From the NCBI GenBank assembly GCA_030531205.1, contig JAUNOC010000004.1, forward strand, positions 1-64,000: 64,000 nt of DNA, read 5' to 3'. The position numbers were made by a program, and so were the translations under genes. Source of the DNA: Phascolarctobacterium sp. Lineage in GTDB: Bacteria > Bacillota > Negativicutes > Acidaminococcales > Acidaminococcaceae. A model generated the notes under the pieces. The model had not been told where the DNA came from, made no database searches, and saw only the letters and a list, made by a program, of their open reading frames with translations. Position 1 is the first letter of the stretch, and each line of letters opens with the position of its first letter. This document shows, piece by piece, positions 1 to 64,000 of this stretch.

Positions 1-349
1 CCGAGAAATTTGGGTTTGTCCAGCGAGGTAAAGGACCGTCTAAAGGAACATAGAAAGACGGTGGTGGGGTGAGCAATTACGATGACGCTAATGAAAAGAT
101 AAAAACTTAAAGCTTAAAGTTTATGAATGCTTCGCATAATGCAAAAACACCCGTCAATCTACCTATGTTCCTAACGATTGCCACCCTCTTCAAGAAGAGG
201 GAAAATCAGTTCGCATTGTGCGGGCTTTTCCTGAATCCTGAATCCTAAATCTTTTGCCCTGTTATTTAATTAACCGAACATCCTACTACAATTTTCCCAT
301 TTTAACTTTTAATTTTTATTTTTTCGTTGTGTAGTTTTAGTGTATTTTG
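1..349. repeat. Non-coding repeat debris upstream of hsdR
   Basis: No gene is supported here. Positions 33-79 are identical over 47 bp to 60615-60661. The block has a short stem (ACCGTCT with AGACGGT) around a GGAACATA core. Around 165-200 there is a further 'ATGTTCC' fragment followed by a CCCTCTTCAAGAAGAGGG palindrome. These match the dispersed repeat families described elsewhere in the window. Confidence 0.6.
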
Positions 350-358
350 TGTTATAAT
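350..358 (+). promoter_or_regulatory. Extended -10 promoter for hsdRMS
   Basis: TG at 350-351 precedes a perfect TATAAT at 353-358. No good -35 hexamer lies 17 bp upstream, as is usual for extended -10 promoters. The hsdR start at 393 follows about 28 nt after the expected transcription start, with a GGAG site at 383-386. Confidence 0.55.
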
Positions 359-392
359 AACAATGACTATATACTTTTGTATAGGAGCGATT

Positions 393-2702
393 ATGCCGGA
401 AGATGATTTGACCATGAACAAGTGGAGTGAGGAAGACATTAAGCGTCTTTATGTAACACCTGCTCTGGAAGCAAAATGGGACAAAATGAAAATATCTATG
501 GAAACACGCCCTTTTACCGCAGGCAAGATTAATCTTCAAGGTAATCTTGTTACCCGTGAGAAAGGTAAAAAGGCGGATTATTTCCTTTATACAACAGAGA
601 ACAAACCTATTGCGGTGGTGGAGGCAAAGGTAGCCGGCAAGTCCGTTGGTTTTGGTATGCAACAGGCGATGGAATACGCAAGAATGCAGGGGCTGAAATT
701 TGCTTACAGCACAAACGGCAGGGAGTTTTTGGAACACGATTTTCTCACTGGCACGGAACGCAAATTTTCTATGGATGCCTTCCCCACGGAGAAAGAATTA
801 TTGGCACGCCTGAAAGCGGCAGAAGTAATTACGGATGCAGAATTACAGATAGACAGCCAGCCCTTCTATACAGGTCAGAACAGTTATCCGCCCCGCTATT
901 ATCAACGGGATGCGGTGAACGCTATAACAGAGGCAGTTGCCCGTGGACAAAAGCGGGTTTTGATTACAATGGCGACCGGCACGGGCAAAACCTATGTAGC
1001 ATTCCAAACCATTTACCGCCTTTTGAATGCCGGAGTGGTTAAACGGGTGCTATATCTTGCAGACCGCAATGTTTTGGTTGACCAGTCCCTTGACAATGAT
1101 TTCCGCCCCCTGACAAAAGATTGCCACAAGATAAAAGTTTCCAAAGACAAGAAAAATAAACTCACCTCATATAAAATTTCATTTGCTCTTTATCAGCAGT
1201 TGGTTGGTGAAAAAGGTGAAAAGCATTACGAAAAATTATTTAAGCCGGACTACTTTGATTTAATTATTGTGGACGAGTGCCATCGTGGCAGTGCGAAAGA
1301 AGACAGCACTTGGCGGGAAATTTTGGAATACTTTGAGCCGGCATATCAACTTGGTATGACTGCCACACCCCGTGAAACCGCTTATGTTTCCAACATAGAT
1401 TACTTTGGCAAACCAGTATATACCTACAGTTTGAAACAGGGAATTGATGACGGCTTTTTGGCACCCTTCCGTGTTATTAATGTCCAGATGAATATTGGCG
1501 AAGGGTGGAGACCTGCATTAGGTCAGTTGGATGCCAACGGCAAACCCATTGAGGACAGAAATTATACTAACTCTGATTTTGACTATAACCTTATTCTTGA
1601 AGACAGGACAAGGGAAGTGGCAGAACGCATAACTGCCTTTTTGAAAGCCACCGACCGCATGGCAAAAACCATTGTCTTCTGTCCCACGGAAGAAGCGGCG
1701 GAAAGAATGCGTCAGGCACTGGTGAACGCCAACAGCGATATGGTAAAAGAAGACCCGGATTATGTGGTGCGGATTACAGGCAGTGACGATTATGGCAAAG
1801 GCAAACTCAAATACTTCCGCTCGGTAACTTCACAATATCCCGTAATAGCCACCACATCCAAACTCTTGTCAACCGGTGTGGACGTAAAAATGACCAAACT
1901 CATTGTCATTGACCAAATGATAAACAGCATGACGGAGTTCAAGCAAATCATAGGGCGGGGCACAAGATTGCAATATGAAAACGGCAAGCAATACTTCACC
2001 ATTATGGATATGCGGAATGTTTCCCGGCTCTTTGCCGACCCGGAGTGGGACGGGGATATTGTCCAAGACCCGAACTGGCCGCTCAAACCCGGCGAAACTG
2101 GTAAGCCGCCGCAAAAAGTTCCCGAAGGCAAACCCTATGTGACAGCGGAAGGATGCCAAGTAGTAACCATCCAGGAAACCATTTCCATTTATGACTCGGA
2201 CGGAAAATTACTGAAAAAAGAAAATATCATTGACTATACAAAAAGCAACATACTTGGTGAATATGCGGACTTGCAAAGTTTTATCCGCAGTTGGAGCACA
2301 GAAAAGAAAGGTGAAGAAATATCCAAACTCTTGGCAGAAAGAGGAATTAACCTGTTGGAAATCAAAGAAAAACAAAATATGTTGGATGTGGACGATTTTG
2401 ATTTTCTCTGTCACCTTGCCTATGACCAAAAACCACTTACAAGGCGTGAGCGTGCCAACAATGTGAAAAAACGGGACTTTTTGAACAAGTATAAAGGAGA
2501 TGCCCGTTTTGTGTTGGAGCAACTTTTGGAAAAATATAAAAACGAAGGCATCAGTGTAATTGAAGATGCCTCCGTACTGCACATGGACCCTTTCCGTCAG
2601 TTTGGCTCACCGGGCAAAATTGCCAAACTCTTTGGCGGGGCAAAGGGTTATCACGAAGCAATACAAGAATTGGAAAACGAAATTTATAAAATGGCGGTGT
2701 AA
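393..2702 (+). CDS. hsdR: Type I restriction enzyme, HsdR subunit
   Basis: Translocating and cleaving subunit of a type I restriction-modification complex with HsdM and HsdS; it acts on unmodified DNA in the cytoplasm. The 769-residue product has a PD-(D/E)xK nuclease core near the N-terminus (D62, E77, K79). A superfamily 2 helicase follows, with Walker A ATGTGKT at about 194-200, DECH at 294-297 and motif VI QIIGRGTR at 518-525. The length fits the shorter EcoEI-like HsdR subfamily. I chose ATG 393 over an upstream in-frame ATG because GGAG lies 6 nt before it and the promoter sits at 350-358. hsdM starts 4 nt after the stop, so the three genes form one operon. Confidence 0.95.
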   Translation: MPEDDLTMNKWSEEDIKRLYVTPALEAKWDKMKISMETRPFTAGKINLQGNLVTREKGKKADYFLYTTENKPIAVVEAKVAGKSVGFGMQQAMEYARMQGLKFAYSTNGREFLEHDFLTGTERKFSMDAFPTEKELLARLKAAEVITDAELQIDSQPFYTGQNSYPPRYYQRDAVNAITEAVARGQKRVLITMATGTGKTYVAFQTIYRLLNAGVVKRVLYLADRNVLVDQSLDNDFRPLTKDCHKIKVSKDKKNKLTSYKISFALYQQLVGEKGEKHYEKLFKPDYFDLIIVDECHRGSAKEDSTWREILEYFEPAYQLGMTATPRETAYVSNIDYFGKPVYTYSLKQGIDDGFLAPFRVINVQMNIGEGWRPALGQLDANGKPIEDRNYTNSDFDYNLILEDRTREVAERITAFLKATDRMAKTIVFCPTEEAAERMRQALVNANSDMVKEDPDYVVRITGSDDYGKGKLKYFRSVTSQYPVIATTSKLLSTGVDVKMTKLIVIDQMINSMTEFKQIIGRGTRLQYENGKQYFTIMDMRNVSRLFADPEWDGDIVQDPNWPLKPGETGKPPQKVPEGKPYVTAEGCQVVTIQETISIYDSDGKLLKKENIIDYTKSNILGEYADLQSFIRSWSTEKKGEEISKLLAERGINLLEIKEKQNMLDVDDFDFLCHLAYDQKPLTRRERANNVKKRDFLNKYKGDARFVLEQLLEKYKNEGISVIEDASVLHMDPFRQFGSPGKIAKLFGGAKGYHEAIQELENEIYKMAV

Positions 2703-2706
2703 TTAA

Positions 2707-4173
2707 ATGGGAAATTTGGGCGGATTAGTAAAAAACTTAAGAGATATTATGCGTAAGGATGCCGGCATAAACGGTGACGCACAACGCATTGAACAAATTG
2801 CCTGGATGCTTTTTTTGAAGGTCTATGACACCAAGGAAAGCGACTGGGAAATTGGGGAACGGAACTATGTGAGCATAATCCCTGAAGAATGCCGGTGGCG
2901 GAACTGGGCTGCCAACGAAGACGGCAAGGGCATGACGGGTGACGAACTTTTGGACTTTGTCAACAACAAACTCTTTCCCGCCTTGAAAAAATTGTCTGTG
3001 GATGCCACAACACCCATCCGCAAAGCCATTGTCAAGACCACTTTTGAAGACGCCAACCAATATATGAAGGACGGCGTGCTTTTGCGTCAGGTTATCAATA
3101 TAATAGACGAAATAGATTTGACGGACAACGAACAAAGCCACCTTTTTGGGGAAATCTATGAGAGCATTTTGCGAGAATTGCAAAGTGCAGGCAGTTCCGG
3201 CGAGTTCTACACACCCCGTGCGGTGACGGACTTTATGGCGAAAATGATACAACCCAAGATAGGCGAAAAAATGGCGGACTTTGCCTGCGGTACGGGTGGC
3301 TTTTTAACCAGTTGGCTGAAACAAATAGAGTTTCAAGTTACCAACGGCAAGGAAAGAAACCAATATATTAACTCCGTATTTGGCATTGAAAAAAAGCAGT
3401 TCCCCTATATGCTTTGCGTAACCAATATGCTTTTGCATGATGTGGAAGTGCCGCAGGTCTTTCACGATAACGCATTGACAAAGGATGTGCTGGACTATAC
3501 GGAAAAGGACAAGTTTGATGTAATTCTTATGAATCCGCCCTATGGCGGCAGTGAAAATGCGGATATTAAAAACCATTTTCCTACGGAATTAATGAGCAGT
3601 GAAACCGCAGACCTTTTTGTGGCTTTGATAACCTACCGGCTGAAGAAGAACGGCAGGGCGGCGGTCATCTTGCCGGACGGCTTTTTGTTCGGTGACGACA
3701 ACGCCAAAACCAATATCAAAAAACGCCTTTTGAAAGAATTTAATTTGCATACCATTATCCGTATGCCCGGGTCGGTATTTGCACCTTATACTTCAATTAC
3801 CACAAACATTCTGTTTTTTGAAAATAACGGCACGGGTACAAAAGAAACTTGGTTTTACCGCATGGATATGCCGGAAGGTTACAAGCATTTCAGCAAGACC
3901 AAACCTATGAAACTTGAGCATTTTGCACCGGTGGAGGAGTGGTGGAAGAACCGGCAGGAGATTGAAGTGGAGGGTTTTTCCAAAGCGAAAAAATTTACCA
4001 AAGAAGAATTGGAAGCACTGGGTTACAATTTTGACCAGTGCGGCTTTCCCCATGAAGAGGAAGAAATTCTGCCTCCGGCGGAACTGATTGCCAAATATCA
4101 AAAGGAACGGGGCGAGGCAAACGCCAAGATTGATGCCGTGTTGCAGAAGATAGAGGATTTGTTGGGCAAATGA
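2707..4173 (+). CDS. hsdM: Type I DNA methyltransferase, HsdM subunit
   Basis: N6-adenine methyltransferase subunit of the same type I system; it protects host sites using S-adenosylmethionine. The 488-residue product starts with an HsdM N-terminal helical domain (about 1-140). The SAM-binding motif FACGTGG is at about 192-198, and the adenine-methylase motif NPPYGG is at 276-281. The C-terminal helical tail (about 430-488) usually contacts HsdS. It lies between hsdR and hsdS, and its stop overlaps the hsdS start (ATGATGA), which indicates translational coupling. No damage to any motif is visible. Confidence 0.96.
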   Translation: MGNLGGLVKNLRDIMRKDAGINGDAQRIEQIAWMLFLKVYDTKESDWEIGERNYVSIIPEECRWRNWAANEDGKGMTGDELLDFVNNKLFPALKKLSVDATTPIRKAIVKTTFEDANQYMKDGVLLRQVINIIDEIDLTDNEQSHLFGEIYESILRELQSAGSSGEFYTPRAVTDFMAKMIQPKIGEKMADFACGTGGFLTSWLKQIEFQVTNGKERNQYINSVFGIEKKQFPYMLCVTNMLLHDVEVPQVFHDNALTKDVLDYTEKDKFDVILMNPPYGGSENADIKNHFPTELMSSETADLFVALITYRLKKNGRAAVILPDGFLFGDDNAKTNIKKRLLKEFNLHTIIRMPGSVFAPYTSITTNILFFENNGTGTKETWFYRMDMPEGYKHFSKTKPMKLEHFAPVEEWWKNRQEIEVEGFSKAKKFTKEELEALGYNFDQCGFPHEEEEILPPAELIAKYQKERGEANAKIDAVLQKIEDLLGK

Positions 4174-5591
4174 TGACACCGGAGCAACTGAAAAACAGCA
4201 TATTGCAACGTGCCATTGAGGGCAAACTTGTACCGCAAATTGAAGGCGAGGGTACTGGTGCGGAGTTGTTGGAAAAGATAAAAAAATCCCCCCTGCCCCC
4301 CTTTAAGAAAGGGGGCAAAAACCCCTGCCCTTCGGGCATCCCCTTTACGAAAGGGGACAAGGTTAAGAGGAAAGAGAAAGTGGCTTGCCCTCTTTGTAAA
4401 GAGGGGGGACCGCTTGCGGTGGGTGATTTCCCCTTTGCCATACCCAAAACTTGGGTGTGGTGCAGGTTGGGGGAAGTTGTTCAAAAAAAAATAAAGAGAG
4501 GCAAATCACCTCAGTATACACTTAAAAGTAATACAATGGTTTTTGCACAAAAATGTAATACTAAAGATGGTTACATAGATATGACATTAGCTTATTTTTT
4601 GGATGAATCTAAGTTGTCAAAATATGACAAGCAAGAATTTATGTGTGATAGTGATGTTGTTGTTAATTCAACTGGTACAGGCACTATGGGCAGAGTCGGT
4701 TTTTTTAATGACTGTGATAGAATAAATAATATGCAGATTGTTCCAGATTCACATGTTACTATCATTAGGGTAAATAGTGATTGTTTTGCGAAGTATGTAT
4801 TTTATGTACTAAAAAATAGTCAAAAAATATTTGAAAAAAATGGCGATGGTTCTACAAATCAAAAAGAATTAAAGCCAGATTTTTTAAGTGATTTTCTCAT
4901 CCCCCTCCCGCCCCTTGCGGAACAGAAACGCATTGTGGCGAAGTTGGAAGAGTTGTTTCCCTTGGTGGATGAGTATGCGGAGGCATACAACAAACTGCAA
5001 ACCCTCAACAGCAAATTTCCCCTTAACCTCAAAAAATCCCTGTTGCAGTACGCAATGGAAGGCAAACTTGTACCCTGCGACACAAGTAAGTGGAAACAAG
5101 TGAAGTTGGGGGATGTGTGCGAAATAAATGGTGGATATGCTTTTAAAAGCACAGATTATGCAGAAAAAGGTATACGGATAGTTCGTATTTCAGATTTTAA
5201 TGAAATAGGTTTTATTGACTGTAAAATTGTGAGATGTGAGTTTAAAAAAGAATACGAACAGTACATATTGCAAGAAAAAGATATATTACTATGCATGACA
5301 GGTGGAACAGTAGGTAAATCTCTATTTGTCCGAAAATTGCCTGAAAATATGGTGGTTAATCAACGAGTTGCTACCATAAGAGCTATTAAAATAGTTCCAG
5401 AATATTTAAATTATGTAATTATTTCTCCTTTAATTCAAAGAATAATAGAGGATAGCAAGAATTCAACAAATGATAATATTTCTATGAAAACAATAAGGGA
5501 TTTTCCTGTTCCCCTCCCGCCCCTTGCGGAGCAGAAACGCATTGTGGCGAAGTTGGAAGAACTGCTGCCATTGTGTGAGGAGATAGGATAA
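4170..5591 (+). CDS. hsdS: Type I specificity subunit HsdS with a translated repeat insert
   Basis: DNA-recognition subunit of the type I system. The 473-residue protein has the usual two target-recognition domains (about 88-245 and 310-455). Each is followed by a conserved helix beginning PLPPLAEQKRIVAKLEEL, and the phrase EGKLVP occurs before each half. Residues 39-86, in the linker before the first recognition domain, are unlike HsdS. They read SPLPPFKKGG and then a Cys/Pro/Lys/Gly-rich stretch, encoded by several GC-rich palindromes (see the repeat at 4287-4425). The frame stays open, so the gene is probably functional. The recognition domains are AT-rich compared with the conserved parts, as expected for horizontally exchanged domains. 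Start at 4170 or the adjacent ATG at 4173. Confidence 0.94.
   Translation: MMTPEQLKNSILQRAIEGKLVPQIEGEGTGAELLEKIKKSPLPPFKKGGKNPCPSGIPFTKGDKVKRKEKVACPLCKEGGPLAVGDFPFAIPKTWVWCRLGEVVQKKIKRGKSPQYTLKSNTMVFAQKCNTKDGYIDMTLAYFLDESKLSKYDKQEFMCDSDVVVNSTGTGTMGRVGFFNDCDRINNMQIVPDSHVTIIRVNSDCFAKYVFYVLKNSQKIFEKNGDGSTNQKELKPDFLSDFLIPLPPLAEQKRIVAKLEELFPLVDEYAEAYNKLQTLNSKFPLNLKKSLLQYAMEGKLVPCDTSKWKQVKLGDVCEINGGYAFKSTDYAEKGIRIVRISDFNEIGFIDCKIVRCEFKKEYEQYILQEKDILLCMTGGTVGKSLFVRKLPENMVVNQRVATIRAIKIVPEYLNYVIISPLIQRIIEDSKNSTNDNISMKTIRDFPVPLPPLAEQKRIVAKLEELLPLCEEIG
4287..4425 (+). repeat. Palindromic repeat element inserted in frame within hsdS
   Basis: Three hairpins in a row lie inside the coding sequence: GCCCCCCTTT with AAAGGGGGC at 4295-4316, a TGCCCTTCGGGCA hairpin near 4326-4338, and CCCTCTTT with AAAGAGGG at 4388-4407. 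The last is followed by GGGGACCG and CGGTGGGTG, the same arrangement as in the intergenic R2 blocks near 10104 and 34621. It is translated as residues 39-86 of HsdS without a stop. Confidence 0.75.
4902..4951 (+). repeat. Direct repeat in hsdS, copy 1
   Basis: This 50-bp stretch encodes the conserved PLPPLAEQKRIVAKLEE helix after the first recognition domain. It matches 5511-5560 with one visible mismatch, exactly 203 codons apart. Confidence 0.85.
5511..5560 (+). repeat. Direct repeat in hsdS, copy 2
   Basis: Second copy of the repeat at 4902-4951, after the second recognition domain. Recombination between the copies would remove or exchange one recognition domain while keeping the reading frame. 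Confidence 0.85.
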
Positions 5592-5693
5592 ATAAAGGGT
5601 TAAGGGCTAAGGGGGAAGAATAAAGAAATTAGTTCAGTGGCAAAAATAAATGAAAAATAATAATTAACATATAAGATATTCAATAAAATAATT

Positions 5694-5729
5694 AAAAATG
5701 CACTAATTTAGAAAAATTAGTGCATTTTT
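5694..5729 (+). terminator. Strong hairpin terminator after hsdS
   Basis: A perfect 16-bp stem (5694-5709 with 5714-5729) surrounds an AGAA loop. A-rich and T-rich ends flank the stem, so it could stop transcription from either direction. It separates the restriction operon from the toxin-antitoxin promoter. Confidence 0.85.
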
Positions 5730-5730
5730 A

Positions 5731-5759
5731 TTGACATATTATTTTGAATGTAGTACAAT
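5731..5759 (+). promoter_or_regulatory. Consensus sigma-A promoter of the toxin-antitoxin operon
   Basis: TTGACA at 5731-5736, a 17-bp spacer and TACAAT at 5754-5759. The toxin start follows at 5777 after a GGAGG site at 5766-5770, so the expected 5' leader is only about 11 nt. Confidence 0.85.
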
Positions 5760-5776
5760 ACGAATGGAGGTAGGAT

Positions 5777-6169
5777 ATGCCGTTAAAATTTACCCGTGAA
5801 CAAATTGAAAAGGTTTTAGAAAATGCCAAGCGGCTTGTGCAGGGCGGGGCTTATTCTATTTCCCCAAGGGATAAAAATATGATGTTTACGGATGAATATA
5901 ATTTGACGACAGATAAATTTAAAAAGATTTTTTTGGATATTGCTGTGGAGGATTTTCATACTGCAGAATACAATAATAATGACAGATTTAGTCCGGATGA
6001 TGTTTGTTATATCTTTGTGCCTCAGGTAATGCTGGCCGATGTGTCTGGGGATCTAAAACATCATAATGTGTATGTTAAATTTGTTCTTGTAGTGAGAAAG
6101 ATTAGTGATGCTGTCATTGTAATTTCTTTCCATGAGGCAGAGCAAAGTGTGAATTACCCTTTTCGTTAG
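5777..6169 (+). CDS. MqsR-like toxin (putative)
   Basis: Putative toxin of a type II toxin-antitoxin pair, 130 residues. MqsR-family toxins are ribosome-independent mRNA interferases. Family assignment rests on the pattern of the protein: an N-terminal helix REQIEKVLENAKRLVQGG, a middle helix ending in EDFHTAE (compare the EDFY/DFYKS region of MqsR), and a C-terminal strand pair VYVKFVLVVR...VIVISFHEAE that resembles the last strands of MqsR. It is somewhat longer than E. coli MqsR (98 residues). The next gene encodes an MqsA-like zinc finger protein, which supports the call. Toxin-first order is the one found in mqsRA. Activity is inferred, not shown. Confidence 0.6.
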   Translation: MPLKFTREQIEKVLENAKRLVQGGAYSISPRDKNMMFTDEYNLTTDKFKKIFLDIAVEDFHTAEYNNNDRFSPDDVCYIFVPQVMLADVSGDLKHHNVYVKFVLVVRKISDAVIVISFHEAEQSVNYPFR

Positions 6170-6197
6170 TTTGAATAGATGAAGAGGAGTGAGGAAA

Positions 6198-7187
6198 ATG
6201 GAAAAGGTTTTTTGTGAAAAATGTAATGATTTTGCGGACTTTGTAATTACTAATGTCCGTAAGGAAGGTACTCTAAAGGGTCTGAAATATGAGTACTGGG
6301 GCAAAGAAGCCCATTGTAAGGCGTGCGGCGAGGTTGTGTTTGTGCCTTTTGTACATGACTGTAACCTTAGGGCTTTACATAATGAATACCGCCGTAAGAA
6401 CGGGATTATTCCTTTGGAAAAGATTTATGGAATTTTAGACCGTTACAAAATTGGTCGCCGTCCTTTGTCCTTAATGCTGGGCTGGGGGGAACAAACTTTT
6501 TCCCGTTATTGTGACGGGGAAATTCCTAAAAAGGAATATTCTGACCAGTTGTTAAAACTGTATGAGGATGTTCGTGAATTCAATAAGTTATTGGAACAAA
6601 ATAAGAATTTATTAAATTCTGAGGTGGCATACAAGAAGGCAAAGAGGGCGGTTGAGGAATTGCTGGTTTTGGAAAATGATTCGGCTTCCAAACTTATGAT
6701 AGTGGCAAAATATATTTTGCATTATTGTGATGAAATAAGCCAGCTGGCACTTCAAAAGTTGCTTTATTATATTCAGGGTTTCAGCTATGTTTTTAATGAT
6801 GAATTTATTTTCACGGAGGATTGTGAGGCATGGGTGCATGGTCCTGTTTATCCTGATGTTTATAATGAATATGGTAATCGTGGGTTTAATATTATTCGTG
6901 AATATACTTCGGTTAATCCTTCTTTGATTCCGCCGGATGAGAGGATAGTTATTGATACTGTTGTTCGGTATTTTGGTAAGATGAAAGCAAAGCAGTTGGA
7001 GGAGTTCACTCATATTGAAAAACCTTGGTTACAGGCAAGAGGGGGGATGGATGTGGATGCCCGCAGTGCTAATGTTATTTCTAAAAAAAGTATGAAAGAT
7101 TATTTTGGGCTGATTAAAAACAGATTTGAAATGAAAGAACCTGATGACATTGTCAAGTATATTGATATGCTGATTGAGGCAACATAA
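6198..7187 (+). CDS. Antitoxin: MqsA-type zinc finger and HTH fused to a Panacea domain
   Basis: Predicted antitoxin and autorepressor, 329 residues. Residues 1-60 carry two CxxC pairs (FCEKC near 6-9 and HCKACG near 39-42), as in MqsA and related zinc-finger regulators. Residues about 85-125 form an HTH with the MqsA-like phrase LMLGWGEQTFSRYCDG. Residues about 165-329 match the Panacea/SocA-like (DUF4065) domain: ALQKLLYYIQGFSYV, then EAWVHGPVYPDVYNEY. Panacea domains are known to neutralise many unrelated toxins. ATG 6198 is preferred over GTG 6189 because of the GAGG just upstream and because it begins at the zinc finger. It lies 28 nt after the toxin and is probably cotranscribed. Confidence 0.7.
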   Translation: MEKVFCEKCNDFADFVITNVRKEGTLKGLKYEYWGKEAHCKACGEVVFVPFVHDCNLRALHNEYRRKNGIIPLEKIYGILDRYKIGRRPLSLMLGWGEQTFSRYCDGEIPKKEYSDQLLKLYEDVREFNKLLEQNKNLLNSEVAYKKAKRAVEELLVLENDSASKLMIVAKYILHYCDEISQLALQKLLYYIQGFSYVFNDEFIFTEDCEAWVHGPVYPDVYNEYGNRGFNIIREYTSVNPSLIPPDERIVIDTVVRYFGKMKAKQLEEFTHIEKPWLQARGGMDVDARSANVISKKSMKDYFGLIKNRFEMKEPDDIVKYIDMLIEAT

Positions 7188-7424
7188 GACGGAAAGGGCT
7201 ATATTATGGTAAGACAAATCATACTCTGATACAAAAACCCAAATACAAAAGGCATCAAAGATTGCTCCACAATCTTTGATGCCCAATCCCCGGAATTGCT
7301 TCCAAGAATATTTGCAAGTTTCATTGTAGCATATCTGAGGTTCCATGGCAATCGGTTTTTGGAAATTTTTGTTTGGCAATGGATTATTTAATATTTTTTT
7401 GATTTTTTTAAGGAGGAAAGTATT
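7188..7424. other. Intergenic segment with one hairpin
   Basis: No gene is visible. A 14-bp perfect stem (7251-7264 with 7270-7283, loop CTCCA) is followed on the minus strand by a T-rich tract, so it could terminate minus-strand transcription. On the plus strand no T-run follows it. Confidence 0.5.
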
Positions 7425-7532
7425 ATGTTATTGTTAAACAAAAATTTCTTGATTTGGAGGGAACTCATATATGAACAAAATAATTTTAGAGGCAAGGTGC
7501 CCAAATTGCGGACGCTTGTTATTCAAGCATAA
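7425..7532 (+). CDS. 35-residue leader ORF overlapping the zinc-ribbon gene (doubtful)
   Basis: A short frame begins at ATG 7425, behind one of the strongest Shine-Dalgarno sites in the area (AAGGAGG ending at 7416). It overlaps the first 62 nt of the Com-like gene in another frame. The product (MLLLNKNFLIWRELIYEQ and onward) has no recognisable family. Its value may be translational coupling to the next gene rather than the peptide itself. Confidence 0.3.
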   Translation: MLLLNKNFLIWRELIYEQNNFRGKVPKLRTLVIQA

Positions 7533-7653
7533 GGGTGGTAAATTTCTTATTGCTTTGTACACACAAAATACAGAACTTATTTCTGGTGATGAACTTCATA
7601 AGTGTACAAAATGCAAATCACCAATTTTAGTCAGGCAAAAGTCAATAGTGTGA
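7471..7653 (+). CDS. Com-like zinc-ribbon protein
   Basis: A 60-residue protein with two zinc knuckles, CPNCGRLLFK near the N-terminus and CTKCKS near the C-terminus. The spacing and the CxxCGRLLFK phrase resemble Com-family proteins, small zinc-binding regulators best known from phage Mu, where Com activates translation of mom. No mom gene is visible here. A GGAGGG site lies about 8 nt before ATG 7471. It is followed by a strong terminator and then by a cassette opening with a phage-like sigma factor, so it may be a regulator linked to that cassette. Function is inferred from the motif only. Confidence 0.55.
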   Translation: MNKIILEARCPNCGRLLFKHKGGKFLIALYTQNTELISGDELHKCTKCKSPILVRQKSIV

Positions 7654-7690
7654 TTCAATAAATCCGACACTGGATGGGCTTTATGACACC

Positions 7691-7740
7691 AAAGCCAGGC
7701 GGTAACAGATTTTTCTGTTACTTGCCTGGCTTTTTCTTTT
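7691..7740 (+). terminator. Terminator after the Com-like gene
   Basis: A long stem (AAAGCCAGGC plus GGTAACAGA pairing with CTGTTACTTGCCTGGCTTT, two G-U pairs) is followed by TTTTTCTTTT. An upstream GGCTTT at 7678-7683 could pair with the AAAGCC that starts the stem, a possible but unproven antiterminator. Confidence 0.8.
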
Positions 7741-7743
7741 GCC

Positions 7744-7809
7744 AATAACGGTATCAGCCGTTATTAAATAAATACGGACTACGCCGGCGTAGATTAGGCA
7801 GTACTGCCT
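7744..7809. promoter_or_regulatory. Three consecutive inverted repeats upstream of the sigma-factor gene
   Basis: AATAACGG/CCGTTATT at 7744-7765, the perfect 14-bp palindrome CTACGCCGGCGTAG at 7779-7792, and the perfect 14-bp palindrome AGGCAGTACTGCCT at 7796-7809. They differ in sequence. They fill the region between the preceding terminator and the ribosome-binding site at 7834-7839, so they may be operators or mRNA hairpins. Confidence 0.6.
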
Positions 7810-7844
7810 TCTGTAAAAATTTTTAGTTTTTGCAGGAGGTAAAT

Positions 7845-8423
7845 ATGCAAAATTCTACTTGTAGTCAAACAAATTTTTCTGAACTGCTGAAAGCGGCTCA
7901 GAACCACGAACAGTCCGCAAGGGATGAATTAGGGGTAATGTATATGCCATTAATTGAGAAAATTGCCAACAGGCATAATTATGCTTTATATCTTGGTGAA
8001 GATGCAGTAGGGGATGCCTCTGAGGCATTTACTCATGCTATGGATGCATTTGATGGCAACGATCAAAAAATCTTTGAAAATTATGCTTGCAGATGTATCT
8101 ATAATCATCTTGACCGAAAGATGCGGTGTAATTTTGAGCGGGCAAAAGTTGAAACCTTGCCGGACGAGAAATTTCAGTTTCCTGAACAGGAATATTTGCC
8201 TGAGTTTGACAAGCGGCTTTTATTTGATGTAGTAAGACCTTTATTATCAGATAAACAGTTTGCGGTGTTGTATCCTATGGTAACGGAATGTTTGACGGTA
8301 ACTGAGGTTTCCAAACGTTTGGGTTTGAGCAGAAAAGGTGTTTATAAACATCTTGATGCGGCTCGGAAAATTTTAAAGGATGTCCCTGTGGTTAGGGAAA
8401 TGATTGGCGATTATCAACAGTGA
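7845..8423 (+). CDS. Phage-like sigma-70 family factor
   Basis: A 192-residue protein with the two-domain layout of small sigma factors. A region-2-like helical domain (about 25-95) contains the YLGEDAVGDASEAFTHAMDAFDG stretch, equivalent to the DLxQEAxxxxxxAxxxFD core helix. A C-terminal region-4 HTH (about 150-185) reads LTVTEVSKRLGLSRKGVYKHLDAARKIL. ATG 7845 has a perfect AGGAGG five nt upstream and is preferred to the upstream TTG. It is followed at once by a terminator, so the genes after it need their own promoter, possibly one read by this factor. Alternative: a sigma-like regulator without promoter-opening activity. Confidence 0.75.
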   Translation: MQNSTCSQTNFSELLKAAQNHEQSARDELGVMYMPLIEKIANRHNYALYLGEDAVGDASEAFTHAMDAFDGNDQKIFENYACRCIYNHLDRKMRCNFERAKVETLPDEKFQFPEQEYLPEFDKRLLFDVVRPLLSDKQFAVLYPMVTECLTVTEVSKRLGLSRKGVYKHLDAARKILKDVPVVREMIGDYQQ

Positions 8424-8431
8424 TTGCCAGA

Positions 8432-8470
8432 ATTTTGGGAATGTGGACGCACATTCCCAAAATTTTTTAC
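8432..8470 (+). terminator. Terminator after the sigma-factor gene
   Basis: A perfect 15-bp stem (8432-8446 with 8451-8465) with GACG loop is followed by a T-run. It uncouples the sigma gene from the downstream DUF1659 operon. Confidence 0.85.
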
Positions 8471-8559
8471 AAAGGGGGTAACACTTTTCAAAAAAAATGA
8501 CTATGTATAGGGTGAAGGCCCCAGTGAGGTACCGACAGGCGGTTTTCAAATTTGCAAAG
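8471..8559 (+). promoter_or_regulatory. Leader/promoter region of the DUF1659 operon
   Basis: No consensus sigma-A hexamer pair is visible here, although an operon must start in this gap. GGGGGTAACACTTTT at about 8474-8488 and TATGTATAGGG at about 8501-8511 are the candidate blocks for an alternative-sigma promoter. A GC-richer segment follows (8513-8545). This is an inference from position. Confidence 0.35.
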
Positions 8560-8575
8560 AAAGGAGAAAAAGATT

Positions 8576-8809
8576 ATGGCAGTTACTTCTACTCTTGTGA
8601 ACCGTACTTTGACTTTGGCTTTGAACGCCGGCACAACCGTTGCGGGCAACGCAAAAGTTAAAAACCGTAGTTTCACAAACATCAATCCCGAAAGTGATGA
8701 TGCGGCACTATTTTCTACCGCCAACACTTTGGCAGGTTTGATGGCAAATACACTGACAGCGGTGTATTTCAATGAGAAATCTTTGTTAAGTAATGTTGAA
8801 AATGCATAA
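8576..8809 (+). CDS. DUF1659 family protein
   Basis: A 77-residue protein matching the pattern of DUF1659 small proteins of Firmicutes: MAVTSTLVNRTLTLAL, then a repeated beta/alpha pattern ending LTAVYFNEKSLL. There is no signal peptide and no membrane segment. Function is unknown. ATG 8576 follows AAAGGAG at 8560-8566. It begins the second part of the sigma/amidase cassette and is followed after 21 nt by the next small gene. Confidence 0.75.
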   Translation: MAVTSTLVNRTLTLALNAGTTVAGNAKVKNRSFTNINPESDDAALFSTANTLAGLMANTLTAVYFNEKSLLSNVENA

Positions 8810-8830
8810 GCATAGAAAGGAGATTTGCAG

Positions 8831-8998
8831 ATGAACAAAGATTTGAAAAACCTGTTGCAATTAGTAATTAAGGCAGGTATTGAACAGGGCATACTTGGCG
8901 GCAGCAGCCGTGTGTGTCGCAAACAGAGAACCAAAGCGAATCGGAACGGGGAGGACTCGTTCCCTACGGCAGAGGAAAATTTTAAGAAAGGAGAATAA
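8831..8998 (+). CDS. 55-residue hypothetical protein of the DUF1659/DUF2922 cassette
   Basis: A short frame from ATG 8831 with GGAG about 8 nt upstream. The N-terminal half is helical (MNKDLKNLLQLVIKAGIEQG). The C-terminal half is basic and then acidic and looks disordered. I recognise no family. The ribosome-binding site of the DUF2922 gene lies inside its last codons, so the two are probably coupled. Confidence 0.6.
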   Translation: MNKDLKNLLQLVIKAGIEQGILGGSSRVCRKQRTKANRNGEDSFPTAEENFKKGE

Positions 8999-9003
8999 GG
9001 ATT

Positions 9004-9237
9004 ATGGAAACTGTTACTTTGGTCTTGGTGTTTTTGGACAGCGAGAATAATGAAAAGTCCATCACCATTAAAGACCCCAAAATGGATTTGTCTTTGGAAG
9101 AAGTTACGGATGCTATGCAGGAAATTATTGATAGCGATGCTATCCTGACTGCGGCAGGCAATCACTTGCAAACTGTGTCCCAATGCTATTACAAGACAGT
9201 AACTATCACCCGCCCCGAACCGGAAGACGGGGAGTAA
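9004..9237 (+). CDS. DUF2922 family protein
   Basis: A 77-residue protein with the DUF2922 pattern: a first strand TVTLVLVFLDSENNEKSITIKDPK, a helix EVTDAMQEIIDSDA and a final strand. Function is unknown. It commonly accompanies DUF1659 proteins in Firmicutes, and it does so here. ATG 9004 follows AAGGAG at 8987-8992. The next gene starts 19 nt after its stop behind GAAAGGAG. Confidence 0.75.
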   Translation: METVTLVLVFLDSENNEKSITIKDPKMDLSLEEVTDAMQEIIDSDAILTAAGNHLQTVSQCYYKTVTITRPEPEDGE

Positions 9238-9256
9238 TTTGAAAGGAGTTTAGATT

Positions 9257-9817
9257 ATGTTAGTGCGAAATGTTAAACAGGTTTCAGCAGAGGAATTGCT
9301 GAAGATGGCAGAGGCGGCGAGGGGGAAAATCAATACGATTTTCCTCCACTGGACTGCTTGTGCTTATGGTCAGGTGTTTGATGATTATCATTTGTGTATT
9401 GGTAAAGATGGTAATATTGATGCACCTTCAGAGATGTTTGATTTGGCAGAGGTTAAAGCCCATACTTGGATGAGAAATGCTGGAGCGGTGGGAATTGCCA
9501 TTGAGGCGGCACGGGGTGCTAAAATTGATGGTGAATGGACGATTAACTATGGTAAGAAATCGCCACCCACAGAGGAACAAATCAAAGGTTTGGCTTTGGC
9601 AGTTGCCATCATTTGCAAGGGAGCAGGTATTCCTATTGATAAGGATACGGTAATGACTCACGCAGAAATTGCGGATGTGGACGGTTACGGGGTTTATGAC
9701 ACTGACCCGGATATGAGATGGGATTTGCTCCGTTTGCCTTTCGCTTCCGGTGTCAGCGGAGGAGAGTATATCCGCAGTTTGGCTTCCGCCAAACTGGAGG
9801 ATATAGAGAAAAGATAA
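9257..9817 (+). CDS. N-acetylmuramoyl-L-alanine amidase, Amidase_2/PGRP type
   Basis: Predicted zinc amidase that cuts the bond between N-acetylmuramic acid and the first L-alanine of peptidoglycan. The 186-residue product shows the expected elements: LHWTA near residue 31 (first zinc histidine), a middle VGIAIE strand, and MTHAEI near residue 139 (second histidine) followed by DTDPDMRWDL. No signal peptide is visible, so it would need another way out of the cytoplasm, as phage endolysins do. It is followed by a YvrJ-type membrane peptide, an arrangement reminiscent of an endolysin/holin pair. That reading is an inference. Confidence 0.8.
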   Translation: MLVRNVKQVSAEELLKMAEAARGKINTIFLHWTACAYGQVFDDYHLCIGKDGNIDAPSEMFDLAEVKAHTWMRNAGAVGIAIEAARGAKIDGEWTINYGKKSPPTEEQIKGLALAVAIICKGAGIPIDKDTVMTHAEIADVDGYGVYDTDPDMRWDLLRLPFASGVSGGEYIRSLASAKLEDIEKR

Positions 9818-9840
9818 AAGAGATAAGATAAGGAGGAAAA

Positions 9841-9987
9841 ATGGAACTGAATGAAATTTTGCAGAGTGCCAGTAATTATGGTTTTCCTATGCTGATAAGT
9901 TGCTATTTGCTTGTGCGTATGGAAAACAGGATGAATGAACTGACGGAGGCACTGAACAAACTTTGTGTGGCGTTGGAACACAAATAA
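9841..9987 (+). CDS. YvrJ-type small membrane protein (holin-like)
   Basis: A 48-residue protein, MELNEILQSASNYGFPMLIS and onward, with one hydrophobic segment (about 13-26) followed by an amphipathic helix rich in Leu and Glu. This is the layout of YvrJ-family and BhlA-like small proteins. AGGAGG lies 5 nt before ATG 9841. It is the last gene of the cassette and is followed directly by a terminator. Membrane location is predicted; a holin role is speculative. Confidence 0.7.
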   Translation: MELNEILQSASNYGFPMLISCYLLVRMENRMNELTEALNKLCVALEHK

Positions 9988-10020
9988 AAAAAGCCCTGTG
10001 CGAAAGCATGGGGCTTTTTT
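9986..10020 (+). terminator. Terminator closing the sigma/amidase cassette
   Basis: AAAAAAGCCCTGTGC pairs with GCATGGGGCTTTTTT around a GAAA tetraloop. Confidence 0.9.
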
Positions 10021-10053
10021 AATGATAAATTATAAGTTAAAAATTATAAATTG

Positions 10054-10077
10054 TGGTAAGATGTTCCTTTGGTTATA
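10054..10077 (+). repeat. R1 dispersed repeat
   Basis: Copy of the R1 core (consensus GGTAAGATGTTCCTGTGATT plus ATA), here with TTTGG in the centre. TTCCT and the following AGGAA can pair. An AT-rich AAGTTAAAAATTATAAATT-type segment precedes it. Confidence 0.8.
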
Positions 10078-10103
10078 GCAGGAAAGTTAGAGGTTGAGTA
10101 ACC

Positions 10104-10256
10104 GCCCTCTTTTGAGGGAGGGGGACCGTCGGTATTTTTTCGGTGGACGGTGGAGGGAGCGATTATGTAGTGATAAAGTTTTCTGCGTAATCTGCACCCC
10201 CAGTCGCAACCACGTCCCTAAAAGCGACAGCCCCCGCAAGGGCGGGGGCTTTTTCT
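10104..10256. repeat. R2 GC-rich palindromic repeat
   Basis: CCCTCTTTTGAGGGAGGGGGACCG at its left end and a 9-bp hairpin AGCCCCCGC/GGCGGGGGCT at 10229-10250 followed by TTTTTC at its right end. The same order of blocks recurs at 34621-34774, including a shared internal stretch of about 30 bp around 'AAAGTTTTCTGCGTAATC'. The right hairpin could act as a terminator. Confidence 0.8.
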
Positions 10257-10299
10257 GTAACCTGACACCTGTAACCTGTTCGCAATTTGCTTAAGTTTA

Positions 10300-10308
10300 T
10301 GGTATAAT
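10300..10308 (+). promoter_or_regulatory. Extended -10 promoter of trmK
   Basis: TG at 10300-10301 and TATAAT at 10303-10308; a weak TTCGCA lies 18 bp upstream. The start codon at 10321 follows the -10 by only 12 nt, leaving a leader of about 6 nt and no Shine-Dalgarno site. Confidence 0.65.
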
Positions 10309-10320
10309 AATTTAATTATT

Positions 10321-11013
10321 ATGAAGTTAGACAAGCGTTTGCGTGCTATTGCAGAGTTAGTGCCGCAGGGGGCGGTGCTGGCGGATGTGGGCAGTGACCA
10401 CGCCTACCTTCCCTCTGCTTTGCTTTTGGACAAAAAAATAAAATATGCCATCGCTACGGATGTGGCGGCTGGCCCTTGCAAAGTTGCCCAAACAACCCTT
10501 GCTATGCAGGGTTTAACCAAATCGGCGGAGGTACGTCAGGGGGACGGTCTGCAACCGTTAAAGCCGAATGAGGCGGACTGTATTGTTATTGCGGGTATGG
10601 GCGGTAACACCATTATGGAGATTTTGGCGGCAACTCCCGCTGTGGCACAGTCGGCGGCAAAACTGATTTTGCAACCTATGCAGGTGGCAGACAGGTTGCG
10701 GCAATACTTGGTCAGCAATGGTTACGCAATAACTGATGAGGATTTGGTGCAGGATGAGGAATATCTTTATGAGATTATTGTTGCCCGTCCTTCCGAAAAT
10801 TCCGTCAGTCATTATTCAGAGGCGGAACTTTTGCTTGGGCCTGTGCTTTTGGCAAAGCATCATCCGCTTTTGGCTTTGCAGTTTGCCAAGCAGAAAGGGA
10901 TTTTGCAAAGGGTTTTGGACGGTATGGAACAGAGCGCCGGGGCGGTGAATACGGAGAAATATGTAAAGATAAAAAAATTATTGCAGGAAGTGGAGAGTTT
11001 GGAAAAATGTTAG
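10321..11013 (+). CDS. trmK: tRNA (adenine(22)-N1)-methyltransferase TrmK
   Basis: Methylates N1 of A22 in the D-loop of certain tRNAs. The 230-residue protein has the TrmK Rossmann core: ADVGSDHAYLP (about 22-32, SAM binding), an acidic ATDVAAGP turn and IVIAGMGGNTI (about 88-98). A helical C-terminal domain follows. There is no ribosome-binding site before ATG 10321, and the promoter is so close that the mRNA is probably almost leaderless. The stop overlaps the nif3 start by 7 nt. The trmK-nif3 pair is conserved in Firmicutes. Confidence 0.92.
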   Translation: MKLDKRLRAIAELVPQGAVLADVGSDHAYLPSALLLDKKIKYAIATDVAAGPCKVAQTTLAMQGLTKSAEVRQGDGLQPLKPNEADCIVIAGMGGNTIMEILAATPAVAQSAAKLILQPMQVADRLRQYLVSNGYAITDEDLVQDEEYLYEIIVARPSENSVSHYSEAELLLGPVLLAKHHPLLALQFAKQKGILQRVLDGMEQSAGAVNTEKYVKIKKLLQEVESLEKC

Positions 11014-11765
11014 TTAAAGATGCTGTGGCGATTATGGAAAAGATTGCGCCGAAAAAATTGGCGTTGGACTGGGATAATCCCGGTTTGCAGATTGGCAGGT
11101 TGAACAACAGGGTTACAAAGGTTTTGTTCACCCTTGATTTGACACCTAATGCGGTCAAGCAAGCGGTAAAGGTTAAGGCGGATTTAATCATTACCCATCA
11201 TCCTGTAATTTATCAGAAACTTGCCAATGTGGCGGATAATGAATGGCAGAAGGATTTGCTTTTGCAGTGTGCGGAAAAGAAGATTGCGGTGCTCAGTGCC
11301 CACACTAACTGGGATGCGGCTCAGGGCGGCGTGAATGATGTTTTGGCAAAGGCGTTGGGCTTGAAAAAAATTAAACTTTTGGACAAGGAAACCCAGATTG
11401 GCAGGATGGGGGAAGTGCCCAGTTGTGATTTGGAAAAGTTTGCCGCCAAAGTGAAAAAGGTTTTGGGCGTGCCGGCGGTAACTTTTATCAGTGGGGGTAA
11501 AAAGGTTCATAAGGTTGCGGTTTGCGGCGGTGCCGGGGGTGATTTTCTGGATTGGGTTTTACAAACCGGTTGTGACACTTTTCTTACGGCGGATATTAAA
11601 TATCACTTGGCACAGCGGGGGGCTTATATGGGGCTGAACCTGATTGACGGTACCCATCAGGGAACGGAACGGATTTCCATGCAGGAGATGTTGAACAAGT
11701 TTAAGAAATATACTAAGGTTGATACGGTTCTCTTTGAAGATTCCATCCTAATGGAGGTTGTATAA
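11007..11765 (+). CDS. Nif3-like dinuclear metal-centre protein
   Basis: Nif3/YqfO family protein of 252 residues, the short form without the inserted CutA/PII-like domain seen in B. subtilis YqfO. Metal-binding residues are recognisable: ITHHPV (H64, H65), AHTNWD, and a C-terminal THQGTER. Members form hexameric toroids with a two-metal site. Their substrate is debated, and a GTP cyclohydrolase role has been suggested for some. It overlaps trmK and sits directly before the YhaM-type nuclease gene, so all three probably form one transcript. Confidence 0.9.
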   Translation: MLVKDAVAIMEKIAPKKLALDWDNPGLQIGRLNNRVTKVLFTLDLTPNAVKQAVKVKADLIITHHPVIYQKLANVADNEWQKDLLLQCAEKKIAVLSAHTNWDAAQGGVNDVLAKALGLKKIKLLDKETQIGRMGEVPSCDLEKFAAKVKKVLGVPAVTFISGGKKVHKVAVCGGAGGDFLDWVLQTGCDTFLTADIKYHLAQRGAYMGLNLIDGTHQGTERISMQEMLNKFKKYTKVDTVLFEDSILMEVV

Positions 11766-11766
11766 A

Positions 11767-12690
11767 ATGATTAGCGAGTTAAAGATTGGGCAGAAGGTTC
11801 ATGCGGCTTTTCTGGTGAGGGTGAACAGAATAGGCATTTCCAGTAACGGCAAAAATTTTGCCAGGGGTTTTTTGGATGATGCTTCCGGCCAGATTGGCTT
11901 TATTTGTTTTGACCAGGATGCGGTGGAAAAACTGCGTTCCGTTGAACAGCCAGCACCTTTTGTTATTGCCGGTTCGGTGGATGCCAACAAGTTCAGTGAT
12001 GATATGAAACTGCAAATTGTTTTGCAAAAGGTCAGCGATTTGATGCCGGAGGACGATATCAGTCATCTTCTTCCTGTCGGTGATTTTGACAGGGATGCTT
12101 ACGAGGCGGAATTAAAACGCTATATGGGGATGATTAAACAGCCGGTACTGGGTACTTTGGTAAAAAATCTTTTGCAGGGGGCTTTGTATGAGCAATTTTT
12201 GCAAAATCCGGCGGGGATGCGCCTGCACCACGCTTATATTGGGGGGCTTTTGCAGCATAGTGTGAATGTTACCCGTTTGGCGGTGGCAATGGGGGATGCT
12301 ATTGGGGATATGGATAAGGATTTGATTATTGCGGGTGCTTTGCTCCACGATATTGGCAAGGTGAGGGAAATTTCTTCCGGTATGGGATTCCCCTATACTA
12401 CGGAGGGACGGCTGGTGGGGCATATTACTATGTCCGTGCTGATGGTTCAGCAACAGGCGGATGCTTTGAAGATGCCGGCTTCCACATTGGAACAGTTGAT
12501 GCATATTTTGTTGAGCCATCATGGGGACAGGGAAAACGGCAGTCCGGTGGAGTGCGAAACCAAGGAGGCCTTTGTGGTGCATTACGCAGACGAACTGGAT
12601 GCCACCATTAACCAGTTTAAGCCGGTCAGGGAAGATACCTGGAGTTATAACAAGATGTTGCAAAGGTATATTTTGGACAGGAAAAAATAA
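11767..12690 (+). CDS. YhaM-type 3'-5' exoribonuclease (OB-fold + HD domain)
   Basis: A 307-residue protein with an N-terminal nucleic-acid-binding OB-fold (about 5-90; IGQKVHAAFLVR, FLDDASGQIGFICFD) and a C-terminal HD phosphohydrolase domain. The HD residues are visible in LHHAYIGGLLQHS, ALLHDIGKV and LSHHGD. This is the domain order of YhaM, a metal-dependent 3'-5' exonuclease of Gram-positive bacteria. ATG 11767, with GGAGG nine nt upstream, is preferred over a TTG at 11758. It begins 1 nt after the nif3 stop. Confidence 0.9.
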   Translation: MISELKIGQKVHAAFLVRVNRIGISSNGKNFARGFLDDASGQIGFICFDQDAVEKLRSVEQPAPFVIAGSVDANKFSDDMKLQIVLQKVSDLMPEDDISHLLPVGDFDRDAYEAELKRYMGMIKQPVLGTLVKNLLQGALYEQFLQNPAGMRLHHAYIGGLLQHSVNVTRLAVAMGDAIGDMDKDLIIAGALLHDIGKVREISSGMGFPYTTEGRLVGHITMSVLMVQQQADALKMPASTLEQLMHILLSHHGDRENGSPVECETKEAFVVHYADELDATINQFKPVREDTWSYNKMLQRYILDRKK

Positions 12691-12764
12691 ATATCTTGAA
12701 TAATTTATCAAAATGTGGTATTTTATTAGGTATTATTTTAGTAAATAAGTAGTGAGGAAAGAAA

Positions 12765-13280
12765 ATGTTTGAATCATTCTGCCCGGATTACAGGGTAAAA
12801 AGTATTTATGATATTTCGGCAAAATGGCTGAAAAGAAACGGTTTCACCAAGATTGTGGTGGATATGGACAACACTTTGCTGCCGTCCGATAAGAATTTGG
12901 TGAGTCCCAGGGCTCTGACCTGGATTCGTCAGATGCAACAGCAGCGTGTGAATGTGGCTCTGATTACCAACAAGAACGGTGAACGGGTTGACCAGATTAT
13001 GCGTCAGTGTGCCATCGGCTGCATTAAGCGTGCCGGCAAACCCCTGCCTTTTTGCTACAAGCAGGTGAAAAAGGCCTTTGGCGGCGGTAAGATTTTATAC
13101 ATTGGTGATGAGATTATGACGGATGTGCTGGGTGCAAGGTTCAGCAATTATCCGGTTATTTTGGTAGAGTCCTTGGGCGGTAAAGAGGGCTGGTGGACCC
13201 GGCTTATGCGAAAGTTGGGCAATTTCTTCTTTAATCGTCTGGTTGCCAGCGGTAAGATGCCCAAGGAGAGAGTTCTATGA
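12765..13280 (+). CDS. YqeG-family HAD phosphatase
   Basis: A 171-residue HAD superfamily IIIA phosphatase. The catalytic motif DMDNTL has the nucleophile D33 and D35; the last motif is YIGDEIMTDVLGA. YqeG proteins are often linked to ribosome assembly or phosphatidylglycerophosphate dephosphorylation. The substrate cannot be decided here. The usual partner yqeH does not follow; a nitrilase overlaps its end by 4 nt instead. Confidence 0.88.
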   Translation: MFESFCPDYRVKSIYDISAKWLKRNGFTKIVVDMDNTLLPSDKNLVSPRALTWIRQMQQQRVNVALITNKNGERVDQIMRQCAIGCIKRAGKPLPFCYKQVKKAFGGGKILYIGDEIMTDVLGARFSNYPVILVESLGGKEGWWTRLMRKLGNFFFNRLVASGKMPKERVL

Positions 13281-14053
13281 AAATTGCCCTGATCCAAATG
13301 CAGGTGTTGGAAAAAGCGAAGGAAGCCAACGCACGGCATGGATTAGAGTTAATTCAACAGGCGGCAGGGGATAATGATTTGGTTATTCTGCCGGAGATTT
13401 GGACAACGGGGTATTCTTTGGGACATTTGAGAACGGAAGCGGAGGAGATGGACAATGGGTTCATTCAATCCTTACGGGATATTGCCAAAGAAAACCGGTG
13501 TCTGCTTCTGCCCGGTTCTGTACCGATGAAACATGAGGACAAGATTTTCAACACCAGCATTGCCATTGACCGTGCAGGGAAGATTGTAAATGTGTATGAC
13601 AAGGTGCATCTTTTCCAGATGTATCATGAGGATAGGTTCTTCGCCGCCGGCGACAAGTTTAACTGTTACGAGTTGGACGGGATTACAATGGCTTCCACCG
13701 TCTGTTACGATTTGCGTTTTCCGGAATTATACCGGCATATGGCTTTGGCAGGTGCAAAAATTTGTTTTGTAGTTGCGGAGTGGCCGGATACAAGGGGTGC
13801 AATTTGGCGGTTGCTTTTGCAGGCACGGGCGGCAGAAAATCACATGTTTGTGGTGGGTGTAAATGCAGTTGGTGTCAGTGGCAGTCAAAAGTTTTTTGGA
13901 CATAGTATGGTTTGCGGTCCGGACGGCAGGATAATTGTTGAGGGCGGAACAAAGGAGGAAATCATACGGACGGAAATCAATATTGAAGAAGTGGAGCAAG
14001 TCCGTGAAGGACTTAATGCACTTAAGGACGTTCGCAGGGAATTGATAAAATAA
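13277..14053 (+). CDS. Carbon-nitrogen hydrolase (nitrilase superfamily)
   Basis: A 258-residue hydrolase with the complete nitrilase triad: E40 in LPEIWTTGY, K109 in YDKVHLF and C143 in STVCYDLRFPEL. The CYDLRFPE phrase fits the omega-amidase/NIT2-like branch, which hydrolyses alpha-ketoglutaramate or similar amides in salvage reactions. The specific substrate is not determined by the sequence. It overlaps yqeG by 4 nt and the dipeptidase gene by 1 nt. Confidence 0.88.
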   Translation: MKIALIQMQVLEKAKEANARHGLELIQQAAGDNDLVILPEIWTTGYSLGHLRTEAEEMDNGFIQSLRDIAKENRCLLLPGSVPMKHEDKIFNTSIAIDRAGKIVNVYDKVHLFQMYHEDRFFAAGDKFNCYELDGITMASTVCYDLRFPELYRHMALAGAKICFVVAEWPDTRGAIWRLLLQARAAENHMFVVGVNAVGVSGSQKFFGHSMVCGPDGRIIVEGGTKEEIIRTEINIEEVEQVREGLNALKDVRRELIK

Positions 14054-15108
14054 TGTTGGGAAAGAAACTTCTTGCCGGCGTGATTGCCGGTTTTATTTTC
14101 TCTAATTTTTATAACGATGCTTTGGCAAAGCGTGCGCCGGAGGAACCCCAGCGGGATGTGAAATACATTTTGGGGTTGTATTATGGTAACGGGGAGAATA
14201 TTCTTATCCGTGAGGATGGTGGGGAATTGCAACTTTTCTATCGTATTCCCGGTGATAAATGTTTTGCCAATTCCAATGTTTATCCTTTGACGAAAAACCG
14301 CTTTGACCACTACACTATGATTGAGGCGGGGCCGATGAGCCGTTTTGGTGAGGTCAGCGTAAAGTTTGAACGGGATGAGGACGGCTACGGCACTTCTTTG
14401 CGTATCGGCGGTCATGTTTATACCCGTTATTTTTTTAGCGGTGAGCGTGAGGGCGGCGAGGTAATGCGTTTGCCCGCCCGTACGGATTGGGATGCTTTGC
14501 GGCATGAGGCCAACAGTATTTCTGTGCCGGCTGCTTTGAGCAGGGGCAAGCAGGAGCCTTTGGTAAATCTTGCTACCCTAAAGGGCATCAGGTTAAAAAA
14601 TGTTTATGCCGGCAGTGATAATTTTTTCCAGGCGCCTCTCTACACGACGGAGAGAATGTATCTTACCCGTTCTGCGGCGGCGGCGTTGGCAAAGGCACAG
14701 GCGGAAGTTGCCAAACATGGTTATTCTTTAATCGTTTGGGATGCCTACCGTCCCTGGTCAGTAAGCAAACTGGCAAGTATGGCTTTGCCTGCCAACCAGA
14801 AGGATATGCTGGAAAACCCGGACACGGAGGGCAGTCCGCATAACACGGGAAATGCAGTGGATGTTGGACTTTATGAACCCAGCACGGGGGTGGAAATGGA
14901 AATGATTAGCGGTTTTGATGAGCCCAGTGTCCGCCAGTACAGCAAATTCCCCGGGGGTACTTCTTATCAGCGTTACTTGCGGGCATTGCTGACAGAGGCC
15001 ATGCTGAATGCAGGTTTCACGGGTGTGGAACATGAGTGGTGGCATTTTCAATATCAGGCAAATGTGCAGTATGCGCACTTGAATATAGCGTTAGAAAATT
15101 TGAAATGA
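14053..15108 (+). CDS. Secreted D-alanyl-D-alanine dipeptidase, VanX/DdpX-like (M15D)
   Basis: A 351-residue zinc dipeptidase predicted to split D-Ala-D-Ala or peptidoglycan-derived dipeptides outside the inner membrane. A signal peptide covers about residues 1-25 (LLAGVIAGFIFSNFYNDALA). Residues about 40-145 form a beta-rich domain of unknown role. The M15D domain holds WDAYRPW, SPHNTGNAVD (zinc ligands H263 and D270) and EWWHF (E328, H331). VanX itself is about 200 residues and cytoplasmic, so the signal peptide and N-terminal domain are the differences. A housekeeping recycling role is more likely than vancomycin resistance, since no vanH/vanA is present. Confidence 0.88.
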   Translation: MLGKKLLAGVIAGFIFSNFYNDALAKRAPEEPQRDVKYILGLYYGNGENILIREDGGELQLFYRIPGDKCFANSNVYPLTKNRFDHYTMIEAGPMSRFGEVSVKFERDEDGYGTSLRIGGHVYTRYFFSGEREGGEVMRLPARTDWDALRHEANSISVPAALSRGKQEPLVNLATLKGIRLKNVYAGSDNFFQAPLYTTERMYLTRSAAAALAKAQAEVAKHGYSLIVWDAYRPWSVSKLASMALPANQKDMLENPDTEGSPHNTGNAVDVGLYEPSTGVEMEMISGFDEPSVRQYSKFPGGTSYQRYLRALLTEAMLNAGFTGVEHEWWHFQYQANVQYAHLNIALENLK

Positions 15109-15118
15109 GGTGAAAGAA

Positions 15119-15457
15119 ATGAATGTTTATGATTGTGCTAATGAATTGGCTAAGGCCATTAAGGAAAGCAGGGAATTGGAAAAATTGCAGGAGGCAAAAA
15201 CTGCTTTGGACAAAGATGCAGATGCTAAGAAAATGGTGGATGATTTCTTGGAGGCCAGCCAGGAGGTTGATATTGCCAGGATGCAGGGCAAGACCCCTGA
15301 TCCGGTGAAAGAGGACAAGGTAAAACAACTTTATACTATTTTGGCTTTGAATAATGACGCACAGACCTATATCAATGCTTTGATGCGTTTCAATATGATG
15401 ATGGGCGACATTTCCAAAACAATTTCTGAGCCGGTACAAAGCGTAATTGGAGCGTAA
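15119..15457 (+). CDS. YlbF/YmcA-family protein
   Basis: A 112-residue all-helical protein of the YlbF family (MNVYDCANELAKAIKESREL then KKMVDDFLEASQEVDIARMQG). B. subtilis members form a complex that influences RNase Y processing and developmental regulation; the exact role here is unknown. ATG 15119 is preferred over GTG 15110 because the GAGG of the ribosome-binding site lies at 15107-15110. murB begins 1 nt after its stop. Confidence 0.85.
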   Translation: MNVYDCANELAKAIKESRELEKLQEAKTALDKDADAKKMVDDFLEASQEVDIARMQGKTPDPVKEDKVKQLYTILALNNDAQTYINALMRFNMMMGDISKTISEPVQSVIGA

Positions 15458-15458
15458 T

Positions 15459-16364
15459 TTGGATTACCAAAAGATTTTTGGAGATTTGCCGGGGGTTCTT
15501 TTCAACGAGCCCATGTCAAGGCATACCACCTTTCGCATTGGCGGCGGGGCACAGGTTTTCGCAACTCCCGCATCCGAGGGGGAACTGGAGGCACTTCTGC
15601 AAAAAGCAAAACTGCATAATCTTCCCGTAACAATTTTGGGTAATGCCAGTAATATTCTTGTCCGGGACGGGGGCATCCCCGGTCTGGTAATTGCCACAAC
15701 CAACCTGAAAAAGATAGAAATTCAAGGTACAACGGTTTTGGCAGGTGCCGGCAACAGCTTATATCAGGTGGCTTTGGCGGCGGCGGAAGCAGGACTTGGC
15801 GGACTGGAATTTGCTGCAGGTATTCCCGGCAGTATTGGCGGTGCGGCATTTATGAACGCAGGTGCTTATGACGGTTCTATGGAGCAAGTTGTTAAAGCGG
15901 TACGATTGCGGCAAGAGGACGGAAAGTATATTTCTCTTGTTGGGGACCAGTTGGGGTTCTGCTATCGCAAAAGTGCTTTGCAAAATAGTGGCATTATCAC
16001 AGCCGTACTTTTGCAATTACAAGCAGCAACCAAAGAGGCGGTAATGGCAAAAATTCAGGAACTGGCTCAAAAACGCAGCACTTCGCAACCCTTGAATATG
16101 CCGAGTGCAGGCAGTGTGTTCAAACATTTAGGTGACATTTATCCTGCCAAAGTTATTGATGAATTAGGACTAAAAGGATTGGCAGTGGGCGGTGCCCAAG
16201 TCAGTGAAAAACATGCAGGGTTTATTGTGAACAAGGGAAATGCCAAAGCCAGTGATGTGCTGGAATTGGTGGAGATAGTTAAAACCAAAGTCAAGGAAGA
16301 AAGAAACTTGGAATTGAAAATGGAAATAGTTGTTTTAGGTGAAGACAACAAGGAGGCAAAATGA
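15459..16364 (+). CDS. murB: UDP-N-acetylenolpyruvoylglucosamine reductase MurB
   Basis: FAD- and NADPH-dependent enzyme making UDP-MurNAc for peptidoglycan. The 301-residue protein matches type II Mur[11 protein letters not shown] (FAD domain), [18 protein letters not shown], and PSAGSVFK carrying the proton-donor serine. I chose TTG 15459, 6 nt after a GGAG, over the in-frame TTG at 15447, which would overlap ylbF. The stop overlaps the leuS start (ATGA), so the two are translationally coupled. Confidence 0.94.
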
Positions 16365-18850
16365 TTTCGGAAAAGTACAATCCCCATGAGATAGAGGGGA
16401 AATGGCAAAAATATTGGGAAGAACATAAGACCTACAAGGTGACTGAGGATGCTAAGCGTCCCAAGTCCTATGTGTTGGAAATGTTCCCTTATCCAAGCGG
16501 CAACCTGCATATGGGACATGTGCGTAACTATTCCATCGGTGATGTGATTGCCCGTTACCGCACCATGCAGGGATTTAATGTTTTGCATCCTATTGGCTGG
16601 GATTCTTTTGGTATGCCGGCGGAGAATGCGGCAATTAAGAATAACATTCCTCCGAAAAAATGGACTTTGGAAAACATTGCCAATATGACCAAACAGCAAA
16701 AGGCGTTGGGACTTTCCTATGATTGGGACAGGGAAGTTACAACCTGCAAGGAAGATTACTACAAATGGACACAATGGTTCTTTGAACTTTTCTATAAGCG
16801 TGGTTTGGCGGTCAAGAAAAAATCTGCGGTGAACTGGTGCAGCCATTGTAACACGGTGCTTGCCAATGAGCAGGTTATTGACGGCAAATGCTGGCGTTGT
16901 GACAACACGGTGGAAAAGAAGGACTTGGAGCAATGGTTCTTCAAAATCACGGATTATGCTGATGAACTTTTGAAAGATTTAGATTTGCTTGGCGGTTGGC
17001 CGGAGCGGGTTCGTGTTATGCAGAATAACTGGATTGGCCGCAGTGAGGGCTTGGAACTTACTTTTGAAATCCCCGAATTACACGACACGGTAACGGTTTA
17101 TACCACCCGTCCTGATACGGCTTTCGGTATTACTTTTTTGGTCTTGGCGGCAGAACATCCTTTAGTGGAAAAAATTTGTGAAAACAATCCCAGGGCGGAT
17201 GAGATTCGAGCGTTCTGCAAGAGAGTCCGCAATCAGTCGGATATTGAGCGTACCAGCAGTGAGTCCGAAAAAGAAGGTATCTTCACCGGTTACCATGTAA
17301 TCAATCCTTTCAACGGACAGAAAGCAGAACTGTGGATTACCAACTATGTACTTTATGACTACGGTACTGGAGCTGTAATGGGCGTACCCAGCGGTGACCA
17401 GCGTGACTGGATGTTTGCCGAAAAATACGGCTTGGACATTATTCCCGTAGTCAGCCCGAAAGATAAAATTTTGACCCGTGAGGAAATGACCTGTGCCTAT
17501 GAAGATAAGGATGGTCAGGTAATCAATTCCGGCAAGTTCAGCGGTATGGAAATGCACGCCGCTATGGCCGCTATCAGTGATGAGGCGGTTGCCAAAGGGT
17601 TTGGCAAAAAGAGAGTTAATTTCCGTTTGCGTGATTGGCTTATCAGCCGTCAAAGGTATTGGGGCGCTCCCATTCCTGTGGTTTATTGCCCTAAGTGTGG
17701 CGAGGTGTTGGTGCCGGAGGAAGAATTGCCTGTTCGTTTGCCGGAGGATGTTTCCTTTGCGGCGGGGAACAAATCTCCCCTTGCAACCAGTGAATCTTTT
17801 GTTCATTGCAAATGCCCAAAATGTGGTGGGGATGCAACCCGTGAAACAGACACAATGGACACCTTCCTGTGCAGCAGTTGGTACTATTTGCGTTATACGG
17901 ATGCTCATAATGACAAGATGGCTTTTGCTAAGGAGAAGAATGCTTACTGGGGGCCTGTTGACCAATATATTGGCGGTATTGAACATGCAATTTTACATTT
18001 ACTTTACAGCCGTTTCTTCTTGAAAGTTTTGCGTGATGCAGGATTGGTAGATTATGACGAACCATTTACCAACCTTTTGACGCAAGGTATGGTTATTAAA
18101 AATGGTGCCAAGATGTCTAAATCATTGGGCAATGTGGTGAGCCCGGAAGAAATTGTAGGTAAATATGGTGCGGATACCGCCCGCCTGTTCATTCTTTTTG
18201 CTGCTCCGCCGGAGCGTGAACTGGACTGGAGCGATAAAGGCGTGGAAGGTTCTTACCGTTTCCTGAATCGTGTATGGCGTATTGTGGCGGCATATCAGGA
18301 TGTGTTGGCAAAGAAAATTACGAAATATGATGTTAATAATTTGTCTGATGAAGACAAGGAATTACGCCGCATTCTCCATAGCAGCATTAAAAAAGTAACG
18401 GTGGATGTGGGTGAAAGATTTAACTTTAATACTGGTATTTCCACTCTGATGGAATTGGTGAACGCTCTTTATCTTTACAAAGAAAAAGTTCAAACACCAA
18501 ATGCAGGGCTTGTTTATGAAACAATTAAGGACTTACTCTTGATGCTTGCGCCCTTTGTGCCGCATATTACAGAAGAATTGTGGCAGGAAGTGATTGATTC
18601 CGCCAGCAGTGTACATAACCAAAGTTGGCCTCAATACGATGAAACCGCCACCAAAGTGGACAGTGTGGAAATTGTATTGCAGGTGAACGGCAAAGTTCGT
18701 GGACGCTTAGTAGTGCCTGCGGATGCCAACAAGGAGGATTTGGAAAAGATTGCCTTGAATGATGCCAATGTACAAAAACATATTGGTGGGGCTAAGGTTA
18801 TGAAAGTTATTGCTGTTCCCGGACGACTTGTAAATATTGTTGCAAAATAA
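16361..18850 (+). CDS. leuS: Leucyl-tRNA synthetase
   Basis: Charges tRNA-Leu with leucine. The 829-residue class I synthetase has the HIGH-type motif HMGH at 50-53, a zinc-ribbon-like segment ([21 protein letters not shown]), an editing domain (about 225-415; TTRPDTAFG) and KMSKS at 584-588. Length is normal for the family. No T-box leader is possible, because the start overlaps murB by 4 nt. The secG promoter lies over its last codons. Confidence 0.98.
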
Positions 18851-18868
18851 ATAAATTTGTTATATAAT
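18840..18868 (+). promoter_or_regulatory. Promoter of secG
   Basis: TTGCAA at 18840-18845, a 17-bp spacer and TATAAT at 18863-18868. The -35 box overlaps the leuS stop. Confidence 0.7.
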
Positions 18869-18916
18869 ATTTCTTCGTGTTGATAAAGAAAGATTTACAT
18901 TAAAAGGTGGGTAAAC

Positions 18917-19144
18917 ATGCTGGAAAATATTTTAATGATAATTGATTCAATCCTCAGCGTGGCAATTATTATTGTGGTTCTTATGCAGTCAGGCAAAGCC
19001 GGTGTGGGTAGTGCTTTTGGCGGCAGTGAGGGTTCCTTTATGGGTAAGGGTAATGATTTGGACACTATACTCAGCAAGGCAACCTTGGTTTTAGGTATCC
19101 TTTTTGCTTTAGTCACTTTGATTTTGGCAAAATTGAATATGTAA
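18917..19144 (+). CDS. secG: Preprotein translocase subunit SecG
   Basis: A 75-residue inner-membrane protein with two hydrophobic segments (about 5-24 and 54-72). Between them is the SecG loop VVLMQSGKAGVGSAFGGSEGSF. It assists SecYEG export. GGTGGG precedes ATG 18917. The membrane pyrophosphatase gene follows 29 nt later. Confidence 0.95.
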   Translation: MLENILMIIDSILSVAIIIVVLMQSGKAGVGSAFGGSEGSFMGKGNDLDTILSKATLVLGILFALVTLILAKLNM

Positions 19145-19173
19145 TTTTTATAAAAGAAAAGGGGTAAGAAAAA

Positions 19174-21189
19174 GTGGACTGTTATTTAATGGTTTCCTTG
19201 GCAGTAGGTGTTATTGCCTTGGCAGTCGCTGCAATGCTCAGCAGCGCTATCGGCAAGGCAGATGCCGGAAATGACCGGATGAAAGAAATCTCCGGCTATA
19301 TTCATGAAGGAGCAATGGCTTTCCTGTATCGTGAATATAAATATCTTTCTGTATTCATTGTGGTTGTAGCAATTATTATTGCTATGTTCTTAAGCCCGTT
19401 GACAGCAATTTGCTTCGTTGGCGGTGCAGTATTCAGTATTTTGGCTGGCTATTTTGGTATGATTGTTGCTACCAAAGCAAATGTTCGTACTGCAGCAGCG
19501 GCTCAACATGGTATGCCTCAAGCATTGAAAATTGCCTTCAGTGGCGGTGCAGTTATGGGACTTTGCGTAGTTGGTTTGGGTATTGCCGGCGTGTCTTTGG
19601 CTTATGCGGCTTTCGGTGATGTTAAGATCGTTACCGGCTTCGGCTTGGGCGCAAGTTCCATTGCTTTGTTTGCCCGTGTAGGCGGTGGTATTTATACCAA
19701 AGCGGCTGACGTAGGCGCTGACCTGGTAGGTAAGGTTGAAGCTGGCATCCCTGAGGATGACCCCCGTAACCCTGCTACCATTGCGGATAATGTTGGTGAT
19801 AACGTAGGTGACGTTGCAGGTATGGGTGCTGACTTGTTTGAATCCTATGTAGGTGCAATCATTTCCGCTATTACCTTGGGTGCAGTTGCTTATCCTGGTG
19901 GGAAAGGCGTAGAATTTGTATTCTCCTTGTCCTTCATTGGTATTATTGCATCCATTATCGGTATTATGTTTGCCCGTAATAGCAAGAGCAACAATCCGCA
20001 AGCGGCTTTGAACAACGGTACTTATGTTGGCGGTGCCATTACCGTTATAGCAGCGTATTTCCTCAGTACCAAAGTATTGGGTGGTGTAGCACCCTTTATG
20101 AGTATTGCTGCCGGCTTGATTGTTGGCTTGGCAATCGGCAAAGTTACTGAAATTTATACCAGTGCTGATTATGCATCTGTTAAAAAGATTGCGGACAGTA
20201 GTGAAACCGGTCACGCAACCGTTATTATCAGCGGCTTGGCAGTTGGTATGTATTCCACATTTATTCCTATGGTATTGATTTGTGTAGGTGTATTGATTTC
20301 TTTCTTCTGCATGGGCGGTTTGAAAGATCCGAATATGGGACTTTATGGCATCGCTTTGGCAGCAGTAGGTATGCTTTCTACCACCGGTTTGACCGTTGCA
20401 GTTGATGCTTACGGTCCTATTTCCGATAACGCCGGCGGTATTGCAGAAATGAGTGAATTGCCTGAAAGTGTTCGTGAAATTACCGATACATTGGACTCCG
20501 TTGGTAACACCACTGCCGCTATCGGCAAGGGCTTCGCTATCGGTTCCGCAGCTTTGACCGCATTGGCATTGTTCAGTGCTTATGCTCATGTTGTTAAACT
20601 GAACAACATTGACCTGTTGAATCCTGTAACCTTGATTGGTTTGTTCATTGGAGCAACCCTTCCTTTCCTGTTTGGTGCAATGACTATGGAATCCGTAGGC
20701 AAGGCAGCATATCAAATGGTAGAAGAAGTACGTCGTCAATTCCGTGAAATCCCCGGCCTGATGGAAGGAAAAGCTAAAGCTGAATATGGCAAGTGCGTTG
20801 AAATTTCTACCGCTGCTGCTTTGCACGAAATGGTATTGCCCGGTGTTATGGCTATCATTGCTCCGTTGGTAATGGGTTTTGCCTTCGGTACTGAAGCGTT
20901 GGGCGGTATGATTGCCGGCGCTTTGGCATCCGGCGTGTTGGTAGCTATTCTGATGGCTAACGCAGGCGGTGCTTGGGATAACGCTAAGAAATACATTGAA
21001 TCCGGTGTACATGGCGGCAAAGGCAGTAACTGCCACAAAGCAGCAGTAACCGGCGACACCGTTGGTGACCCCTTCAAAGATACTTCCGGACCTGCTATGA
21101 ACATTTTGATCAAATTGATGACCATTGTGTCCTTGGTATTCGCTCCGGTAATTGCTGCCTACGGCGGAATTATTACTAAGATGTTCTAA
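19174..21189 (+). CDS. hppA: Membrane-bound ion-translocating pyrophosphatase
   Basis: Integral membrane enzyme of 671 residues with about 16 membrane segments; it couples pyrophosphate hydrolysis to H+ or Na+ export. Substrate-binding signatures are intact: [22 protein letters not shown] (about 195-216) and the C-terminal [20 protein letters not shown]. At 444-453 it reads [10 protein letters not shown]; the alanine where potassium-independent enzymes have lysine marks it as potassium-dependent. Whether it moves Na+ or H+ cannot be decided from what I can see. GTG start at 19174 after AAGGGG. A perfect terminator follows. Confidence 0.96.
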
Positions 21190-21200
21190 TTTCAATAATA

Positions 21201-21240
21201 AAAAACTCTCTGTGCTAAAAGCACAGAGAGTTTTTTATTT
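21201..21240 (+). terminator. Terminator of hppA
   Basis: A perfect 15-bp stem (21201-21215 with 21221-21235), loop TAAAA, followed by T-rich sequence. Confidence 0.95.
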
Positions 21241-21300
21241 AGGTATCAGGTGTCAGGTTATAGATTTTAGGGAAGTTTGCATTAAACGAATTTTTTTAAT

Positions 21301-21323
21301 CTAATCATAGGAACATATTACCA
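21301..21323 (-). repeat. R1 dispersed repeat, minus orientation
   Basis: Reverse complement reads TGGTAATATGTTCCTATGATTA. Its outer flank, (GTAATGAGTAATT)-like on the minus strand, matches the flanks of other copies. Confidence 0.75.
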
Positions 21324-21358
21324 TCATTTCTCATTACTCATTGCTAATTACTCATTAT

Positions 21359-21387
21359 AAAAAAATCCGCCGTGAGGCGGATTTTTT

Positions 21388-21390
<3 letters not shown>
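21359..21390 (-). terminator. Terminator of the aldolase gene
   Basis: AATCCGCC/GGCGGATT hairpin with GTGA loop, flanked by A and T runs on both sides. It overlaps the last codon of the minus-strand aldolase gene. Confidence 0.85.
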
Positions 21391-22338
<948 letters not shown>

Positions 22339-22375
22339 TTAAAATAAACAAAGAGCAAAGAACAAAGAGCAAATG

Positions 22376-22399
22376 TGGTGGATAGTTCCTGTGATTATA
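22376..22399 (+). repeat. R1 dispersed repeat upstream of fba
   Basis: TGGTGGATAGTTCCTGTGATTATA-type copy. Read on the minus strand it starts with TATAAT and points at fba. Confidence 0.75.
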
Positions 22400-22470
22400 A
22401 TTGGGAATTTTCGCAAAGCGAAAATTGTCCATATTTGTTCTTTGACATTTGATAAATTGTTCTTTAAATA

Positions 22471-23097
22471 TTATAGCATATCTTTAGGTAAAATTCTTGT
22501 TATTTCTATAATTTGTTCCCCAACAGGGTGACGGAACTTTAATCTGTAGCAATGTAACAAATGTCGTCCCTGTGGGGCTGGCTTGCCGTAAAGACCGTCT
22601 CCAACAACGGGACAACCGATATGGGCAAGGTGGACTCTGATTTGATGGGTGCGGCCTGTGTGAAGTTTTAATTTTATCAACGGATGTTTTTCGTCTTGTA
22701 TAACTTGATATTCCGTAATTGCCTCTTTACCATTTGGGTCAACACAACGCTCAATTATGCTACCTGCTTTACGGGCAATGGGTGCGTTGATAATTCCTGA
22801 TTTTTCCGAAGGCATACATTCGGTTATCGCCAAATATTCTTTTTCAAACAGTCCTTTATCCAACCAGGCCTGCACAATGCCTTCTTTGGCAAAGACAACT
22901 AAACCGGAAGTGAATCTGTCCAAACGGGAAACAGGATGTACTGTGGCCTGTTCGCCTTTTAGGGCATAATATGCTTTTACCCAATCATAGAGAGTATTGC
23001 CTGCTTCTTTTACGGTGGGGTGAACTAAAATGCCGGCAGGTTTATCTATGATTAGCAGAAAATCATCTTCGTAAGCAATCAAAGGTAATAAATTCAT
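22471..23097 (-). CDS. RluA-family 23S rRNA/tRNA pseudouridine synthase (no S4 domain)
   Basis: A 208-residue pseudouridine synthase. The catalytic aspartate is D60 in SRLDRFTSGL, followed by KEYLAI and the RTHQIRVHLAHIGCPVVGD motif. It lacks an N-terminal S4 domain, as in RluA/RluC-short and TruC-like members, so the target RNA cannot be named. The start codon lies 9 nt after a minus-strand TGTTATAAT, giving an almost leaderless transcript with no Shine-Dalgarno site. A second RluA-type enzyme, with S4, is at 36444-37373. Confidence 0.9.
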   Translation of the reverse strand: MNLLPLIAYEDDFLLIIDKPAGILVHPTVKEAGNTLYDWVKAYYALKGEQATVHPVSRLDRFTSGLVVFAKEGIVQAWLDKGLFEKEYLAITECMPSEKSGIINAPIARKAGSIIERCVDPNGKEAITEYQVIQDEKHPLIKLKLHTGRTHQIRVHLAHIGCPVVGDGLYGKPAPQGRHLLHCYRLKFRHPVGEQIIEITRILPKDML

Positions 23098-23106
23098 AAT
23101 AAAAAT

Positions 23107-23115
23107 ATTATAACA
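23107..23115 (-). promoter_or_regulatory. Extended -10 promoter of the pseudouridine synthase gene
   Basis: Minus-strand TGTTATAAT. It ends 9 nt before the start codon at 23097. Confidence 0.6.
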
Positions 23116-23128
23116 TATAAACCTATAA

Positions 23129-23157
23129 TTGACGATAAATTAAAATAATGCTAAAAT
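23129..23157 (+). promoter_or_regulatory. Promoter of the corrinoid ABC transporter/cob genes
   Basis: TTGACG at 23129-23134, a 17-bp spacer and TAAAAT at 23152-23157 preceded by TGC. The start codon at 23168 follows 10 nt after the -10 box, so the leader is about 4 nt. Confidence 0.7.
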
Positions 23158-23167
23158 ACATTTACTT

Positions 23168-24148
23168 ATGTCAAGAAATTTGTTACGGACAACTGTATTA
23201 TTGGCCTTTGTCCTGCTTTTAGTGCTAGGCTTTGTGATTTCTGTTTCCTGTGGCTCCACAGATTTAGCGCTGGAACAGGTTTTGGGCGCTTTGGTGAAAC
23301 CAGGTAACGATTCCGCCAGTTTGATTGTGTGGAATTTGCGTTTGCCCAGAACGATTTTGGCCGCTCTGGTGGGGACAAATTTGGCTTTAAGCGGAGCAAT
23401 TTTGCAGGGAATTATGCATAATCCTTTGGCTGACCCAAATATTATTGGTGTGTCCAGTGGTGCGGGTCTGGCCGGGATTATTATTTTGATTTTGTGCCCT
23501 GCTTATGAATATTTGATTACGCCTGTAAGTTTTCTTGGTGCTTTGTTCGCTTGTTTTTTAATCTATGTTTTGGCATGGAAGGATGGGGTAAAGCCCGTGC
23601 GTGTCATTTTGGCGGGCGTAGCTGTGAGTGCATTTCTAGGCAGTATTATTACGAGTGTTATGATTTTCTATAGTGACAGGGTACATGGGGCTTTGATGTG
23701 GATGATTGGTGGACTTTCCGCCCGGGGCTGGACTCATGTTCCTTTGGTATTGCCATATACTGTTGTGGGGCTGCTGTGTATGTATTTTGCTGCCCGTTAC
23801 TTGAATGTTTTGCAGTTGGGGGATGAAATGGCCCGTGGCTTGGGCGTTAATGTGGAAAAGACACGTCTTTTACTTACTCTTTTAGCGGCATTATTGGCGG
23901 CCAGTGCGGTGAGTGCGGTGGGACTTTTGGGATTTGTTGGTTTAGTCGTTCCTCATATTGTACGTCTTTTGTTAGGCAGTGACTATCGGCTGCTTTTGCC
24001 GGGAACAGCATTGTTGGGTGCAGGAATTATTATGATTAGTGATACCTTTGCTCGTGTAATCCTCAGTCCTGTAGAACTGCCGGTGGGAATTATTATGGCT
24101 TTCCTCGGCGCACCGTTCTTCCTTTATTTGTTGAGAAGAGAATCTTAA
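23168..24148 (+). CDS. FecCD/BtuC-family ABC transporter permease
   Basis: Inner-membrane permease of 326 residues with about nine or ten hydrophobic helices. It belongs to the FecCD family for siderophores and vitamin B12. Family landmarks are LRLPRTILAALVGTNLALSGAILQGIMHNPLADPNIIGVSSGAGL near the N-terminus and GLLGFVGLVVPHIVRLLLG about two thirds along. The neighbours (ATPase, cobU, cobT, cobS) and the BtuF-like lipoprotein at 33294 point to corrinoid uptake. It has no Shine-Dalgarno site. Confidence 0.9.
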   Translation: MSRNLLRTTVLLAFVLLLVLGFVISVSCGSTDLALEQVLGALVKPGNDSASLIVWNLRLPRTILAALVGTNLALSGAILQGIMHNPLADPNIIGVSSGAGLAGIIILILCPAYEYLITPVSFLGALFACFLIYVLAWKDGVKPVRVILAGVAVSAFLGSIITSVMIFYSDRVHGALMWMIGGLSARGWTHVPLVLPYTVVGLLCMYFAARYLNVLQLGDEMARGLGVNVEKTRLLLTLLAALLAASAVSAVGLLGFVGLVVPHIVRLLLGSDYRLLLPGTALLGAGIIMISDTFARVILSPVELPVGIIMAFLGAPFFLYLLRRES

Positions 24149-24149
24149 A

Positions 24150-24944
24150 ATGAGTATAATCAGCACAAAAAATCTTAAACTAAATATCGCTCATAAAGAA
24201 ATTTTGCACGGCCTGGATTTGGAAATTCCAGAAGGAAAGATTACAGTTATTCTTGGTCCCAATGGCTGTGGCAAGTCCACTACTTTGAAAGCATTATGCC
24301 GTTTGCTTAAATATTCAGGTTCTGTTCAATTTGCAGGGCGGGAAGTGGCGGATTTGGACGGGCATGAATTTGCCAAACGGGTGGCAATTCTTGCACAAAA
24401 TCCTTCTGCTCCCGATGACTTAACCGTGTTGGATTTGGTGAAAATGGGGCGCTTTCCTCATCGTAACAAGTGGGGCGGCGGCACTAAGGATGATGAAAAG
24501 ATTGTGGCTTGGGCTTTGGAACAAACCAATATGACCGCTATGCAGGAACGGGTATTAAGCACTCTTTCCGGCGGTGAGCGTCAGCGTGCCTGGATTGCCA
24601 TGGCTTTGGCACAAAAGCCGGAGGTGTTGTTCTTGGACGAACCCACCAGTTATTTGGATATTTGCCATCAGTTGGAAGTAATTAATCTTGTAAAAGATTT
24701 GAATAAAACCTTGGGACTGACTATTGTTATGGTTTTGCATGATATTACCCAGGCCTTGAGTTGTGGTGATAATTTTATAATTATTAAAGAGGGCTCTTTA
24801 GTGGCGGCAGGTGATGGCAGTATTGTGGACACCAATTTGTTGCGTCAGGTATTTAAAGTGGATGTGGATGAATTTAATTGCCGTAATGGGGAGCGGGCTT
24901 TGGTGCCTGTGCAATTAAGCAGTGAGGTGATGACAAATGGGTAA
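24150..24944 (+). CDS. ABC transporter ATP-binding protein, FecE/BtuD type
   Basis: A 264-residue ATPase partnering the preceding permease. Walker A GPNGCGKST is at 36-43, the signature LSGGERQRAW near 138, and Walker B VLFLDEPTSYLD follows. The C-terminal 45 residues are typical of the FecE branch. It starts 1 nt after the permease stop and overlaps cobU by 8 nt, which ties transport to cobinamide salvage. Confidence 0.92.
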   Translation: MSIISTKNLKLNIAHKEILHGLDLEIPEGKITVILGPNGCGKSTTLKALCRLLKYSGSVQFAGREVADLDGHEFAKRVAILAQNPSAPDDLTVLDLVKMGRFPHRNKWGGGTKDDEKIVAWALEQTNMTAMQERVLSTLSGGERQRAWIAMALAQKPEVLFLDEPTSYLDICHQLEVINLVKDLNKTLGLTIVMVLHDITQALSCGDNFIIIKEGSLVAAGDGSIVDTNLLRQVFKVDVDEFNCRNGERALVPVQLSSEVMTNG

Positions 24945-25500
24945 ATTAGTTTTGGTTACCGGCGGTGCAAGAAGCGGTAAAAGTACCTTTGCAGAAAAAT
25001 ATGTGTTACGGACATCGGAAAAATGTGATTATATTGCTACTGCAGAAATTCTTGATGAAGAAATGGCAGAACGGGTAAAACTGCACCAGAAAAGGCGTGC
25101 AAACGGGCATTGGGTGAATCACGAGGGATATTACGATGCAGAAAAAGTTTTTGAAAGTTTAGGCGAAGAAACTGGAGCGGTACTCTTTGATTGTTTAACT
25201 TTATATATGACTAATTACATGTATGGCAAAGGAGCCATTAAGGGAGATTTTGCTACCCGTACCAAATATGTTTTGGACAAAATTAAGGCGGTTTTGGACG
25301 CTGCTAAAAAATGTGGCAAGACAGTTGTATTTGTAACCAATGAGGTGGGTGCGGGTATTGTGCCAGACAATGTCATTTCCCGTGAGTACCGGGATTTGAA
25401 TGGTTGGGTTAATCAGTGTGTGGCAGAGCAATGCGATGAGGTGTATGTTTGCTATGCAGGAATTGCCGTGGACTTTAAGCGATTGGGAGAGCGAATTTAA
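24937..25500 (+). CDS. cobU: Adenosylcobinamide kinase / adenosylcobinamide-phosphate guanylyltransferase
   Basis: Bifunctional CobU of 187 residues: phosphorylates adenosylcobinamide and then forms adenosylcobinamide-GDP. The P-loop GGARSGKST is at 9-16, followed by YIATAEILDEEMAERVKLHQKRR, DCLTLYMTN, and FVTNEVGAGIVPDN near the C-terminus. The reading frame continues in register into cobT after a single stop codon, nine codons before the cobT ATG. Confidence 0.94.
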   Translation: MGKLVLVTGGARSGKSTFAEKYVLRTSEKCDYIATAEILDEEMAERVKLHQKRRANGHWVNHEGYYDAEKVFESLGEETGAVLFDCLTLYMTNYMYGKGAIKGDFATRTKYVLDKIKAVLDAAKKCGKTVVFVTNEVGAGIVPDNVISREYRDLNGWVNQCVAEQCDEVYVCYAGIAVDFKRLGERI

Positions 25501-25527
25501 TCGGGGAAAAAATTTTACAAATTAATT

Positions 25528-26403
25528 ATGTATAACATTTATAATTTACCATTCAATTTCAAATCAGCAGTACTTTTGATGTGTGGGGATCACGGAATTG
25601 CCAAGCATGGGGTTAGTGCATTCTCACAGGATGTAACTTTGCAAATGATGGTTGGTTACAGCAAGGGAGTGGCTGCTGCTAATGTTATGGCACGGCACGC
25701 CGGTGCAGATGTTTTTGTAACAGATGTGGGAACTGTTTTTGCTACGGACACATTATCTAATGTGCGACAGGAAAAAGTCGCAAAGGGTACTGCAGATTTT
25801 ACAAAAGGTCCAGCGATGAGTGAAAAGGATGTGCGTGCAGCAATGGCAGTGGGTATGGCGGTTGTGAATGATTGCATTGACAAGGGATATAATCTTTTTG
25901 TTACTGCGGAAATGGGAATTGGTAACACTACCAGCAGTGCCGCTCTTATTAGTGCTATGCTTGGTTTGCCGGCAAGAGAAACTGTCGGACGGGGTAGTGG
26001 TATTAATGATGCCCGTTTAAAAAAGAAATTACAGGTAGTACAGGATGGACTGAAAATAAATCAACCGCAACAGGGCGATGGGTTAGATTGTTTAATGAAA
26101 TTGGGTGGCTTGGAACATGCCGCTTTGGCCGGTGCAATGCTAAACGCAGCAACACATAAATTACCGGTGGTGTTGGATGGTGTTAATGCTACGGCGGCGG
26201 CTCTTTGTGCCTGGGGCATGAATAAAAAAGTTACGGACTATTTAATTCCCAGTCATGCGAGTGCGGAACCTGGACATAAAGAGTCCTTGCAGGCAATGGG
26301 CTTAAAACCTATTTTAGATGCCGGTATGCATTTGGGGGAAGGTACGGGAGCGTGTCTTTTAGTGCCAATCTTAAGATTGGCACTAAAAGAAGTTGTAAGT
26401 TAA
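25528..26403 (+). CDS. cobT: CobT catalytic core (N- and C-terminally short)
   Basis: Nicotinate-nucleotide:dimethylbenzimidazole phosphoribosyltransferase, which makes alpha-ribazole phosphate. The 291-residue protein has MCGDHGIAKHGVSAF, the GIGNTTSSAAL loop, and MHLGEGTGACL with the presumed catalytic glutamate. Usual CobT proteins are about 350 residues. The first 55 or so residues (the LxKPxGSLGxLE segment) and the last MATFxEAGV segment are absent. Both appear in the protein at 27297-27944. There is no good ribosome-binding site, and the frame is open back to the cobU stop without a better start. The large-domain active site looks intact. Confidence 0.85.
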   Translation: MYNIYNLPFNFKSAVLLMCGDHGIAKHGVSAFSQDVTLQMMVGYSKGVAAANVMARHAGADVFVTDVGTVFATDTLSNVRQEKVAKGTADFTKGPAMSEKDVRAAMAVGMAVVNDCIDKGYNLFVTAEMGIGNTTSSAALISAMLGLPARETVGRGSGINDARLKKKLQVVQDGLKINQPQQGDGLDCLMKLGGLEHAALAGAMLNAATHKLPVVLDGVNATAAALCAWGMNKKVTDYLIPSHASAEPGHKESLQAMGLKPILDAGMHLGEGTGACLLVPILRLALKEVVS

Positions 26404-26423
26404 AAGTTATAAGTTATAAATTG

Positions 26424-26447
26424 TCGTAAGATGTTCCTGTGATTATA
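26424..26447 (+). repeat. R1 dispersed repeat between cobT and cobS (1)
   Basis: TCGTAAGATGTTCCTGTGAT plus TATA. TTCCTG can pair with CAGGAA just downstream. Preceded by an AAGTTATAAATT-type flank. Confidence 0.8.
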
Positions 26448-26504
26448 TCAGGAAAGTCGGCAGAGTGCGAACTCTTGACCTCTTAAGTTTTTAATTTTTA
26501 ATTG

Positions 26505-26526
26505 CTATAATGTTCCTGTGATTATA
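26505..26526 (+). repeat. R1 dispersed repeat upstream of cobS (2)
   Basis: CTATAATGTTCCTGTGATTA plus TA, 81 bp after the previous copy. Its left edge forms TGCTATAAT, an extended -10 promoter about 50 nt before cobS. Confidence 0.8.
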
Positions 26527-26563
26527 ATTCGGATATTGGGATAATGGGATTGGGGAGGAATTT

Positions 26564-27313
26564 ATGCGGGATTTTATAACTGCATTGGAATTTTTAACTC
26601 GGGTGCGGTTCAGCAACAGAAAAGAATGGCATAATGAGGACTTTGGCCGTAGTGTGCTTTGGTTTCCGGTGATAGGGCTTTTTGGCGGGGCAGTGCTTTG
26701 TGCTGTAAACTGGCAATTAACTTTGCTGAATGTTCCCAATTTGTTGCGTGCTGTTCTGCTCATTGTAGTTGAACTTTTCTTTTTCGGTGGCCTTATGTAT
26801 GATGGTTATATGGATACTTGTGATGGGGTTTTCAGTGCCAGAGACAGGGAACGGATGCTGGAAATTATGAAGGACAGTCATGTTGGGGCAAATGCAGTGT
26901 TAGGCGTGGGAATACTTTTATTATTGAAGTTGTCGCTTTTCGCTACTCTTGAACCAATGCAATTATCTCTGGGAGTTTTGTTTGCTTATGTGCTTACCAG
27001 AACCCTCATGGCTTTTTACATTGTTACTTATCCTAATCCACGCAATAACGGCATTGGCAAAATGTTTAAGGACTATGCCAAAACTTGGTATCCGCTTTTG
27101 GGCGTGATGATTTTAGGGATTTTGGTTTATGAATTTGGTTGGTTTTATGGAGCGGGGGCTTTGGGAACTTTTGTGATTATGAATTTGTGGGCTTTGTATT
27201 TGAAAAATGTTTTAGGCGGGCTTACTGGTGATACTTTCGGCTTCTTGACGGAAGTGGGAGTGGTTGTTTATTTGTTATGTATTTATGTAATTAACTATGC
27301 ATATCTATATTAA
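26564..27313 (+). CDS. cobS: Adenosylcobinamide-GDP ribazoletransferase (cobalamin synthase)
   Basis: Integral membrane enzyme of 249 residues joining adenosylcobinamide-GDP and alpha-ribazole (phosphate) in the last assembly step. The metal-binding motif is DGYMDTCDGVFSARDRERMLEIMKDS (about 82-107), and about six hydrophobic segments follow. The start ATG 26564 has GGGGAGG upstream. Two R1 repeats precede it, one providing a TATAAT. The next gene overlaps its end by 17 nt. Confidence 0.93.
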   Translation: MRDFITALEFLTRVRFSNRKEWHNEDFGRSVLWFPVIGLFGGAVLCAVNWQLTLLNVPNLLRAVLLIVVELFFFGGLMYDGYMDTCDGVFSARDRERMLEIMKDSHVGANAVLGVGILLLLKLSLFATLEPMQLSLGVLFAYVLTRTLMAFYIVTYPNPRNNGIGKMFKDYAKTWYPLLGVMILGILVYEFGWFYGAGALGTFVIMNLWALYLKNVLGGLTGDTFGFLTEVGVVVYLLCIYVINYAYLY

Positions 27314-27944
27314 ACCTGTGGATGTAGCGGCGGCTGCGGCGGCACAGGAACGATTGGACAATTTAATAAAGCCAAAGAATGCTTTGGGAAAATTGGAAGA
27401 TATGGTAAAAACCTATGCGGCGGTGCAGGGTTTGTCAAAGCCGGAGGAATTGCCCTGCGATAAGAAAGGGATTATCCTTTTTGCTGCTCCGGAAAGCATT
27501 GATGCTGTTGGTCTTTTGATAGAACAGCATAAAGAATTAAATATTAATGTTGTTCTTGCGGAAACGCCTTTGGCGGCGATGGAAGAGGGGGCAATGCTTG
27601 CCCAGGAATTTGTGAGCAATAATGAATATGATTTGGTTTGTTTTGATGTTGTTGATAAAAATGAACTTTCTTTACAGGCGGCTGCAGGAGCAATGTTGCA
27701 GGCGGCTGCCATGAATGTGGCTATTATGCATAATGGTGTTACTACGGACAAGGCGTTGAAAATTGCGGGGGAAAGGGAAAAAGAAGTCGGCAATTATGTA
27801 ATTGGCAAGGGGGATGTTTTGCAGTTACCTGTTGATAAAGTATGGCTTAAGGCAAAAATGAATTTCTCAATTTTTGATGCCGCCCTAAAATGTTATAAAG
27901 AAATGGAAACTTTTCAGGAAGCAGGGGTGAATTTACCTTTATGA
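27297..27944 (+). CDS. CobT-like protein with CobT N- and C-terminal segments only
   Basis: A 215-residue protein. Residues about 15-60 (AQERLDNLIKPKNALGKLEDMVKTYAAVQG) match the CobT N-terminal segment. The end (FDAALKCYKEMETFQEAGV) matches the CobT C-terminal helix. The middle keeps a Rossmann-like pattern but lacks the GxGNTT loop and the catalytic glutamate. These are exactly the parts missing from the CobT core at 25528-26403. It may complete a two-subunit CobT, or it may be a degenerate paralogue with another role. It overlaps cobS and cobC. Confidence 0.65.
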   Translation: MHIYIKPVDVAAAAAAQERLDNLIKPKNALGKLEDMVKTYAAVQGLSKPEELPCDKKGIILFAAPESIDAVGLLIEQHKELNINVVLAETPLAAMEEGAMLAQEFVSNNEYDLVCFDVVDKNELSLQAAAGAMLQAAAMNVAIMHNGVTTDKALKIAGEREKEVGNYVIGKGDVLQLPVDKVWLKAKMNFSIFDAALKCYKEMETFQEAGVNLPL

Positions 27945-28543
27945 GCGGTAAAATTTATATTATCCGGCACGGGATTACTTCAGATAATAAAAAGAAAAGT
28001 TTGCAGGGGCAGCGGAACACACATTTGAACGGGCAGGGACTGATTCAGGCAGAACGGATGGCAGAGTATTTTACAGAATTGCCCTTAGATGTTATTTATT
28101 CAAGTCCTATGCACCGGGCAATGGAAACGGCTGCACCATTGGCAAGAATCAAAGGATTAAAAATTAACACTTTGGATGGCTTAAAGGAAGTAAATTTCGG
28201 AACTTGGGAAGGGGTGGAGATGTCAAAATTAGGTGAACTCTACCCTGAACAGATGCATAACTTTATTGCTGCACCCAGTAAGTGGTCTGCAGAAGGGGCA
28301 GAAACTTTTGCGGCGGCACAGGCAAGGGCTTGGGCGGCTTTCAAAAACACTTTGCGTAAAGAAGGAAACGGACGAAATATTGCTTTTATTACTCATGGTG
28401 GCATTATCCGTTTGTTAATGGGTAAATTTTTGGAGATGGATTTGGATAAAATTTGGAAAATTAGTGTGTATAATACAAGTATCACCACTATTCTTGAATG
28501 GGACGGTCATTTGGTATTGGAAGAATTGAACAGGACGGTTTGA
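27941..28543 (+). CDS. cobC: Alpha-ribazole phosphatase-like histidine phosphatase
   Basis: A 200-residue histidine phosphatase; the catalytic RHG is in YIIRHGITSDN (H10), with the second histidine in FITHGGIIRLL. CobC removes phosphate from alpha-ribazole-5'-phosphate or adenosylcobalamin phosphate in the nucleotide loop pathway. The general phosphoglycerate mutase-like fold does not prove that substrate. Position inside the cob operon, overlapping the CobT-like gene by 4 nt, makes it the best assignment. Confidence 0.85.
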   Translation: MSGKIYIIRHGITSDNKKKSLQGQRNTHLNGQGLIQAERMAEYFTELPLDVIYSSPMHRAMETAAPLARIKGLKINTLDGLKEVNFGTWEGVEMSKLGELYPEQMHNFIAAPSKWSAEGAETFAAAQARAWAAFKNTLRKEGNGRNIAFITHGGIIRLLMGKFLEMDLDKIWKISVYNTSITTILEWDGHLVLEELNRTV

Positions 28544-28562
28544 TTGCAAAGGAGATGATTTT

Positions 28563-29201
28563 GTGTTGAAGATTGACAAAGAAGTTACGGCATCCTTTGA
28601 TATTGATGCACAGAAAACTTTTTCCCCCTTTTGCCCGGAGGAATTGCCGGTAGTGGAAGGTGACAAGATTGTGGATGAGTTGAATAAGAATAAGGGGTTT
28701 GCCCGTCTGCATGTGGCAAGCAGGGACGCCCATTCTTTGAATGCGGTGTGGATTGCCAATGCTCAAAATCCGCCCATGAGTAAAATGGAAGGTTTTGCGG
28801 ATATGGATATCCGTTGGCCTGCCCATGCCATTGTGGGTACTGCCGGGTTTGAATTTTTGCCAGGACTGGACAGCAAACGTTATGAATATCAAGTATTCAA
28901 GGGGATGGTGCCGGACCAGCATCCTTACGGGGCGTGCTATCATGATTTTAAGGAACATCAGAGTACGGGGGCCATTGAATTTTTGAAGGTCAATAATATT
29001 AGCACTGTAATTTGCGGCGGTCTGGCTACGGACTATTGCGTAAAGACCACTGTTCTGCAACTGTTAAAGGCGGGGTTCAAGGTGATTGTCAATTTGGCCG
29101 CCTGCAGGGGGATTGCCAAGGAAACTACGGAACAGGCCATTGCAGAAATGACTGCTGCGGGGGCAGTAATGATTGCCAACGCAGAGGAACTGGCAATGTA
29201 A
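28563..29201 (+). CDS. pncA: Nicotinamidase-like isochorismatase-family hydrolase
   Basis: A 212-residue cysteine hydrolase. The catalytic aspartate is D15 in DIDAQKTF, metal-site residues lie in ASRDAH, and the nucleophilic cysteine is in GGLATDYCVKTT. Nicotinamidase makes nicotinate, the precursor of the NaMN used by CobT, so its place at the end of the cob operon makes biochemical sense. GTG start at 28563 with AAAGGAG about 10 nt upstream. Confidence 0.85.
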   Translation: MLKIDKEVTASFDIDAQKTFSPFCPEELPVVEGDKIVDELNKNKGFARLHVASRDAHSLNAVWIANAQNPPMSKMEGFADMDIRWPAHAIVGTAGFEFLPGLDSKRYEYQVFKGMVPDQHPYGACYHDFKEHQSTGAIEFLKVNNISTVICGGLATDYCVKTTVLQLLKAGFKVIVNLAACRGIAKETTEQAIAEMTAAGAVMIANAEELAM

Positions 29202-29242
29202 AATTACACTGAGAGGATAATTGGAATATTGACATTAAATAT

Positions 29243-29275
29243 AAAAGCACCTGACGAAATTGCCAGGTGCTTTTA
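29243..29275 (+). terminator. Terminator after pncA
   Basis: AAAAGCACCTG (29243-29253) pairs with CAGGTGCTTTT (29264-29274). Confidence 0.85.
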
Positions 29276-29424
29276 TGTTTAGGAAGGAGGATTGAAGAAA
29301 TATATGACTCTCACCCCATATATTTCGTTGTCCCATTTTCTGAAATATATCTTAATTATAATTATTCCTATTAAGTTTGTCAAGTAATTTTGTAAAAATT
29401 TCTTGATTTTTTATTTTTTTTTAT

Positions 29425-29527
29425 TATAATTTTAGGTATTAGGGACACCAGGCATTTTCTTACAATGGTAAGAGGTGGGACCGGGTCAAGATTTTGTGAC
29501 GGCTAAAAGCCGGGAAAGAGGTAGCTT
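29425..29527 (+). promoter_or_regulatory. Structured 5' leader of the TonB receptor gene
   Basis: The leader contains nested pairings: CACC with GGTG enclosing TCTTAC-AATG-GTAAGA, then GTCA with TGAC, then CGGCT-AAA-AGCCG. The segment AAAGCCGGGAAAGAGGTAGC just before the start codon vaguely resembles a B12 box and contains the Shine-Dalgarno GAGG. The full conserved cobalamin riboswitch core is not recognisable, so this is only a candidate ligand-sensing leader. The rest of the 29276-29424 gap is AT-rich and shows nothing else. Confidence 0.4.
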
Positions 29528-31507
29528 ATGAAAAGCGCTAAAACTACTTTAACAGTAGGGGTTTTGCTCTCCCTTATGAGCACTGGGGTCTTTGCCGCAG
29601 AACAGGCAGACAAAACTTATTATTTTGATGAGGTTGTGGTAACCGCTTCCGGACGACCGGAGACATTGTTCACCACCAAGTCCAACACTCAGGTAATTAC
29701 ATCTGAACAGATTGAGAGGATGCACTACAAGACAGTGAAGGAAGCAGTGCGTAACGTGTCCGGTGTGCAATTAAATGATTATGGCCGCGCGGGTTTTGAA
29801 AATTCCAATGGTATTCGTATTAACGGTACGAAGCAAGTTGTGATGATGGTGGATGGTGTGAGAGTATCTATGGTGGGTGCGGAAAGCGCCGTAGTTAGAC
29901 AACTTATGAATGATATGGATGCTATTGAACGTATTGAAGTGGTGAAGGGTTCCGCATCCGTTCTCTATGGCTCCGATGCTGTGGGTGGTGTTATCAATAT
30001 CATTACCAAAAAACCTGAAAATTTCAAAACAGTTGTAGGTATTGAGGGTGGTTCCTTTAATCATGAGGATTACTCTTTGATGACTCAGGGAAAAGTAAAT
30101 AAAACTTCCTATCGTTTTTTCGCTAACAAATATCATGATGGTGCTTATGACGATGGTAAAGGAAAGAAGATTGACACTTGGGGTCAAGGTTACAACCTGG
30201 ATTTCATGATTAACCACGAATTTAGTAAGGGTAATGATATTACCTTAACCTATCGCAAGAGTGATGAAGATTTCCGTTATTTTAATAGCCAATATTATAT
30301 GGGCGGTGGTGATGAGTATGATAAGGGTGAAAACAAGGTTGATAATTTCACACTCAATTTGAATAACACTCTTAACAAAAAAGTCACTAATAAGTTTGTG
30401 TACAGTTTTAATAAGTATAAGAGCGGTAGTGACGGTGGTGCCGAAGATGGAAATACTTACAGTCCGTGGGCTTATGCGTACAAAACTAATAATTTTAAAG
30501 ATATTGTTACCTATGAAAATAAGGATAATACTCTGAATCTTGGTTTGGAATATATTAAGACAGCAACTCTTGACTATGATAAATATGCTTACGAAATGTG
30601 GGGTTCTATGTATGGTAAAGTCGAGAGTGGAAAGTATGTTGAAAATAAGAGTATTTATATCCAGGATAATTGGAAGTTTGGCAAGGGCTGGAATTTGACC
30701 GCCGGTCTCCGTTTGGATGATGCCAAGACCTCCGGCTTTGATATGGATAAAAACTGGTCCAAGAGCGTGAACTTGGGTTATGAGTTCAGTCCCAAGAGCA
30801 ATATGTATGTTGGCTATAATGATTATTATGCATTGCCTTCCGCTGGCCAACTATTTAATTCGTTATACGGTAATGAAAATCTTGATGCAGCCAAAGGCAA
30901 GAACTACGAAATCGGCTTCAATCACAAGTTCACTCCCAATGATGTGGTTAGTGCCCATTACTTCTATCGTAAAGCAGATAAAGCTATTCAGTTCATGCAG
31001 ACTGGATATGGTCATCCAGTTCCTGGTTATTACTACAACTCTGATGTAGAAACCAAAGCGCATGGTTTTGACATCCAATATGACAAAACTTTTGATGCTC
31101 ATTGGCATGGCAAATTATCTTGGGCTCATTTGACTTCTGAAGAAGAAACATACGGATACTTACCATCCAATCAATTCACCTTAGGGGTTGATTACACCGC
31201 TGACAAGTGGAATGTGGGCCTGGATGTGCGTGCCTTTGCGGGCAGAAATGGTAGGGGCACTAGTGACTATATGGGAAATTGGTATGATAAATATGATTTG
31301 TTCCCGTGTTCAACATATTTCCTGGCTGATTTGAGTGTAAACTATAAGGCCACCAAAGACATTAAGGTTTACGTTAAAGTCAACAATCTGTTTGACAAGT
31401 TCTATGCTGAACAATCAAATGTTTTCGCTGGTTATGCATGTGGGCCTGACTCATTTACTTCTATGCCCGGCCGTGCCTTCATTGTGGGCATGAACTGGAG
31501 CTTCTAA
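29528..31507 (+). CDS. TonB-dependent outer-membrane receptor (BtuB/CirA-like)
   Basis: A 659-residue receptor. A signal peptide covers about residues 1-23 (LLSLMSTGVFAAEQ). The TonB box region YYFDEVVVTAS is at about 31-41. A plug domain (about 45-160) contains GIRINGTKQVVMMVDGVR and SASVLYGSDAVGGVINIITKK. The beta-barrel ends in the typical terminal aromatic, PGRAFIVGMNWSF. Cob genes before it and corrinoid uptake genes after it suggest that it carries a corrinoid. A siderophore receptor cannot be excluded by sequence. It proves an outer membrane in this otherwise Firmicute-like genome. Confidence 0.92.
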   Translation: MKSAKTTLTVGVLLSLMSTGVFAAEQADKTYYFDEVVVTASGRPETLFTTKSNTQVITSEQIERMHYKTVKEAVRNVSGVQLNDYGRAGFENSNGIRINGTKQVVMMVDGVRVSMVGAESAVVRQLMNDMDAIERIEVVKGSASVLYGSDAVGGVINIITKKPENFKTVVGIEGGSFNHEDYSLMTQGKVNKTSYRFFANKYHDGAYDDGKGKKIDTWGQGYNLDFMINHEFSKGNDITLTYRKSDEDFRYFNSQYYMGGGDEYDKGENKVDNFTLNLNNTLNKKVTNKFVYSFNKYKSGSDGGAEDGNTYSPWAYAYKTNNFKDIVTYENKDNTLNLGLEYIKTATLDYDKYAYEMWGSMYGKVESGKYVENKSIYIQDNWKFGKGWNLTAGLRLDDAKTSGFDMDKNWSKSVNLGYEFSPKSNMYVGYNDYYALPSAGQLFNSLYGNENLDAAKGKNYEIGFNHKFTPNDVVSAHYFYRKADKAIQFMQTGYGHPVPGYYYNSDVETKAHGFDIQYDKTFDAHWHGKLSWAHLTSEEETYGYLPSNQFTLGVDYTADKWNVGLDVRAFAGRNGRGTSDYMGNWYDKYDLFPCSTYFLADLSVNYKATKDIKVYVKVNNLFDKFYAEQSNVFAGYACGPDSFTSMPGRAFIVGMNWSF

Positions 31508-31636
31508 TTCATTTTGATAAAAATCTGCAATGATATTCTTTGCCAGTTTGTTCAAGTGGGGAGCGGATTGACATAAGAGTATTATTGCGGATTTTTTGTA
31601 AGATTATCTATATTCTTTATAAAGTTGTATTAGTTA

Positions 31637-31645
31637 TGTTATAAT
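31637..31645 (+). promoter_or_regulatory. Extended -10 promoter upstream of the DUF71 gene
   Basis: TGTTATAAT, 34 nt before the start at 31679. A 13-bp pairing (31519-31531 with 31584-31596, then a T-run) earlier in the gap may terminate receptor transcription despite its long loop. Confidence 0.55.
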
Positions 31646-31678
31646 AAATATTAACGAAACCAAAAGTGAGGTATAGTT

Positions 31679-32335
31679 ATGAACTTTGTTGTTTCTTACA
31701 GTTGTGGCAAAGACAGTAGTATGGCTCTTTGGAAAATGTTGCAGAAAGGGCATAAACTGGTTGGTCTTGTGGTGTCTTTCAGTAAGAACAATAACCGAAG
31801 TTTCTTTCATGGTGTAAGCCGACATTTTTTGGAAGAATATGCCAAAACATTAGGCACAAAATTATTTGTGGCGGAAATTGGCTCAGGTGAAGATTATGAT
31901 GCTGTTTATGAAAAGGCACTACAAGAAGCAAAAAAGAATGGGGCAGATACTGTGGTATTCGGTGATATAGATATTGTTGGACATAGGGAATGGGATACGG
32001 AACGTGCGGAAAATGTTGGCTTAAAAGCAGAATTTCCCTTGTGGCATATTAACCGTAGGGAGAATGTGGAAGAATGTCTGCAATGCGGCATTAAAGCAGT
32101 TATTACCTGTGTGGATACAGAAAAATTATCCAGAGATTATTTAGGAAAGATTTTGAATAAGGAAATGTTGCAGGATTTTGAGAATGTGGGGATAGATGTG
32201 TGTGGTGAAAATGGGGAATATCATACGATGGTTATTGATGCCCCTATGTTTAAGTTTCCTTTACAATATAAATTAGGTAGAATTAGGGAAAATTCCCAAT
32301 GGCCAGTGATAGAAGTTTTAGAATGTGAAGCATAA
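31679..32335 (+). CDS. DUF71/Dph6-like ATP pyrophosphatase, predicted B12-salvage clade
   Basis: A 218-residue protein of the adenine-nucleotide alpha-hydrolase fold. The PP-loop reads SCGKDSS (8-14), and the C-terminal signature is CGENGEYHTMV (about 175-185). Eukaryotic and archaeal relatives are diphthine-ammonia ligases, but bacteria lack diphthamide. Published comparative genomics predicts that one bacterial DUF71 clade works in B12 salvage. Its position between a TonB receptor and a BtuF-like lipoprotein agrees. The exact reaction (perhaps an ATP-dependent amidation of a corrinoid) is not established here. Confidence 0.8.
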   Translation: MNFVVSYSCGKDSSMALWKMLQKGHKLVGLVVSFSKNNNRSFFHGVSRHFLEEYAKTLGTKLFVAEIGSGEDYDAVYEKALQEAKKNGADTVVFGDIDIVGHREWDTERAENVGLKAEFPLWHINRRENVEECLQCGIKAVITCVDTEKLSRDYLGKILNKEMLQDFENVGIDVCGENGEYHTMVIDAPMFKFPLQYKLGRIRENSQWPVIEVLECEA

Positions 32336-32343
32336 GGTGTAGT

Positions 32344-33297
32344 ATGAAACATTTATTTAATTATGCGTGTATTCCTGAATATGAGAACGAGTTGGTGCAG
32401 AAGGGCTTGACCCTGCAACAGTTTGTACAAAAGATTGGTATGGACGGGATTGAGCAGTTTGTTTATACTACGGAGCCGCCGGTCAAGTCCTACGGAGATA
32501 TTTCCTATGGGGTACATCTTTTGTACTGGCCGACTTTTATGGACTTTTGGTTACGGAAAACTAAAAGATTGCGTTCTTCCTTTCACAATAATGATGAACG
32601 GAATGAGTATTATAATGATGCTTTGGGAAGGGAAGAATGGCTTGGGGTTATCCGTAAAAATATTGTGGCTGCCCTTTCGCAAAACCCGGAGTACCTTGTG
32701 TGGCATGTGAGTGATGCCAACCACGAGGAGATTTTCACATGGCAATTTAACTACAGCGACAGGGAAGTTTGTGCCGCCAATGCAGATGTTTTCAATTTGG
32801 TGGCGGATGAAATCCCTGAAACAACCACAGTGCTTTTTGAAAACCTTTGGTGGCCGGGGTTGCGGTTGACAGATACACGCACAGTTAAATTTTTCTTTGA
32901 ACATATCAAACATAAAAACTCCGGTATAATGCTTGATACGGGACATTTAATGAATACCAATCTAAAACTTAAAGATGAAGAGCAGGCAGTGGATTATGTT
33001 TGTGAAGTGGTTGATAAATTAGGCAGTTATGCCGAACTTATTAAAGGGGTACATTTGAACTGCACTTTGTGTGGGGACTATATGCGTTCCACGCAGTATA
33101 AGTTGATTGCCAATCCTACTATGGCTCAAGTGTATGCCCATATCAGCAAGATTGACGAAAGCAGACCTTTCACCACGAAGGCAGCAAAAAAAATATTGCA
33201 ACGGATAAATCCGCTTTATGTCAATCACGAATTTGTTTATAAAGATTTAGACGATTTGGCGGCAAAAGTAGAGCGGCAAAGGATGTGTTTGGAATGA
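32344..33297 (+). CDS. TIM-barrel (xylose isomerase-like) protein of the corrinoid cluster
   Basis: A 317-residue protein with the AP-endonuclease-2/xylose-isomerase-like TIM barrel pattern. Candidate metal ligands sit at strand ends: VLFENLWWPG, SGIMLDTGHLMNTN (Asp/His), KGVHLNCTLCG (His) and YVNHEFVYKD (His/Glu). No enzyme name can be given. It lies 8 nt after the DUF71 gene and overlaps the BtuF-like gene by 4 nt, so it probably acts in the same corrinoid pathway. Confidence 0.7.
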   Translation: MKHLFNYACIPEYENELVQKGLTLQQFVQKIGMDGIEQFVYTTEPPVKSYGDISYGVHLLYWPTFMDFWLRKTKRLRSSFHNNDERNEYYNDALGREEWLGVIRKNIVAALSQNPEYLVWHVSDANHEEIFTWQFNYSDREVCAANADVFNLVADEIPETTTVLFENLWWPGLRLTDTRTVKFFFEHIKHKNSGIMLDTGHLMNTNLKLKDEEQAVDYVCEVVDKLGSYAELIKGVHLNCTLCGDYMRSTQYKLIANPTMAQVYAHISKIDESRPFTTKAAKKILQRINPLYVNHEFVYKDLDDLAAKVERQRMCLE

Positions 33298-34232
33298 AAT
33301 ACTTGGTGGCTTTCGTTTTCAGCATTTGTTTTTTCATAACCGGTTGCGGTGCCGTTCCTTACACAAAAGAAGAAGGCAGACCTATTTATTCTTTAACGGA
33401 TGCCTTTGGCATTAAAGTTGATTTTTATGCAAAACCATGCCGAATTGTTAGTTTGAATAATTCTATTGACGAAATTCTTTTGGATTTAGTACCTTCGGAA
33501 AGAATTGCTGCCATAACTTATTTGGCGGATGACCCTACCTTGTGTTGTGCAGGGGATAAGGTTAAGCTGGTAAAAAACAGGGTCTATGGGGGAAACTTTG
33601 AAGGGCTTGTCGCACTCAATCCGGACTTGGTTTTTACTGCCTCTTTTAATGGTAGCGGTTATGCTGACTCTTTGCGTGCCGCAGGGTTAAAAGTGGTGAC
33701 TTGCCAAACACCTAATAACATTAAATGTATTTTACAATATATCCGTGAGGTGGCGGCGGCTGTTGGGGAAAAAGAACGGGGCGAAATCTTGGTAGGAACT
33801 TTGCAGAAAGATATGGAAAGCATACGGGCAAAGGTTGTGGCTGCCAAAGAAGATAAATTAGTACGGGTACTTGCTTTAAGCACAATGGGGGTTATGGGGC
33901 CTGCGGGAACATTTAACGATTTATGTTATTATGCCGGTATCCGCAATGCGTTGGACGGTTATAATGTGCCGGCACAGGCGGTGTTGAGTGAGGAACTGCT
34001 TTTAGAAATTAACCCAGATGTAATCTTTATGCCCAGTTGGGACTATACGAAAAAAAATGATTTAGATAATTTTGCCAAAGAAATTTTAGAAAATCCTCTA
34101 TACAAAAATGTTAATGCAGTGAAAAATAAGAAAGTGTATAAACTGCATGATCAATATTTATACTCCACCAATCAATACACCATCAAAGCGGTGGAGGAAA
34201 TGGCAAAACTTTGTTATCCGGAACTTTTTTAA
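33294..34232 (+). CDS. BtuF/FecB-like substrate-binding lipoprotein
   Basis: A 312-residue periplasmic binding protein of the class III (FecB/BtuF) fold. The N-terminus is a lipoprotein signal (MKYLVAFVFSICFFITGCGA, lipidated C18). The mature part has CRIVSLNNSIDEILLDLVPSERI and later PDVIFMPSWDYTKKN, typical of this family. It is the missing binding protein for the permease/ATPase pair at 23168-24944. ATG 33294 overlaps the preceding stop (ATGA) and gives a proper signal peptide; a GTG at 33285 is less likely. Confidence 0.88.
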   Translation: MKYLVAFVFSICFFITGCGAVPYTKEEGRPIYSLTDAFGIKVDFYAKPCRIVSLNNSIDEILLDLVPSERIAAITYLADDPTLCCAGDKVKLVKNRVYGGNFEGLVALNPDLVFTASFNGSGYADSLRAAGLKVVTCQTPNNIKCILQYIREVAAAVGEKERGEILVGTLQKDMESIRAKVVAAKEDKLVRVLALSTMGVMGPAGTFNDLCYYAGIRNALDGYNVPAQAVLSEELLLEINPDVIFMPSWDYTKKNDLDNFAKEILENPLYKNVNAVKNKKVYKLHDQYLYSTNQYTIKAVEEMAKLCYPELF

Positions 34233-34240
34233 GTTTTATG

Positions 34241-34278
34241 GAGCCGTCAGAAAAGTTTTTCTGACGGCTTCCTTTTTT
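34241..34278 (+). terminator. Terminator of the corrinoid uptake operon
   Basis: GAGCCGTCAGAAA pairs with TTCTGACGGCTTC, followed by CTTTTTT. Confidence 0.88.
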
Positions 34279-34279
34279 A

Positions 34280-34288
34280 TGTTATAAT
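34280..34288 (+). promoter_or_regulatory. Extended -10 promoter of the hotdog-like gene
   Basis: TGTTATAAT immediately after the terminator; ATG 34317 follows with GGGGGAAG upstream. Confidence 0.6.
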
Positions 34289-34316
34289 ATATGTATATGA
34301 AATTGGGGGAAGATTT

Positions 34317-34550
34317 ATGACTGAAGAAAATATTATGGCATTGGTGATGGTGGCGGTACGCAATGCGGTGCCTGCCAATACCAAAGTGTTTAATTTTTCC
34401 ATAGATTTCGTGGCACCGGTGCCGGAAACTGTTGTGCCTGTGGTTAAAGTTCTGCATCAAGGGCGTAAAACAATCGTCTTGGATGTGTCGGTGAATGATA
34501 TGCAGGAACAGATGGTGGCGAAGGCACTTGTGACTTTTGTTAATGAGTAA
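34317..34550 (+). CDS. Half-length hotdog-fold thioesterase-like protein
   Basis: A 77-residue product. Residues about 24-76 (FNFSIDFVAPVPETVVPVVK, then GRKTIVLDVSVNDMQEQMVAKALVTFVNE) match the last three strands of PaaI-like hotdog thioesterases, which normally have about 130 residues. The N-terminal helix with the catalytic Asp/Asn and the HGG motif is missing. The gene still has its own promoter and a good GGGGGAAG site, so it may encode a real small protein rather than debris. Alternatively it is a truncated relic next to the repeat element that starts 25 nt downstream. Confidence 0.5.
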   Translation: MTEENIMALVMVAVRNAVPANTKVFNFSIDFVAPVPETVVPVVKVLHQGRKTIVLDVSVNDMQEQMVAKALVTFVNE

Positions 34551-34574
34551 TTAGTAATTAGTAATGAGTAATTG

Positions 34575-34598
34575 AGGTAAGATGTTCCTGTGATTATA
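34575..34598 (+). repeat. R1 as left terminal repeat of a MITE-like element
   Basis: GGTAAGATGTTCCTGTGATT followed by ATAGC. With the inverted copy at 34790-34813 it bounds a 239-bp element. Confidence 0.8.
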
Positions 34599-34789
34599 GC
34601 GGGGAAGGTTGGCATTGAGTGTACCTCCCTCTTTTGAGGGAGGGGGACCGACTCAGTTTTTAAGTAGTCGGTGGTGGGAGCGATTAGGCAGTGACAAAGT
34701 TTTCTGCGTAATCCGCACCCCCAGTCGCCTTTCTGTGTTCCATTAGGCGCCATCCCCCGCAAGGGCGGGGGCTACTCAAGTTCCTGTTA

Positions 34790-34813
34790 TATAATCGCTG
34801 GAACATATCACCA
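34790..34813 (-). repeat. R1 dispersed repeat, minus orientation
   Basis: Reverse complement reads TGGTGATATGTTCCAGCGAT plus TATA; right terminal repeat of the 239-bp element. Confidence 0.75.
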
Positions 34814-34844
34814 CAGTTTTAAGTTTTTAATTTTTAATTTGTTT

Positions 34845-34864
34845 CAAATGTTCCTGTGATTATA
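34845..34864 (+). repeat. R1 dispersed repeat upstream of the acyl-CoA dehydrogenase gene
   Basis: CAAATGTTCCTGTGATTATA, 22 nt before the start codon. Preceded by the AAGTTTTTAATTTTTAATTT-type flank. Confidence 0.75.
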
Positions 34865-34885
34865 ATTGAAAAGAGGTAATTGGTG

Positions 34886-36025
34886 ATGAACTTTGAACTT
34901 AATAAAGATATACTTGAATTGCGTGACAGGGTGCGGGAGTTTGTAGCCAAAGAAATCACTCCCTATGCTCATGCAATGGACGAAGAAAATGGTATGCGGG
35001 AGGGTCTGTTGCAAAAGGCCGCTGAATTGGGCTTGCTGACTTTAAGCGTACCCAAAGAATATGGTGGAGCAGGTCTTGATGCGGTAAGTGTTGGCGTAAT
35101 TTATGAAGAAGTCGCCAAGGGTTGTGCCGGTGTTGCCACCACTTTTGCTGCCAACAGTTTGGCACTTTTGCCCGTGCTTATTGGTGGTAACGAGGAGCAA
35201 AAAAAAGCATTTTGCGGCTTGCTCAAGGAAGGTAAATTAGGTGCCTTTGCTTTGACGGAACCTGCTGCCGGCAGTGATGCAGGCAGCGTGAAAACCCGTG
35301 CAGTTTTTAATGCAGAAAAGAATAGTTATACTTTGAATGGTAATAAATGTTTCATAACCAATGCAGGTCTCGCAGAAGTTTTTGTAGTGCTTGCCAATAC
35401 CCGTGAGGACGGCAGTATGCGTGGGCTAACTGCTTTCATCGTGCCTAAAAATACAAAAGGTCTTTCTATCGGACAGAAGGAAAATAAAATGGGTATTCGT
35501 GCTTCTGATACCCGTTCCATGAAGCTGGAAAATGTGGATGTTCCTGCCTCCGCCATCATCGGCAAACCCGGTCTGGGTTTCCGCTTGGCTATGGAAACAT
35601 TGGAAATTGCCAGACCCTATGCCGGAATCTTGGCAGTGGGTGTGGCACAAAGTGCTTTGGACAGTGCCATTGCTTTTGCCAAAGGCAGGGAGCAATTTGG
35701 CAAGCCCATCGGCTCTTTTGAAATGATACAGGCAATGTTGGCGGATATGGCAATGAAAGTGGAAACTGCCCGCCTTTTGGTATATAAAGCATTGTGGCTG
35801 AAAGATGAGGGCTTGGAATTTGGAAAGGAATCTGCAATGGCTAAATGTTATGCAGGGGATATGGCGATGCAGGTGACTACGGATGCGGTACAGATTATGG
35901 GCGGCTACGGCTACAGCAAAACCGGCCCTGTGGAAAAACTGATGCGGGATGCAAAGGTTATGCAAATTTACGAAGGAACAAATCAAGTGCAACGTTTGAT
36001 TATTGCGGGGAAACTGCTTAAATAA
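34886..36025 (+). CDS. Acyl-CoA dehydrogenase (short-chain/butyryl-CoA type)
   Basis: FAD-dependent dehydrogenase of 379 residues with the three-domain acyl-CoA dehydrogenase layout. Landmarks are FALTEPAAGSDAGS and YTLNGNKCFITNAG in the middle domain, and QIMGGYGYSKTGPVEKLMRDAKVMQIYEGTNQVQRL at the end. The catalytic glutamate is E363. It may serve butyryl-CoA or amino-acid-derived acyl-CoA oxidation/reduction, but no etfBA is adjacent. ATG 34886 is preferred over TTG/GTG codons directly before it, with AGAGGT 8 nt upstream. The stop overlaps the lspA start (TAATG). Confidence 0.93.
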   Translation: MNFELNKDILELRDRVREFVAKEITPYAHAMDEENGMREGLLQKAAELGLLTLSVPKEYGGAGLDAVSVGVIYEEVAKGCAGVATTFAANSLALLPVLIGGNEEQKKAFCGLLKEGKLGAFALTEPAAGSDAGSVKTRAVFNAEKNSYTLNGNKCFITNAGLAEVFVVLANTREDGSMRGLTAFIVPKNTKGLSIGQKENKMGIRASDTRSMKLENVDVPASAIIGKPGLGFRLAMETLEIARPYAGILAVGVAQSALDSAIAFAKGREQFGKPIGSFEMIQAMLADMAMKVETARLLVYKALWLKDEGLEFGKESAMAKCYAGDMAMQVTTDAVQIMGGYGYSKTGPVEKLMRDAKVMQIYEGTNQVQRLIIAGKLLK

Positions 36026-36474
36026 TGGAATTTTTGGCATTGCTGATGTCGGTGCTTGCCGCCGACAGGGTGAGCAAGTTAATAGTTACGGAATCTATGC
36101 AGTTAGGTGAAAGTATCAAGTTTTTGGGTGATTATTTTCACTGGACATTTATTCTGAACGAAGGTGCCGCATTTGGAATGTTTCAGGGTGCCAGATGGAT
36201 TTTTATTACCCTTGCCTTAATCATTGTGGCGATGGGCTATTATTTTCGTAAAGACATTGTCAAGCAGGATTGGCTTACGCAATGCGGTGTGGCGTGCTTT
36301 ATTGCAGGAACTATCGGCAACTTGATTGACCGGGCATTGTTCGGTGCCGTGATTGATTTTATTGATTTGCGAGTTTGGCCAATTTTTAATGTGGCGGATA
36401 TGGGCGTGTGCTTGGGCGTGGCACTTTTGCTTTGGAGTATTTTATGGCAGAAACAACAAGAGAAACATTCCTGA
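36025..36474 (+). CDS. lspA: Lipoprotein signal peptidase II
   Basis: Inner-membrane aspartyl protease of 149 residues that removes signal peptides from prolipoproteins. Catalytic motifs GNLIDR and FNVADMGV are present, with four hydrophobic segments. It overlaps the preceding gene by 1 nt and the next by 31 nt. The lspA-rluD order is common in bacteria. It would process the BtuF-like lipoprotein in this window. Confidence 0.95.
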   Translation: MEFLALLMSVLAADRVSKLIVTESMQLGESIKFLGDYFHWTFILNEGAAFGMFQGARWIFITLALIIVAMGYYFRKDIVKQDWLTQCGVACFIAGTIGNLIDRALFGAVIDFIDLRVWPIFNVADMGVCLGVALLLWSILWQKQQEKHS

Positions 36475-37373
36475 TACCTGAAAATCTTGCCGGCCAGCGG
36501 GCGGATGTGGGGCTGGCTTCCTTGTTGGAAGTTACCCGTTCCAATATGCAAAAATTATTGGATGAAGGCAGGGTCAGCAGGGGTGAAAAAATTATCAAAT
36601 CCAATTACAAACTAAAAGCCAATGAGGAAATTGTCGTTGCTTTGCCGGAGTTGCAACCCTTGGATGTGCAACCGGAAAATATACCTTTGGATGTGATTTA
36701 TGAAGACGAAGATGTAATTGTTATAAACAAAGCCAGGGGCATGGTAGTGCATCCCGCAGTTGGCAATTATACAGGGACTTTGGTTAATGCACTTTTATAT
36801 CATTGTAAAAATTTGAGCGGTATCAACGGGGTTATCCGACCGGGAATTGTACATCGCTTGGATAAAGATACTAGTGGAATTATGATTTGTGCCAAGAATG
36901 ACAATGCCCATCTGTCATTGTCCCAACAAATTCAGGATAAGGTGGCAAGGCGTAGTTATTTGGCGGTGGTACGGGGAAATATTAAAACAGATAAGGGTAC
37001 AATTATCACGCAAATTGCCCGTGATAAAAATGACCGAAAAAAAATGGCGGTGGTTACGGAGGGCGGCAGAGAAGCCATTACGGAATACACCGTGTTGGAA
37101 CGGTTTGGCAAATATACTTTGGTGGAGTGTCGACTTTTGACGGGGCGTACTCATCAAATTAGGGTACATTTGGAATATCTTGGTTATCCTTTGGTAGGCG
37201 ACCCCAAATATTCCCCAATGAAAACACCTTTTCATATTGAAGGTCAGGCCTTGCACAGCGAGAAGTTGACATTTGTGCATCCACGGACGGGGGAAAGAAT
37301 GGAATTCAAGGCAGATTTGCCTGTGGATATGCAGAAAATAATTACCAGATTACATTTGGGACAGTTTAATTAG
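36444..37373 (+). CDS. 23S rRNA pseudouridine synthase, RluD type with S4 domain
   Basis: A 309-residue enzyme. An S4 RNA-binding domain (about 14-75; RADVGLASLLEVTRSNMQKLLDEG) is followed by the catalytic domain with D140 in HRLDKDTSG and RTHQIRVHLEYLGYPLVGDP. It probably makes pseudouridines in helix 69 of 23S rRNA, as RluD does, although RluC-like use is possible. ATG 36444 inside the lspA end has GGAG about 9 nt upstream and begins just before the S4 domain. Confidence 0.92.
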   Translation: MAETTRETFLIPENLAGQRADVGLASLLEVTRSNMQKLLDEGRVSRGEKIIKSNYKLKANEEIVVALPELQPLDVQPENIPLDVIYEDEDVIVINKARGMVVHPAVGNYTGTLVNALLYHCKNLSGINGVIRPGIVHRLDKDTSGIMICAKNDNAHLSLSQQIQDKVARRSYLAVVRGNIKTDKGTIITQIARDKNDRKKMAVVTEGGREAITEYTVLERFGKYTLVECRLLTGRTHQIRVHLEYLGYPLVGDPKYSPMKTPFHIEGQALHSEKLTFVHPRTGERMEFKADLPVDMQKIITRLHLGQFN

Positions 37374-37480
37374 GTTTCGGGTGTGAGGTGTCAGGTTAGA
37401 GGATATAGGATTTAGGGATTAGAGGTTAGAGGGATTAGAGGAAATATAATGCGTAATGCGAAATTCGTAATGCGTAATTG

Positions 37481-37504
37481 TGGTAAGATGTTCCGGTGAT
37501 TAAA
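37481..37504 (+). repeat. R1 dispersed repeat
   Basis: TGGTAAGATGTTCCGGTGAT plus TAAA, preceded by a GCGTAATGCGAAATTCGTAA-type flank (37451-37478). Upstream at 37374-37440 lies a run of degenerate GGTTAGAGGATT repeats. Confidence 0.8.
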
Positions 37505-37518
37505 ATAGGGATTAGGGA

Positions 37519-37542
37519 AGGTAAAATGTTCCGGGGATTAGA
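37519..37542 (+). repeat. R1 dispersed repeat, tandem copy
   Basis: GGTAAAATGTTCCGGGGATT plus AGA, 38 bp after the previous copy and 23 nt before the next start codon. Confidence 0.7.
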
Positions 37543-37564
37543 GCAGGATTGGAGAAGGGGTGAA

Positions 37565-38146
37565 ATGAGTAATCATATAAAAACACAAACGGAAATAGAA
37601 AAGAATAGAAAGTATCAACAACGCTACAAGCAAAAACGTAAGTTAATGTTGAGAACGTTTGAGTTTATGGAAAGGATTGGTGCTTATCAAGCATCAGGAT
37701 TGGAATTTAAGAACTTGCGGAAATTGAATATAAAAGCAAGAAGCGTTTTGAATTTGCCGTACAAGTGGACAGAGCAGGATTTGGCACGGGCATATAAGGC
37801 ATTAGATTTGTTGGAAAAAGATGCTTATGGAGATATTTATCAATCTTTTAGTCCGGAATATGAAGAACTTTTAACTGCGGTTATGGAAGTGTATCACAAT
37901 TATGCCGGTACCACAGAAGAGCGGGCTCAAGTAACCTTTGAGATAATGCGCTTAATCGGCACAGAGTTAAACAGTAAGTTTGGTGAGAACAAGCCGAATG
38001 CGAAAGGGGCATTGTTTTTGGCAATGGCTTCCGGAATGACACCTTGCACAGAGTGGGTAAAGGGTGACTTGGTGCAATTTATTACCGATAATTTTAGTGA
38101 AGAGGAGAGAAAAATAATTTGCGAAAAGATTTTACAAGCCAAATAA
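37565..38146 (+). CDS. Hypothetical protein, basic helical
   Basis: A 193-residue protein of unknown family. The N-terminal 40 residues are strongly basic (KNRKYQQRYKQKRKLMLRT). The rest appears helical with no signal peptide, membrane segment or recognised motif. The start ATG 37565 has GAAGGGG upstream. Two R1 repeats lie directly before it and a strong hairpin after it, so it is a single-gene unit. Nucleic-acid binding is possible from the charge, nothing more. Confidence 0.65.
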   Translation: MSNHIKTQTEIEKNRKYQQRYKQKRKLMLRTFEFMERIGAYQASGLEFKNLRKLNIKARSVLNLPYKWTEQDLARAYKALDLLEKDAYGDIYQSFSPEYEELLTAVMEVYHNYAGTTEERAQVTFEIMRLIGTELNSKFGENKPNAKGALFLAMASGMTPCTEWVKGDLVQFITDNFSEEERKIICEKILQAK

Positions 38147-38179
38147 TTTTTTTTATGTGAAATCTTACCTCATTTTATA

Positions 38180-38217
38180 AAAAATCTTACCTAATATTAG
38201 GTAAGATTTTTTATAAA
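38180..38217 (+). terminator. Terminator after the 37565 gene
   Basis: AAAAAATCTTACCTAAT pairs with ATTAGGTAAGATTTTTT. The ATCTTACCT unit also occurs once before and, inverted, once after the hairpin. Confidence 0.85.
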
Positions 38218-38326
38218 TTAGGTAAGAAAATGCCTTTCAAAAAAACAAAATGAAAAATATATATGAAAATCAGAAATGCAAATACTAAGATTTTTTATGT
38301 ATTTCTGCGAAGAATTGAGTTCTTTA

Positions 38327-38335
38327 TGGTATAAT
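38327..38335 (+). promoter_or_regulatory. Extended -10 promoter of the LUD-domain gene
   Basis: TGGTATAAT; ATG 38386 follows with AAGGAG at 38371-38376. Confidence 0.6.
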
Positions 38336-38385
38336 GTAATTAATTTTAGAATTTTATTTCGGTGTGCAGAAAGGAGATGGCTGTT

Positions 38386-39021
38386 ATGGGAAACAAAGAA
38401 AAAATGTATTTGGAACGGGGCAAGGTTTTGGTACAAAGGTTGAAAGACAAAGGTTTTGAAGCACAGATTGTGGAACACAAGGAAGACGTGCTTTCTGTTG
38501 TTATGGGCTTAATCCCTAAAGATGATGTGGTGGCTTGGGGCGGCAGCGTAACAATGGCACAATGCGGTGTTATTGATGCAGTGCGTAAGGAACGCAAAGT
38601 TATTGACCGTGATAAAGTGGAGAGCATGGAAGCGAAGAAACAGATAATGCGTGAGGCATTGCTTTGTGATACCTTTTTAATGAGTGCCAACGCCATCAGT
38701 ATGGACGGCTCTTTAATGAATATTGACGGCACGGGTAACAGGGTGGCGGCTTTGATTTTCGGACCCAAGCAAGTTATTGTTGTGGCTGGCATGAATAAGG
38801 TTTGTGCAGATTATGATGCGGCTTTCAAGCGTGCTTGGAATGATTCGGCACCTATGAATATGCAAAGATTTCCGCAAAAGAAATGCGGTTGCACAGGTAC
38901 TGCTGTTTGCGTAAAATGCAACAGCGTGGACAGCATCTGTAACCAGTTCGTCTGGACCCGCCGTTGCAATCCTCAGGGCAGAATTAAAGTGGTTTTGGTG
39001 GCAGAGGATTTAGGATACTAA
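38386..39021 (+). CDS. LUD-domain (LutC/YkgG-like) protein
   Basis: A 211-residue protein of the LUD family (DUF162). Typical phrases are AWGGSVTMAQCGVIDAVR, LLCDTFLMSANAISMDGSLMNIDGTGNRVAALIFGP and VVAGMNKV. LutC proteins support lactate oxidation with LutA and LutB, neither of which is adjacent, so the metabolic role is open. A cysteine cluster CGCTGTAVCVKC near the end is unusual for plain LutC and could bind a metal or iron-sulfur centre. Confidence 0.82.
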   Translation: MGNKEKMYLERGKVLVQRLKDKGFEAQIVEHKEDVLSVVMGLIPKDDVVAWGGSVTMAQCGVIDAVRKERKVIDRDKVESMEAKKQIMREALLCDTFLMSANAISMDGSLMNIDGTGNRVAALIFGPKQVIVVAGMNKVCADYDAAFKRAWNDSAPMNMQRFPQKKCGCTGTAVCVKCNSVDSICNQFVWTRRCNPQGRIKVVLVAEDLGY

Positions 39022-39022
39022 G

Positions 39023-39568
39023 ATGAAAAAAATATTTTCCCTTTTAGTATTTGTATTGTTTTGCTTCACCCCTCTTTGCACTTTTGCCGTTCAGGCAAAG
39101 CCGGTGGCTTTCCTTGTGCAGGACTACACAGGGGATGTGGAGGGCAAGGACTATAAGGAATGGCGGGCAGTTACCCGTTGGGCATATCGTTTTCCTTATT
39201 ATGAACTGGTGGAAGGCGAGAAACTTACCAATCTTCGCAGGGATTTGGATGTGCGGGTCATTGATAAACAACTGCTTGCCAATGCGGTTAAAAATGCTCA
39301 GGTTGATGCCCTTGTTTTGGTGCGGGTTTATAGTTACAGTGAATTTTTGGACAGTTCCCGTTGCGGTTGGGAGAACGGGCCGGTTGTGCGGCTTGATGTG
39401 GATGCAGATTTAGTTTGCTACCGTGCGGACTTGGACAAGGTTTTGACAGACCATGTGTATGAACATGAAATAAGGGACTTGGGCAATCACACGCCGCCTG
39501 TGGAAAAAATTAAGTGGCGGCTTTGTGACTTGGTGAATATTATGGAAGGCAGAGAGTTAATTCGTTAA
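39023..39568 (+). CDS. Secreted protein of unknown function
   Basis: A 181-residue protein with a clear signal peptide (about 1-25, LLVFVLFCFTPLCTFAVQA). The mature part has mixed alpha/beta character (VAFLVQDYTGDVEGKDY, DALVLVRVYSYSEF). No family is recognised. It starts 1 nt after the LUD gene and is followed 2 nt later by another unknown gene, so the three form an operon. Confidence 0.75.
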   Translation: MKKIFSLLVFVLFCFTPLCTFAVQAKPVAFLVQDYTGDVEGKDYKEWRAVTRWAYRFPYYELVEGEKLTNLRRDLDVRVIDKQLLANAVKNAQVDALVLVRVYSYSEFLDSSRCGWENGPVVRLDVDADLVCYRADLDKVLTDHVYEHEIRDLGNHTPPVEKIKWRLCDLVNIMEGRELIR

Positions 39569-39570
39569 TT

Positions 39571-40269
39571 ATGAAAATTGAAAGATGTAATGTTGTTGCA
39601 GAACAGTTGAAAGATTGGGATTTTTTGAATAATCTTCCTCAACAGGTTTTAGATTTCCAATTAAAAAAAGTTTTTAGCCAGGATGGTGCGGAATATACTT
39701 TTGTCCGCTATGAAAATGCTGATAGTTGTGCTTTAGATGTGGTTTATACAGAGGAAACCGGCGATTTTGTTGTTGTAAAAAATGTCGGACTTTTTCGTTT
39801 TCGTGATGACCGTTTTTACAGCCGTGATGCTAAGAGTTTTGCGACAATGGTTGCACCGGAACTGGAAAAAATCATTAGGCAAATTAGCAGGTCTTGTAAT
39901 GCCGGTTATCCTTCCACGGCGGCTGATTTGGGGTTTGCCAAATGGGGTATTGTGCAAAAACTTCCCCAAGAAATCAATGGCTACAAACTTTTTATTACGC
40001 CTGCGGCACCATTGCAGTTTTTGAATGGTTCCTATGTGCTTATTGCCTATGAAAATGCAGACAAAGGCAATCAACTGGCAATTTTTTATAATGAATATCG
40101 TAACGAAGTGTTTGGGGAATTGAAGAAAGAGCGTGTGTTTCAGTTCACCCGCAATTTTGATGTGGCATTTGATGAAGAAAGGCATGGGGCGAAGAAAGAT
40201 CTTTTCTTGCAAGAGGCGGAAGAAAAGATTTTGCAGAATCTTGAACCGACAATAATAGAATTAGGATAA
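39571..40269 (+). CDS. Hypothetical cytoplasmic protein
   Basis: A 232-residue protein without signal peptide or membrane segments. Two similar halves seem to be present: FVRYENADSCALDVVYTEETGDFVV in the first and VLIAYENADKGNQLAIFYNEYRNEVFG in the second share a YENAD-x(6)-Y pattern. This suggests an internal duplication. No family is recognised. It ends 8 nt before the tRNA promoter. Confidence 0.7.
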   Translation: MKIERCNVVAEQLKDWDFLNNLPQQVLDFQLKKVFSQDGAEYTFVRYENADSCALDVVYTEETGDFVVVKNVGLFRFRDDRFYSRDAKSFATMVAPELEKIIRQISRSCNAGYPSTAADLGFAKWGIVQKLPQEINGYKLFITPAAPLQFLNGSYVLIAYENADKGNQLAIFYNEYRNEVFGELKKERVFQFTRNFDVAFDEERHGAKKDLFLQEAEEKILQNLEPTIIELG

Positions 40270-40276
40270 AAAAATG

Positions 40277-40305
40277 TTGACAAAGTGCCCTTACATAGAT
40301 ATAAT
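40277..40305 (+). promoter_or_regulatory. Consensus promoter of the tRNA cluster
   Basis: TTGACA at 40277-40282, a 17-bp spacer and TATAAT at 40300-40305: a perfect sigma-A promoter, about 40 nt before the first tRNA. Confidence 0.93.
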
Positions 40306-40345
40306 AAGTAATCGACTTATGTTTTTGGACGAAACATAAGCTTAT

Positions 40346-40422
40346 GGCCCGGTGGTTCAGTTGGTTAGAATGCCGCCCTGTCACGGCGGAGGTCACGAGT
40401 TCGAGTCTCGTCCGGGTCGCCA
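40346..40422 (+). tRNA. tRNA-Asp (GTC)
   Basis: 77 nt including an encoded CCA. Acceptor GGCCCGG pairs with CCGGGTC (one G-U); the anticodon loop CTGTCAC sits between CCGCC and GGCGG. Confidence 0.96.
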
Positions 40423-40424
40423 AT

Positions 40425-40500
40425 GCCTCGGTAGCTCAGTTGGTAGAGCAAAGGACTGAAAATCCTTGTGTCCGCAGTTCGATTCTGCGCTGAGGCACCA
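40425..40500 (+). tRNA. tRNA-Phe (GAA)
   Basis: 76 nt with encoded CCA. Acceptor GCCTCGG pairs with CTGAGGC (one G-U); the anticodon loop CTGAAAA sits in an AAGGA/TCCTT stem. Confidence 0.96.
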
Positions 40501-40508
40501 TTTTTTAT

Positions 40509-40583
40509 GCGGAAATAGCTCAGTGGTAGAGCACAACCTTGCCAAGGTTGGGGTCGCGAGTTCGAGCCTCGTTTTCCGCTCCA
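40509..40583 (+). tRNA. tRNA-Gly (GCC)
   Basis: 75 nt with encoded CCA. Acceptor GCGGAAA pairs with TTTCCGC; the anticodon loop TTGCCAA sits in a CAACC/GGTTG stem. Confidence 0.96.
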
Positions 40584-40589
40584 AATTAA

Positions 40590-40663
40590 GGCGACATAGC
40601 CAAGCGGTAAGGCAGAGGTCTGCAAAATCTTTATCCCCAGTTCGATTCTGGGTGTCGCCTCCA
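40590..40663 (+). tRNA. tRNA-Cys (GCA)
   Basis: 74 nt with encoded CCA. Acceptor GGCGACA pairs with TGTCGCC; anticodon loop CTGCAAA. The anticodon stem GAGGT/ATCTT contains two G-U pairs. Confidence 0.94.
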
Positions 40664-40670
40664 CATTTAT

Positions 40671-40759
40671 GCCGCGGTGGCGGAACTGGCAGACGCAAGG
40701 GACTTAAAATCCCTCGGATAGAAATATCCGTACCGGTTCGATTCCGGTTCGCGGCACCA
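40671..40759 (+). tRNA. tRNA-Leu (TAA)
   Basis: 89 nt class II tRNA with encoded CCA, anticodon loop CTTAAAA in a GGGA/TCCC stem, and a long variable arm CGGATA-GAAA-TATCCG. Confidence 0.96.
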
Positions 40760-40764
40760 AAATT

Positions 40765-40793
40765 AAAACAAGTGTTTTACACTTGTTTTTTTT
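40765..40793 (+). terminator. Terminator of the tRNA cluster
   Basis: AAAACAAGTG pairs with CACTTGTTTT, then a T-run. Confidence 0.88.
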
Positions 40794-40794
40794 G

Positions 40795-40803
40795 TGCTAT
40801 AAT
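40795..40803 (+). promoter_or_regulatory. Extended -10 promoter of yggS
   Basis: TGCTATAAT ends 8 nt before ATG 40812, so the transcript would begin at or within about 2 nt of the start codon. Confidence 0.6.
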
Positions 40804-40811
40804 ATTATAAT

Positions 40812-41510
40812 ATGGAAGAGAGTGTTTTAATTAAAATAAAAGATGATATCAGCACTGCTCTTGGTAAGCGGCAGAAACAATTTGGTACTGGAAACAGGGT
40901 GGAGATTTTGGCAGTAACCAAAAACCATCCTCCAAAATTAATTGTGGATGCTTTTAATAGTGGCTTGACACAAGTTGGAGAAAACCGTGTACAAGAGGCA
41001 TTGCACAAGCAGGCAGTAATTGGCAATAAGGATATCCAATGGCATCTTATCGGTCATTTACAGACCAACAAGGCAAGGCAGGCGGTTGGGATTTTTGACA
41101 TCATTGAGTCCGTTGACAGTTTGCGTTTGTTGGAATTGCTTGACAAAGAAGCGCAACACATAAATAAAGTGCAAAAAATACTTTTACAGATTAATATTGC
41201 TGAGGAACCGCAAAAAACAGGTTTTAGTGTAGGGGATTATGAAACGGCTGTCACGAAAATTGATAATTTTCCGAATCTTTCTTTGCAAGGATTGATGGTC
41301 ATTGCCCCACAAACGGATGATACAGAAAAAATACGCTCGGTATTTCGTAAGGGGTACGAATTTTTTGCAAAGTTAAAAGAAGTTCAGCCAGTTAGTATAT
41401 TGAGTATGGGGATGTCTGAAGATTTTTCCATAGCCATTGAGGAAGGTGCTAATCAAGTACGTCTTGGCAGTGCACTTTTCGGGGCAAGAGATTATAGTTT
41501 GAAATTTTGA
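40812..41510 (+). CDS. YggS-family PLP-binding protein
   Basis: A 232-residue single-domain PLP protein of the YggS/YlmE/PROSC family, involved in PLP homeostasis. The PLP lysine lies in ILAVTKNHPP (near residue 35). Later landmarks are GENRVQEAL, WHLIGHLQTNK and ILSMGMSEDFSIAIEEGANQVRLGSALFG. It opens the conserved Firmicute cell-division neighbourhood yggS-sepF-S4-divIVA. No Shine-Dalgarno site is present, and the promoter suggests a leaderless mRNA. Confidence 0.93.
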   Translation: MEESVLIKIKDDISTALGKRQKQFGTGNRVEILAVTKNHPPKLIVDAFNSGLTQVGENRVQEALHKQAVIGNKDIQWHLIGHLQTNKARQAVGIFDIIESVDSLRLLELLDKEAQHINKVQKILLQINIAEEPQKTGFSVGDYETAVTKIDNFPNLSLQGLMVIAPQTDDTEKIRSVFRKGYEFFAKLKEVQPVSILSMGMSEDFSIAIEEGANQVRLGSALFGARDYSLKF

Positions 41511-41522
41511 TGAGGTGAAAAA

Positions 41523-42080
41523 ATGAGTTGGTTAAAAACACTTTCCGAAAAAATTGGGATTACGGAAGAAGAATATGAGGATGAGGAAACTGAGGTTGAC
41601 GCTGAACAAAAGGTAGATGACAGCGTGCCACCGGAGTTTTTGCAACACAAGCAAAAACCAGTTTACAAACCGGAGTTGAAAATTGAACCGGTTATGGAAA
41701 AGGAACCACAGTTTGTACCAGTGGAAAAACCGCTTGCTAAAAAAAGTTTTTTTGGCAGCAGGAAAAAAGCGCCAGAACTCAACACGGTGGAGGCATTGGC
41801 GGAAGCGTTGCACATGGTGGTTTTGCAACCAAAAACTTTTGATTCTTCTCAAGAGATTGCCGACCATCTTTTACATGGTCAGCCGGTTATTGTGAACTAT
41901 GAGGAAACGGATGTCATCTTGGCACAAAGAATTAGTGATTTTGTTTGTGGTTGCACCTTTGCTCTAGGTGGTACTGTGAAAAACATTGGTACAAAGATTC
42001 AATTGTGTGCTCCCCAACGGGTGGATATTGAATCAAAGGATGACGTAATTGCAGAAATGAGCGAAAACTTTGATGAGTGA
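41523..42080 (+). CDS. sepF: Cell division protein SepF
   Basis: A 185-residue SepF. The N-terminal amphipathic helix MSWLKTLSEKIGI (membrane anchor) leads to a long acidic/proline-rich linker (about 20-95). The C-terminal SepF domain (about 95-175) contains FDSSQEIADHLLHGQPVIVNYEETD and RISDFVCGCTFALGGTVKNIG. It tethers FtsZ to the membrane. GAGG before ATG 41523; its stop overlaps the next gene. A second, shorter SepF is at 47975-48322. Confidence 0.92.
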   Translation: MSWLKTLSEKIGITEEEYEDEETEVDAEQKVDDSVPPEFLQHKQKPVYKPELKIEPVMEKEPQFVPVEKPLAKKSFFGSRKKAPELNTVEALAEALHMVVLQPKTFDSSQEIADHLLHGQPVIVNYEETDVILAQRISDFVCGCTFALGGTVKNIGTKIQLCAPQRVDIESKDDVIAEMSENFDE

Positions 42081-42354
42081 AGCTAAAGAATTCAAAGAAA
42101 TTTCTGCAACTGTGGCAGATTTACGTATAGATGCGGTGGCGGCAGTTGGTTATGGAGTCAGCCGCAGCCGTATGGTGGATGAGATTAAAGCGAACAATAT
42201 TTTTATTAACGGTCAGGTGGCAAAAAAACCATCACAAACCGTTAAAGAAAAAGACGAAATAAATTTTGGTATAAGACCAAAAGTCGTTGTGGCTGAGGTG
42301 CGTGGTACTACTAAAAAAGGAAGAATTGGCGTTACTCTGTGGCGTTTTATTTAA
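42073..42354 (+). CDS. S4-domain RNA-binding protein (YlmH C-terminal part only)
   Basis: A 93-residue protein equal to the C-terminal S4 domain of YlmH (about 257 residues in B. subtilis): ADLRIDAVAAVGYGVSRSRMVDEIKANNIFINGQVAKKPS and the family ending TKKGRIGVTLWRF. The N-terminal two thirds are absent. The gene sits in the normal ylmH position between sepF and divIVA and overlaps the sepF stop. YlmH/RqcP-like S4 proteins bind the stalled 50S ribosome; a stand-alone S4 domain like RqcP could do this. Confidence 0.82.
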   Translation: MSEAKEFKEISATVADLRIDAVAAVGYGVSRSRMVDEIKANNIFINGQVAKKPSQTVKEKDEINFGIRPKVVVAEVRGTTKKGRIGVTLWRFI

Positions 42355-42364
42355 GGAGGGCAAG

Positions 42365-43204
42365 ATGCTTAAACCGGAAGATTTGAAAAACAAAAAATTT
42401 AATAAGTCCATGCGGGGTTATGACCCGGCAGAGGTGGATAAGTTTTTGGATGAAGTTCGTCAGGAATTTGTTTATCTCTATCTGGATAATACGAATATGA
42501 AAGAAACTTTGGAGCGGGTTACGGGTAAATTAGAGTACTATCAGCAGATGGAAAACACTATGCAGAGTGCCTTGACAGTAGCACAGGAAACTGCTGATGA
42601 GGTAAAGACCAATAGTGAAAAGCAGGCAGACCTTTTGCATAAAGAGACATTGGCAAAATGTCAGCAAAGCATCATTTCTGCCCAAAATGAAGCACAAAGA
42701 TTAGTGGATGAGGCCACTGAAAAAGCATCCGAGCTTTACAGTCAGATTAAGGTTCGTACAGATAATTTGAAACGTACGGTAGAAATGGAATGTCAGCAAA
42801 TGCGTGATGATGCGGATGCTTATGTAGTTGATTTGCGTACTACAGTGGAAAAGGAAACTGCCGCATTGAAAGCCACAACTGAAGAAGTATGCAAAAAGAC
42901 CAGTGAAAGAACTTTGGAAGAAACCCAAAAAATGTTGCAAACTGCCCGTACAGAGGCACATGAAATGTTGATGGAAGCAAATGGCAGTTACCGTACCATT
43001 ATTGCTGATGCGGAAGAACGCAGCAGAAAAATGGTTTTTGAAGCAGAAACCCGGGCAGCTGCTGCTAAAAATGAGTATGAAAATATTGTTAAAAAATATG
43101 ATGCTTTCAAGAAAAACATTACCAATATGTTGCAGACCCAATTAGGCGTGTTGGAAAATTTTACCAGTAGAAAGGAAAACGAGGGTAAAGAGGAGAAAAA
43201 ATAA
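42365..43204 (+). CDS. divIVA: DivIVA-family coiled-coil protein
   Basis: A 279-residue protein. The conserved membrane-binding N-terminus is LKPEDLKNKKFNKSMRGYDPAEVDKFLDEVRQE (1-35). Long coiled coils rich in Glu/Lys/Ala (about 40-270) follow. It marks poles or division sites. ATG 42365, 4 nt after GGAGGG, begins at the conserved N-terminus; an upstream in-frame start would add unrelated residues. It is longer than B. subtilis DivIVA (164). Confidence 0.92.
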   Translation: MLKPEDLKNKKFNKSMRGYDPAEVDKFLDEVRQEFVYLYLDNTNMKETLERVTGKLEYYQQMENTMQSALTVAQETADEVKTNSEKQADLLHKETLAKCQQSIISAQNEAQRLVDEATEKASELYSQIKVRTDNLKRTVEMECQQMRDDADAYVVDLRTTVEKETAALKATTEEVCKKTSERTLEETQKMLQTARTEAHEMLMEANGSYRTIIADAEERSRKMVFEAETRAAAAKNEYENIVKKYDAFKKNITNMLQTQLGVLENFTSRKENEGKEEKK

Positions 43205-43205
43205 A

Positions 43206-44360
43206 ATTTCTGGTAATTTAGAGGAAAATCTAAAAAAATATTTTGGTTATGACACCTTCCGTACCGGACAGGAAGAAATCATTAAAACGATTTTGAGCGG
43301 TCAAAATGTTTTGGCAGTATTGCCAACTGGAGGCGGAAAAAGTATATGTTATCAGTTGCCCGGCTTACTTATGCCGGGCTTAACTTTAGTTATTTCGCCA
43401 TTGATTTCCCTTATGAAAGACCAAGTGGAAGCATTGCAAAAACGGGGGATTAAAGCGGAACATTTAGATAGCAGTATGAGTTTTCATGAGCAGAATATTG
43501 TCTTTGACAGGTGTTTGACGGGGGAATGTGAAATTCTTTATGTGTCTCCCGAACGTTTGCAAAATCTTGATTTTCTTAAATTCTCACAAAAGGTGGAATT
43601 TGCCTTGGTAGCAGTGGATGAAGCACATTGTGTTTCTCAATGGGGGAGGAGTTTTCGTAAAGAGTATTACGAAATTCCCTCTTTTATTTTTACCCTTAGT
43701 CGTAAACCAATTGTGGCTGCCTTTACTGCAACAGCAACACCGCAGGTCAGGAAAGATATCTTACAGCATTTGGCTTTGAAAAATGCCAAGGTTTTTGTGC
43801 AGGGGTTTGACAGACCTAATCTGCAATTTTATGTTAAACATACAGGTAACAAAGAATTGACGATAATAGAATTTTTACAAAAGCATCAAAATGAAAGCGG
43901 AATTATCTATTGCTCCACTCGTCAGCAGGTTATGGATTTGGAAAAGGTTTTGCAAAGGGCGGGTTATAGCGTTTGCCGTTATCATGGCGGATTAACACCT
44001 ACTGAACGACAAAATAATCAAAATGCTTTTTTGGAAAACCGTTATCAGATAATTGTTGCCACCAATGCTTTTGGTATGGGGATTGATAAGAAAGATGTAC
44101 GATTTGTGGTACATTATAACCTTCCTTTGACAGTAGAGGGATATTATCAGGAGGCAGGGCGTGCCGGACGGGATGGTAAAAAGGCAGATTGCCTGTTGCT
44201 TTTCAACCCGATGGATATTGATATTTGTTTAGGATTGATTGAAGAAGGCGAAAAAGGAGAAGATGTTGTTGCGATGGAAAAGGAATTGTTAAAAGATATG
44301 GTTGCTTACACATCTACCTCCGATTATCGCAATTATATATTGAAATATTTTGGGGAATAG
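43206..44360 (+). CDS. RecQ-like DNA helicase core, probably with a non-canonical start
   Basis: Homology begins before any ordinary start codon. In frame from 43206 the sequence reads ISGNLEENLKKYFGYDTFRT and GQEEIIKTIL, the normal RecQ N-terminus and Q-motif. No ATG, GTG or TTG occurs between the stop at 43143 and the TTG at 43293. An ATT at 43206, ten nt after AGGAG, is the best start; a TTG start at 43293 would remove the Q-motif. Walker A LPTGGGKS is at 39-46 and DEAH at 138-141. The 384-residue protein ends at ILKYFGE, just before the zinc-binding, RQC and HRDC domains, so only the helicase core remains. SQWGRSFR replaces the usual SQWGHDFR. Confidence 0.8.
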   Translation: MSGNLEENLKKYFGYDTFRTGQEEIIKTILSGQNVLAVLPTGGGKSICYQLPGLLMPGLTLVISPLISLMKDQVEALQKRGIKAEHLDSSMSFHEQNIVFDRCLTGECEILYVSPERLQNLDFLKFSQKVEFALVAVDEAHCVSQWGRSFRKEYYEIPSFIFTLSRKPIVAAFTATATPQVRKDILQHLALKNAKVFVQGFDRPNLQFYVKHTGNKELTIIEFLQKHQNESGIIYCSTRQQVMDLEKVLQRAGYSVCRYHGGLTPTERQNNQNAFLENRYQIIVATNAFGMGIDKKDVRFVVHYNLPLTVEGYYQEAGRAGRDGKKADCLLLFNPMDIDICLGLIEEGEKGEDVVAMEKELLKDMVAYTSTSDYRNYILKYFGE

Positions 44361-44409
44361 GTTTTAAGTTGTAAATATATCAGAAAAATGAAAATTTGAC
44401 TTTGATAAA

Positions 44410-44448
44410 TTAATCAAGTGATTAAAAACCACTTGATTAATTTTTTTG
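44410..44448 (+). terminator. Terminator after the recQ-like gene
   Basis: TTAATCAAGTG pairs with CACTTGATTAA, then seven Ts. Confidence 0.88.
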
Positions 44449-44477
44449 TTGACTTACACTTGCTGAAAATATATAAT
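44449..44477 (+). promoter_or_regulatory. Promoter of the acyl-CoA ligase gene
   Basis: TTGACT at 44449-44454, a 17-bp spacer and TATAAT at 44472-44477. Start codon at 44504. Confidence 0.9.
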
Positions 44478-44503
44478 GTATTTACTTTTAGAAAGGGTAA
44501 AAT

Positions 44504-45994
44504 ATGCTTTATTATGAAATTATAGAAGGGAAAAAGCCGGATTCTGTTGCTTTGGTTTTCCGTGACCGTTCCACAACTTATAAGCAGTTAGCGGAAAAGG
44601 TGGACAAATGGGCTGGTATTTTACAGTCAAAAGGTGTAAAAAAAGGTGACAAGGTCGGACTTTTCAGTAAAAATTGCGATTATTTTATTATCGCTTACTT
44701 TGCTATCATTAAAGCAGGGGGGATTGTAGTTCCTTTTAATTTCCAATTGGCACCTAAAGAAGTTGCCTATATCGTAAAAGATACGGGAATGAAATTGATG
44801 CTTGTCCGTGAGAATATGGAATTGGGCGGTGCCTTGGCGGATATAGGAATTGATTGGCCTTTGGCACAATGTAGTTTTGAGGCAATGGAAAAGGAAACTG
44901 TTGCAAAATATAAGAAAGTAGCGATGCAGGAAAATGATTGCTGTGCTATTATTTATACAAGCGGAACTACGGGCAAGCCCAAAGGGGCAATGCTCAGCCA
45001 CCGGAATCTTGTGGCGAACACTGAAAGCAGTCAAAAGGTTATTGGTTGTACACCGAATGACAGAAATGTAACCATATTGCCAATGTACCATGCTTTTGCT
45101 TGGACGGTGTCTGTGTCAATCTATTTAATGGGCGGTGGGATGAATGTTATTTTGGAGAACTTTGTCCCCAGCGAGGCCATTCAGCTTTTAGTAAAACATC
45201 GGGTGACAACTTTCGTTGGTGTGCCTGCTATGTTGGCACTTTTGATTAAAGGTGTGCCGACAGAAGTTATGACAGGGTTGCGGCATGTTATTACAGGTGG
45301 TGCACCATTACCAAGGGCGGTAATTGATGCCTTCAAAGAAAAATTTGGTGTCTATCCGCAAGAAGGTTATGGTCTTAGCGAGGCAAGTCCGGTGTGTGCT
45401 GTTAATCCCACAGACATTGTTAAAGCAGGTTCAATTGGCATAAATTTGCCGGATGTAAAACTTAAACTTGTCAATGAAAAAGGACAGGATGTTACGAAGG
45501 ACAGTGAGGTTGGGGAACTGTGTGTGCAGGGTGAAAATGTGATGCTTGGTTACCTTAACCAACCTGAAGAAACCGCCAAAACCATCAGAAACGGCTGGCT
45601 TCATACAGGGGATATGGCATATCGTGATAAAGATGGGTATTATTTCATTGTGGATAGGTTGAAGGATTTAATTATTAGTGCGGGTGAAAATATTTATCCC
45701 AGGGAAATTGAGGAAGAACTTATGCTTCACCCTGATGTGGCGGAAGCCAGTGTGGTAGGGGTGCCGGATAAATTGCGTGGTCAATGTGCTTGTGCCTATA
45801 TTGTACTTAAACCGGGCAGTCAGATGGATAAGCGGGGAATGCGAAAATATTTATTGGGACGTATTGCCACTTATAAAGTACCGCGGGAATGTGTATTTGT
45901 TGAGAGTTTGCCTAAAAACAATACGGGCAAAATTTTGAAAAAATCCCTTAGGGAAAGAGCGATGGTTGATTTGAATTTAAAGCAGGGACTTTAG
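44504..45994 (+). CDS. AMP-binding acyl-CoA ligase (long-chain fatty acid-CoA ligase type)
   Basis: A 496-residue adenylate-forming enzyme that activates a carboxylic acid to its CoA ester. The AMP motif is YTSGTTGKPKGAMLSH (about 151-166). Further landmarks are YGLSEASPVC, GWLHTGDMAY and the C-terminal catalytic lysine region KNNTGKILKKSLRE. Chain-length preference cannot be decided. It is a single-gene unit with its own promoter; R1 repeats separate it from typA. Confidence 0.9.
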   Translation: MLYYEIIEGKKPDSVALVFRDRSTTYKQLAEKVDKWAGILQSKGVKKGDKVGLFSKNCDYFIIAYFAIIKAGGIVVPFNFQLAPKEVAYIVKDTGMKLMLVRENMELGGALADIGIDWPLAQCSFEAMEKETVAKYKKVAMQENDCCAIIYTSGTTGKPKGAMLSHRNLVANTESSQKVIGCTPNDRNVTILPMYHAFAWTVSVSIYLMGGGMNVILENFVPSEAIQLLVKHRVTTFVGVPAMLALLIKGVPTEVMTGLRHVITGGAPLPRAVIDAFKEKFGVYPQEGYGLSEASPVCAVNPTDIVKAGSIGINLPDVKLKLVNEKGQDVTKDSEVGELCVQGENVMLGYLNQPEETAKTIRNGWLHTGDMAYRDKDGYYFIVDRLKDLIISAGENIYPREIEEELMLHPDVAEASVVGVPDKLRGQCACAYIVLKPGSQMDKRGMRKYLLGRIATYKVPRECVFVESLPKNNTGKILKKSLRERAMVDLNLKQGL

Positions 45995-46030
45995 GTTAAT
46001 TAGTAATTAGCACTTAGTGATGAATAATTA

Positions 46031-46054
46031 TGGTAAAATGTTCCGGTGATTATA
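46031..46054 (+). repeat. R1 dispersed repeat, paired copy upstream of typA
   Basis: TGGTAAAATGTTCCGGTGAT plus TATA. A degenerate inverted copy follows at 46057-46080. Their flanks (TAATTAGTAATTAG-like and its complement) are also inverted, so the whole 46000-46110 stretch is one large imperfect palindrome. Confidence 0.75.
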
Positions 46055-46056
46055 TT

Positions 46057-46080
46057 TTTGATAAACGGAACGTATTACCT
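46057..46080 (-). repeat. R1 degenerate inverted copy
   Basis: Reverse complement reads GGTAATACGTTCCGTTTATC. It pairs with the adjacent plus-strand copy. Confidence 0.6.
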
Positions 46081-46139
46081 TCATTCTTGATTCTGCATTC
46101 ATAATTCTTAACTAAACTGAAAAATAGAAAGGGTTTATT

Positions 46140-47978
46140 ATGGTTAGAAATGATATTCGTAATATTGCAATTATTGCCCATGTAGATCATGGCAAGACAA
46201 CTTTGGTGGATGCAATGCTTAAGCAGAGCGGTATTTTCCGTGCCAATGAGCATGTGGATGACCGGGTTATGGATTCCAATGATTTGGAACGGGAGCGTGG
46301 CATTACCATTCTCTCTAAAAATACTGCGGTTATGCACGGGGATATTAAAATCAATATTCTTGATACCCCTGGTCACGCGGATTTTGGCGGTGAGGTGGAG
46401 CGTGTGCTGACAATGGTTGACGGTGTACTGCTTTTGGTTGATGCTTATGAAGGACCTATGCCCCAAACAAAATATGTTTTGCGTAAGGCCTTGGAACAAA
46501 AATTAAAACCTATTGTGGTTATCAATAAGATTGACCGTCCCGACCAACGGGTTACAGAGGTTATTGATGAGGTGCTGGATTTGTTCATTGAACTTGAGGC
46601 AGACGATGCCCAATTGGATTTTCCCGTTGTACTTGCCAGCGCCAGGAATGGTATTGCCAAGTTGAAGATGGAGGACGAGAGTGATAATTTGGAACCTCTT
46701 TTCAAAACCATTATTGAAAACATTCCTGCTCCTGATGTAGATACGGAAGCGCCTTTACAAATGTTAGTAAATACATTGGATTATGATGATTATGTAGGCC
46801 GTATTGTAGTAGGCCGTATCGTCCGTGGCAAACTGCATAATGGTGAACAGGTTATGTTGATGCAGGATGAAAAGAACCAACCTCAAAAAATTGGCAGATT
46901 ATATTCTTATCAAGGATTAAAACGGGTGGAAGTGCAGGAAGCGAAGGCCGGGGACATTGTAGCTGTTATTGGTCTTGATGATCCTAAAATTGGTGATACG
47001 ATTGCTGACTTAGTATCCCCTGAACCTTTAAAAGGCATTAAAATAGATGAACCTACTCTTAGTATGGTATTTAGTGTAAATGACAGTCCTTTTGCCGGTA
47101 AGGAAGGTGAATACGTTACCAGCCGGCATTTGCGTGATCGTCTTTACAAAGAAACACAAACAAATGTTTCCTTGCGTGTGGAAGATACTGATACCACGGA
47201 TGCGTGGACAGTGAGCGGACGTGGCGAATTGCATCTTTCTATTTTGATTGAAACTATGCGGCGTGAAGGTTATGAATTGGCGGTTGGTAAACCAAAGGTA
47301 ATCTTTCAAAAGGACGAAAATGGGAAATTGTTGGAGCCGATGGAGGCATTGACTATAGATGTTCCGCAAGAGTTTATGGGAACGGTTATGGAAAATTTAG
47401 GTTTACGCAAGGCGGAATTGCAAAGTATGCACGAACTTGCGGGTTATTTGCGGTTAGAGTTTAAGATTCCGGCCAGGGGACTTATTGGTTTTCGCAGTCA
47501 ATTTATGACGGAGACCAAAGGCAATGGCATTATGAACCATGTATTTAGCGGCTATGAACCTTACAAAGGTGAGATGTCAGGCAGAACTCGTGGCAGTTTG
47601 ATTGCTTTTGAGCCGGGTGAAACCTGTGCTTATGGTATTAACAATGCCCAAGAGCATGGGGTTATGTTTGTTGTGCCGGGTGAACAAGTTTATGAAGGAC
47701 AGATTGTTGGTGAAAATGCCCGTGAAAGAGATATGGATATTAATCCTTGTAAGAAAAAACATGTAAGTAATATGCGTGCTTCTGGAAGTGATGAGGCAAT
47801 TCGTTTGGTGCCGCCACGTACTTTTAGTTTGGAACAGGCCTTAGAACATATCAATGATGATGAATTGGTTGAAGTGACACCAAAATCTATTCGTATGCGG
47901 AAAAAGGTTTTGAGTAAATTAACCCGGGCAAGAATTGCCGGGCGTGAGTTTGTTGCAAAAAAGGCAGGTGAAAAATGA
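46140..47978 (+). CDS. typA: Translational GTPase TypA/BipA
   Basis: Ribosome-associated GTPase of 612 residues. G1 AHVDHGKTT is at about 13-21, G3 DTPGHADFGGEVERVL follows, and NKIDRP is G4. Then come domain II, an EF-G-like domain and the BipA-specific C-terminal domain. It assists ribosome assembly and stress adaptation. GAAAGGG precedes ATG 46140. The next gene starts within its stop codon region (AATGATG). Confidence 0.96.
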   Translation: MVRNDIRNIAIIAHVDHGKTTLVDAMLKQSGIFRANEHVDDRVMDSNDLERERGITILSKNTAVMHGDIKINILDTPGHADFGGEVERVLTMVDGVLLLVDAYEGPMPQTKYVLRKALEQKLKPIVVINKIDRPDQRVTEVIDEVLDLFIELEADDAQLDFPVVLASARNGIAKLKMEDESDNLEPLFKTIIENIPAPDVDTEAPLQMLVNTLDYDDYVGRIVVGRIVRGKLHNGEQVMLMQDEKNQPQKIGRLYSYQGLKRVEVQEAKAGDIVAVIGLDDPKIGDTIADLVSPEPLKGIKIDEPTLSMVFSVNDSPFAGKEGEYVTSRHLRDRLYKETQTNVSLRVEDTDTTDAWTVSGRGELHLSILIETMRREGYELAVGKPKVIFQKDENGKLLEPMEALTIDVPQEFMGTVMENLGLRKAELQSMHELAGYLRLEFKIPARGLIGFRSQFMTETKGNGIMNHVFSGYEPYKGEMSGRTRGSLIAFEPGETCAYGINNAQEHGVMFVVPGEQVYEGQIVGENARERDMDINPCKKKHVSNMRASGSDEAIRLVPPRTFSLEQALEHINDDELVEVTPKSIRMRKKVLSKLTRARIAGREFVAKKAGEK

Positions 47979-48322
47979 TGGGATTTAGAAGTTCTACGAA
48001 AAAGGTGTTTGCTTCTGATGAGATCAAAAGCAATGTTGTTACCCATGATGTATCTCAAGGTGTCAACATTATGATCAGGATTCCCAATTGTTTTGAAGAT
48101 GTGCATGATTATGCCAATGCCCTTATGCAGGGGAATGTGCTTTTCTTAAATTTGGAACGGCTTAACGGTGTAGATAGAAACAGGGTGTTTGATTATTTGA
48201 ACGGTGTGGCTTATGTTGTCAGTGCCAATGTGGATACTTTGGGGGAAACAGGACTTATTTATTCCCCGGTTAATGTGACTATTGATAAACAAGAAGAAAA
48301 TAAAGGTGTAGGTTTTTGGTAA
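47975..48322 (+). CDS. Second, short SepF-family protein
   Basis: A 115-residue protein with the SepF C-terminal domain: VMIRIPNCFEDVHDYANALMQGNVLFLNLERL-type core, then RNRVFDYLNGVAYVVSANVDTLGETGLIYSP. It has only a short N-terminus and no clear amphipathic anchor, unlike the SepF at 41523. It could be a regulator or partner of the main SepF. It overlaps the typA stop; the ATG at 47978 is an alternative start. Confidence 0.82.
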   Translation: MMGFRSSTKKVFASDEIKSNVVTHDVSQGVNIMIRIPNCFEDVHDYANALMQGNVLFLNLERLNGVDRNRVFDYLNGVAYVVSANVDTLGETGLIYSPVNVTIDKQEENKGVGFW

Positions 48323-48336
48323 AAGTTGGGCAAACA

Positions 48337-49440
48337 ATGAGAATACCTAATTTTGAACAATTAAAAGTTGATAGGGAAACTGTCGAAAACTTAAACAAAC
48401 AAGGAATTAAATTGCCGATGCCTGTTCAGGCATCGGCAATTCCTGCTTTATATTCAGGCAGGGATGTGATTGCCAGGGCACAGACGGGAACGGGTAAAAC
48501 CCTTGCTTTCTGTATTCCTTTAATTTCTAAAATTGATGTCAACAAAAATTTTGTGCAGGCATTGGTGATTACTCCCACAAGGGAATTGGCACAGCAGACA
48601 GCAATGGAATTAAAGAAGATTATTGGTACTCGCTCTATAAAGGTTTTGGCTGTTGTGGGAGGGAAGGATTTTGAAGTGCAGAAGGCCAAGTTACAAGGTA
48701 AAACCCATGTATTAATTGGGACTTCAGGACGTTTGCTGGACCATACTAAAAAGGGTAATACAAATTTAGGCGGGGTGAAATACTTGGTACTTGACGAAGT
48801 TGATGAAATGCTGTTGCAAGGATTTATTGATGATGCAGCAACCCTGATTTCCATGTGTGCTCCCAGTCATCAAACCGTGCTTTGCAGTGCAACTTTGAAT
48901 GATGAGGTTTGGAAATTAGGGCGGAAACTATGTACTAATCCCAAACTGATAGATATTAATCCTTTGGAAGCAACGGTTAAGGCCATTAAGCAGTCCGCGG
49001 TTAAGATTGTGGAAGAAAAGAAACAGGCCTGTTTGGTAAAACTTATTCAGGAAACCAATCCCTATTTGATGATTGTTTTTTGCCAGAGCAAGGAACGTAC
49101 TAAAGAATTAGGCGATTATTTGGGGATGCAGGGTTTTAATGTAGATGTGTTGCACGGGGATATGAGTCCGCAAAAACGGAAGACCATAATGAAAAAATTT
49201 CGGGATGCCAAACTGCAAATTTTAGTTGCCAGTGATTTGGCGGCCCGTGGTTTGGATGTGGAAGGGGTGTCCCATGTGATAAATTATGATATTCCCCATG
49301 ATGCGGAATGGTATGTTCACCGTATTGGCAGGACGGGCAGGGCAGGCCGGGACGGTGTGGCAATTACTTTTTATACTCCTGATGAAGTACGGTGGTTAAA
49401 GAATATTGAAAACAAATTAAAAATTAAAATAAACCGTTGA
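48337..49440 (+). CDS. DEAD-box-type RNA helicase with DEVD motif
   Basis: A 367-residue ATP-dependent RNA helicase with both RecA-like domains and little else. Motifs: Q-motif PMPVQASAIPAL, Walker A AQTGTGKT, motif II DEVD (in VLDEVDEM, instead of DEAD), SAT in CSATL, and HRIGRTGRAG. The lack of a C-terminal RNA-binding extension separates it from CsdA/CshA. ATG 48337 is chosen over TTG 48316, which overlaps the SepF gene. Confidence 0.9.
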   Translation: MRIPNFEQLKVDRETVENLNKQGIKLPMPVQASAIPALYSGRDVIARAQTGTGKTLAFCIPLISKIDVNKNFVQALVITPTRELAQQTAMELKKIIGTRSIKVLAVVGGKDFEVQKAKLQGKTHVLIGTSGRLLDHTKKGNTNLGGVKYLVLDEVDEMLLQGFIDDAATLISMCAPSHQTVLCSATLNDEVWKLGRKLCTNPKLIDINPLEATVKAIKQSAVKIVEEKKQACLVKLIQETNPYLMIVFCQSKERTKELGDYLGMQGFNVDVLHGDMSPQKRKTIMKKFRDAKLQILVASDLAARGLDVEGVSHVINYDIPHDAEWYVHRIGRTGRAGRDGVAITFYTPDEVRWLKNIENKLKIKINR

Positions 49441-49465
49441 AAATCTATCATGATTGTACTATAAT
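49437..49465 (+). promoter_or_regulatory. Promoter of pnp
   Basis: TTGAAA at 49437-49442, a 17-bp spacer and TATAAT at 49460-49465. A short TTTACTA/TAGTAAA hairpin lies in the leader (from about 49474). Confidence 0.85.
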
Positions 49466-49522
49466 ATTACGGGTTTACTAAAATGTAGTAAAGAGTAGTA
49501 TTATTAAGGAGGCATAAGAATT

Positions 49523-51601
49523 ATGCAAAGTTTTAGTTATGATTGGGGTGGAAGAACCCTGACCATTGAAACCGGTAAGATTGCCAAACAGGCCAATGGT
49601 GCTGTTTTGGTTCGCTATGGGGACACCGCTGTGGTGGTAGCTGTTACCGGTACAAAAACACCTCGTGAAGGTGTAGATTTCTTTCCCCTGACAGTTGATT
49701 TTGAAGAAAAAATGTATGCGGTTGGCAAGATTCCCGGCGGTTTCATTAAACGTGAAGGCCGTCCTGCGGAAACAGCAATTCTTACCAGCCGTCTGATTGA
49801 CCGTCCTATTCGTCCCATGTTCCCGGACGGTTATCATAATGATGTGCAGATTGTGGCAACAGCAGTTTCTGTTGACCCGGATAATGCACCGGATATGCCC
49901 GCTATGCTTGGTGCTTCATGTGCTTTGGCAATCAGTGACATTCCTTTTGACGGACCTATTGCAGGTGTGCGTGTAGGTCAGGTGAACGGTCAGTTTATTA
50001 TTAATCCTACTGTTGAACAGGCAAAGGTTTCCACTTTGAATTTGGCTGTTGCCGGAACAAAGGATGCAATTTTGATGGTGGAAGCAGGTGCTAAGGAAGT
50101 TAGCGAGCAGACCATGCTGGATGCTATTTTCTTCGGTCATGAAGAAATTAAAAAATTAGTTGAATTCCAGGAAAAGATTGTGGCTGCAGTGGGCAAGCCC
50201 AAGATGGAAGTGCCCGTATATGAACCTCCTGCAGAAATGGTTACTGAAATTGAAGCATATGGTGCTGAAAATTTGAAGGCCGCTTTGATGGATGCTAATA
50301 AATTGCAGAGAGAAGAAAATGTTGAGCGTGTTAAACAGGAAATCGCAGAGCATTTTATGGAGAAATATCCTGACAATGCAGAAGATGTTGCTTATATCAC
50401 TCAAAAATTGGTGAAGAAGATTGTGCGCCGTACTATCAGTGTGGATAAGATTCGTCCTGATGGCCGTCAATTGGATGAAGTACGTCCGGTTACTTGTGAA
50501 GTTGGACTTTTGGCCCGTACTCACGGCAGTGCCTTGTTCACCCGTGGTCAAACTCAGATTTTGAACTGCCTGGCTTTGGCTCCTCTCCGTGAAGCACAAA
50601 TTTTAGACGGATTGGGAGTTGAAGAAACCAAGCGTTATATTCATCATTATAATTTCCCGCCATACAGCGTAGGCGAAACTAAACCTTTACGCAGCCCGGG
50701 CCGTCGTGAGATTGGTCATGGAGCGTTGGCAGAGCGTGCTTTGAAGCCGGTGATTCCTTCTGAAGATGAATTTCCGTACGCAATTCGTTTGGTTTCCGAA
50801 GTATTGGAATCCAATGGTTCCAGTTCCATGGGCTCCGTGTGTGCCAGCACTTTGAGTTTGATGGATGCAGGGGTTCCAATTAAGGCACCTGTTGCAGGTG
50901 TGGCAATGGGTTTGGTAAAAGATGGTGAATATTTCACTATTTTGACCGATATTCAAGGTTTGGAAGATGCTTTGGGTGATATGGACTTCAAAGTGGCAGG
51001 TACTGCTCAGGGCATTACTGCTATCCAAATGGATATTAAGATTGACGGTATTAACAAACAAATTTTTGAGCAGGCCTTGGCTCAGGCAAAACGTGGCCGT
51101 GAATTCATTATGGGTAAGATGATGGAATGTATCAACGCTCCCAGAAAAGAATTAAGCCGTTTTGCGCCTAAGATTACTACTGTTACTGTTGATCAGGATA
51201 AGATTGCTAAGGTTATTGGGCCTGGCGGTAAGATAATTAAGGCCATTACAGAACAGACCGGTGCCAAGATTGATATTGATGAATCCGGCAAAGTTTTTAT
51301 TGCTGCTGTCAACAGTGAGTCCGCTGCCAAAGCAATTAAGATGATTGAAGATGTAACTGCAGAAGCGGTTCCCGGAAAAACCTACACGGGAAAAGTTACC
51401 CGTATTATGAACTTTGGTGCCTTTGTAGAAATTCTCCCTGGTAAGGAAGGGTTAGTTCATATTAGCCAGCTTTCCACAGAAAGAGTTGAAAAGGTCGAGG
51501 ATGTTGTTTCTGTTGGTGATGAAATTGTTGTCAAAGTTACAGAAATTGACCAAAAGGGGCGTATCAATCTCAGCCGTAAGGCGGTTTTATTAAAAATCTA
51601 A
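49523..51601 (+). CDS. pnp: Polyribonucleotide nucleotidyltransferase (PNPase)
   Basis: Phosphorolytic 3'-5' exoribonuclease of 692 residues: two RNase PH-like domains, a KH domain ([22 protein letters not shown]) and a C-terminal S1 domain ([29 protein letters not shown]). AAGGAGG lies upstream of ATG 49523. The usual upstream rpsO is not present; pnp has its own promoter. A terminator follows. Confidence 0.97.
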
Positions 51602-51606
51602 TTTTT

Positions 51607-51637
51607 AAGACCTGCGTCAGTTGCGCAGGTCTTTTAT
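51607..51637 (+). terminator. Terminator between pnp and pyrB
   Basis: AAGACCTGCG (51607-51616) pairs with CGCAGGTCTT (51624-51633), then TTA. It could also act as an attenuator for the pyr operon, since no separate pyrB promoter is evident. Confidence 0.8.
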
Positions 51638-51654
51638 TAAATCAAGGAGGCAGT

Positions 51655-52590
51655 ATGGAGCAGAATGTAAGTTTGCTGGGCAGGGATATTCTGGATATTG
51701 AGTCCCTTACCCAAGATGAGATTGAACTGATTATGTCCACCGCTCAGGAAATGAAAAAAATAATGAAGAGCGGTATGAAAAAGGTGGATTATCTCAAGGG
51801 GAAATCTATCATCACTTTGTTTTACGAGGCAAGTACACGTACCCGTACCAGTTTTGAAAGTGCCGGTAAATATCTCGGAGCGGATGTGGTGAATATCAAT
51901 ACGGCATCAAGCAGTGTTACCAAAGGTGAATGTTTGCGTGATACAGTTCTGGTTTTGGAAAATATGGATTGTGATGCGGTGGTTATCCGTACACCTTTGG
52001 AAGGGGCTTCTGCTTATGCGGCAAAAATAGGTAAGCCAATTGTTATTAATGCAGGGGATGGAGCCCACGCCCATCCGAGTCAGGCATTACTTGATTTATT
52101 CACTTTGTATGAAGTTGGCAAGAATGACCTTAAGGGTAAAAAAATGGTCATTGTGGGTGACATTCTTTATAGTCGGGTAGCACGTTCTAATATTGCTATG
52201 TGGAAAAAATTTGGTGCTGACATTCATGTATGTGGTCCTATGACTTTGTTGCCCCATGATATTGCGGCATTGGGTGTAACTGTTGATAAAAAGGTTGAGG
52301 ATGCTCTTCATGATGCGGATGTGGTGGATGTTTTGAGAATTCAGTTGGAACGTCAAAAGAGTGGTCTGTTTCCCACGCCTCGTGAGTATTCCCGTCAATA
52401 TGGTGTTAATGATGAGCGGCTGAAACTTTGTAAACAAGATGTAACCGTTCTGCATCCCGGACCTATGAACAGGGGCTTGGAAATTTCTTATGGTGTCGGT
52501 TATTGTGAAAATGCGGCCATCCGTACTCAAGTAAATAATGGTGTGGCAGTGCGTATGGCACTCTTATATTTGACTTTGAAGGGGAGGTAA
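51655..52590 (+). CDS. pyrB: Aspartate carbamoyltransferase catalytic subunit
   Basis: Joins carbamoyl phosphate and aspartate in pyrimidine synthesis. The 311-residue protein has the carbamoyl-phosphate motif STRTRTSFE (60-68), DGAHAHPSQALLDLFT and the C-terminal HPGPMNRGLEI. AAGGAGG precedes ATG 51655. No pyrI follows, as in Firmicutes with the unregulated trimer. pyrC starts 3 nt after its stop. Confidence 0.96.
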   Translation: MEQNVSLLGRDILDIESLTQDEIELIMSTAQEMKKIMKSGMKKVDYLKGKSIITLFYEASTRTRTSFESAGKYLGADVVNINTASSSVTKGECLRDTVLVLENMDCDAVVIRTPLEGASAYAAKIGKPIVINAGDGAHAHPSQALLDLFTLYEVGKNDLKGKKMVIVGDILYSRVARSNIAMWKKFGADIHVCGPMTLLPHDIAALGVTVDKKVEDALHDADVVDVLRIQLERQKSGLFPTPREYSRQYGVNDERLKLCKQDVTVLHPGPMNRGLEISYGVGYCENAAIRTQVNNGVAVRMALLYLTLKGR

Positions 52591-52593
52591 GCC

Positions 52594-53889
52594 ATGAAAA
52601 TTTTGATTAAGAACGGGCGAGTTGTGGACCCCAGTCAAAAAATGGATAAGGTGTGCGATATCTATATTAAAGATGGCAAGGTTGTTCTCATCGGTAAAAA
52701 TATTCAACGCAATGCGGATGAAGTTTTTGATGCTACGGGGTTGGTGGTTATTCCCGGATTGATTGATGTACATACGCATTTGCGTGAGCCGGGTTACGAA
52801 GCAAAAGAAACTATTGCTACGGGAACAATGGCAGCAGCAGCAGGTGGTGTTACTACTGTGGCATGTATGCCTAACACTCTTCCTGTATGTGACAATAGCA
52901 TTGTAGTCAGTGGTATTAAGGAGAGGGCTGCAAGGTCGGGTTACGCTCATGTAGAAGTGGTTGGTGCCATTACCAAAGGGCTTGCAGGTAAGGAATTGGC
53001 GGAAATGGCGGATATGGCAGAGAAGGGGGCAATGGCTTTTAGTGATGATGGTCATTATGTAAAATCCAGCAGGCTTTTCAACCTGGCGGCAAAATATGTA
53101 ACCGCTTTTGGCAAGCCATTGATTTGTCATGCTATTGATCCCGAATTAGACAGCGATGGCTATATGCACGAAGGAGAAGTAAGTGCCAAGAACGGGTTGC
53201 CAGGTGTACCTGCTTTGGCTGAAGATATTGCTGTGGCAAGGGATGTGCTGATTGCAGAATATACAGGTGCTCATGTACACATTGCCCATTGTGCTTCCAA
53301 AAGGGCGTTGGACATTATCCGGCAGGCAAAAAAACGAGGTGTGAATGTAAGTTGTGAAGTAACGGTGCATCACTTAACTTTAACCGATGCTGCTTGTGCG
53401 GATTATAATACTTCCGCAAAGATTAATCCGCCTTTGCGTAGTCAGGAACATGTGGATGCTTGTCGTGTTGCAGTTTTAGATGGTACAGCTTCAGCTATTG
53501 TTACGGACCATAGTCCCCATTGTCCGGAAGAAAAGGATGTGGAGTTTCGCAATGCACCCAATGGTTTCCCAGGACTGGAAACGAGTTTGGCAGTGATTTT
53601 GACAGATTTATATCACACAAAAATTTTTGATTTGAAAACTATAATTCAAAAAATGAGTTGTGAACCGGCAAAACTTTTTGGTATTCCCGGTGGTACACTT
53701 AAGGTTGGTTCTGTAGCAGATGTGGCTATAATTGATTTGGATAAGGAATGGACAATTAATCAGGACAATTTCTATAGTAAATGTCATATGTCACCTTACA
53801 ATGGTAAGACCTGTCGTGGCAAAGCGGTGGCAACTATTTTAGCTGGTAATTTTGTTATGAAAGAGGGTAAAGTGATTCATCATGCCTAA
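52594..53889 (+). CDS. pyrC: Dihydroorotase
   Basis: Zinc amidohydrolase of 431 residues forming dihydroorotate. Metal-binding motif DVHTHLREPGYE (about 58-69), later HIAHCASKRAL and the catalytic aspartate region VTDHSPHCPEEK. It is the longer class I type found with Firmicute pyr operons. It overlaps carB by 8 nt. Confidence 0.96.
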   Translation: MKILIKNGRVVDPSQKMDKVCDIYIKDGKVVLIGKNIQRNADEVFDATGLVVIPGLIDVHTHLREPGYEAKETIATGTMAAAAGGVTTVACMPNTLPVCDNSIVVSGIKERAARSGYAHVEVVGAITKGLAGKELAEMADMAEKGAMAFSDDGHYVKSSRLFNLAAKYVTAFGKPLICHAIDPELDSDGYMHEGEVSAKNGLPGVPALAEDIAVARDVLIAEYTGAHVHIAHCASKRALDIIRQAKKRGVNVSCEVTVHHLTLTDAACADYNTSAKINPPLRSQEHVDACRVAVLDGTASAIVTDHSPHCPEEKDVEFRNAPNGFPGLETSLAVILTDLYHTKIFDLKTIIQKMSCEPAKLFGIPGGTLKVGSVADVAIIDLDKEWTINQDNFYSKCHMSPYNGKTCRGKAVATILAGNFVMKEGKVIHHA

Positions 53890-56800
53890 AATTGCTGATG
53901 TGAAAAAAATTTTAGTGATTGGTTCGGGCCCAATTATTATTGGTCAGGCAGCGGAGTTTGATTATGCAGGAACTCAGGCATGCCGTACTTTGAAAGAAGC
54001 GGGTTTTGAAACTGTCTTGGTGAACAGTAATCCTGCTACCATTATGACTGATTCTCATATGGCGGACAGGGTTTATATTGAACCCATTAATGCAGAATTT
54101 ATTGAGACCATCATAAAAAAAGAAAAACCAGATGCTATGGTAGCAACTTTGGGTGGTCAGGTTGGCTTGAATATGGCTTTAGAATTGGAAGAAAAAGGTA
54201 TCCTTGCCAAATATAATGTCCGTCTTTTAGGTACAAAAATTGATGGTATTAAAAAGGGTGAGGACAGGGAACTTTTCAAAGAAACCATGCAAAAAATTGG
54301 TCAGCCCGTTCCAGAATCCATTACGGTAGAAACTGTTAAGGATGCGGTTGCGTTTGCCCAAAAAATTGGTTATCCTCTGATTGTTCGTCCTGCCTTTACT
54401 CTGGGCGGCACGGGTGGCGGTTTTGCCAATAATGAAGCAGAACTTATTGATGTTACAGAAAAGGGATTAGGTTATAGTCCCATTCATCAATGTTTGATAG
54501 AACGTAGTATTGCCGGTTGGAAGGAAATTGAATTTGAAGTTATCAGGGATGCCACTGACCAATGTCTGATTGTTTGCAGTATGGAAAACATTGACCCTGT
54601 GGGTGTGCATACAGGGGATAGTATTGTTGTGGCGCCTGCACAAACGTTAGATGCAAAAACTTTGCAACGTTTACGTCAGGCATCCTTTGATATTGTCCGT
54701 TCTTTGGGCGTAGAAGGTGGATGTAATGTGCAGTTGGCACAGGATCCCAACAGTGATAAATATTATGTTATTGAGGTAAATCCTCGTGTTAGTCGTTCTT
54801 CTGCTTTGGCATCCAAAGCAACAGGTTATCCTATTGCCAAAGTTACAACCAAGATTGCCATGGGTTATACATTGAAAGAAATTCAATCTAATGCCAATCA
54901 GTCAGACCCTTTGAGTTATGAACCAAAGTGTGATTATATAGTTTTGAAAGTTCCCCGTTTCCCCTTTGATAAATTTGTTACGGCGGACAGAACACTTGGA
55001 ACCCAAATGAAGGCCACTGGGGAAGTAATGAGCATTGACCACAGCATTGAAGCAGCTTTCCTGAAAGCAGTACGGTGCTTGGAAATTGGGCTTGTGCATT
55101 TGGAAATGCCCAAACTTAAAAAGAAGAGTGATACAGAAATTAAGGAACTTATCAACCGTTGTGACGATGAAAGAATTTTTGTCATTGCTGAAGCGTTACG
55201 GCGTGGCATTAGTATTGACTATATTTTTGATGTAACTAAAATTACACCTTTCTTCCTGGAAAAAATCGCAAATATTGTGAAAATGGAAAAGGTGTTGGCA
55301 ACCAATCCTTTGACGGATGCGCTTTTGCGGGAAGCAAAAGAAATGGGTTTTGCAGATGTGGTGATTGCCAAATTAGTCGGCAAAGAAATGCTGGATATCC
55401 GTAAACAAAGGAAGCAGGCGGGTATTGTTCCTGGCTATCATTTGATTGATGTGGCAAGTGCGGGTTTTGTTAATGTATTGCCGTATTACTACTCAACTTA
55501 TATTGGCAAAGATATGCTTCCTGTAAGCAACAAGAAAAAAGTCATTGTGTTGGGATCAGGTCCTATTCGTATCGGACAGGGTGTAGAGTTTGATTATTGC
55601 AGTGTGCATTGTGTGTGGGCGTTGAAAGAGATGGGTTATGAAACTATTATCATTAATAATAACCCGGAAACTGTGTCCACAGATTTTGATATTAGTGACA
55701 AACTTTATTTTGAGCCATTGACGGTGGAAGATGTTTTGAATGTTATTGACAAGGAACAACCGGAGGGTATCATTGTGCAGTTTGGCGGTCAAACTGCCAT
55801 TAATTTGGCAGGACCTTTGGCGGCACAGGGAGTTAAGATTTTAGGTAGTTCCATTGACAGCATAGACAGGGCAGAAGACAGGGAAAGATTTGATGAATTG
55901 CTGTCTGATTGCAAGATTCCCCGTCCGCAGGGTTTCACTTGTTTTGACACCGAGGGGGCTTTGAAAGCCGCTGAGAAAGTTGGTTATCCCGTTATGGTAC
56001 GCCCCAGTTATGTGTTAGGTGGCAGGGCAATGGAAATTGTACGTAATAGTGAAGATTTGCAATACTACATGGCAACTGCCGTGCAAGTAAGCAATGAACA
56101 TCCTGTTTTGGTTGACCATTATATGATGGGAACGGAAGTTGAAGTAGATGCCATTTGTGATGGCAAAGATATTTTTATCCCCGGCATTATGGAACATGTG
56201 GAGCGTGCCGGTGTTCACAGTGGGGACAGCATAGCTGTATATCCACCTCGTACTTTGAGTGAATATATTATTGAAACAATTATTGACTATACCCGTAAGA
56301 TGGCATTGGGTTTGGAAGTTCACGGGATGATTAATGTTCAATATATTGTGAAAAACAATCAACTTTATGTCATTGAGGTTAATCCCCGCTCCAGCCGTAC
56401 GGTGCCCTTTATGAGTAAGGTTACCTCCGTGCCTATGGTGAAGGTGGCGACCAAATGTGCGTTGGGTTACAGCATTAAGGAACAGGGGTATGAGCCGGGC
56501 CTAAAGATGTTTTCCGATTATGACAGCGTAAAAGTTCCTGTGTTTAGCTTTAACAAAATGAGTAATGTGGATATTACATTGAGTCCGGAAATGAAGTCCA
56601 CGGGGGAAGTAATGACCAGTGATATCTATTTCAGCAGGGCACTTTACAAGGCCTTTGCGGCGGCTGGTATTCGTGTGCCAGAGGAAGGCAGTGTTCTCTT
56701 TACCATTGCGGATAATGATAAACATGAAGCAGTGGAAATTGCACGGCATTTTGAAGATTTGGGGTACACCATTTATGCCACCAAAGGTACGGCAAAATAT

Positions 56801-57106
56801 TTGAATGAATTTGGGGTTAATGCCCAAGTGGCTAAGAAATTGCAAGAAGGCAGTCCCAATATTATTGACTTGATTAGAGCAGGGAAGATCAATATTGTAG
56901 TTGATACTATCAGTCATGGCAGCAGCAGTCATGATGCGGCGGCGGATGGTTTCCGTATTCGTCGCAGTACGGTGGAACACGCCATTCCTTGTTTGACCAG
57001 TATGGATACGGCAAGGGAATTGAGCAAGGTTTTGAGTGATATGAAACGGCGTAAACGCATTGCTATTACTGCATTGCAGGACATTGAGAAAGATTGGGAT
57101 GTTTGA
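53882..57106 (+). CDS. carB: Carbamoyl-phosphate synthase large subunit
   Basis: A 1074-residue synthetase with two homologous ATP-grasp halves (about 1-545 and 546-930; GGTGGGFANNEAEL in the first, GGRAMEIV in the second) and a C-terminal MGS-like allosteric domain. It needs ammonia channelled from the glutaminase CarA, but carA is absent from its usual place between pyrC and carB. A repeat lies between carB and pyrK. Confidence 0.97.
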   Translation: MPKIADVKKILVIGSGPIIIGQAAEFDYAGTQACRTLKEAGFETVLVNSNPATIMTDSHMADRVYIEPINAEFIETIIKKEKPDAMVATLGGQVGLNMALELEEKGILAKYNVRLLGTKIDGIKKGEDRELFKETMQKIGQPVPESITVETVKDAVAFAQKIGYPLIVRPAFTLGGTGGGFANNEAELIDVTEKGLGYSPIHQCLIERSIAGWKEIEFEVIRDATDQCLIVCSMENIDPVGVHTGDSIVVAPAQTLDAKTLQRLRQASFDIVRSLGVEGGCNVQLAQDPNSDKYYVIEVNPRVSRSSALASKATGYPIAKVTTKIAMGYTLKEIQSNANQSDPLSYEPKCDYIVLKVPRFPFDKFVTADRTLGTQMKATGEVMSIDHSIEAAFLKAVRCLEIGLVHLEMPKLKKKSDTEIKELINRCDDERIFVIAEALRRGISIDYIFDVTKITPFFLEKIANIVKMEKVLATNPLTDALLREAKEMGFADVVIAKLVGKEMLDIRKQRKQAGIVPGYHLIDVASAGFVNVLPYYYSTYIGKDMLPVSNKKKVIVLGSGPIRIGQGVEFDYCSVHCVWALKEMGYETIIINNNPETVSTDFDISDKLYFEPLTVEDVLNVIDKEQPEGIIVQFGGQTAINLAGPLAAQGVKILGSSIDSIDRAEDRERFDELLSDCKIPRPQGFTCFDTEGALKAAEKVGYPVMVRPSYVLGGRAMEIVRNSEDLQYYMATAVQVSNEHPVLVDHYMMGTEVEVDAICDGKDIFIPGIMEHVERAGVHSGDSIAVYPPRTLSEYIIETIIDYTRKMALGLEVHGMINVQYIVKNNQLYVIEVNPRSSRTVPFMSKVTSVPMVKVATKCALGYSIKEQGYEPGLKMFSDYDSVKVPVFSFNKMSNVDITLSPEMKSTGEVMTSDIYFSRALYKAFAAAGIRVPEEGSVLFTIADNDKHEAVEIARHFEDLGYTIYATKGTAKYLNEFGVNAQVAKKLQEGSPNIIDLIRAGKINIVVDTISHGSSSHDAAADGFRIRRSTVEHAIPCLTSMDTARELSKVLSDMKRRKRIAITALQDIEKDWDV

Positions 57107-57142
57107 TTTAATGCGTAATGTGTAATTTGCAATGAGAAATTG

Positions 57143-57166
57143 TGGTAAAAAATTCCTGTGATTATA
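57143..57166 (+). repeat. R1 dispersed repeat inside the pyr operon
   Basis: TGGTAAAAAATTCCTGTGAT plus TATA, with a GCGTAATGTGTAATTTGCAA-type flank. It fills the only sizeable gap in the operon, 42 nt before pyrK. Confidence 0.75.
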
Positions 57167-57207
57167 GCAAAAAAGTTAGTATTGTGCGAAAGGAGGAGTT
57201 ACATTTT

Positions 57208-57975
57208 ATGAAAAGAATTGTTAATGCAAAAATTTATAAAAATATCCAATTAAATTCAACTGTGAAACTGATGGAAGTTATTGCGCCGGAGATTGCGGCG
57301 GAGGCAGTACCGGGGCAGTTTGTCAATGTTCGGGTTACTAAGGGTATTACTCCTTTGCTTCGCAGACCACTTGGGGTGGCAGATGTTTGTGTTCCCCGTG
57401 GCAGTGTCACTTTAATATATCGTGTTCTGGGCGAGGCAACTAAGATATTGGCAGATTTACAAAAAGATGACAGTATCAGTTTAGTCGGACCGCTTGGAAA
57501 TGGTTTTGACATTACAGCAAAAAGACCTTTAATTGTTGGTGGCGGTTGCGGACTTGCCCCTCTTTTAATGCTGGCAAAATTCGGCTTTGGCAATGGCAGG
57601 GCAGATTTGCTTATTGGTGGCCGTAATCAGGAAGAAGTTGCTTATTGGCAGAAACTCTATCAGGGTAATGTACAAAATATTTATACCACTACTGATGACG
57701 GCAGTATAGGGACTAAGGGTACGGTTATGGCGGAATTGGAAGGCCTTTTGCAAAAAGATTATGACTGCGTTTATGTGTGTGGCCCCGTGCCAATGATGAA
57801 AGCAGTCGCTAAGGCATCTTTAGATGCCAATAAAAAATGCCAGGTATCTTTGGAACGCTACATGGCTTGCGGTTTAGGTGCTTGTTTGTCCTGCTCCTGT
57901 GAGGGTATTGGCAAACGGTTGAAAGTGTGTCAGGACGGGCCTGTATTTTGGGCACAGGAGGTGAGAGAATGGTAA
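57208..57975 (+). CDS. pyrK: Dihydroorotate dehydrogenase electron-transfer subunit
   Basis: A 255-residue FAD and [2Fe-2S] protein passing electrons from class 1B PyrD to NAD. It has the FAD domain (PGQFVNVRVTKGITPLLRRPLGVA), the NAD-binding IVGGGCGLAPL and a C-terminal cysteine cluster CGLGACLSCSC...VCQDGPVF. ATG 57208 with AGGAGG upstream is preferred over a start at 57142 lying inside the R1 repeat. Confidence 0.95.
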   Translation: MKRIVNAKIYKNIQLNSTVKLMEVIAPEIAAEAVPGQFVNVRVTKGITPLLRRPLGVADVCVPRGSVTLIYRVLGEATKILADLQKDDSISLVGPLGNGFDITAKRPLIVGGGCGLAPLLMLAKFGFGNGRADLLIGGRNQEEVAYWQKLYQGNVQNIYTTTDDGSIGTKGTVMAELEGLLQKDYDCVYVCGPVPMMKAVAKASLDANKKCQVSLERYMACGLGACLSCSCEGIGKRLKVCQDGPVFWAQEVREW

Positions 57976-58892
57976 AGTTATATGATGGTCGCCTTGCTGT
58001 GAAAATTGCAGGAGTAGATTGGGTAACTCCCATTACCACCGGTTCCGGAACTTTCGGATTTGGTTTAGAATTCACAGATTTCCTTGATTTGAATAAGGTG
58101 GGGGCAATCACCACTAAGGGTACCTCTCTTTTGCCTAATCCTGGTAATAAGGGGCAGAGGGCGGTGGAAACCCCGGCAGGAATGTTGAATTCCATAGGTT
58201 TGGAAAATCCCGGCAGTGAATATTTCCTAAAAGAAACTTTGCCAAAATTACGTAAATATAATACTCCTGTTATTGTGAATATCTATGGTCACAGCGTGGA
58301 GGAATATGCCCAAGTGGCAGAAAAACTTAATGTTGATGGCGTGGATATGATAGAAATTAATATTTCTTGCCCCAATGTTAAGGAAGGCGGATTGGTTTTT
58401 GGCACGGATAAAAATATGGCGGCCAAGGTTGTTAAGGCGGTGAAAAAGGCAACCTCTAAACCTGTGATTACGAAACTCAGTCCCAATGTGACAGATATTG
58501 TGGATATGGCTTTGGCAGTGGAAGATGCTGGGACGGATGTAATCAGCATGATCAATACTTTGTTGGGTACGAAAATTGATATTGAAACACAAAAACCTGT
58601 ATTAGGTAATGTGGTGGGCGGGCTTTCTGGCCCCTGTGTAAAACCGGTGGCAGTGCGGATGATATATCAGGTTGCGCAAAAGGTTCATATACCGATTATT
58701 GGCATGGGTGGTATTATGAATGGGGCAGATGCTATTGAGTTTATGTTGGCAGGAGCCAGTGCGGTGGCAGTTGGGACGGCAAATTTTGTTCAACCGGATA
58801 TTGCGGAAAAAATTGCTTTAGAGATGTTGCAGTATATGAATAGAAAAGGCATTAAGAATGTAACTGAGATAGTGGGAAAAGCGTTTAGATAG
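57969..58892 (+). CDS. pyrD: Dihydroorotate dehydrogenase, class 1B
   Basis: FMN enzyme of 307 residues oxidising dihydroorotate to orotate together with PyrK. The catalytic cysteine is in EINISCPNVKEGG; later motifs are VGGLSGPCVKPVAVRMIYQV and IIGMGGIMNGADAIEFMLAGA. ATG 57969 overlaps pyrK by 7 nt and starts at the family N-terminus; an earlier in-frame ATG would lie deep inside pyrK. Confidence 0.96.
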   Translation: MVKLYDGRLAVKIAGVDWVTPITTGSGTFGFGLEFTDFLDLNKVGAITTKGTSLLPNPGNKGQRAVETPAGMLNSIGLENPGSEYFLKETLPKLRKYNTPVIVNIYGHSVEEYAQVAEKLNVDGVDMIEINISCPNVKEGGLVFGTDKNMAAKVVKAVKKATSKPVITKLSPNVTDIVDMALAVEDAGTDVISMINTLLGTKIDIETQKPVLGNVVGGLSGPCVKPVAVRMIYQVAQKVHIPIIGMGGIMNGADAIEFMLAGASAVAVGTANFVQPDIAEKIALEMLQYMNRKGIKNVTEIVGKAFR

Positions 58893-58935
58893 ATAATAAG
58901 ATAAGAAAGATTAGAGAAAAGATGAGGTAAGGATT

Positions 58936-59643
58936 GTGAATGATAAAATAATTGTTGCTTTGGATTTTCCAAATAGTAATGCTGCCAAGCAATGTGTTGC
59001 GGATTTAGGGGACAGTATTCTTTGGTATAAGGTCGGTATGGAGTTGTTCTATGCGGATGGCGGAGAAACTCTAAGATATCTAAAAAGTCAAAAAAAGAAG
59101 GTCTTTCTTGATTTGAAATTACAAGATATCCCTAATACTGTTGCTCATGCCTGCTCCGTGTTGACAAGATTAGGGGCAGATATTATGAATGTTCATGCTG
59201 TGGGTGGCAGAAAGATGATGGCGGAGGCGGTGGCAGCAGTTCACAAGACCGCCGAAGAACTGAATATTGCTTCCCCAAAATTGATTGCAGTTACTATTCT
59301 TACCAGTATGGACAATGAGCAATATTCAGAATTAAACTATACTAACAGTGTTGCTGACCAAGTGCTTGCATTGGCAAAACTTGCTAAAGATGCAGGGATG
59401 GATGGAGTAGTGGCAAGTCCGATGGAGGCAGCCGCTATTCGTCAGGCCTGTGGCAAGAATTTCTTGATTGTTACTCCAGGTGTAAGACCGGCAGGGGCGG
59501 ATGTCAATGACCAAAGCCGTGTTGCGACCCCTTCTGCCGCTTTGCAAAATGGTGCTACTCATCTTGTAATTGGCAGACCCATTACTCAGGCAAAGAACAG
59601 ACAGGACGCGGTACTGGCGATATTGAAAGAAATTGGTGACTAA
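58936..59643 (+). CDS. pyrF: Orotidine 5'-phosphate decarboxylase
   Basis: Forms UMP from OMP. The 235-residue TIM-barrel protein contains the catalytic FLDLKLQDIPNTV and the C-terminal TPGVRPAGADVNDQSRVATPSAALQNGATHLVIGRPI phosphate-binding part. GTG start at 58936 after GAGGTAAGG. Confidence 0.96.
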   Translation: MNDKIIVALDFPNSNAAKQCVADLGDSILWYKVGMELFYADGGETLRYLKSQKKKVFLDLKLQDIPNTVAHACSVLTRLGADIMNVHAVGGRKMMAEAVAAVHKTAEELNIASPKLIAVTILTSMDNEQYSELNYTNSVADQVLALAKLAKDAGMDGVVASPMEAAAIRQACGKNFLIVTPGVRPAGADVNDQSRVATPSAALQNGATHLVIGRPITQAKNRQDAVLAILKEIGD

Positions 59644-59670
59644 ATTATTTTTTTTGAAAGGGGAAAAATT

Positions 59671-60246
59671 ATGTTAAGTGAAAAAGAAGTAATGGTAATG
59701 TTAGAGGAAACAAAGGCGGTTTTGCATGGTCATTTCCTTTTGACCAGCGGCTTGCATAGCCCTATGTACGTGGAAAAGTTCAATGTATTGCAACATCCAA
59801 AATACACGGAAAAACTTTGTCAGGAAATTGCCCACCGTTATGCTAATGATAATATTGAATTGGTAGTAGGGCCCACTACCGGCGGAATTCTTTTGGCTTA
59901 TGAATGTGGCAAGGCACTTGGTACTCGTGCTATTTTTACGGAACGGGAAAATGGGAAAATGACTTTGAAACGAGGTTTTCAAATTCCCAAAGGTACTCGT
60001 TGTTTGATTGTTGAAGATATTGTTACTACGGGCGGTAGCGTTAGGGAAGTAATGGATGTGGTGAAAGAGCATGAAGGGGTTATTGTGGGGATTGGTCTTT
60101 TGGTTGACCGTTCCGGTGGGAAAGTAGATTTTGGTGTACGCACCGAACCACTTTTACGTTTGGATGTAACCACCTATCAACCGGATAATTGTCCTTTATG
60201 TAAGGACGGTGTGCCTATGACGAAGAGAGGAAGAACGGGGAAATAA
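59671..60246 (+). CDS. pyrE: Orotate phosphoribosyltransferase
   Basis: Joins orotate to PRPP. The 191-residue protein contains the PRPP motif CLIVEDIVTTGGSVREV (about 111-127) and VGPTTGGILLAYECG. It closes the pyr operon. AAAGGGG precedes ATG 59671. No terminator is evident directly after; repeat-rich DNA follows. Confidence 0.96.
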   Translation: MLSEKEVMVMLEETKAVLHGHFLLTSGLHSPMYVEKFNVLQHPKYTEKLCQEIAHRYANDNIELVVGPTTGGILLAYECGKALGTRAIFTERENGKMTLKRGFQIPKGTRCLIVEDIVTTGGSVREVMDVVKEHEGVIVGIGLLVDRSGGKVDFGVRTEPLLRLDVTTYQPDNCPLCKDGVPMTKRGRTGK

Positions 60247-60280
60247 TAATGCGTAATGCGAAATTCGCAATGCGTAATTA

Positions 60281-60304
60281 TGGTAAGATGTTCCTGTGAT
60301 AATA
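60281..60304 (+). repeat. R1 dispersed repeat
   Basis: TGGTAAGATGTTCCTGTGAT followed by AATA. Confidence 0.8.
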
Positions 60305-60533
60305 ATTTAGGTATCAGGTTTGAGGTGTCAGGTTTCAGGTTAGAGGGAAGTTCACATAGTGTGAACTTCCCTCTTTGCAAAGAGGGTGGCTTGCTTAAAG
60401 GAACATAGAAGGGCAAGACGGGTGATTTTGAAAAAATATTTTTTCCGCAACCTACTTTTTGCTGTTTTTTGGACTCCTATTATATATAGAGGGAAAATAT
60501 AATGCGTAATGCGAAATTCGTAATGCGTAATTA

Positions 60534-60557
60534 TGGTATGATGTTCCGGTGATTAGA
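60534..60557 (+). repeat. R1 dispersed repeat
   Basis: TGGTATGATGTTCCGGTGAT followed by TAGA. Confidence 0.78.
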
Positions 60558-60737
60558 ATTAGGTTTCAGGTGTGTGGGGTTATGTGAACCCTCGTCCGCC
60601 CATAAAGGGGCGGGGGACCGTCTAAAGGAACATAGAAAGACGGTGGTGGGGTGAGCAATTAGGTTGATACTTTATCTTGTAATAAATGTCAAAGAACAAA
60701 TATGGTAAAATGTTTCGTTTTTTGTTGTCACAGGCAG

Positions 60738-60777
60738 GGAAATACCTGAATTTCCCGTGGGAAATTCAGGTATTTCC
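60738..60777. repeat. Long perfect palindrome 1
   Basis: 19-bp perfect stem (60738-60756 with 60759-60777) with almost no loop. The left arm begins GGAAATACCTG. It is preceded by TTTTTTGTTGTCACAGGCAG, very like the flank of palindrome 2. Confidence 0.85.
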
Positions 60778-60822
60778 TCAGTTTAGAATTTTGGCTGACT
60801 TTTTCTTTTTGTTGTAGCAGAT

Positions 60823-60866
60823 AGGGAAATTTAGTCATTTTCCTAAGAAAATGACTAAATTTCCCT
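60823..60866 (+). repeat. Long perfect palindrome 2 (possible terminator)
   Basis: 20-bp perfect stem (60823-60842 with 60847-60866), loop CTAA, followed by a T-rich tract. Flank CTTTTTGTTGTAGCAGAT resembles that of palindrome 1, while the stem sequence differs. Confidence 0.85.
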
Positions 60867-61133
60867 GTTTTTATTTTTGTTTCGCTTTTTATCTAGCGTT
60901 AAAAAGCATTTGGAACTGCAAAATTCAATTTCTAATCTGTCGTAAGATTCGGTAAATCTGTTGACAGATTGAAAACCGCTTTTCACGATTTTTTTAGTTT
61001 TGAATGGGAGAATTATTTTGAAATGATTGGGTAAGTTAAAAGCTTAAAGCGTAAAGTTATGGTAGAAAGTTCCTGTGAATATAAGAGGTCGGAAAATTTA
61101 TAAAAAAAGAATTAATGAAAAACATGATTTTTC
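60867..61133. other. Non-coding stretch with weaker hairpins and one R1
   Basis: GCTTTTT/AAAAAGC around 60894-60907, AATCTGTC (from about 60934) pairing with GACAGATT (60963-60970), and a diverged R1 at 61060-61083 (TGGTAGAAAGTTCCTGTGAA). No coding frame is convincing. Confidence 0.5.
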
Positions 61134-61162
61134 TTGCAATAATCTGAAAAACTTTATATAAT
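61134..61162 (+). promoter_or_regulatory. Promoter upstream of the surface-protein leader
   Basis: TTGCAA at 61134-61139, a 17-bp spacer and TATAAT at 61157-61162. Confidence 0.75.
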
Positions 61163-61204
61163 ATATGTCAAATTACGGAAATGTAAGGGAATAAGACAAG
61201 GATT

Positions 61205-61294
61205 ATGATGATTACAAAGACGGGAATAACTATATTAAATAATATAGGGGGGGGTATCGTGAATTTGGCAATTTGCAAGATGTTGCCGGGTTAG
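61205..61294 (+). CDS. 29-residue leader peptide ORF with a poly-G tract (doubtful)
   Basis: MMITKTGITILNNIGGGIVN and onward, 29 residues, hydrophobic in the second half. The ribosome-binding site AAGG lies only 3 nt before ATG 61205, so translation is uncertain. The eight-G run encodes the GGG and would shift the frame if its length varied. Confidence 0.3.
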   Translation: MMITKTGITILNNIGGGIVNLAICKMLPG

Positions 61295-61345
61295 TTTTTG
61301 CTTATATTAATGTAGTAGTTTGGGTTAAAAAAATAATTTTGTTTT

Positions 61346-61390
61346 AAAAACCTTGAGAGGATAGTCATATCCTTTCAAGGTTTTTCTTTT
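61346..61390 (+). terminator. Strong terminator before the surface-protein gene
   Basis: AAAAACCTTGAGAGGATA pairs with TATCCTTTCAAGGTTTTT (one G-U), loop GTCA, then TTTTTCTTTT. Confidence 0.9.
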
Positions 61391-61453
61391 GCACTGCAGG
61401 GCAGGTTTCAGAAAAAAGGATAAAGGAATCTGGGTTAAAGGATAGGGGATAAA

Positions 61454-64000
61454 ATGAAAAGAAATGATTTAAGTAAAAAGGTGTTGCTGACAGTATTTGT
61501 CGGCGGTATGCTGTGTGCCAATAGTGCTTTGGCGGAATGGTATGGTAAGGGTAATAGTTTTGTTATTACAGCACCTGATCCGGAAGTTTTAACTGGCGTT
61601 AATGCGATAATTGATGATAGTACTACAATTCAGGGTCAAACAGTGGGGAGTGCTAATATAATTTATGGCGGGTATTCTAATGGTAGTGGAACAGTAACTG
61701 GTAATGTCATAACTTTTAGCACAACTAATGCAATAACGATTAGCGGTGCTTATATTTATGGCGGTTATTCTAACGACGGGAATGCTATGGGTAACAGCAT
61801 GAAGATTTCGGGCGGTATGTTCAGTGACACTTGGATTTATAGTGGATTTTCAAACAATGGCAATGTTATGGGCAATAGCGTGAAGATTGAGGGCGGTATA
61901 TTTGAGTGTGGGGTATTTAATGACGGGGGTTTTTATTGTAATTTTTCAGACAATGGCGATGTTACGGATAACAGCGTGACCATTGAGAGTGGCACATTTA
62001 GTAATATCGGTTTTTATTGTGGCTTTTCAAACCATTGCGATACTTCGGGTAACAGCGTGACCATTGAGGGCGGTGCATTTAGTAATATTGGTTTTTATTG
62101 TGGATGGTCTTACGGTGATGCTGTGAGTAACAGCATCACCATTAGGGGAGGTACATTCAGCAATGACGCTAAACTTTACGGCGGTTATTCCCCCATTAAT
62201 GTTGTTATGTGTAACAGTGTGACTGTTGAGAATGGTACATTTAACAATAACATTGAATTATATGGGGGTCATTCTGCAAGCGGTACAGCAAGCAAAAATG
62301 AAGTAACCATTAACAACGGCAACTTCACTGGAAGCGAGATTCATGGCGGGCGGGCAGATTATGGTATGGCAGTAAGTGAAAATAAAGTAACTATAAATGA
62401 CGGTAACTTTACTGGAGGTGCGATTTATGGTGGTAGGAATGGAGCTGCTGTAAGTGGAAATGAAATAATTATTAAGGGTGGCATATTTACTAATAATATT
62501 AAACTTTATGGCGGTTTCTCAGATTATGGCGATGCAATGAGTAACAGCGTGACCGTTGAGGGTGGCACATTTAATGGTGCTTCGCTTTATGGTGGGAAGG
62601 TAGATTTTGGTACAATAACCGATAATACTTTGAATCTGAAAACAAATGTTAGGGGCTTGGTGGCGAATGTTGGCAATTTCCAAAAAGTGAACTTCACTAT
62701 TCCTGCAGGTGTGACCAGTGATATAGTAATGATGCAGATGGCTGACCCGTCAAGCAGTACTTTTGTTTTGGCTGATGTTACAGATGGTTTTGTGGTTGAC
62801 CTTAATGGTCTGTCTTTGGCAGCTGGTGATTATATCACTCTCGTTAAAGGCGTGGATGATACAAGTTTTACACCATTAACTAATTATTATGTTTTGGAGT
62901 TTGGTGGAACAAAGGAACTGGTTTATGCCAATGGTATGCCTACACCCAAAGGGGACTACACCATTAGGCAAAATAACGGTACAGTAAAGGGCGATTCCGG
63001 TATTGCGGGAAGTTATACAGGTGATATTTACGGGAATACTAATGGTTCAGGATTGACGGTTACGGGCGGTACGCTCTCTGCTACCAGTTACAGCGGCAAT
63101 GAGGTCATTGTACGCCGGGGTAATTATGAATTTACTCATATGGTTGATGGTATATATGGTGCGTATAGTGAGAATGTGGGAGATAAATTTAATGTTGATA
63201 ATAATGTAGTGGAAATTTTTGATGCCGCTATTGTGGGTTCTCCTGTTGAAAAATGTATTGCGGGTGGTTGTAATTTTTCAACTGGAGCAATTGAGGGAGA
63301 CAAGGGTACGGCATCCAATAACTATGTATTTATTCACAATGTGGCAATTACTGCCGGCGGTATAACCGTTGCTGGCGGATATATAGCAAGTTCGCCTTAC
63401 AAAGAAGGAAAGGTAGATGGTAATTTGGTTAAGATAGATAATCTTTTCGCAGGAACGGCAAATGTTACAGTGTTAGGAGGTTTTAATATCCTTGGCACGG
63501 TGAGTAATAACACGGTGGAGTTGGTTGCCGGCAAATACAATTCAACTATTGGCGGTATGGAATTACGGGGTAATGTTATAAAAAATCATGTGATAATTCG
63601 CGGTGGTGATCATGATATTGGAACGCTGTCAGCAACAATGTACTGCGTTGTTGCCGGTGGTATGGTATCGCAAATCAGTGCCAATGGCAATGTGGAAGAA
63701 AACACGGTGTTGATTGAAAATGGTAATTTTAAGGGGAATGTTGCCGGTGGTTATTTGGGTGAAAATGTTGTGGGGCATGCCCAAGGGAACAGTGTAACGG
63801 TTACAGGTGGCACTTTTGCAAATGATACAAAGATTTATGGTGGTTATAGCGGAAATGGCAGTGTCGGAGGCAGTATACCGGCAGAAGGGAATACCATAAA
63901 CATTTTTGGCGGAAGTTTTGGAAATGGCAGTGAGTTTTATGGCGGTTACAGTCAAGCTGGTAGTAATGTCACAGGCAATATAGTGAATATTGCTGGCGGA
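61454..64000 (+). CDS. Giant repeat-rich secreted surface protein, partial (autotransporter/adhesin-like)
   Basis: The frame from ATG 61454 is open through the window end (849 codons, no stop). A signal peptide covers about residues 1-28 (VLLTVFVGGMLCANSALA). From residue 65 on, short units of about 25-35 residues repeat: IYGGYS, then a Asn/Gly loop with GNSVTIEGGTF, then a hydrophobic strand. At least ten such units occur in residues 65-390, and more after about residue 520, separated by a non-repeat part. This is the pattern of a parallel beta-helix passenger domain, as in autotransporter adhesins, but the C-terminal anchor is outside the window. GGGG about 6-9 nt upstream serves as ribosome-binding site. 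Confidence 0.8.
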   Translation, partial: MKRNDLSKKVLLTVFVGGMLCANSALAEWYGKGNSFVITAPDPEVLTGVNAIIDDSTTIQGQTVGSANIIYGGYSNGSGTVTGNVITFSTTNAITISGAYIYGGYSNDGNAMGNSMKISGGMFSDTWIYSGFSNNGNVMGNSVKIEGGIFECGVFNDGGFYCNFSDNGDVTDNSVTIESGTFSNIGFYCGFSNHCDTSGNSVTIEGGAFSNIGFYCGWSYGDAVSNSITIRGGTFSNDAKLYGGYSPINVVMCNSVTVENGTFNNNIELYGGHSASGTASKNEVTINNGNFTGSEIHGGRADYGMAVSENKVTINDGNFTGGAIYGGRNGAAVSGNEIIIKGGIFTNNIKLYGGFSDYGDAMSNSVTVEGGTFNGASLYGGKVDFGTITDNTLNLKTNVRGLVANVGNFQKVNFTIPAGVTSDIVMMQMADPSSSTFVLADVTDGFVVDLNGLSLAAGDYITLVKGVDDTSFTPLTNYYVLEFGGTKELVYANGMPTPKGDYTIRQNNGTVKGDSGIAGSYTGDIYGNTNGSGLTVTGGTLSATSYSGNEVIVRRGNYEFTHMVDGIYGAYSENVGDKFNVDNNVVEIFDAAIVGSPVEKCIAGGCNFSTGAIEGDKGTASNNYVFIHNVAITAGGITVAGGYIASSPYKEGKVDGNLVKIDNLFAGTANVTVLGGFNILGTVSNNTVELVAGKYNSTIGGMELRGNVIKNHVIIRGGDHDIGTLSATMYCVVAGGMVSQISANGNVEENTVLIENGNFKGNVAGGYLGENVVGHAQGNSVTVTGGTFANDTKIYGGYSGNGSVGGSIPAEGNTINIFGGSFGNGSEFYGGYSQAGSNVTGNIVNIAGG

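Follow-up and report, generated by a model that had tools for sequence, protein, structure and literature searches.

The window, that is, the whole stretch of 64,000 nucleotides analysed here, is the first 64 kb of its contig in a Phascolarctobacterium genome of 1.33 Mb. Between positions 7471 and 9987, it carries a compact cassette of small genes, which gene calls based on open reading frames (ORFs), together with profile matches and predicted folding, resolve as follows:

7471-7653, + strand: Com-like double-CxxC zinc ribbon, in its own transcription unit (weak match to PHROG gpCom, E 0.0095)
7691-7733, + strand: terminator at the boundary between zinc ribbon and sigma factor (-30.1 kcal/mol, z = -7.0)
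7848-8423, + strand: small factor of the sigma-70 family, containing regions 2 and 4 (TIGR02937, 46.3 bits, cut-off 42.9)
8429-8466, + strand: terminator 3′ of the sigma factor gene (z = -7.1)
8576-8809, + strand: DUF1659 protein (PF07872, 64 bits, cut-off 24.1)
8831-8998, + strand: 55-aa peptide of no family, with a homologue in L047 (see below)
9004-9237, + strand: DUF2922 protein (PF11148, 60.2 bits, cut-off 25.5)
9257-9817, + strand: signal-less, endolysin-like Amidase_2 (PF01510, 34.8 bits, cut-off 26)
9841-9987, + strand: YvrJ, a one-helix holin-like protein (PF12841, 55.4 bits, cut-off 29.5)
9987-10020, + strand: terminator at the operon end (z = -7.5)

An earlier note on this DNA had named six or seven small genes, and ORF calls and profile matches recover seven, all on the + strand. 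Its statement that capsid, tail, integrase and replication genes are missing also holds, as none was found in the interval. Likewise, the three strong terminators that it described fold far better than shuffled sequences, with z, which compares the folding energy of a site with that of its shuffles, at about -7 for each; a simple terminator scan picked up none of the three. The terminators divide the cassette into three units: the zinc ribbon, the sigma factor and the main operon at 8576-9987. Because one of them lies 3′ of the sigma factor gene, a separate promoter is expected for the main operon. The ATG at 7425 is the start of an overlapping ORF that is out of frame with the zinc ribbon.

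The cassette is flanked upstream by type I restriction genes (HsdR/M/S) and a Panacea/MqsA-type gene, and downstream by genes for TrmK, NIF3, an HD protein, a nitrilase and MurB. When the locus was assessed as a prophage lysis cassette, no phage structural or replication genes were found around it, the flanks being of restriction and housekeeping type. The same genes recur in the same order at locus L047, in another genome of the genus, including a similar 63-aa zinc ribbon upstream of the sigma factor; the cassette is thus not a chance assembly. The 55-aa peptide is confined to this genus among the loci compared. In pairwise comparison of the two loci, dN is lower than dS for each gene, which suggests purifying selection but is only a rough sign of it, since several dS values are saturated. 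YvrJ is the most conserved of the proteins (90% identity) and the sigma factor the least (38%).

Beyond the genus, DUF1659, DUF2922 and YvrJ were detected in 158, 157 and 132, respectively, of 299 genomes sampled across the phylum, and largely in the same ones. Their genes follow the order DUF1659-DUF2922-YvrJ on one strand at 54 of 60 loci taken from this sample, and the same triad pattern is seen in 80 further named loci, mostly from Clostridia. Figures given below for 159 triad loci are conditional on these having been picked through YvrJ or DUF1659 matches, and about ten of the 159 are one place counted twice. DUF1659 and DUF2922 form the tightest pair of the module, with 147 adjacent pairs and a median gap of 39 bases; in some of the 299 genomes, this pair occurs without YvrJ. 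A recurring setting of the triad reads metK - sigma - DUF1659 - DUF2922 - YvrJ - ComK-like - recD2 - comFC - yvyF - flgM - flgN - flgK, where flank genes were named by sequence inspection unless Pfam was run. This is an old neighbourhood on the chromosome, and part of it is common to the window's relatives in other families of its class. The triad is also borne by Paraclostridium plasmids, in one of which it adjoins a divergent amidase gene.

In the bacterial genome collection, the YvrJ query gave 432 confirmed places, and two YvrJ scans of 2.9 million viral contigs gave 3 and 6, with patterns that differed somewhat from the bacterial query. For the contig scans with DUF1659 and YvrJ, narrower alignments were used, the broad ones being too diverse. 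DUF2922 had no match in the viral contigs. The single DUF1659 match there was rejected as spurious, as it lies inside a 426-aa protein, and in the phage records the window query found a single weak DUF1659 match, a central query nothing.

Several observations concern YvrJ as a possible holin. Fifteen of 16 diverse YvrJ members match phrog_4898, a phage family whose label of holin is an annotation and not an experimental result (best E 4.4e-10); the window's own YvrJ reaches only E 0.004. All seven YvrJ-like proteins from viral contigs match this family as well, two of them weakly. In five of the seven contigs, the YvrJ gene lies directly 5′ of a lysin gene, and these lysins belong to four families, namely Phage_lysozyme, Amidase_2 (twice), Glucosaminidase and Peptidase_M15_3. 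Two of these five contigs, and one of the other two, contain phi29-like capsid or connector genes. By contrast, in the two other viral contigs, as in phage astrithr, no lysin gene adjoins the YvrJ-like gene, which speaks against a holin. No YvrJ member matches the BhlA/UviB Pfam family at E values up to 0.1, and one clostridial YvrJ compared with named phages gave no match. Overall, the phage relatives suggest that YvrJ may permeabilise membranes as a putative holin.

Peptidoglycan hydrolases are the second component. The window amidase matches the PHROG endolysin family phrog_5867 with 108.8 bits (E 3e-31); no near relative of it was found in IMG/VR. For 65 of the 159 triads, a hydrolase of the Amidase_2, Peptidase_M15 or Amidase_3 type is encoded no more than 2 kb away in the same orientation. 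In keeping with endolysins, 64 of these 65 enzymes lack an N-terminal hydrophobic stretch (hydropathy was used in place of signal-peptide prediction). Among flank genes of at least 100 aa, hydrolases make up 63 of 518 near the triad versus 3 of 702 farther off. Their slot varies: for the majority of the window's family it precedes DUF1659, whereas it lies between DUF2922 and YvrJ in the window's genus and follows YvrJ in Clostridia. Since unrelated enzymes have been swapped in at different places, a functional link is indicated rather than inherited adjacency. The other 94 triads have no hydrolase in the stretch examined, which counts against a holin/endolysin pair; the enzyme may be out of view in truncated loci and, elsewhere, may be encoded apart or not be needed.

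The earlier note had compared amidase plus YvrJ to endolysin plus holin, and the phrog_4898 matches, the viral lysin neighbours and the signal-less hydrolases support this comparison well at the sequence level. It had also asked whether DUF1659, DUF2922 and YvrJ co-occur outside prophages. They do, in a same-strand operon kept phylum-wide (299 genomes, 60 loci), and this spread through chromosomes, together with near absence from viral collections, favours its idea of a domesticated device over a prophage fragment. For a sporulation-type remnant, which it had offered as well, no support was found.

With a confidence that lies a little on the favourable side of even, we read the cassette as a bacterial, non-prophage and vertically kept module of the holin/endolysin type that serves lysis or release, with a dedicated switch and with DUF1659 and DUF2922 as cargo or gatekeepers. 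The operon at 8576-9987 would probably be switched on by the sigma factor next to it in the window and, in many Clostridia, by a ComK-like activator. YvrJ would then accumulate in the inner membrane until the signal-less amidase gets to the cell wall. Opening of the wall would either kill and empty part of the population or allow cytoplasmic material to escape. The small proteins DUF1659 and DUF2922, produced shortly before, would form a matched pair and serve either as released cargo or as gatekeepers of YvrJ. Within this scheme, it is the permeabilisation of the membrane, the export of the hydrolase, the sigma or ComK control and what both DUF proteins do that we infer. A broader version is offered tentatively, as one that could be true but that we doubt somewhat more than we believe: a vertically inherited, phylum-wide lysis or release module not described before, in which DUF1659 and DUF2922 serve as cargo or gate, YvrJ acts as holin, any available hydrolase takes the lysin slot, and the switch is of the sigma or ComK type.

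Control of the module bears directly on the first alternative. A small sigma factor lies beside 42 of the 159 triads and a ComK-like protein beside 64, the latter being commoner overall and more frequent in Clostridia. Together with the control of Bacillus subtilis yvrJ by the alternative sigma factor SigO-RsoA, this suggests a module that is off by default and is turned on by a dedicated regulator; for the window, it is plausible that the sigma factor switches on the main operon. A home-made EM search for a sigma-specific promoter motif was discarded, its output being dominated by terminator T-runs. The ComK-like neighbours, the closeness of comFC and recD2 in many Clostridia, and the ComEA, ComEC, ComFC and type IV pilus ATPases encoded in the window's genome would suit a competence module controlled by a ComK-like protein or by sigma, in which hydrolase and YvrJ either breach the wall so that DNA can be taken up or lyse sibling cells so that their DNA is released. 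Nevertheless, the nearness of comFC and recD2 may be inherited, since both belong to the old gene setting that also includes metK and the flagellar genes. Moreover, "ComK-like" is a family-level reading, as Pfam ComK recognises just 6 of 22 such proteins (best E 4e-6), and ComK-type boxes upstream of the cassette proved non-discriminating. In addition, the cassette-linked profile found no ComK-like gene in the window's genome or family (25 genomes), where the sigma factor is kept. We regard competence as rather unlikely.

A second alternative places DUF1659 and DUF2922 at the centre, as a two-part released product (a public good, a bacteriocin-like agent or a surface protein) for which YvrJ and the hydrolase are the exit. 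The AlphaFold model of DUF1659 (pLDDT 84) and that of DUF2922 (pLDDT 65) have their elements in the same order, beta-beta-alpha-beta, and the two families show only weak similarity as paralogues (hhalign probability 23-33%). A sequence search of solved structures found no meaningful relative of either protein, and neither model had a significant match in fold searches. The best-scoring structural neighbour of DUF1659 was phi29 p6 (Z 5.1), but profile-profile comparison does not support it and it is not taken as evidence. To our knowledge, the lysis cassettes described so far do not include DUF1659 or DUF2922, which tells against the holin/endolysin reading; cargo or gatekeeper are the roles that would best fit them to a holin-type module. 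That the two are the most tightly kept pair, found in some genomes even without YvrJ, agrees with a released product, and there is precedent for a protein cargo that leaves through an exit made of sigma factor, holin and amidase (PMC9527704). However, such breadth and conservation would be unusual for a bacteriocin, and both proteins could equally be cytoplasmic regulators, so that this alternative seems unlikely.

Non-lytic wall remodelling, for instance in envelope stress or development, with YvrJ merely anchoring the hydrolase to the membrane or regulating it, would accommodate the SPOR domains on some triad hydrolases (L144, L111) and the membership of Bacillus subtilis YvrJ in a sigma-controlled stress regulon in the absence of the DUF pair. 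Still, the phage relatives of YvrJ occupy lysis positions and a signal-less hydrolase needs some export route, and we hold remodelling to be quite improbable. A decayed prophage fragment is the least credible origin and is already contradicted: YvrJ and amidase are phage-related and the copy on contig 12 has only these two, with repeat-like sequence between them, but the operon is conserved phylum-wide with dN below dS, its flanks are free of phage genes, and DUF1659 and DUF2922 are almost absent from viral collections. That copy is a second one in the window's genome, and the sequence between its amidase and YvrJ resembles repeats elsewhere in the genome.

Returning to the favoured lysis or release module, its significance lies in part in the families concerned. 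DUF1659, DUF2922 and YvrJ are protein families of unknown function, the two DUFs being so far unexplained, and among the six papers in the library searched that name any of the three, no title or abstract deals with this operon. If the reading is true, these proteins, present in about half of the sampled phylum, gain a shared and testable role, and many anaerobes would own a built-in, regulated means of opening their wall. It would also be relevant to the ways in which folded proteins, DNA or public goods get out of cells when the standard export routes are not used, and to the conversion of phage lysis genes into bacterial tools.

Among known systems, the SigO-RsoA regulon of B. subtilis resembles the cassette in that yvrJ is transcribed there by an alternative sigma factor (PMC8103513). 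That factor, however, has two subunits (PMC8103513), whereas the window sigma is one protein that covers positions 2-162 of the 165 in the TIGR02937 profile; in a control search, B. subtilis gave no DUF1659 or DUF2922 match. Phi29-like phages (viral loci L132, L135 and L137, and astrithr) have a homologous small membrane protein, which in L132 and L135 is encoded directly 5′ of the lysin. They differ from the cassette in that no DUF1659 or DUF2922 was found in them and in that virion genes surround the YvrJ-like gene; in astrithr and L137, it lies between the packaging ATPase and connector genes.

Type 10 secretion is holin/endolysin-dependent release, as of Serratia chitinases. The likeness, which concerns the parts list only, is that a bacterial operon pairs a small membrane protein with a wall hydrolase lacking a signal. 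The proteins are nevertheless different, there is no known cargo, and a sigma or ComK-like gene adjoins the cassette. Type 10 secretion is the closest system in a broader sense; the nearest described arrangement is that of UviA (sigma), UviB (a one-helix holin of the BhlA type) and an amidase, which release bacteriocin in Clostridium (PMC9527704). Since YvrJ has no BhlA/UviB match, and since a cargo and its secretion are putative, the cassette is kept outside both systems. It shares with the UviA-UviB-amidase arrangement the grouping of a sigma factor with a holin-like protein of one helix and an amidase lacking a signal, and the amidase is divergent or within the operon. Examined for membership of the UviA/TcdR group, the window sigma gave a general sigma-70 match only (TIGR02937). 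No bacteriocin gene was recognised. Unlike that arrangement, the cassette has DUF1659 and DUF2922 as extra and constant members, and it is chromosomal and phylum-wide.

Several copies of the cassette are carried by each of four genomes, G004, G018, G008 and G039 (loci L050-L056, L060, L061 and L064-L067). Within G018, G004 and G008 some copies are more than 90% identical, and in G018 this identity stops at the yvrJ stop codon. Multi-copy cassettes often lie at contig ends, and no transposase was seen with them at these loci. In addition, the Paraclostridium plasmids NZ_CP094939, NZ_CP094935 and NZ_CP080292 (L224-L226) have their own DUF1659-DUF2922-YvrJ copies, two of which come from one strain.

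The Phascolarctobacterium genome itself holds a second amidase and YvrJ (81% and 96% identical, respectively) on contig 12 (L068, 243-1387), without DUF1659 or DUF2922. The sequence between these two genes resembles dispersed repeats that are also present near 60.3 kb of the window. For this copy, dN is still below dS.

Upstream of the small sigma-70 family factor, the following features are found in the window:

5777-7187, a protein of 130 aa that belongs to no named family, then an MqsA-like/Panacea (SocA-type) protein
7779-7792, perfect palindrome, CTACGCCGGCGTAG
7796-7809, perfect palindrome, AGGCAGTACTGCCT

These two genes lie beside the type I restriction locus (327-5591) and probably form a toxin-antitoxin or defence pair. 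Two palindromes, unlike those of the window in sequence, occupy the matching place in the congener locus (L047). As RNA, the palindrome region folds no better than shuffled sequences (z -1.2).

Elsewhere, a truncated glycosyltransferase-like membrane protein (~135-165 aa) repeatedly precedes the sigma factor (L087, L035, L074, L037, L203, L188). Many clostridial cassettes also contain a small (~75 aa) double-CxxC zinc ribbon, with no match in Pfam, between DUF2922 and YvrJ (L073, L076, L083, L088, L092, L099, L126, L161, L191); the zinc ribbon in the window's genus, which lies upstream of the sigma factor, is different from this one.
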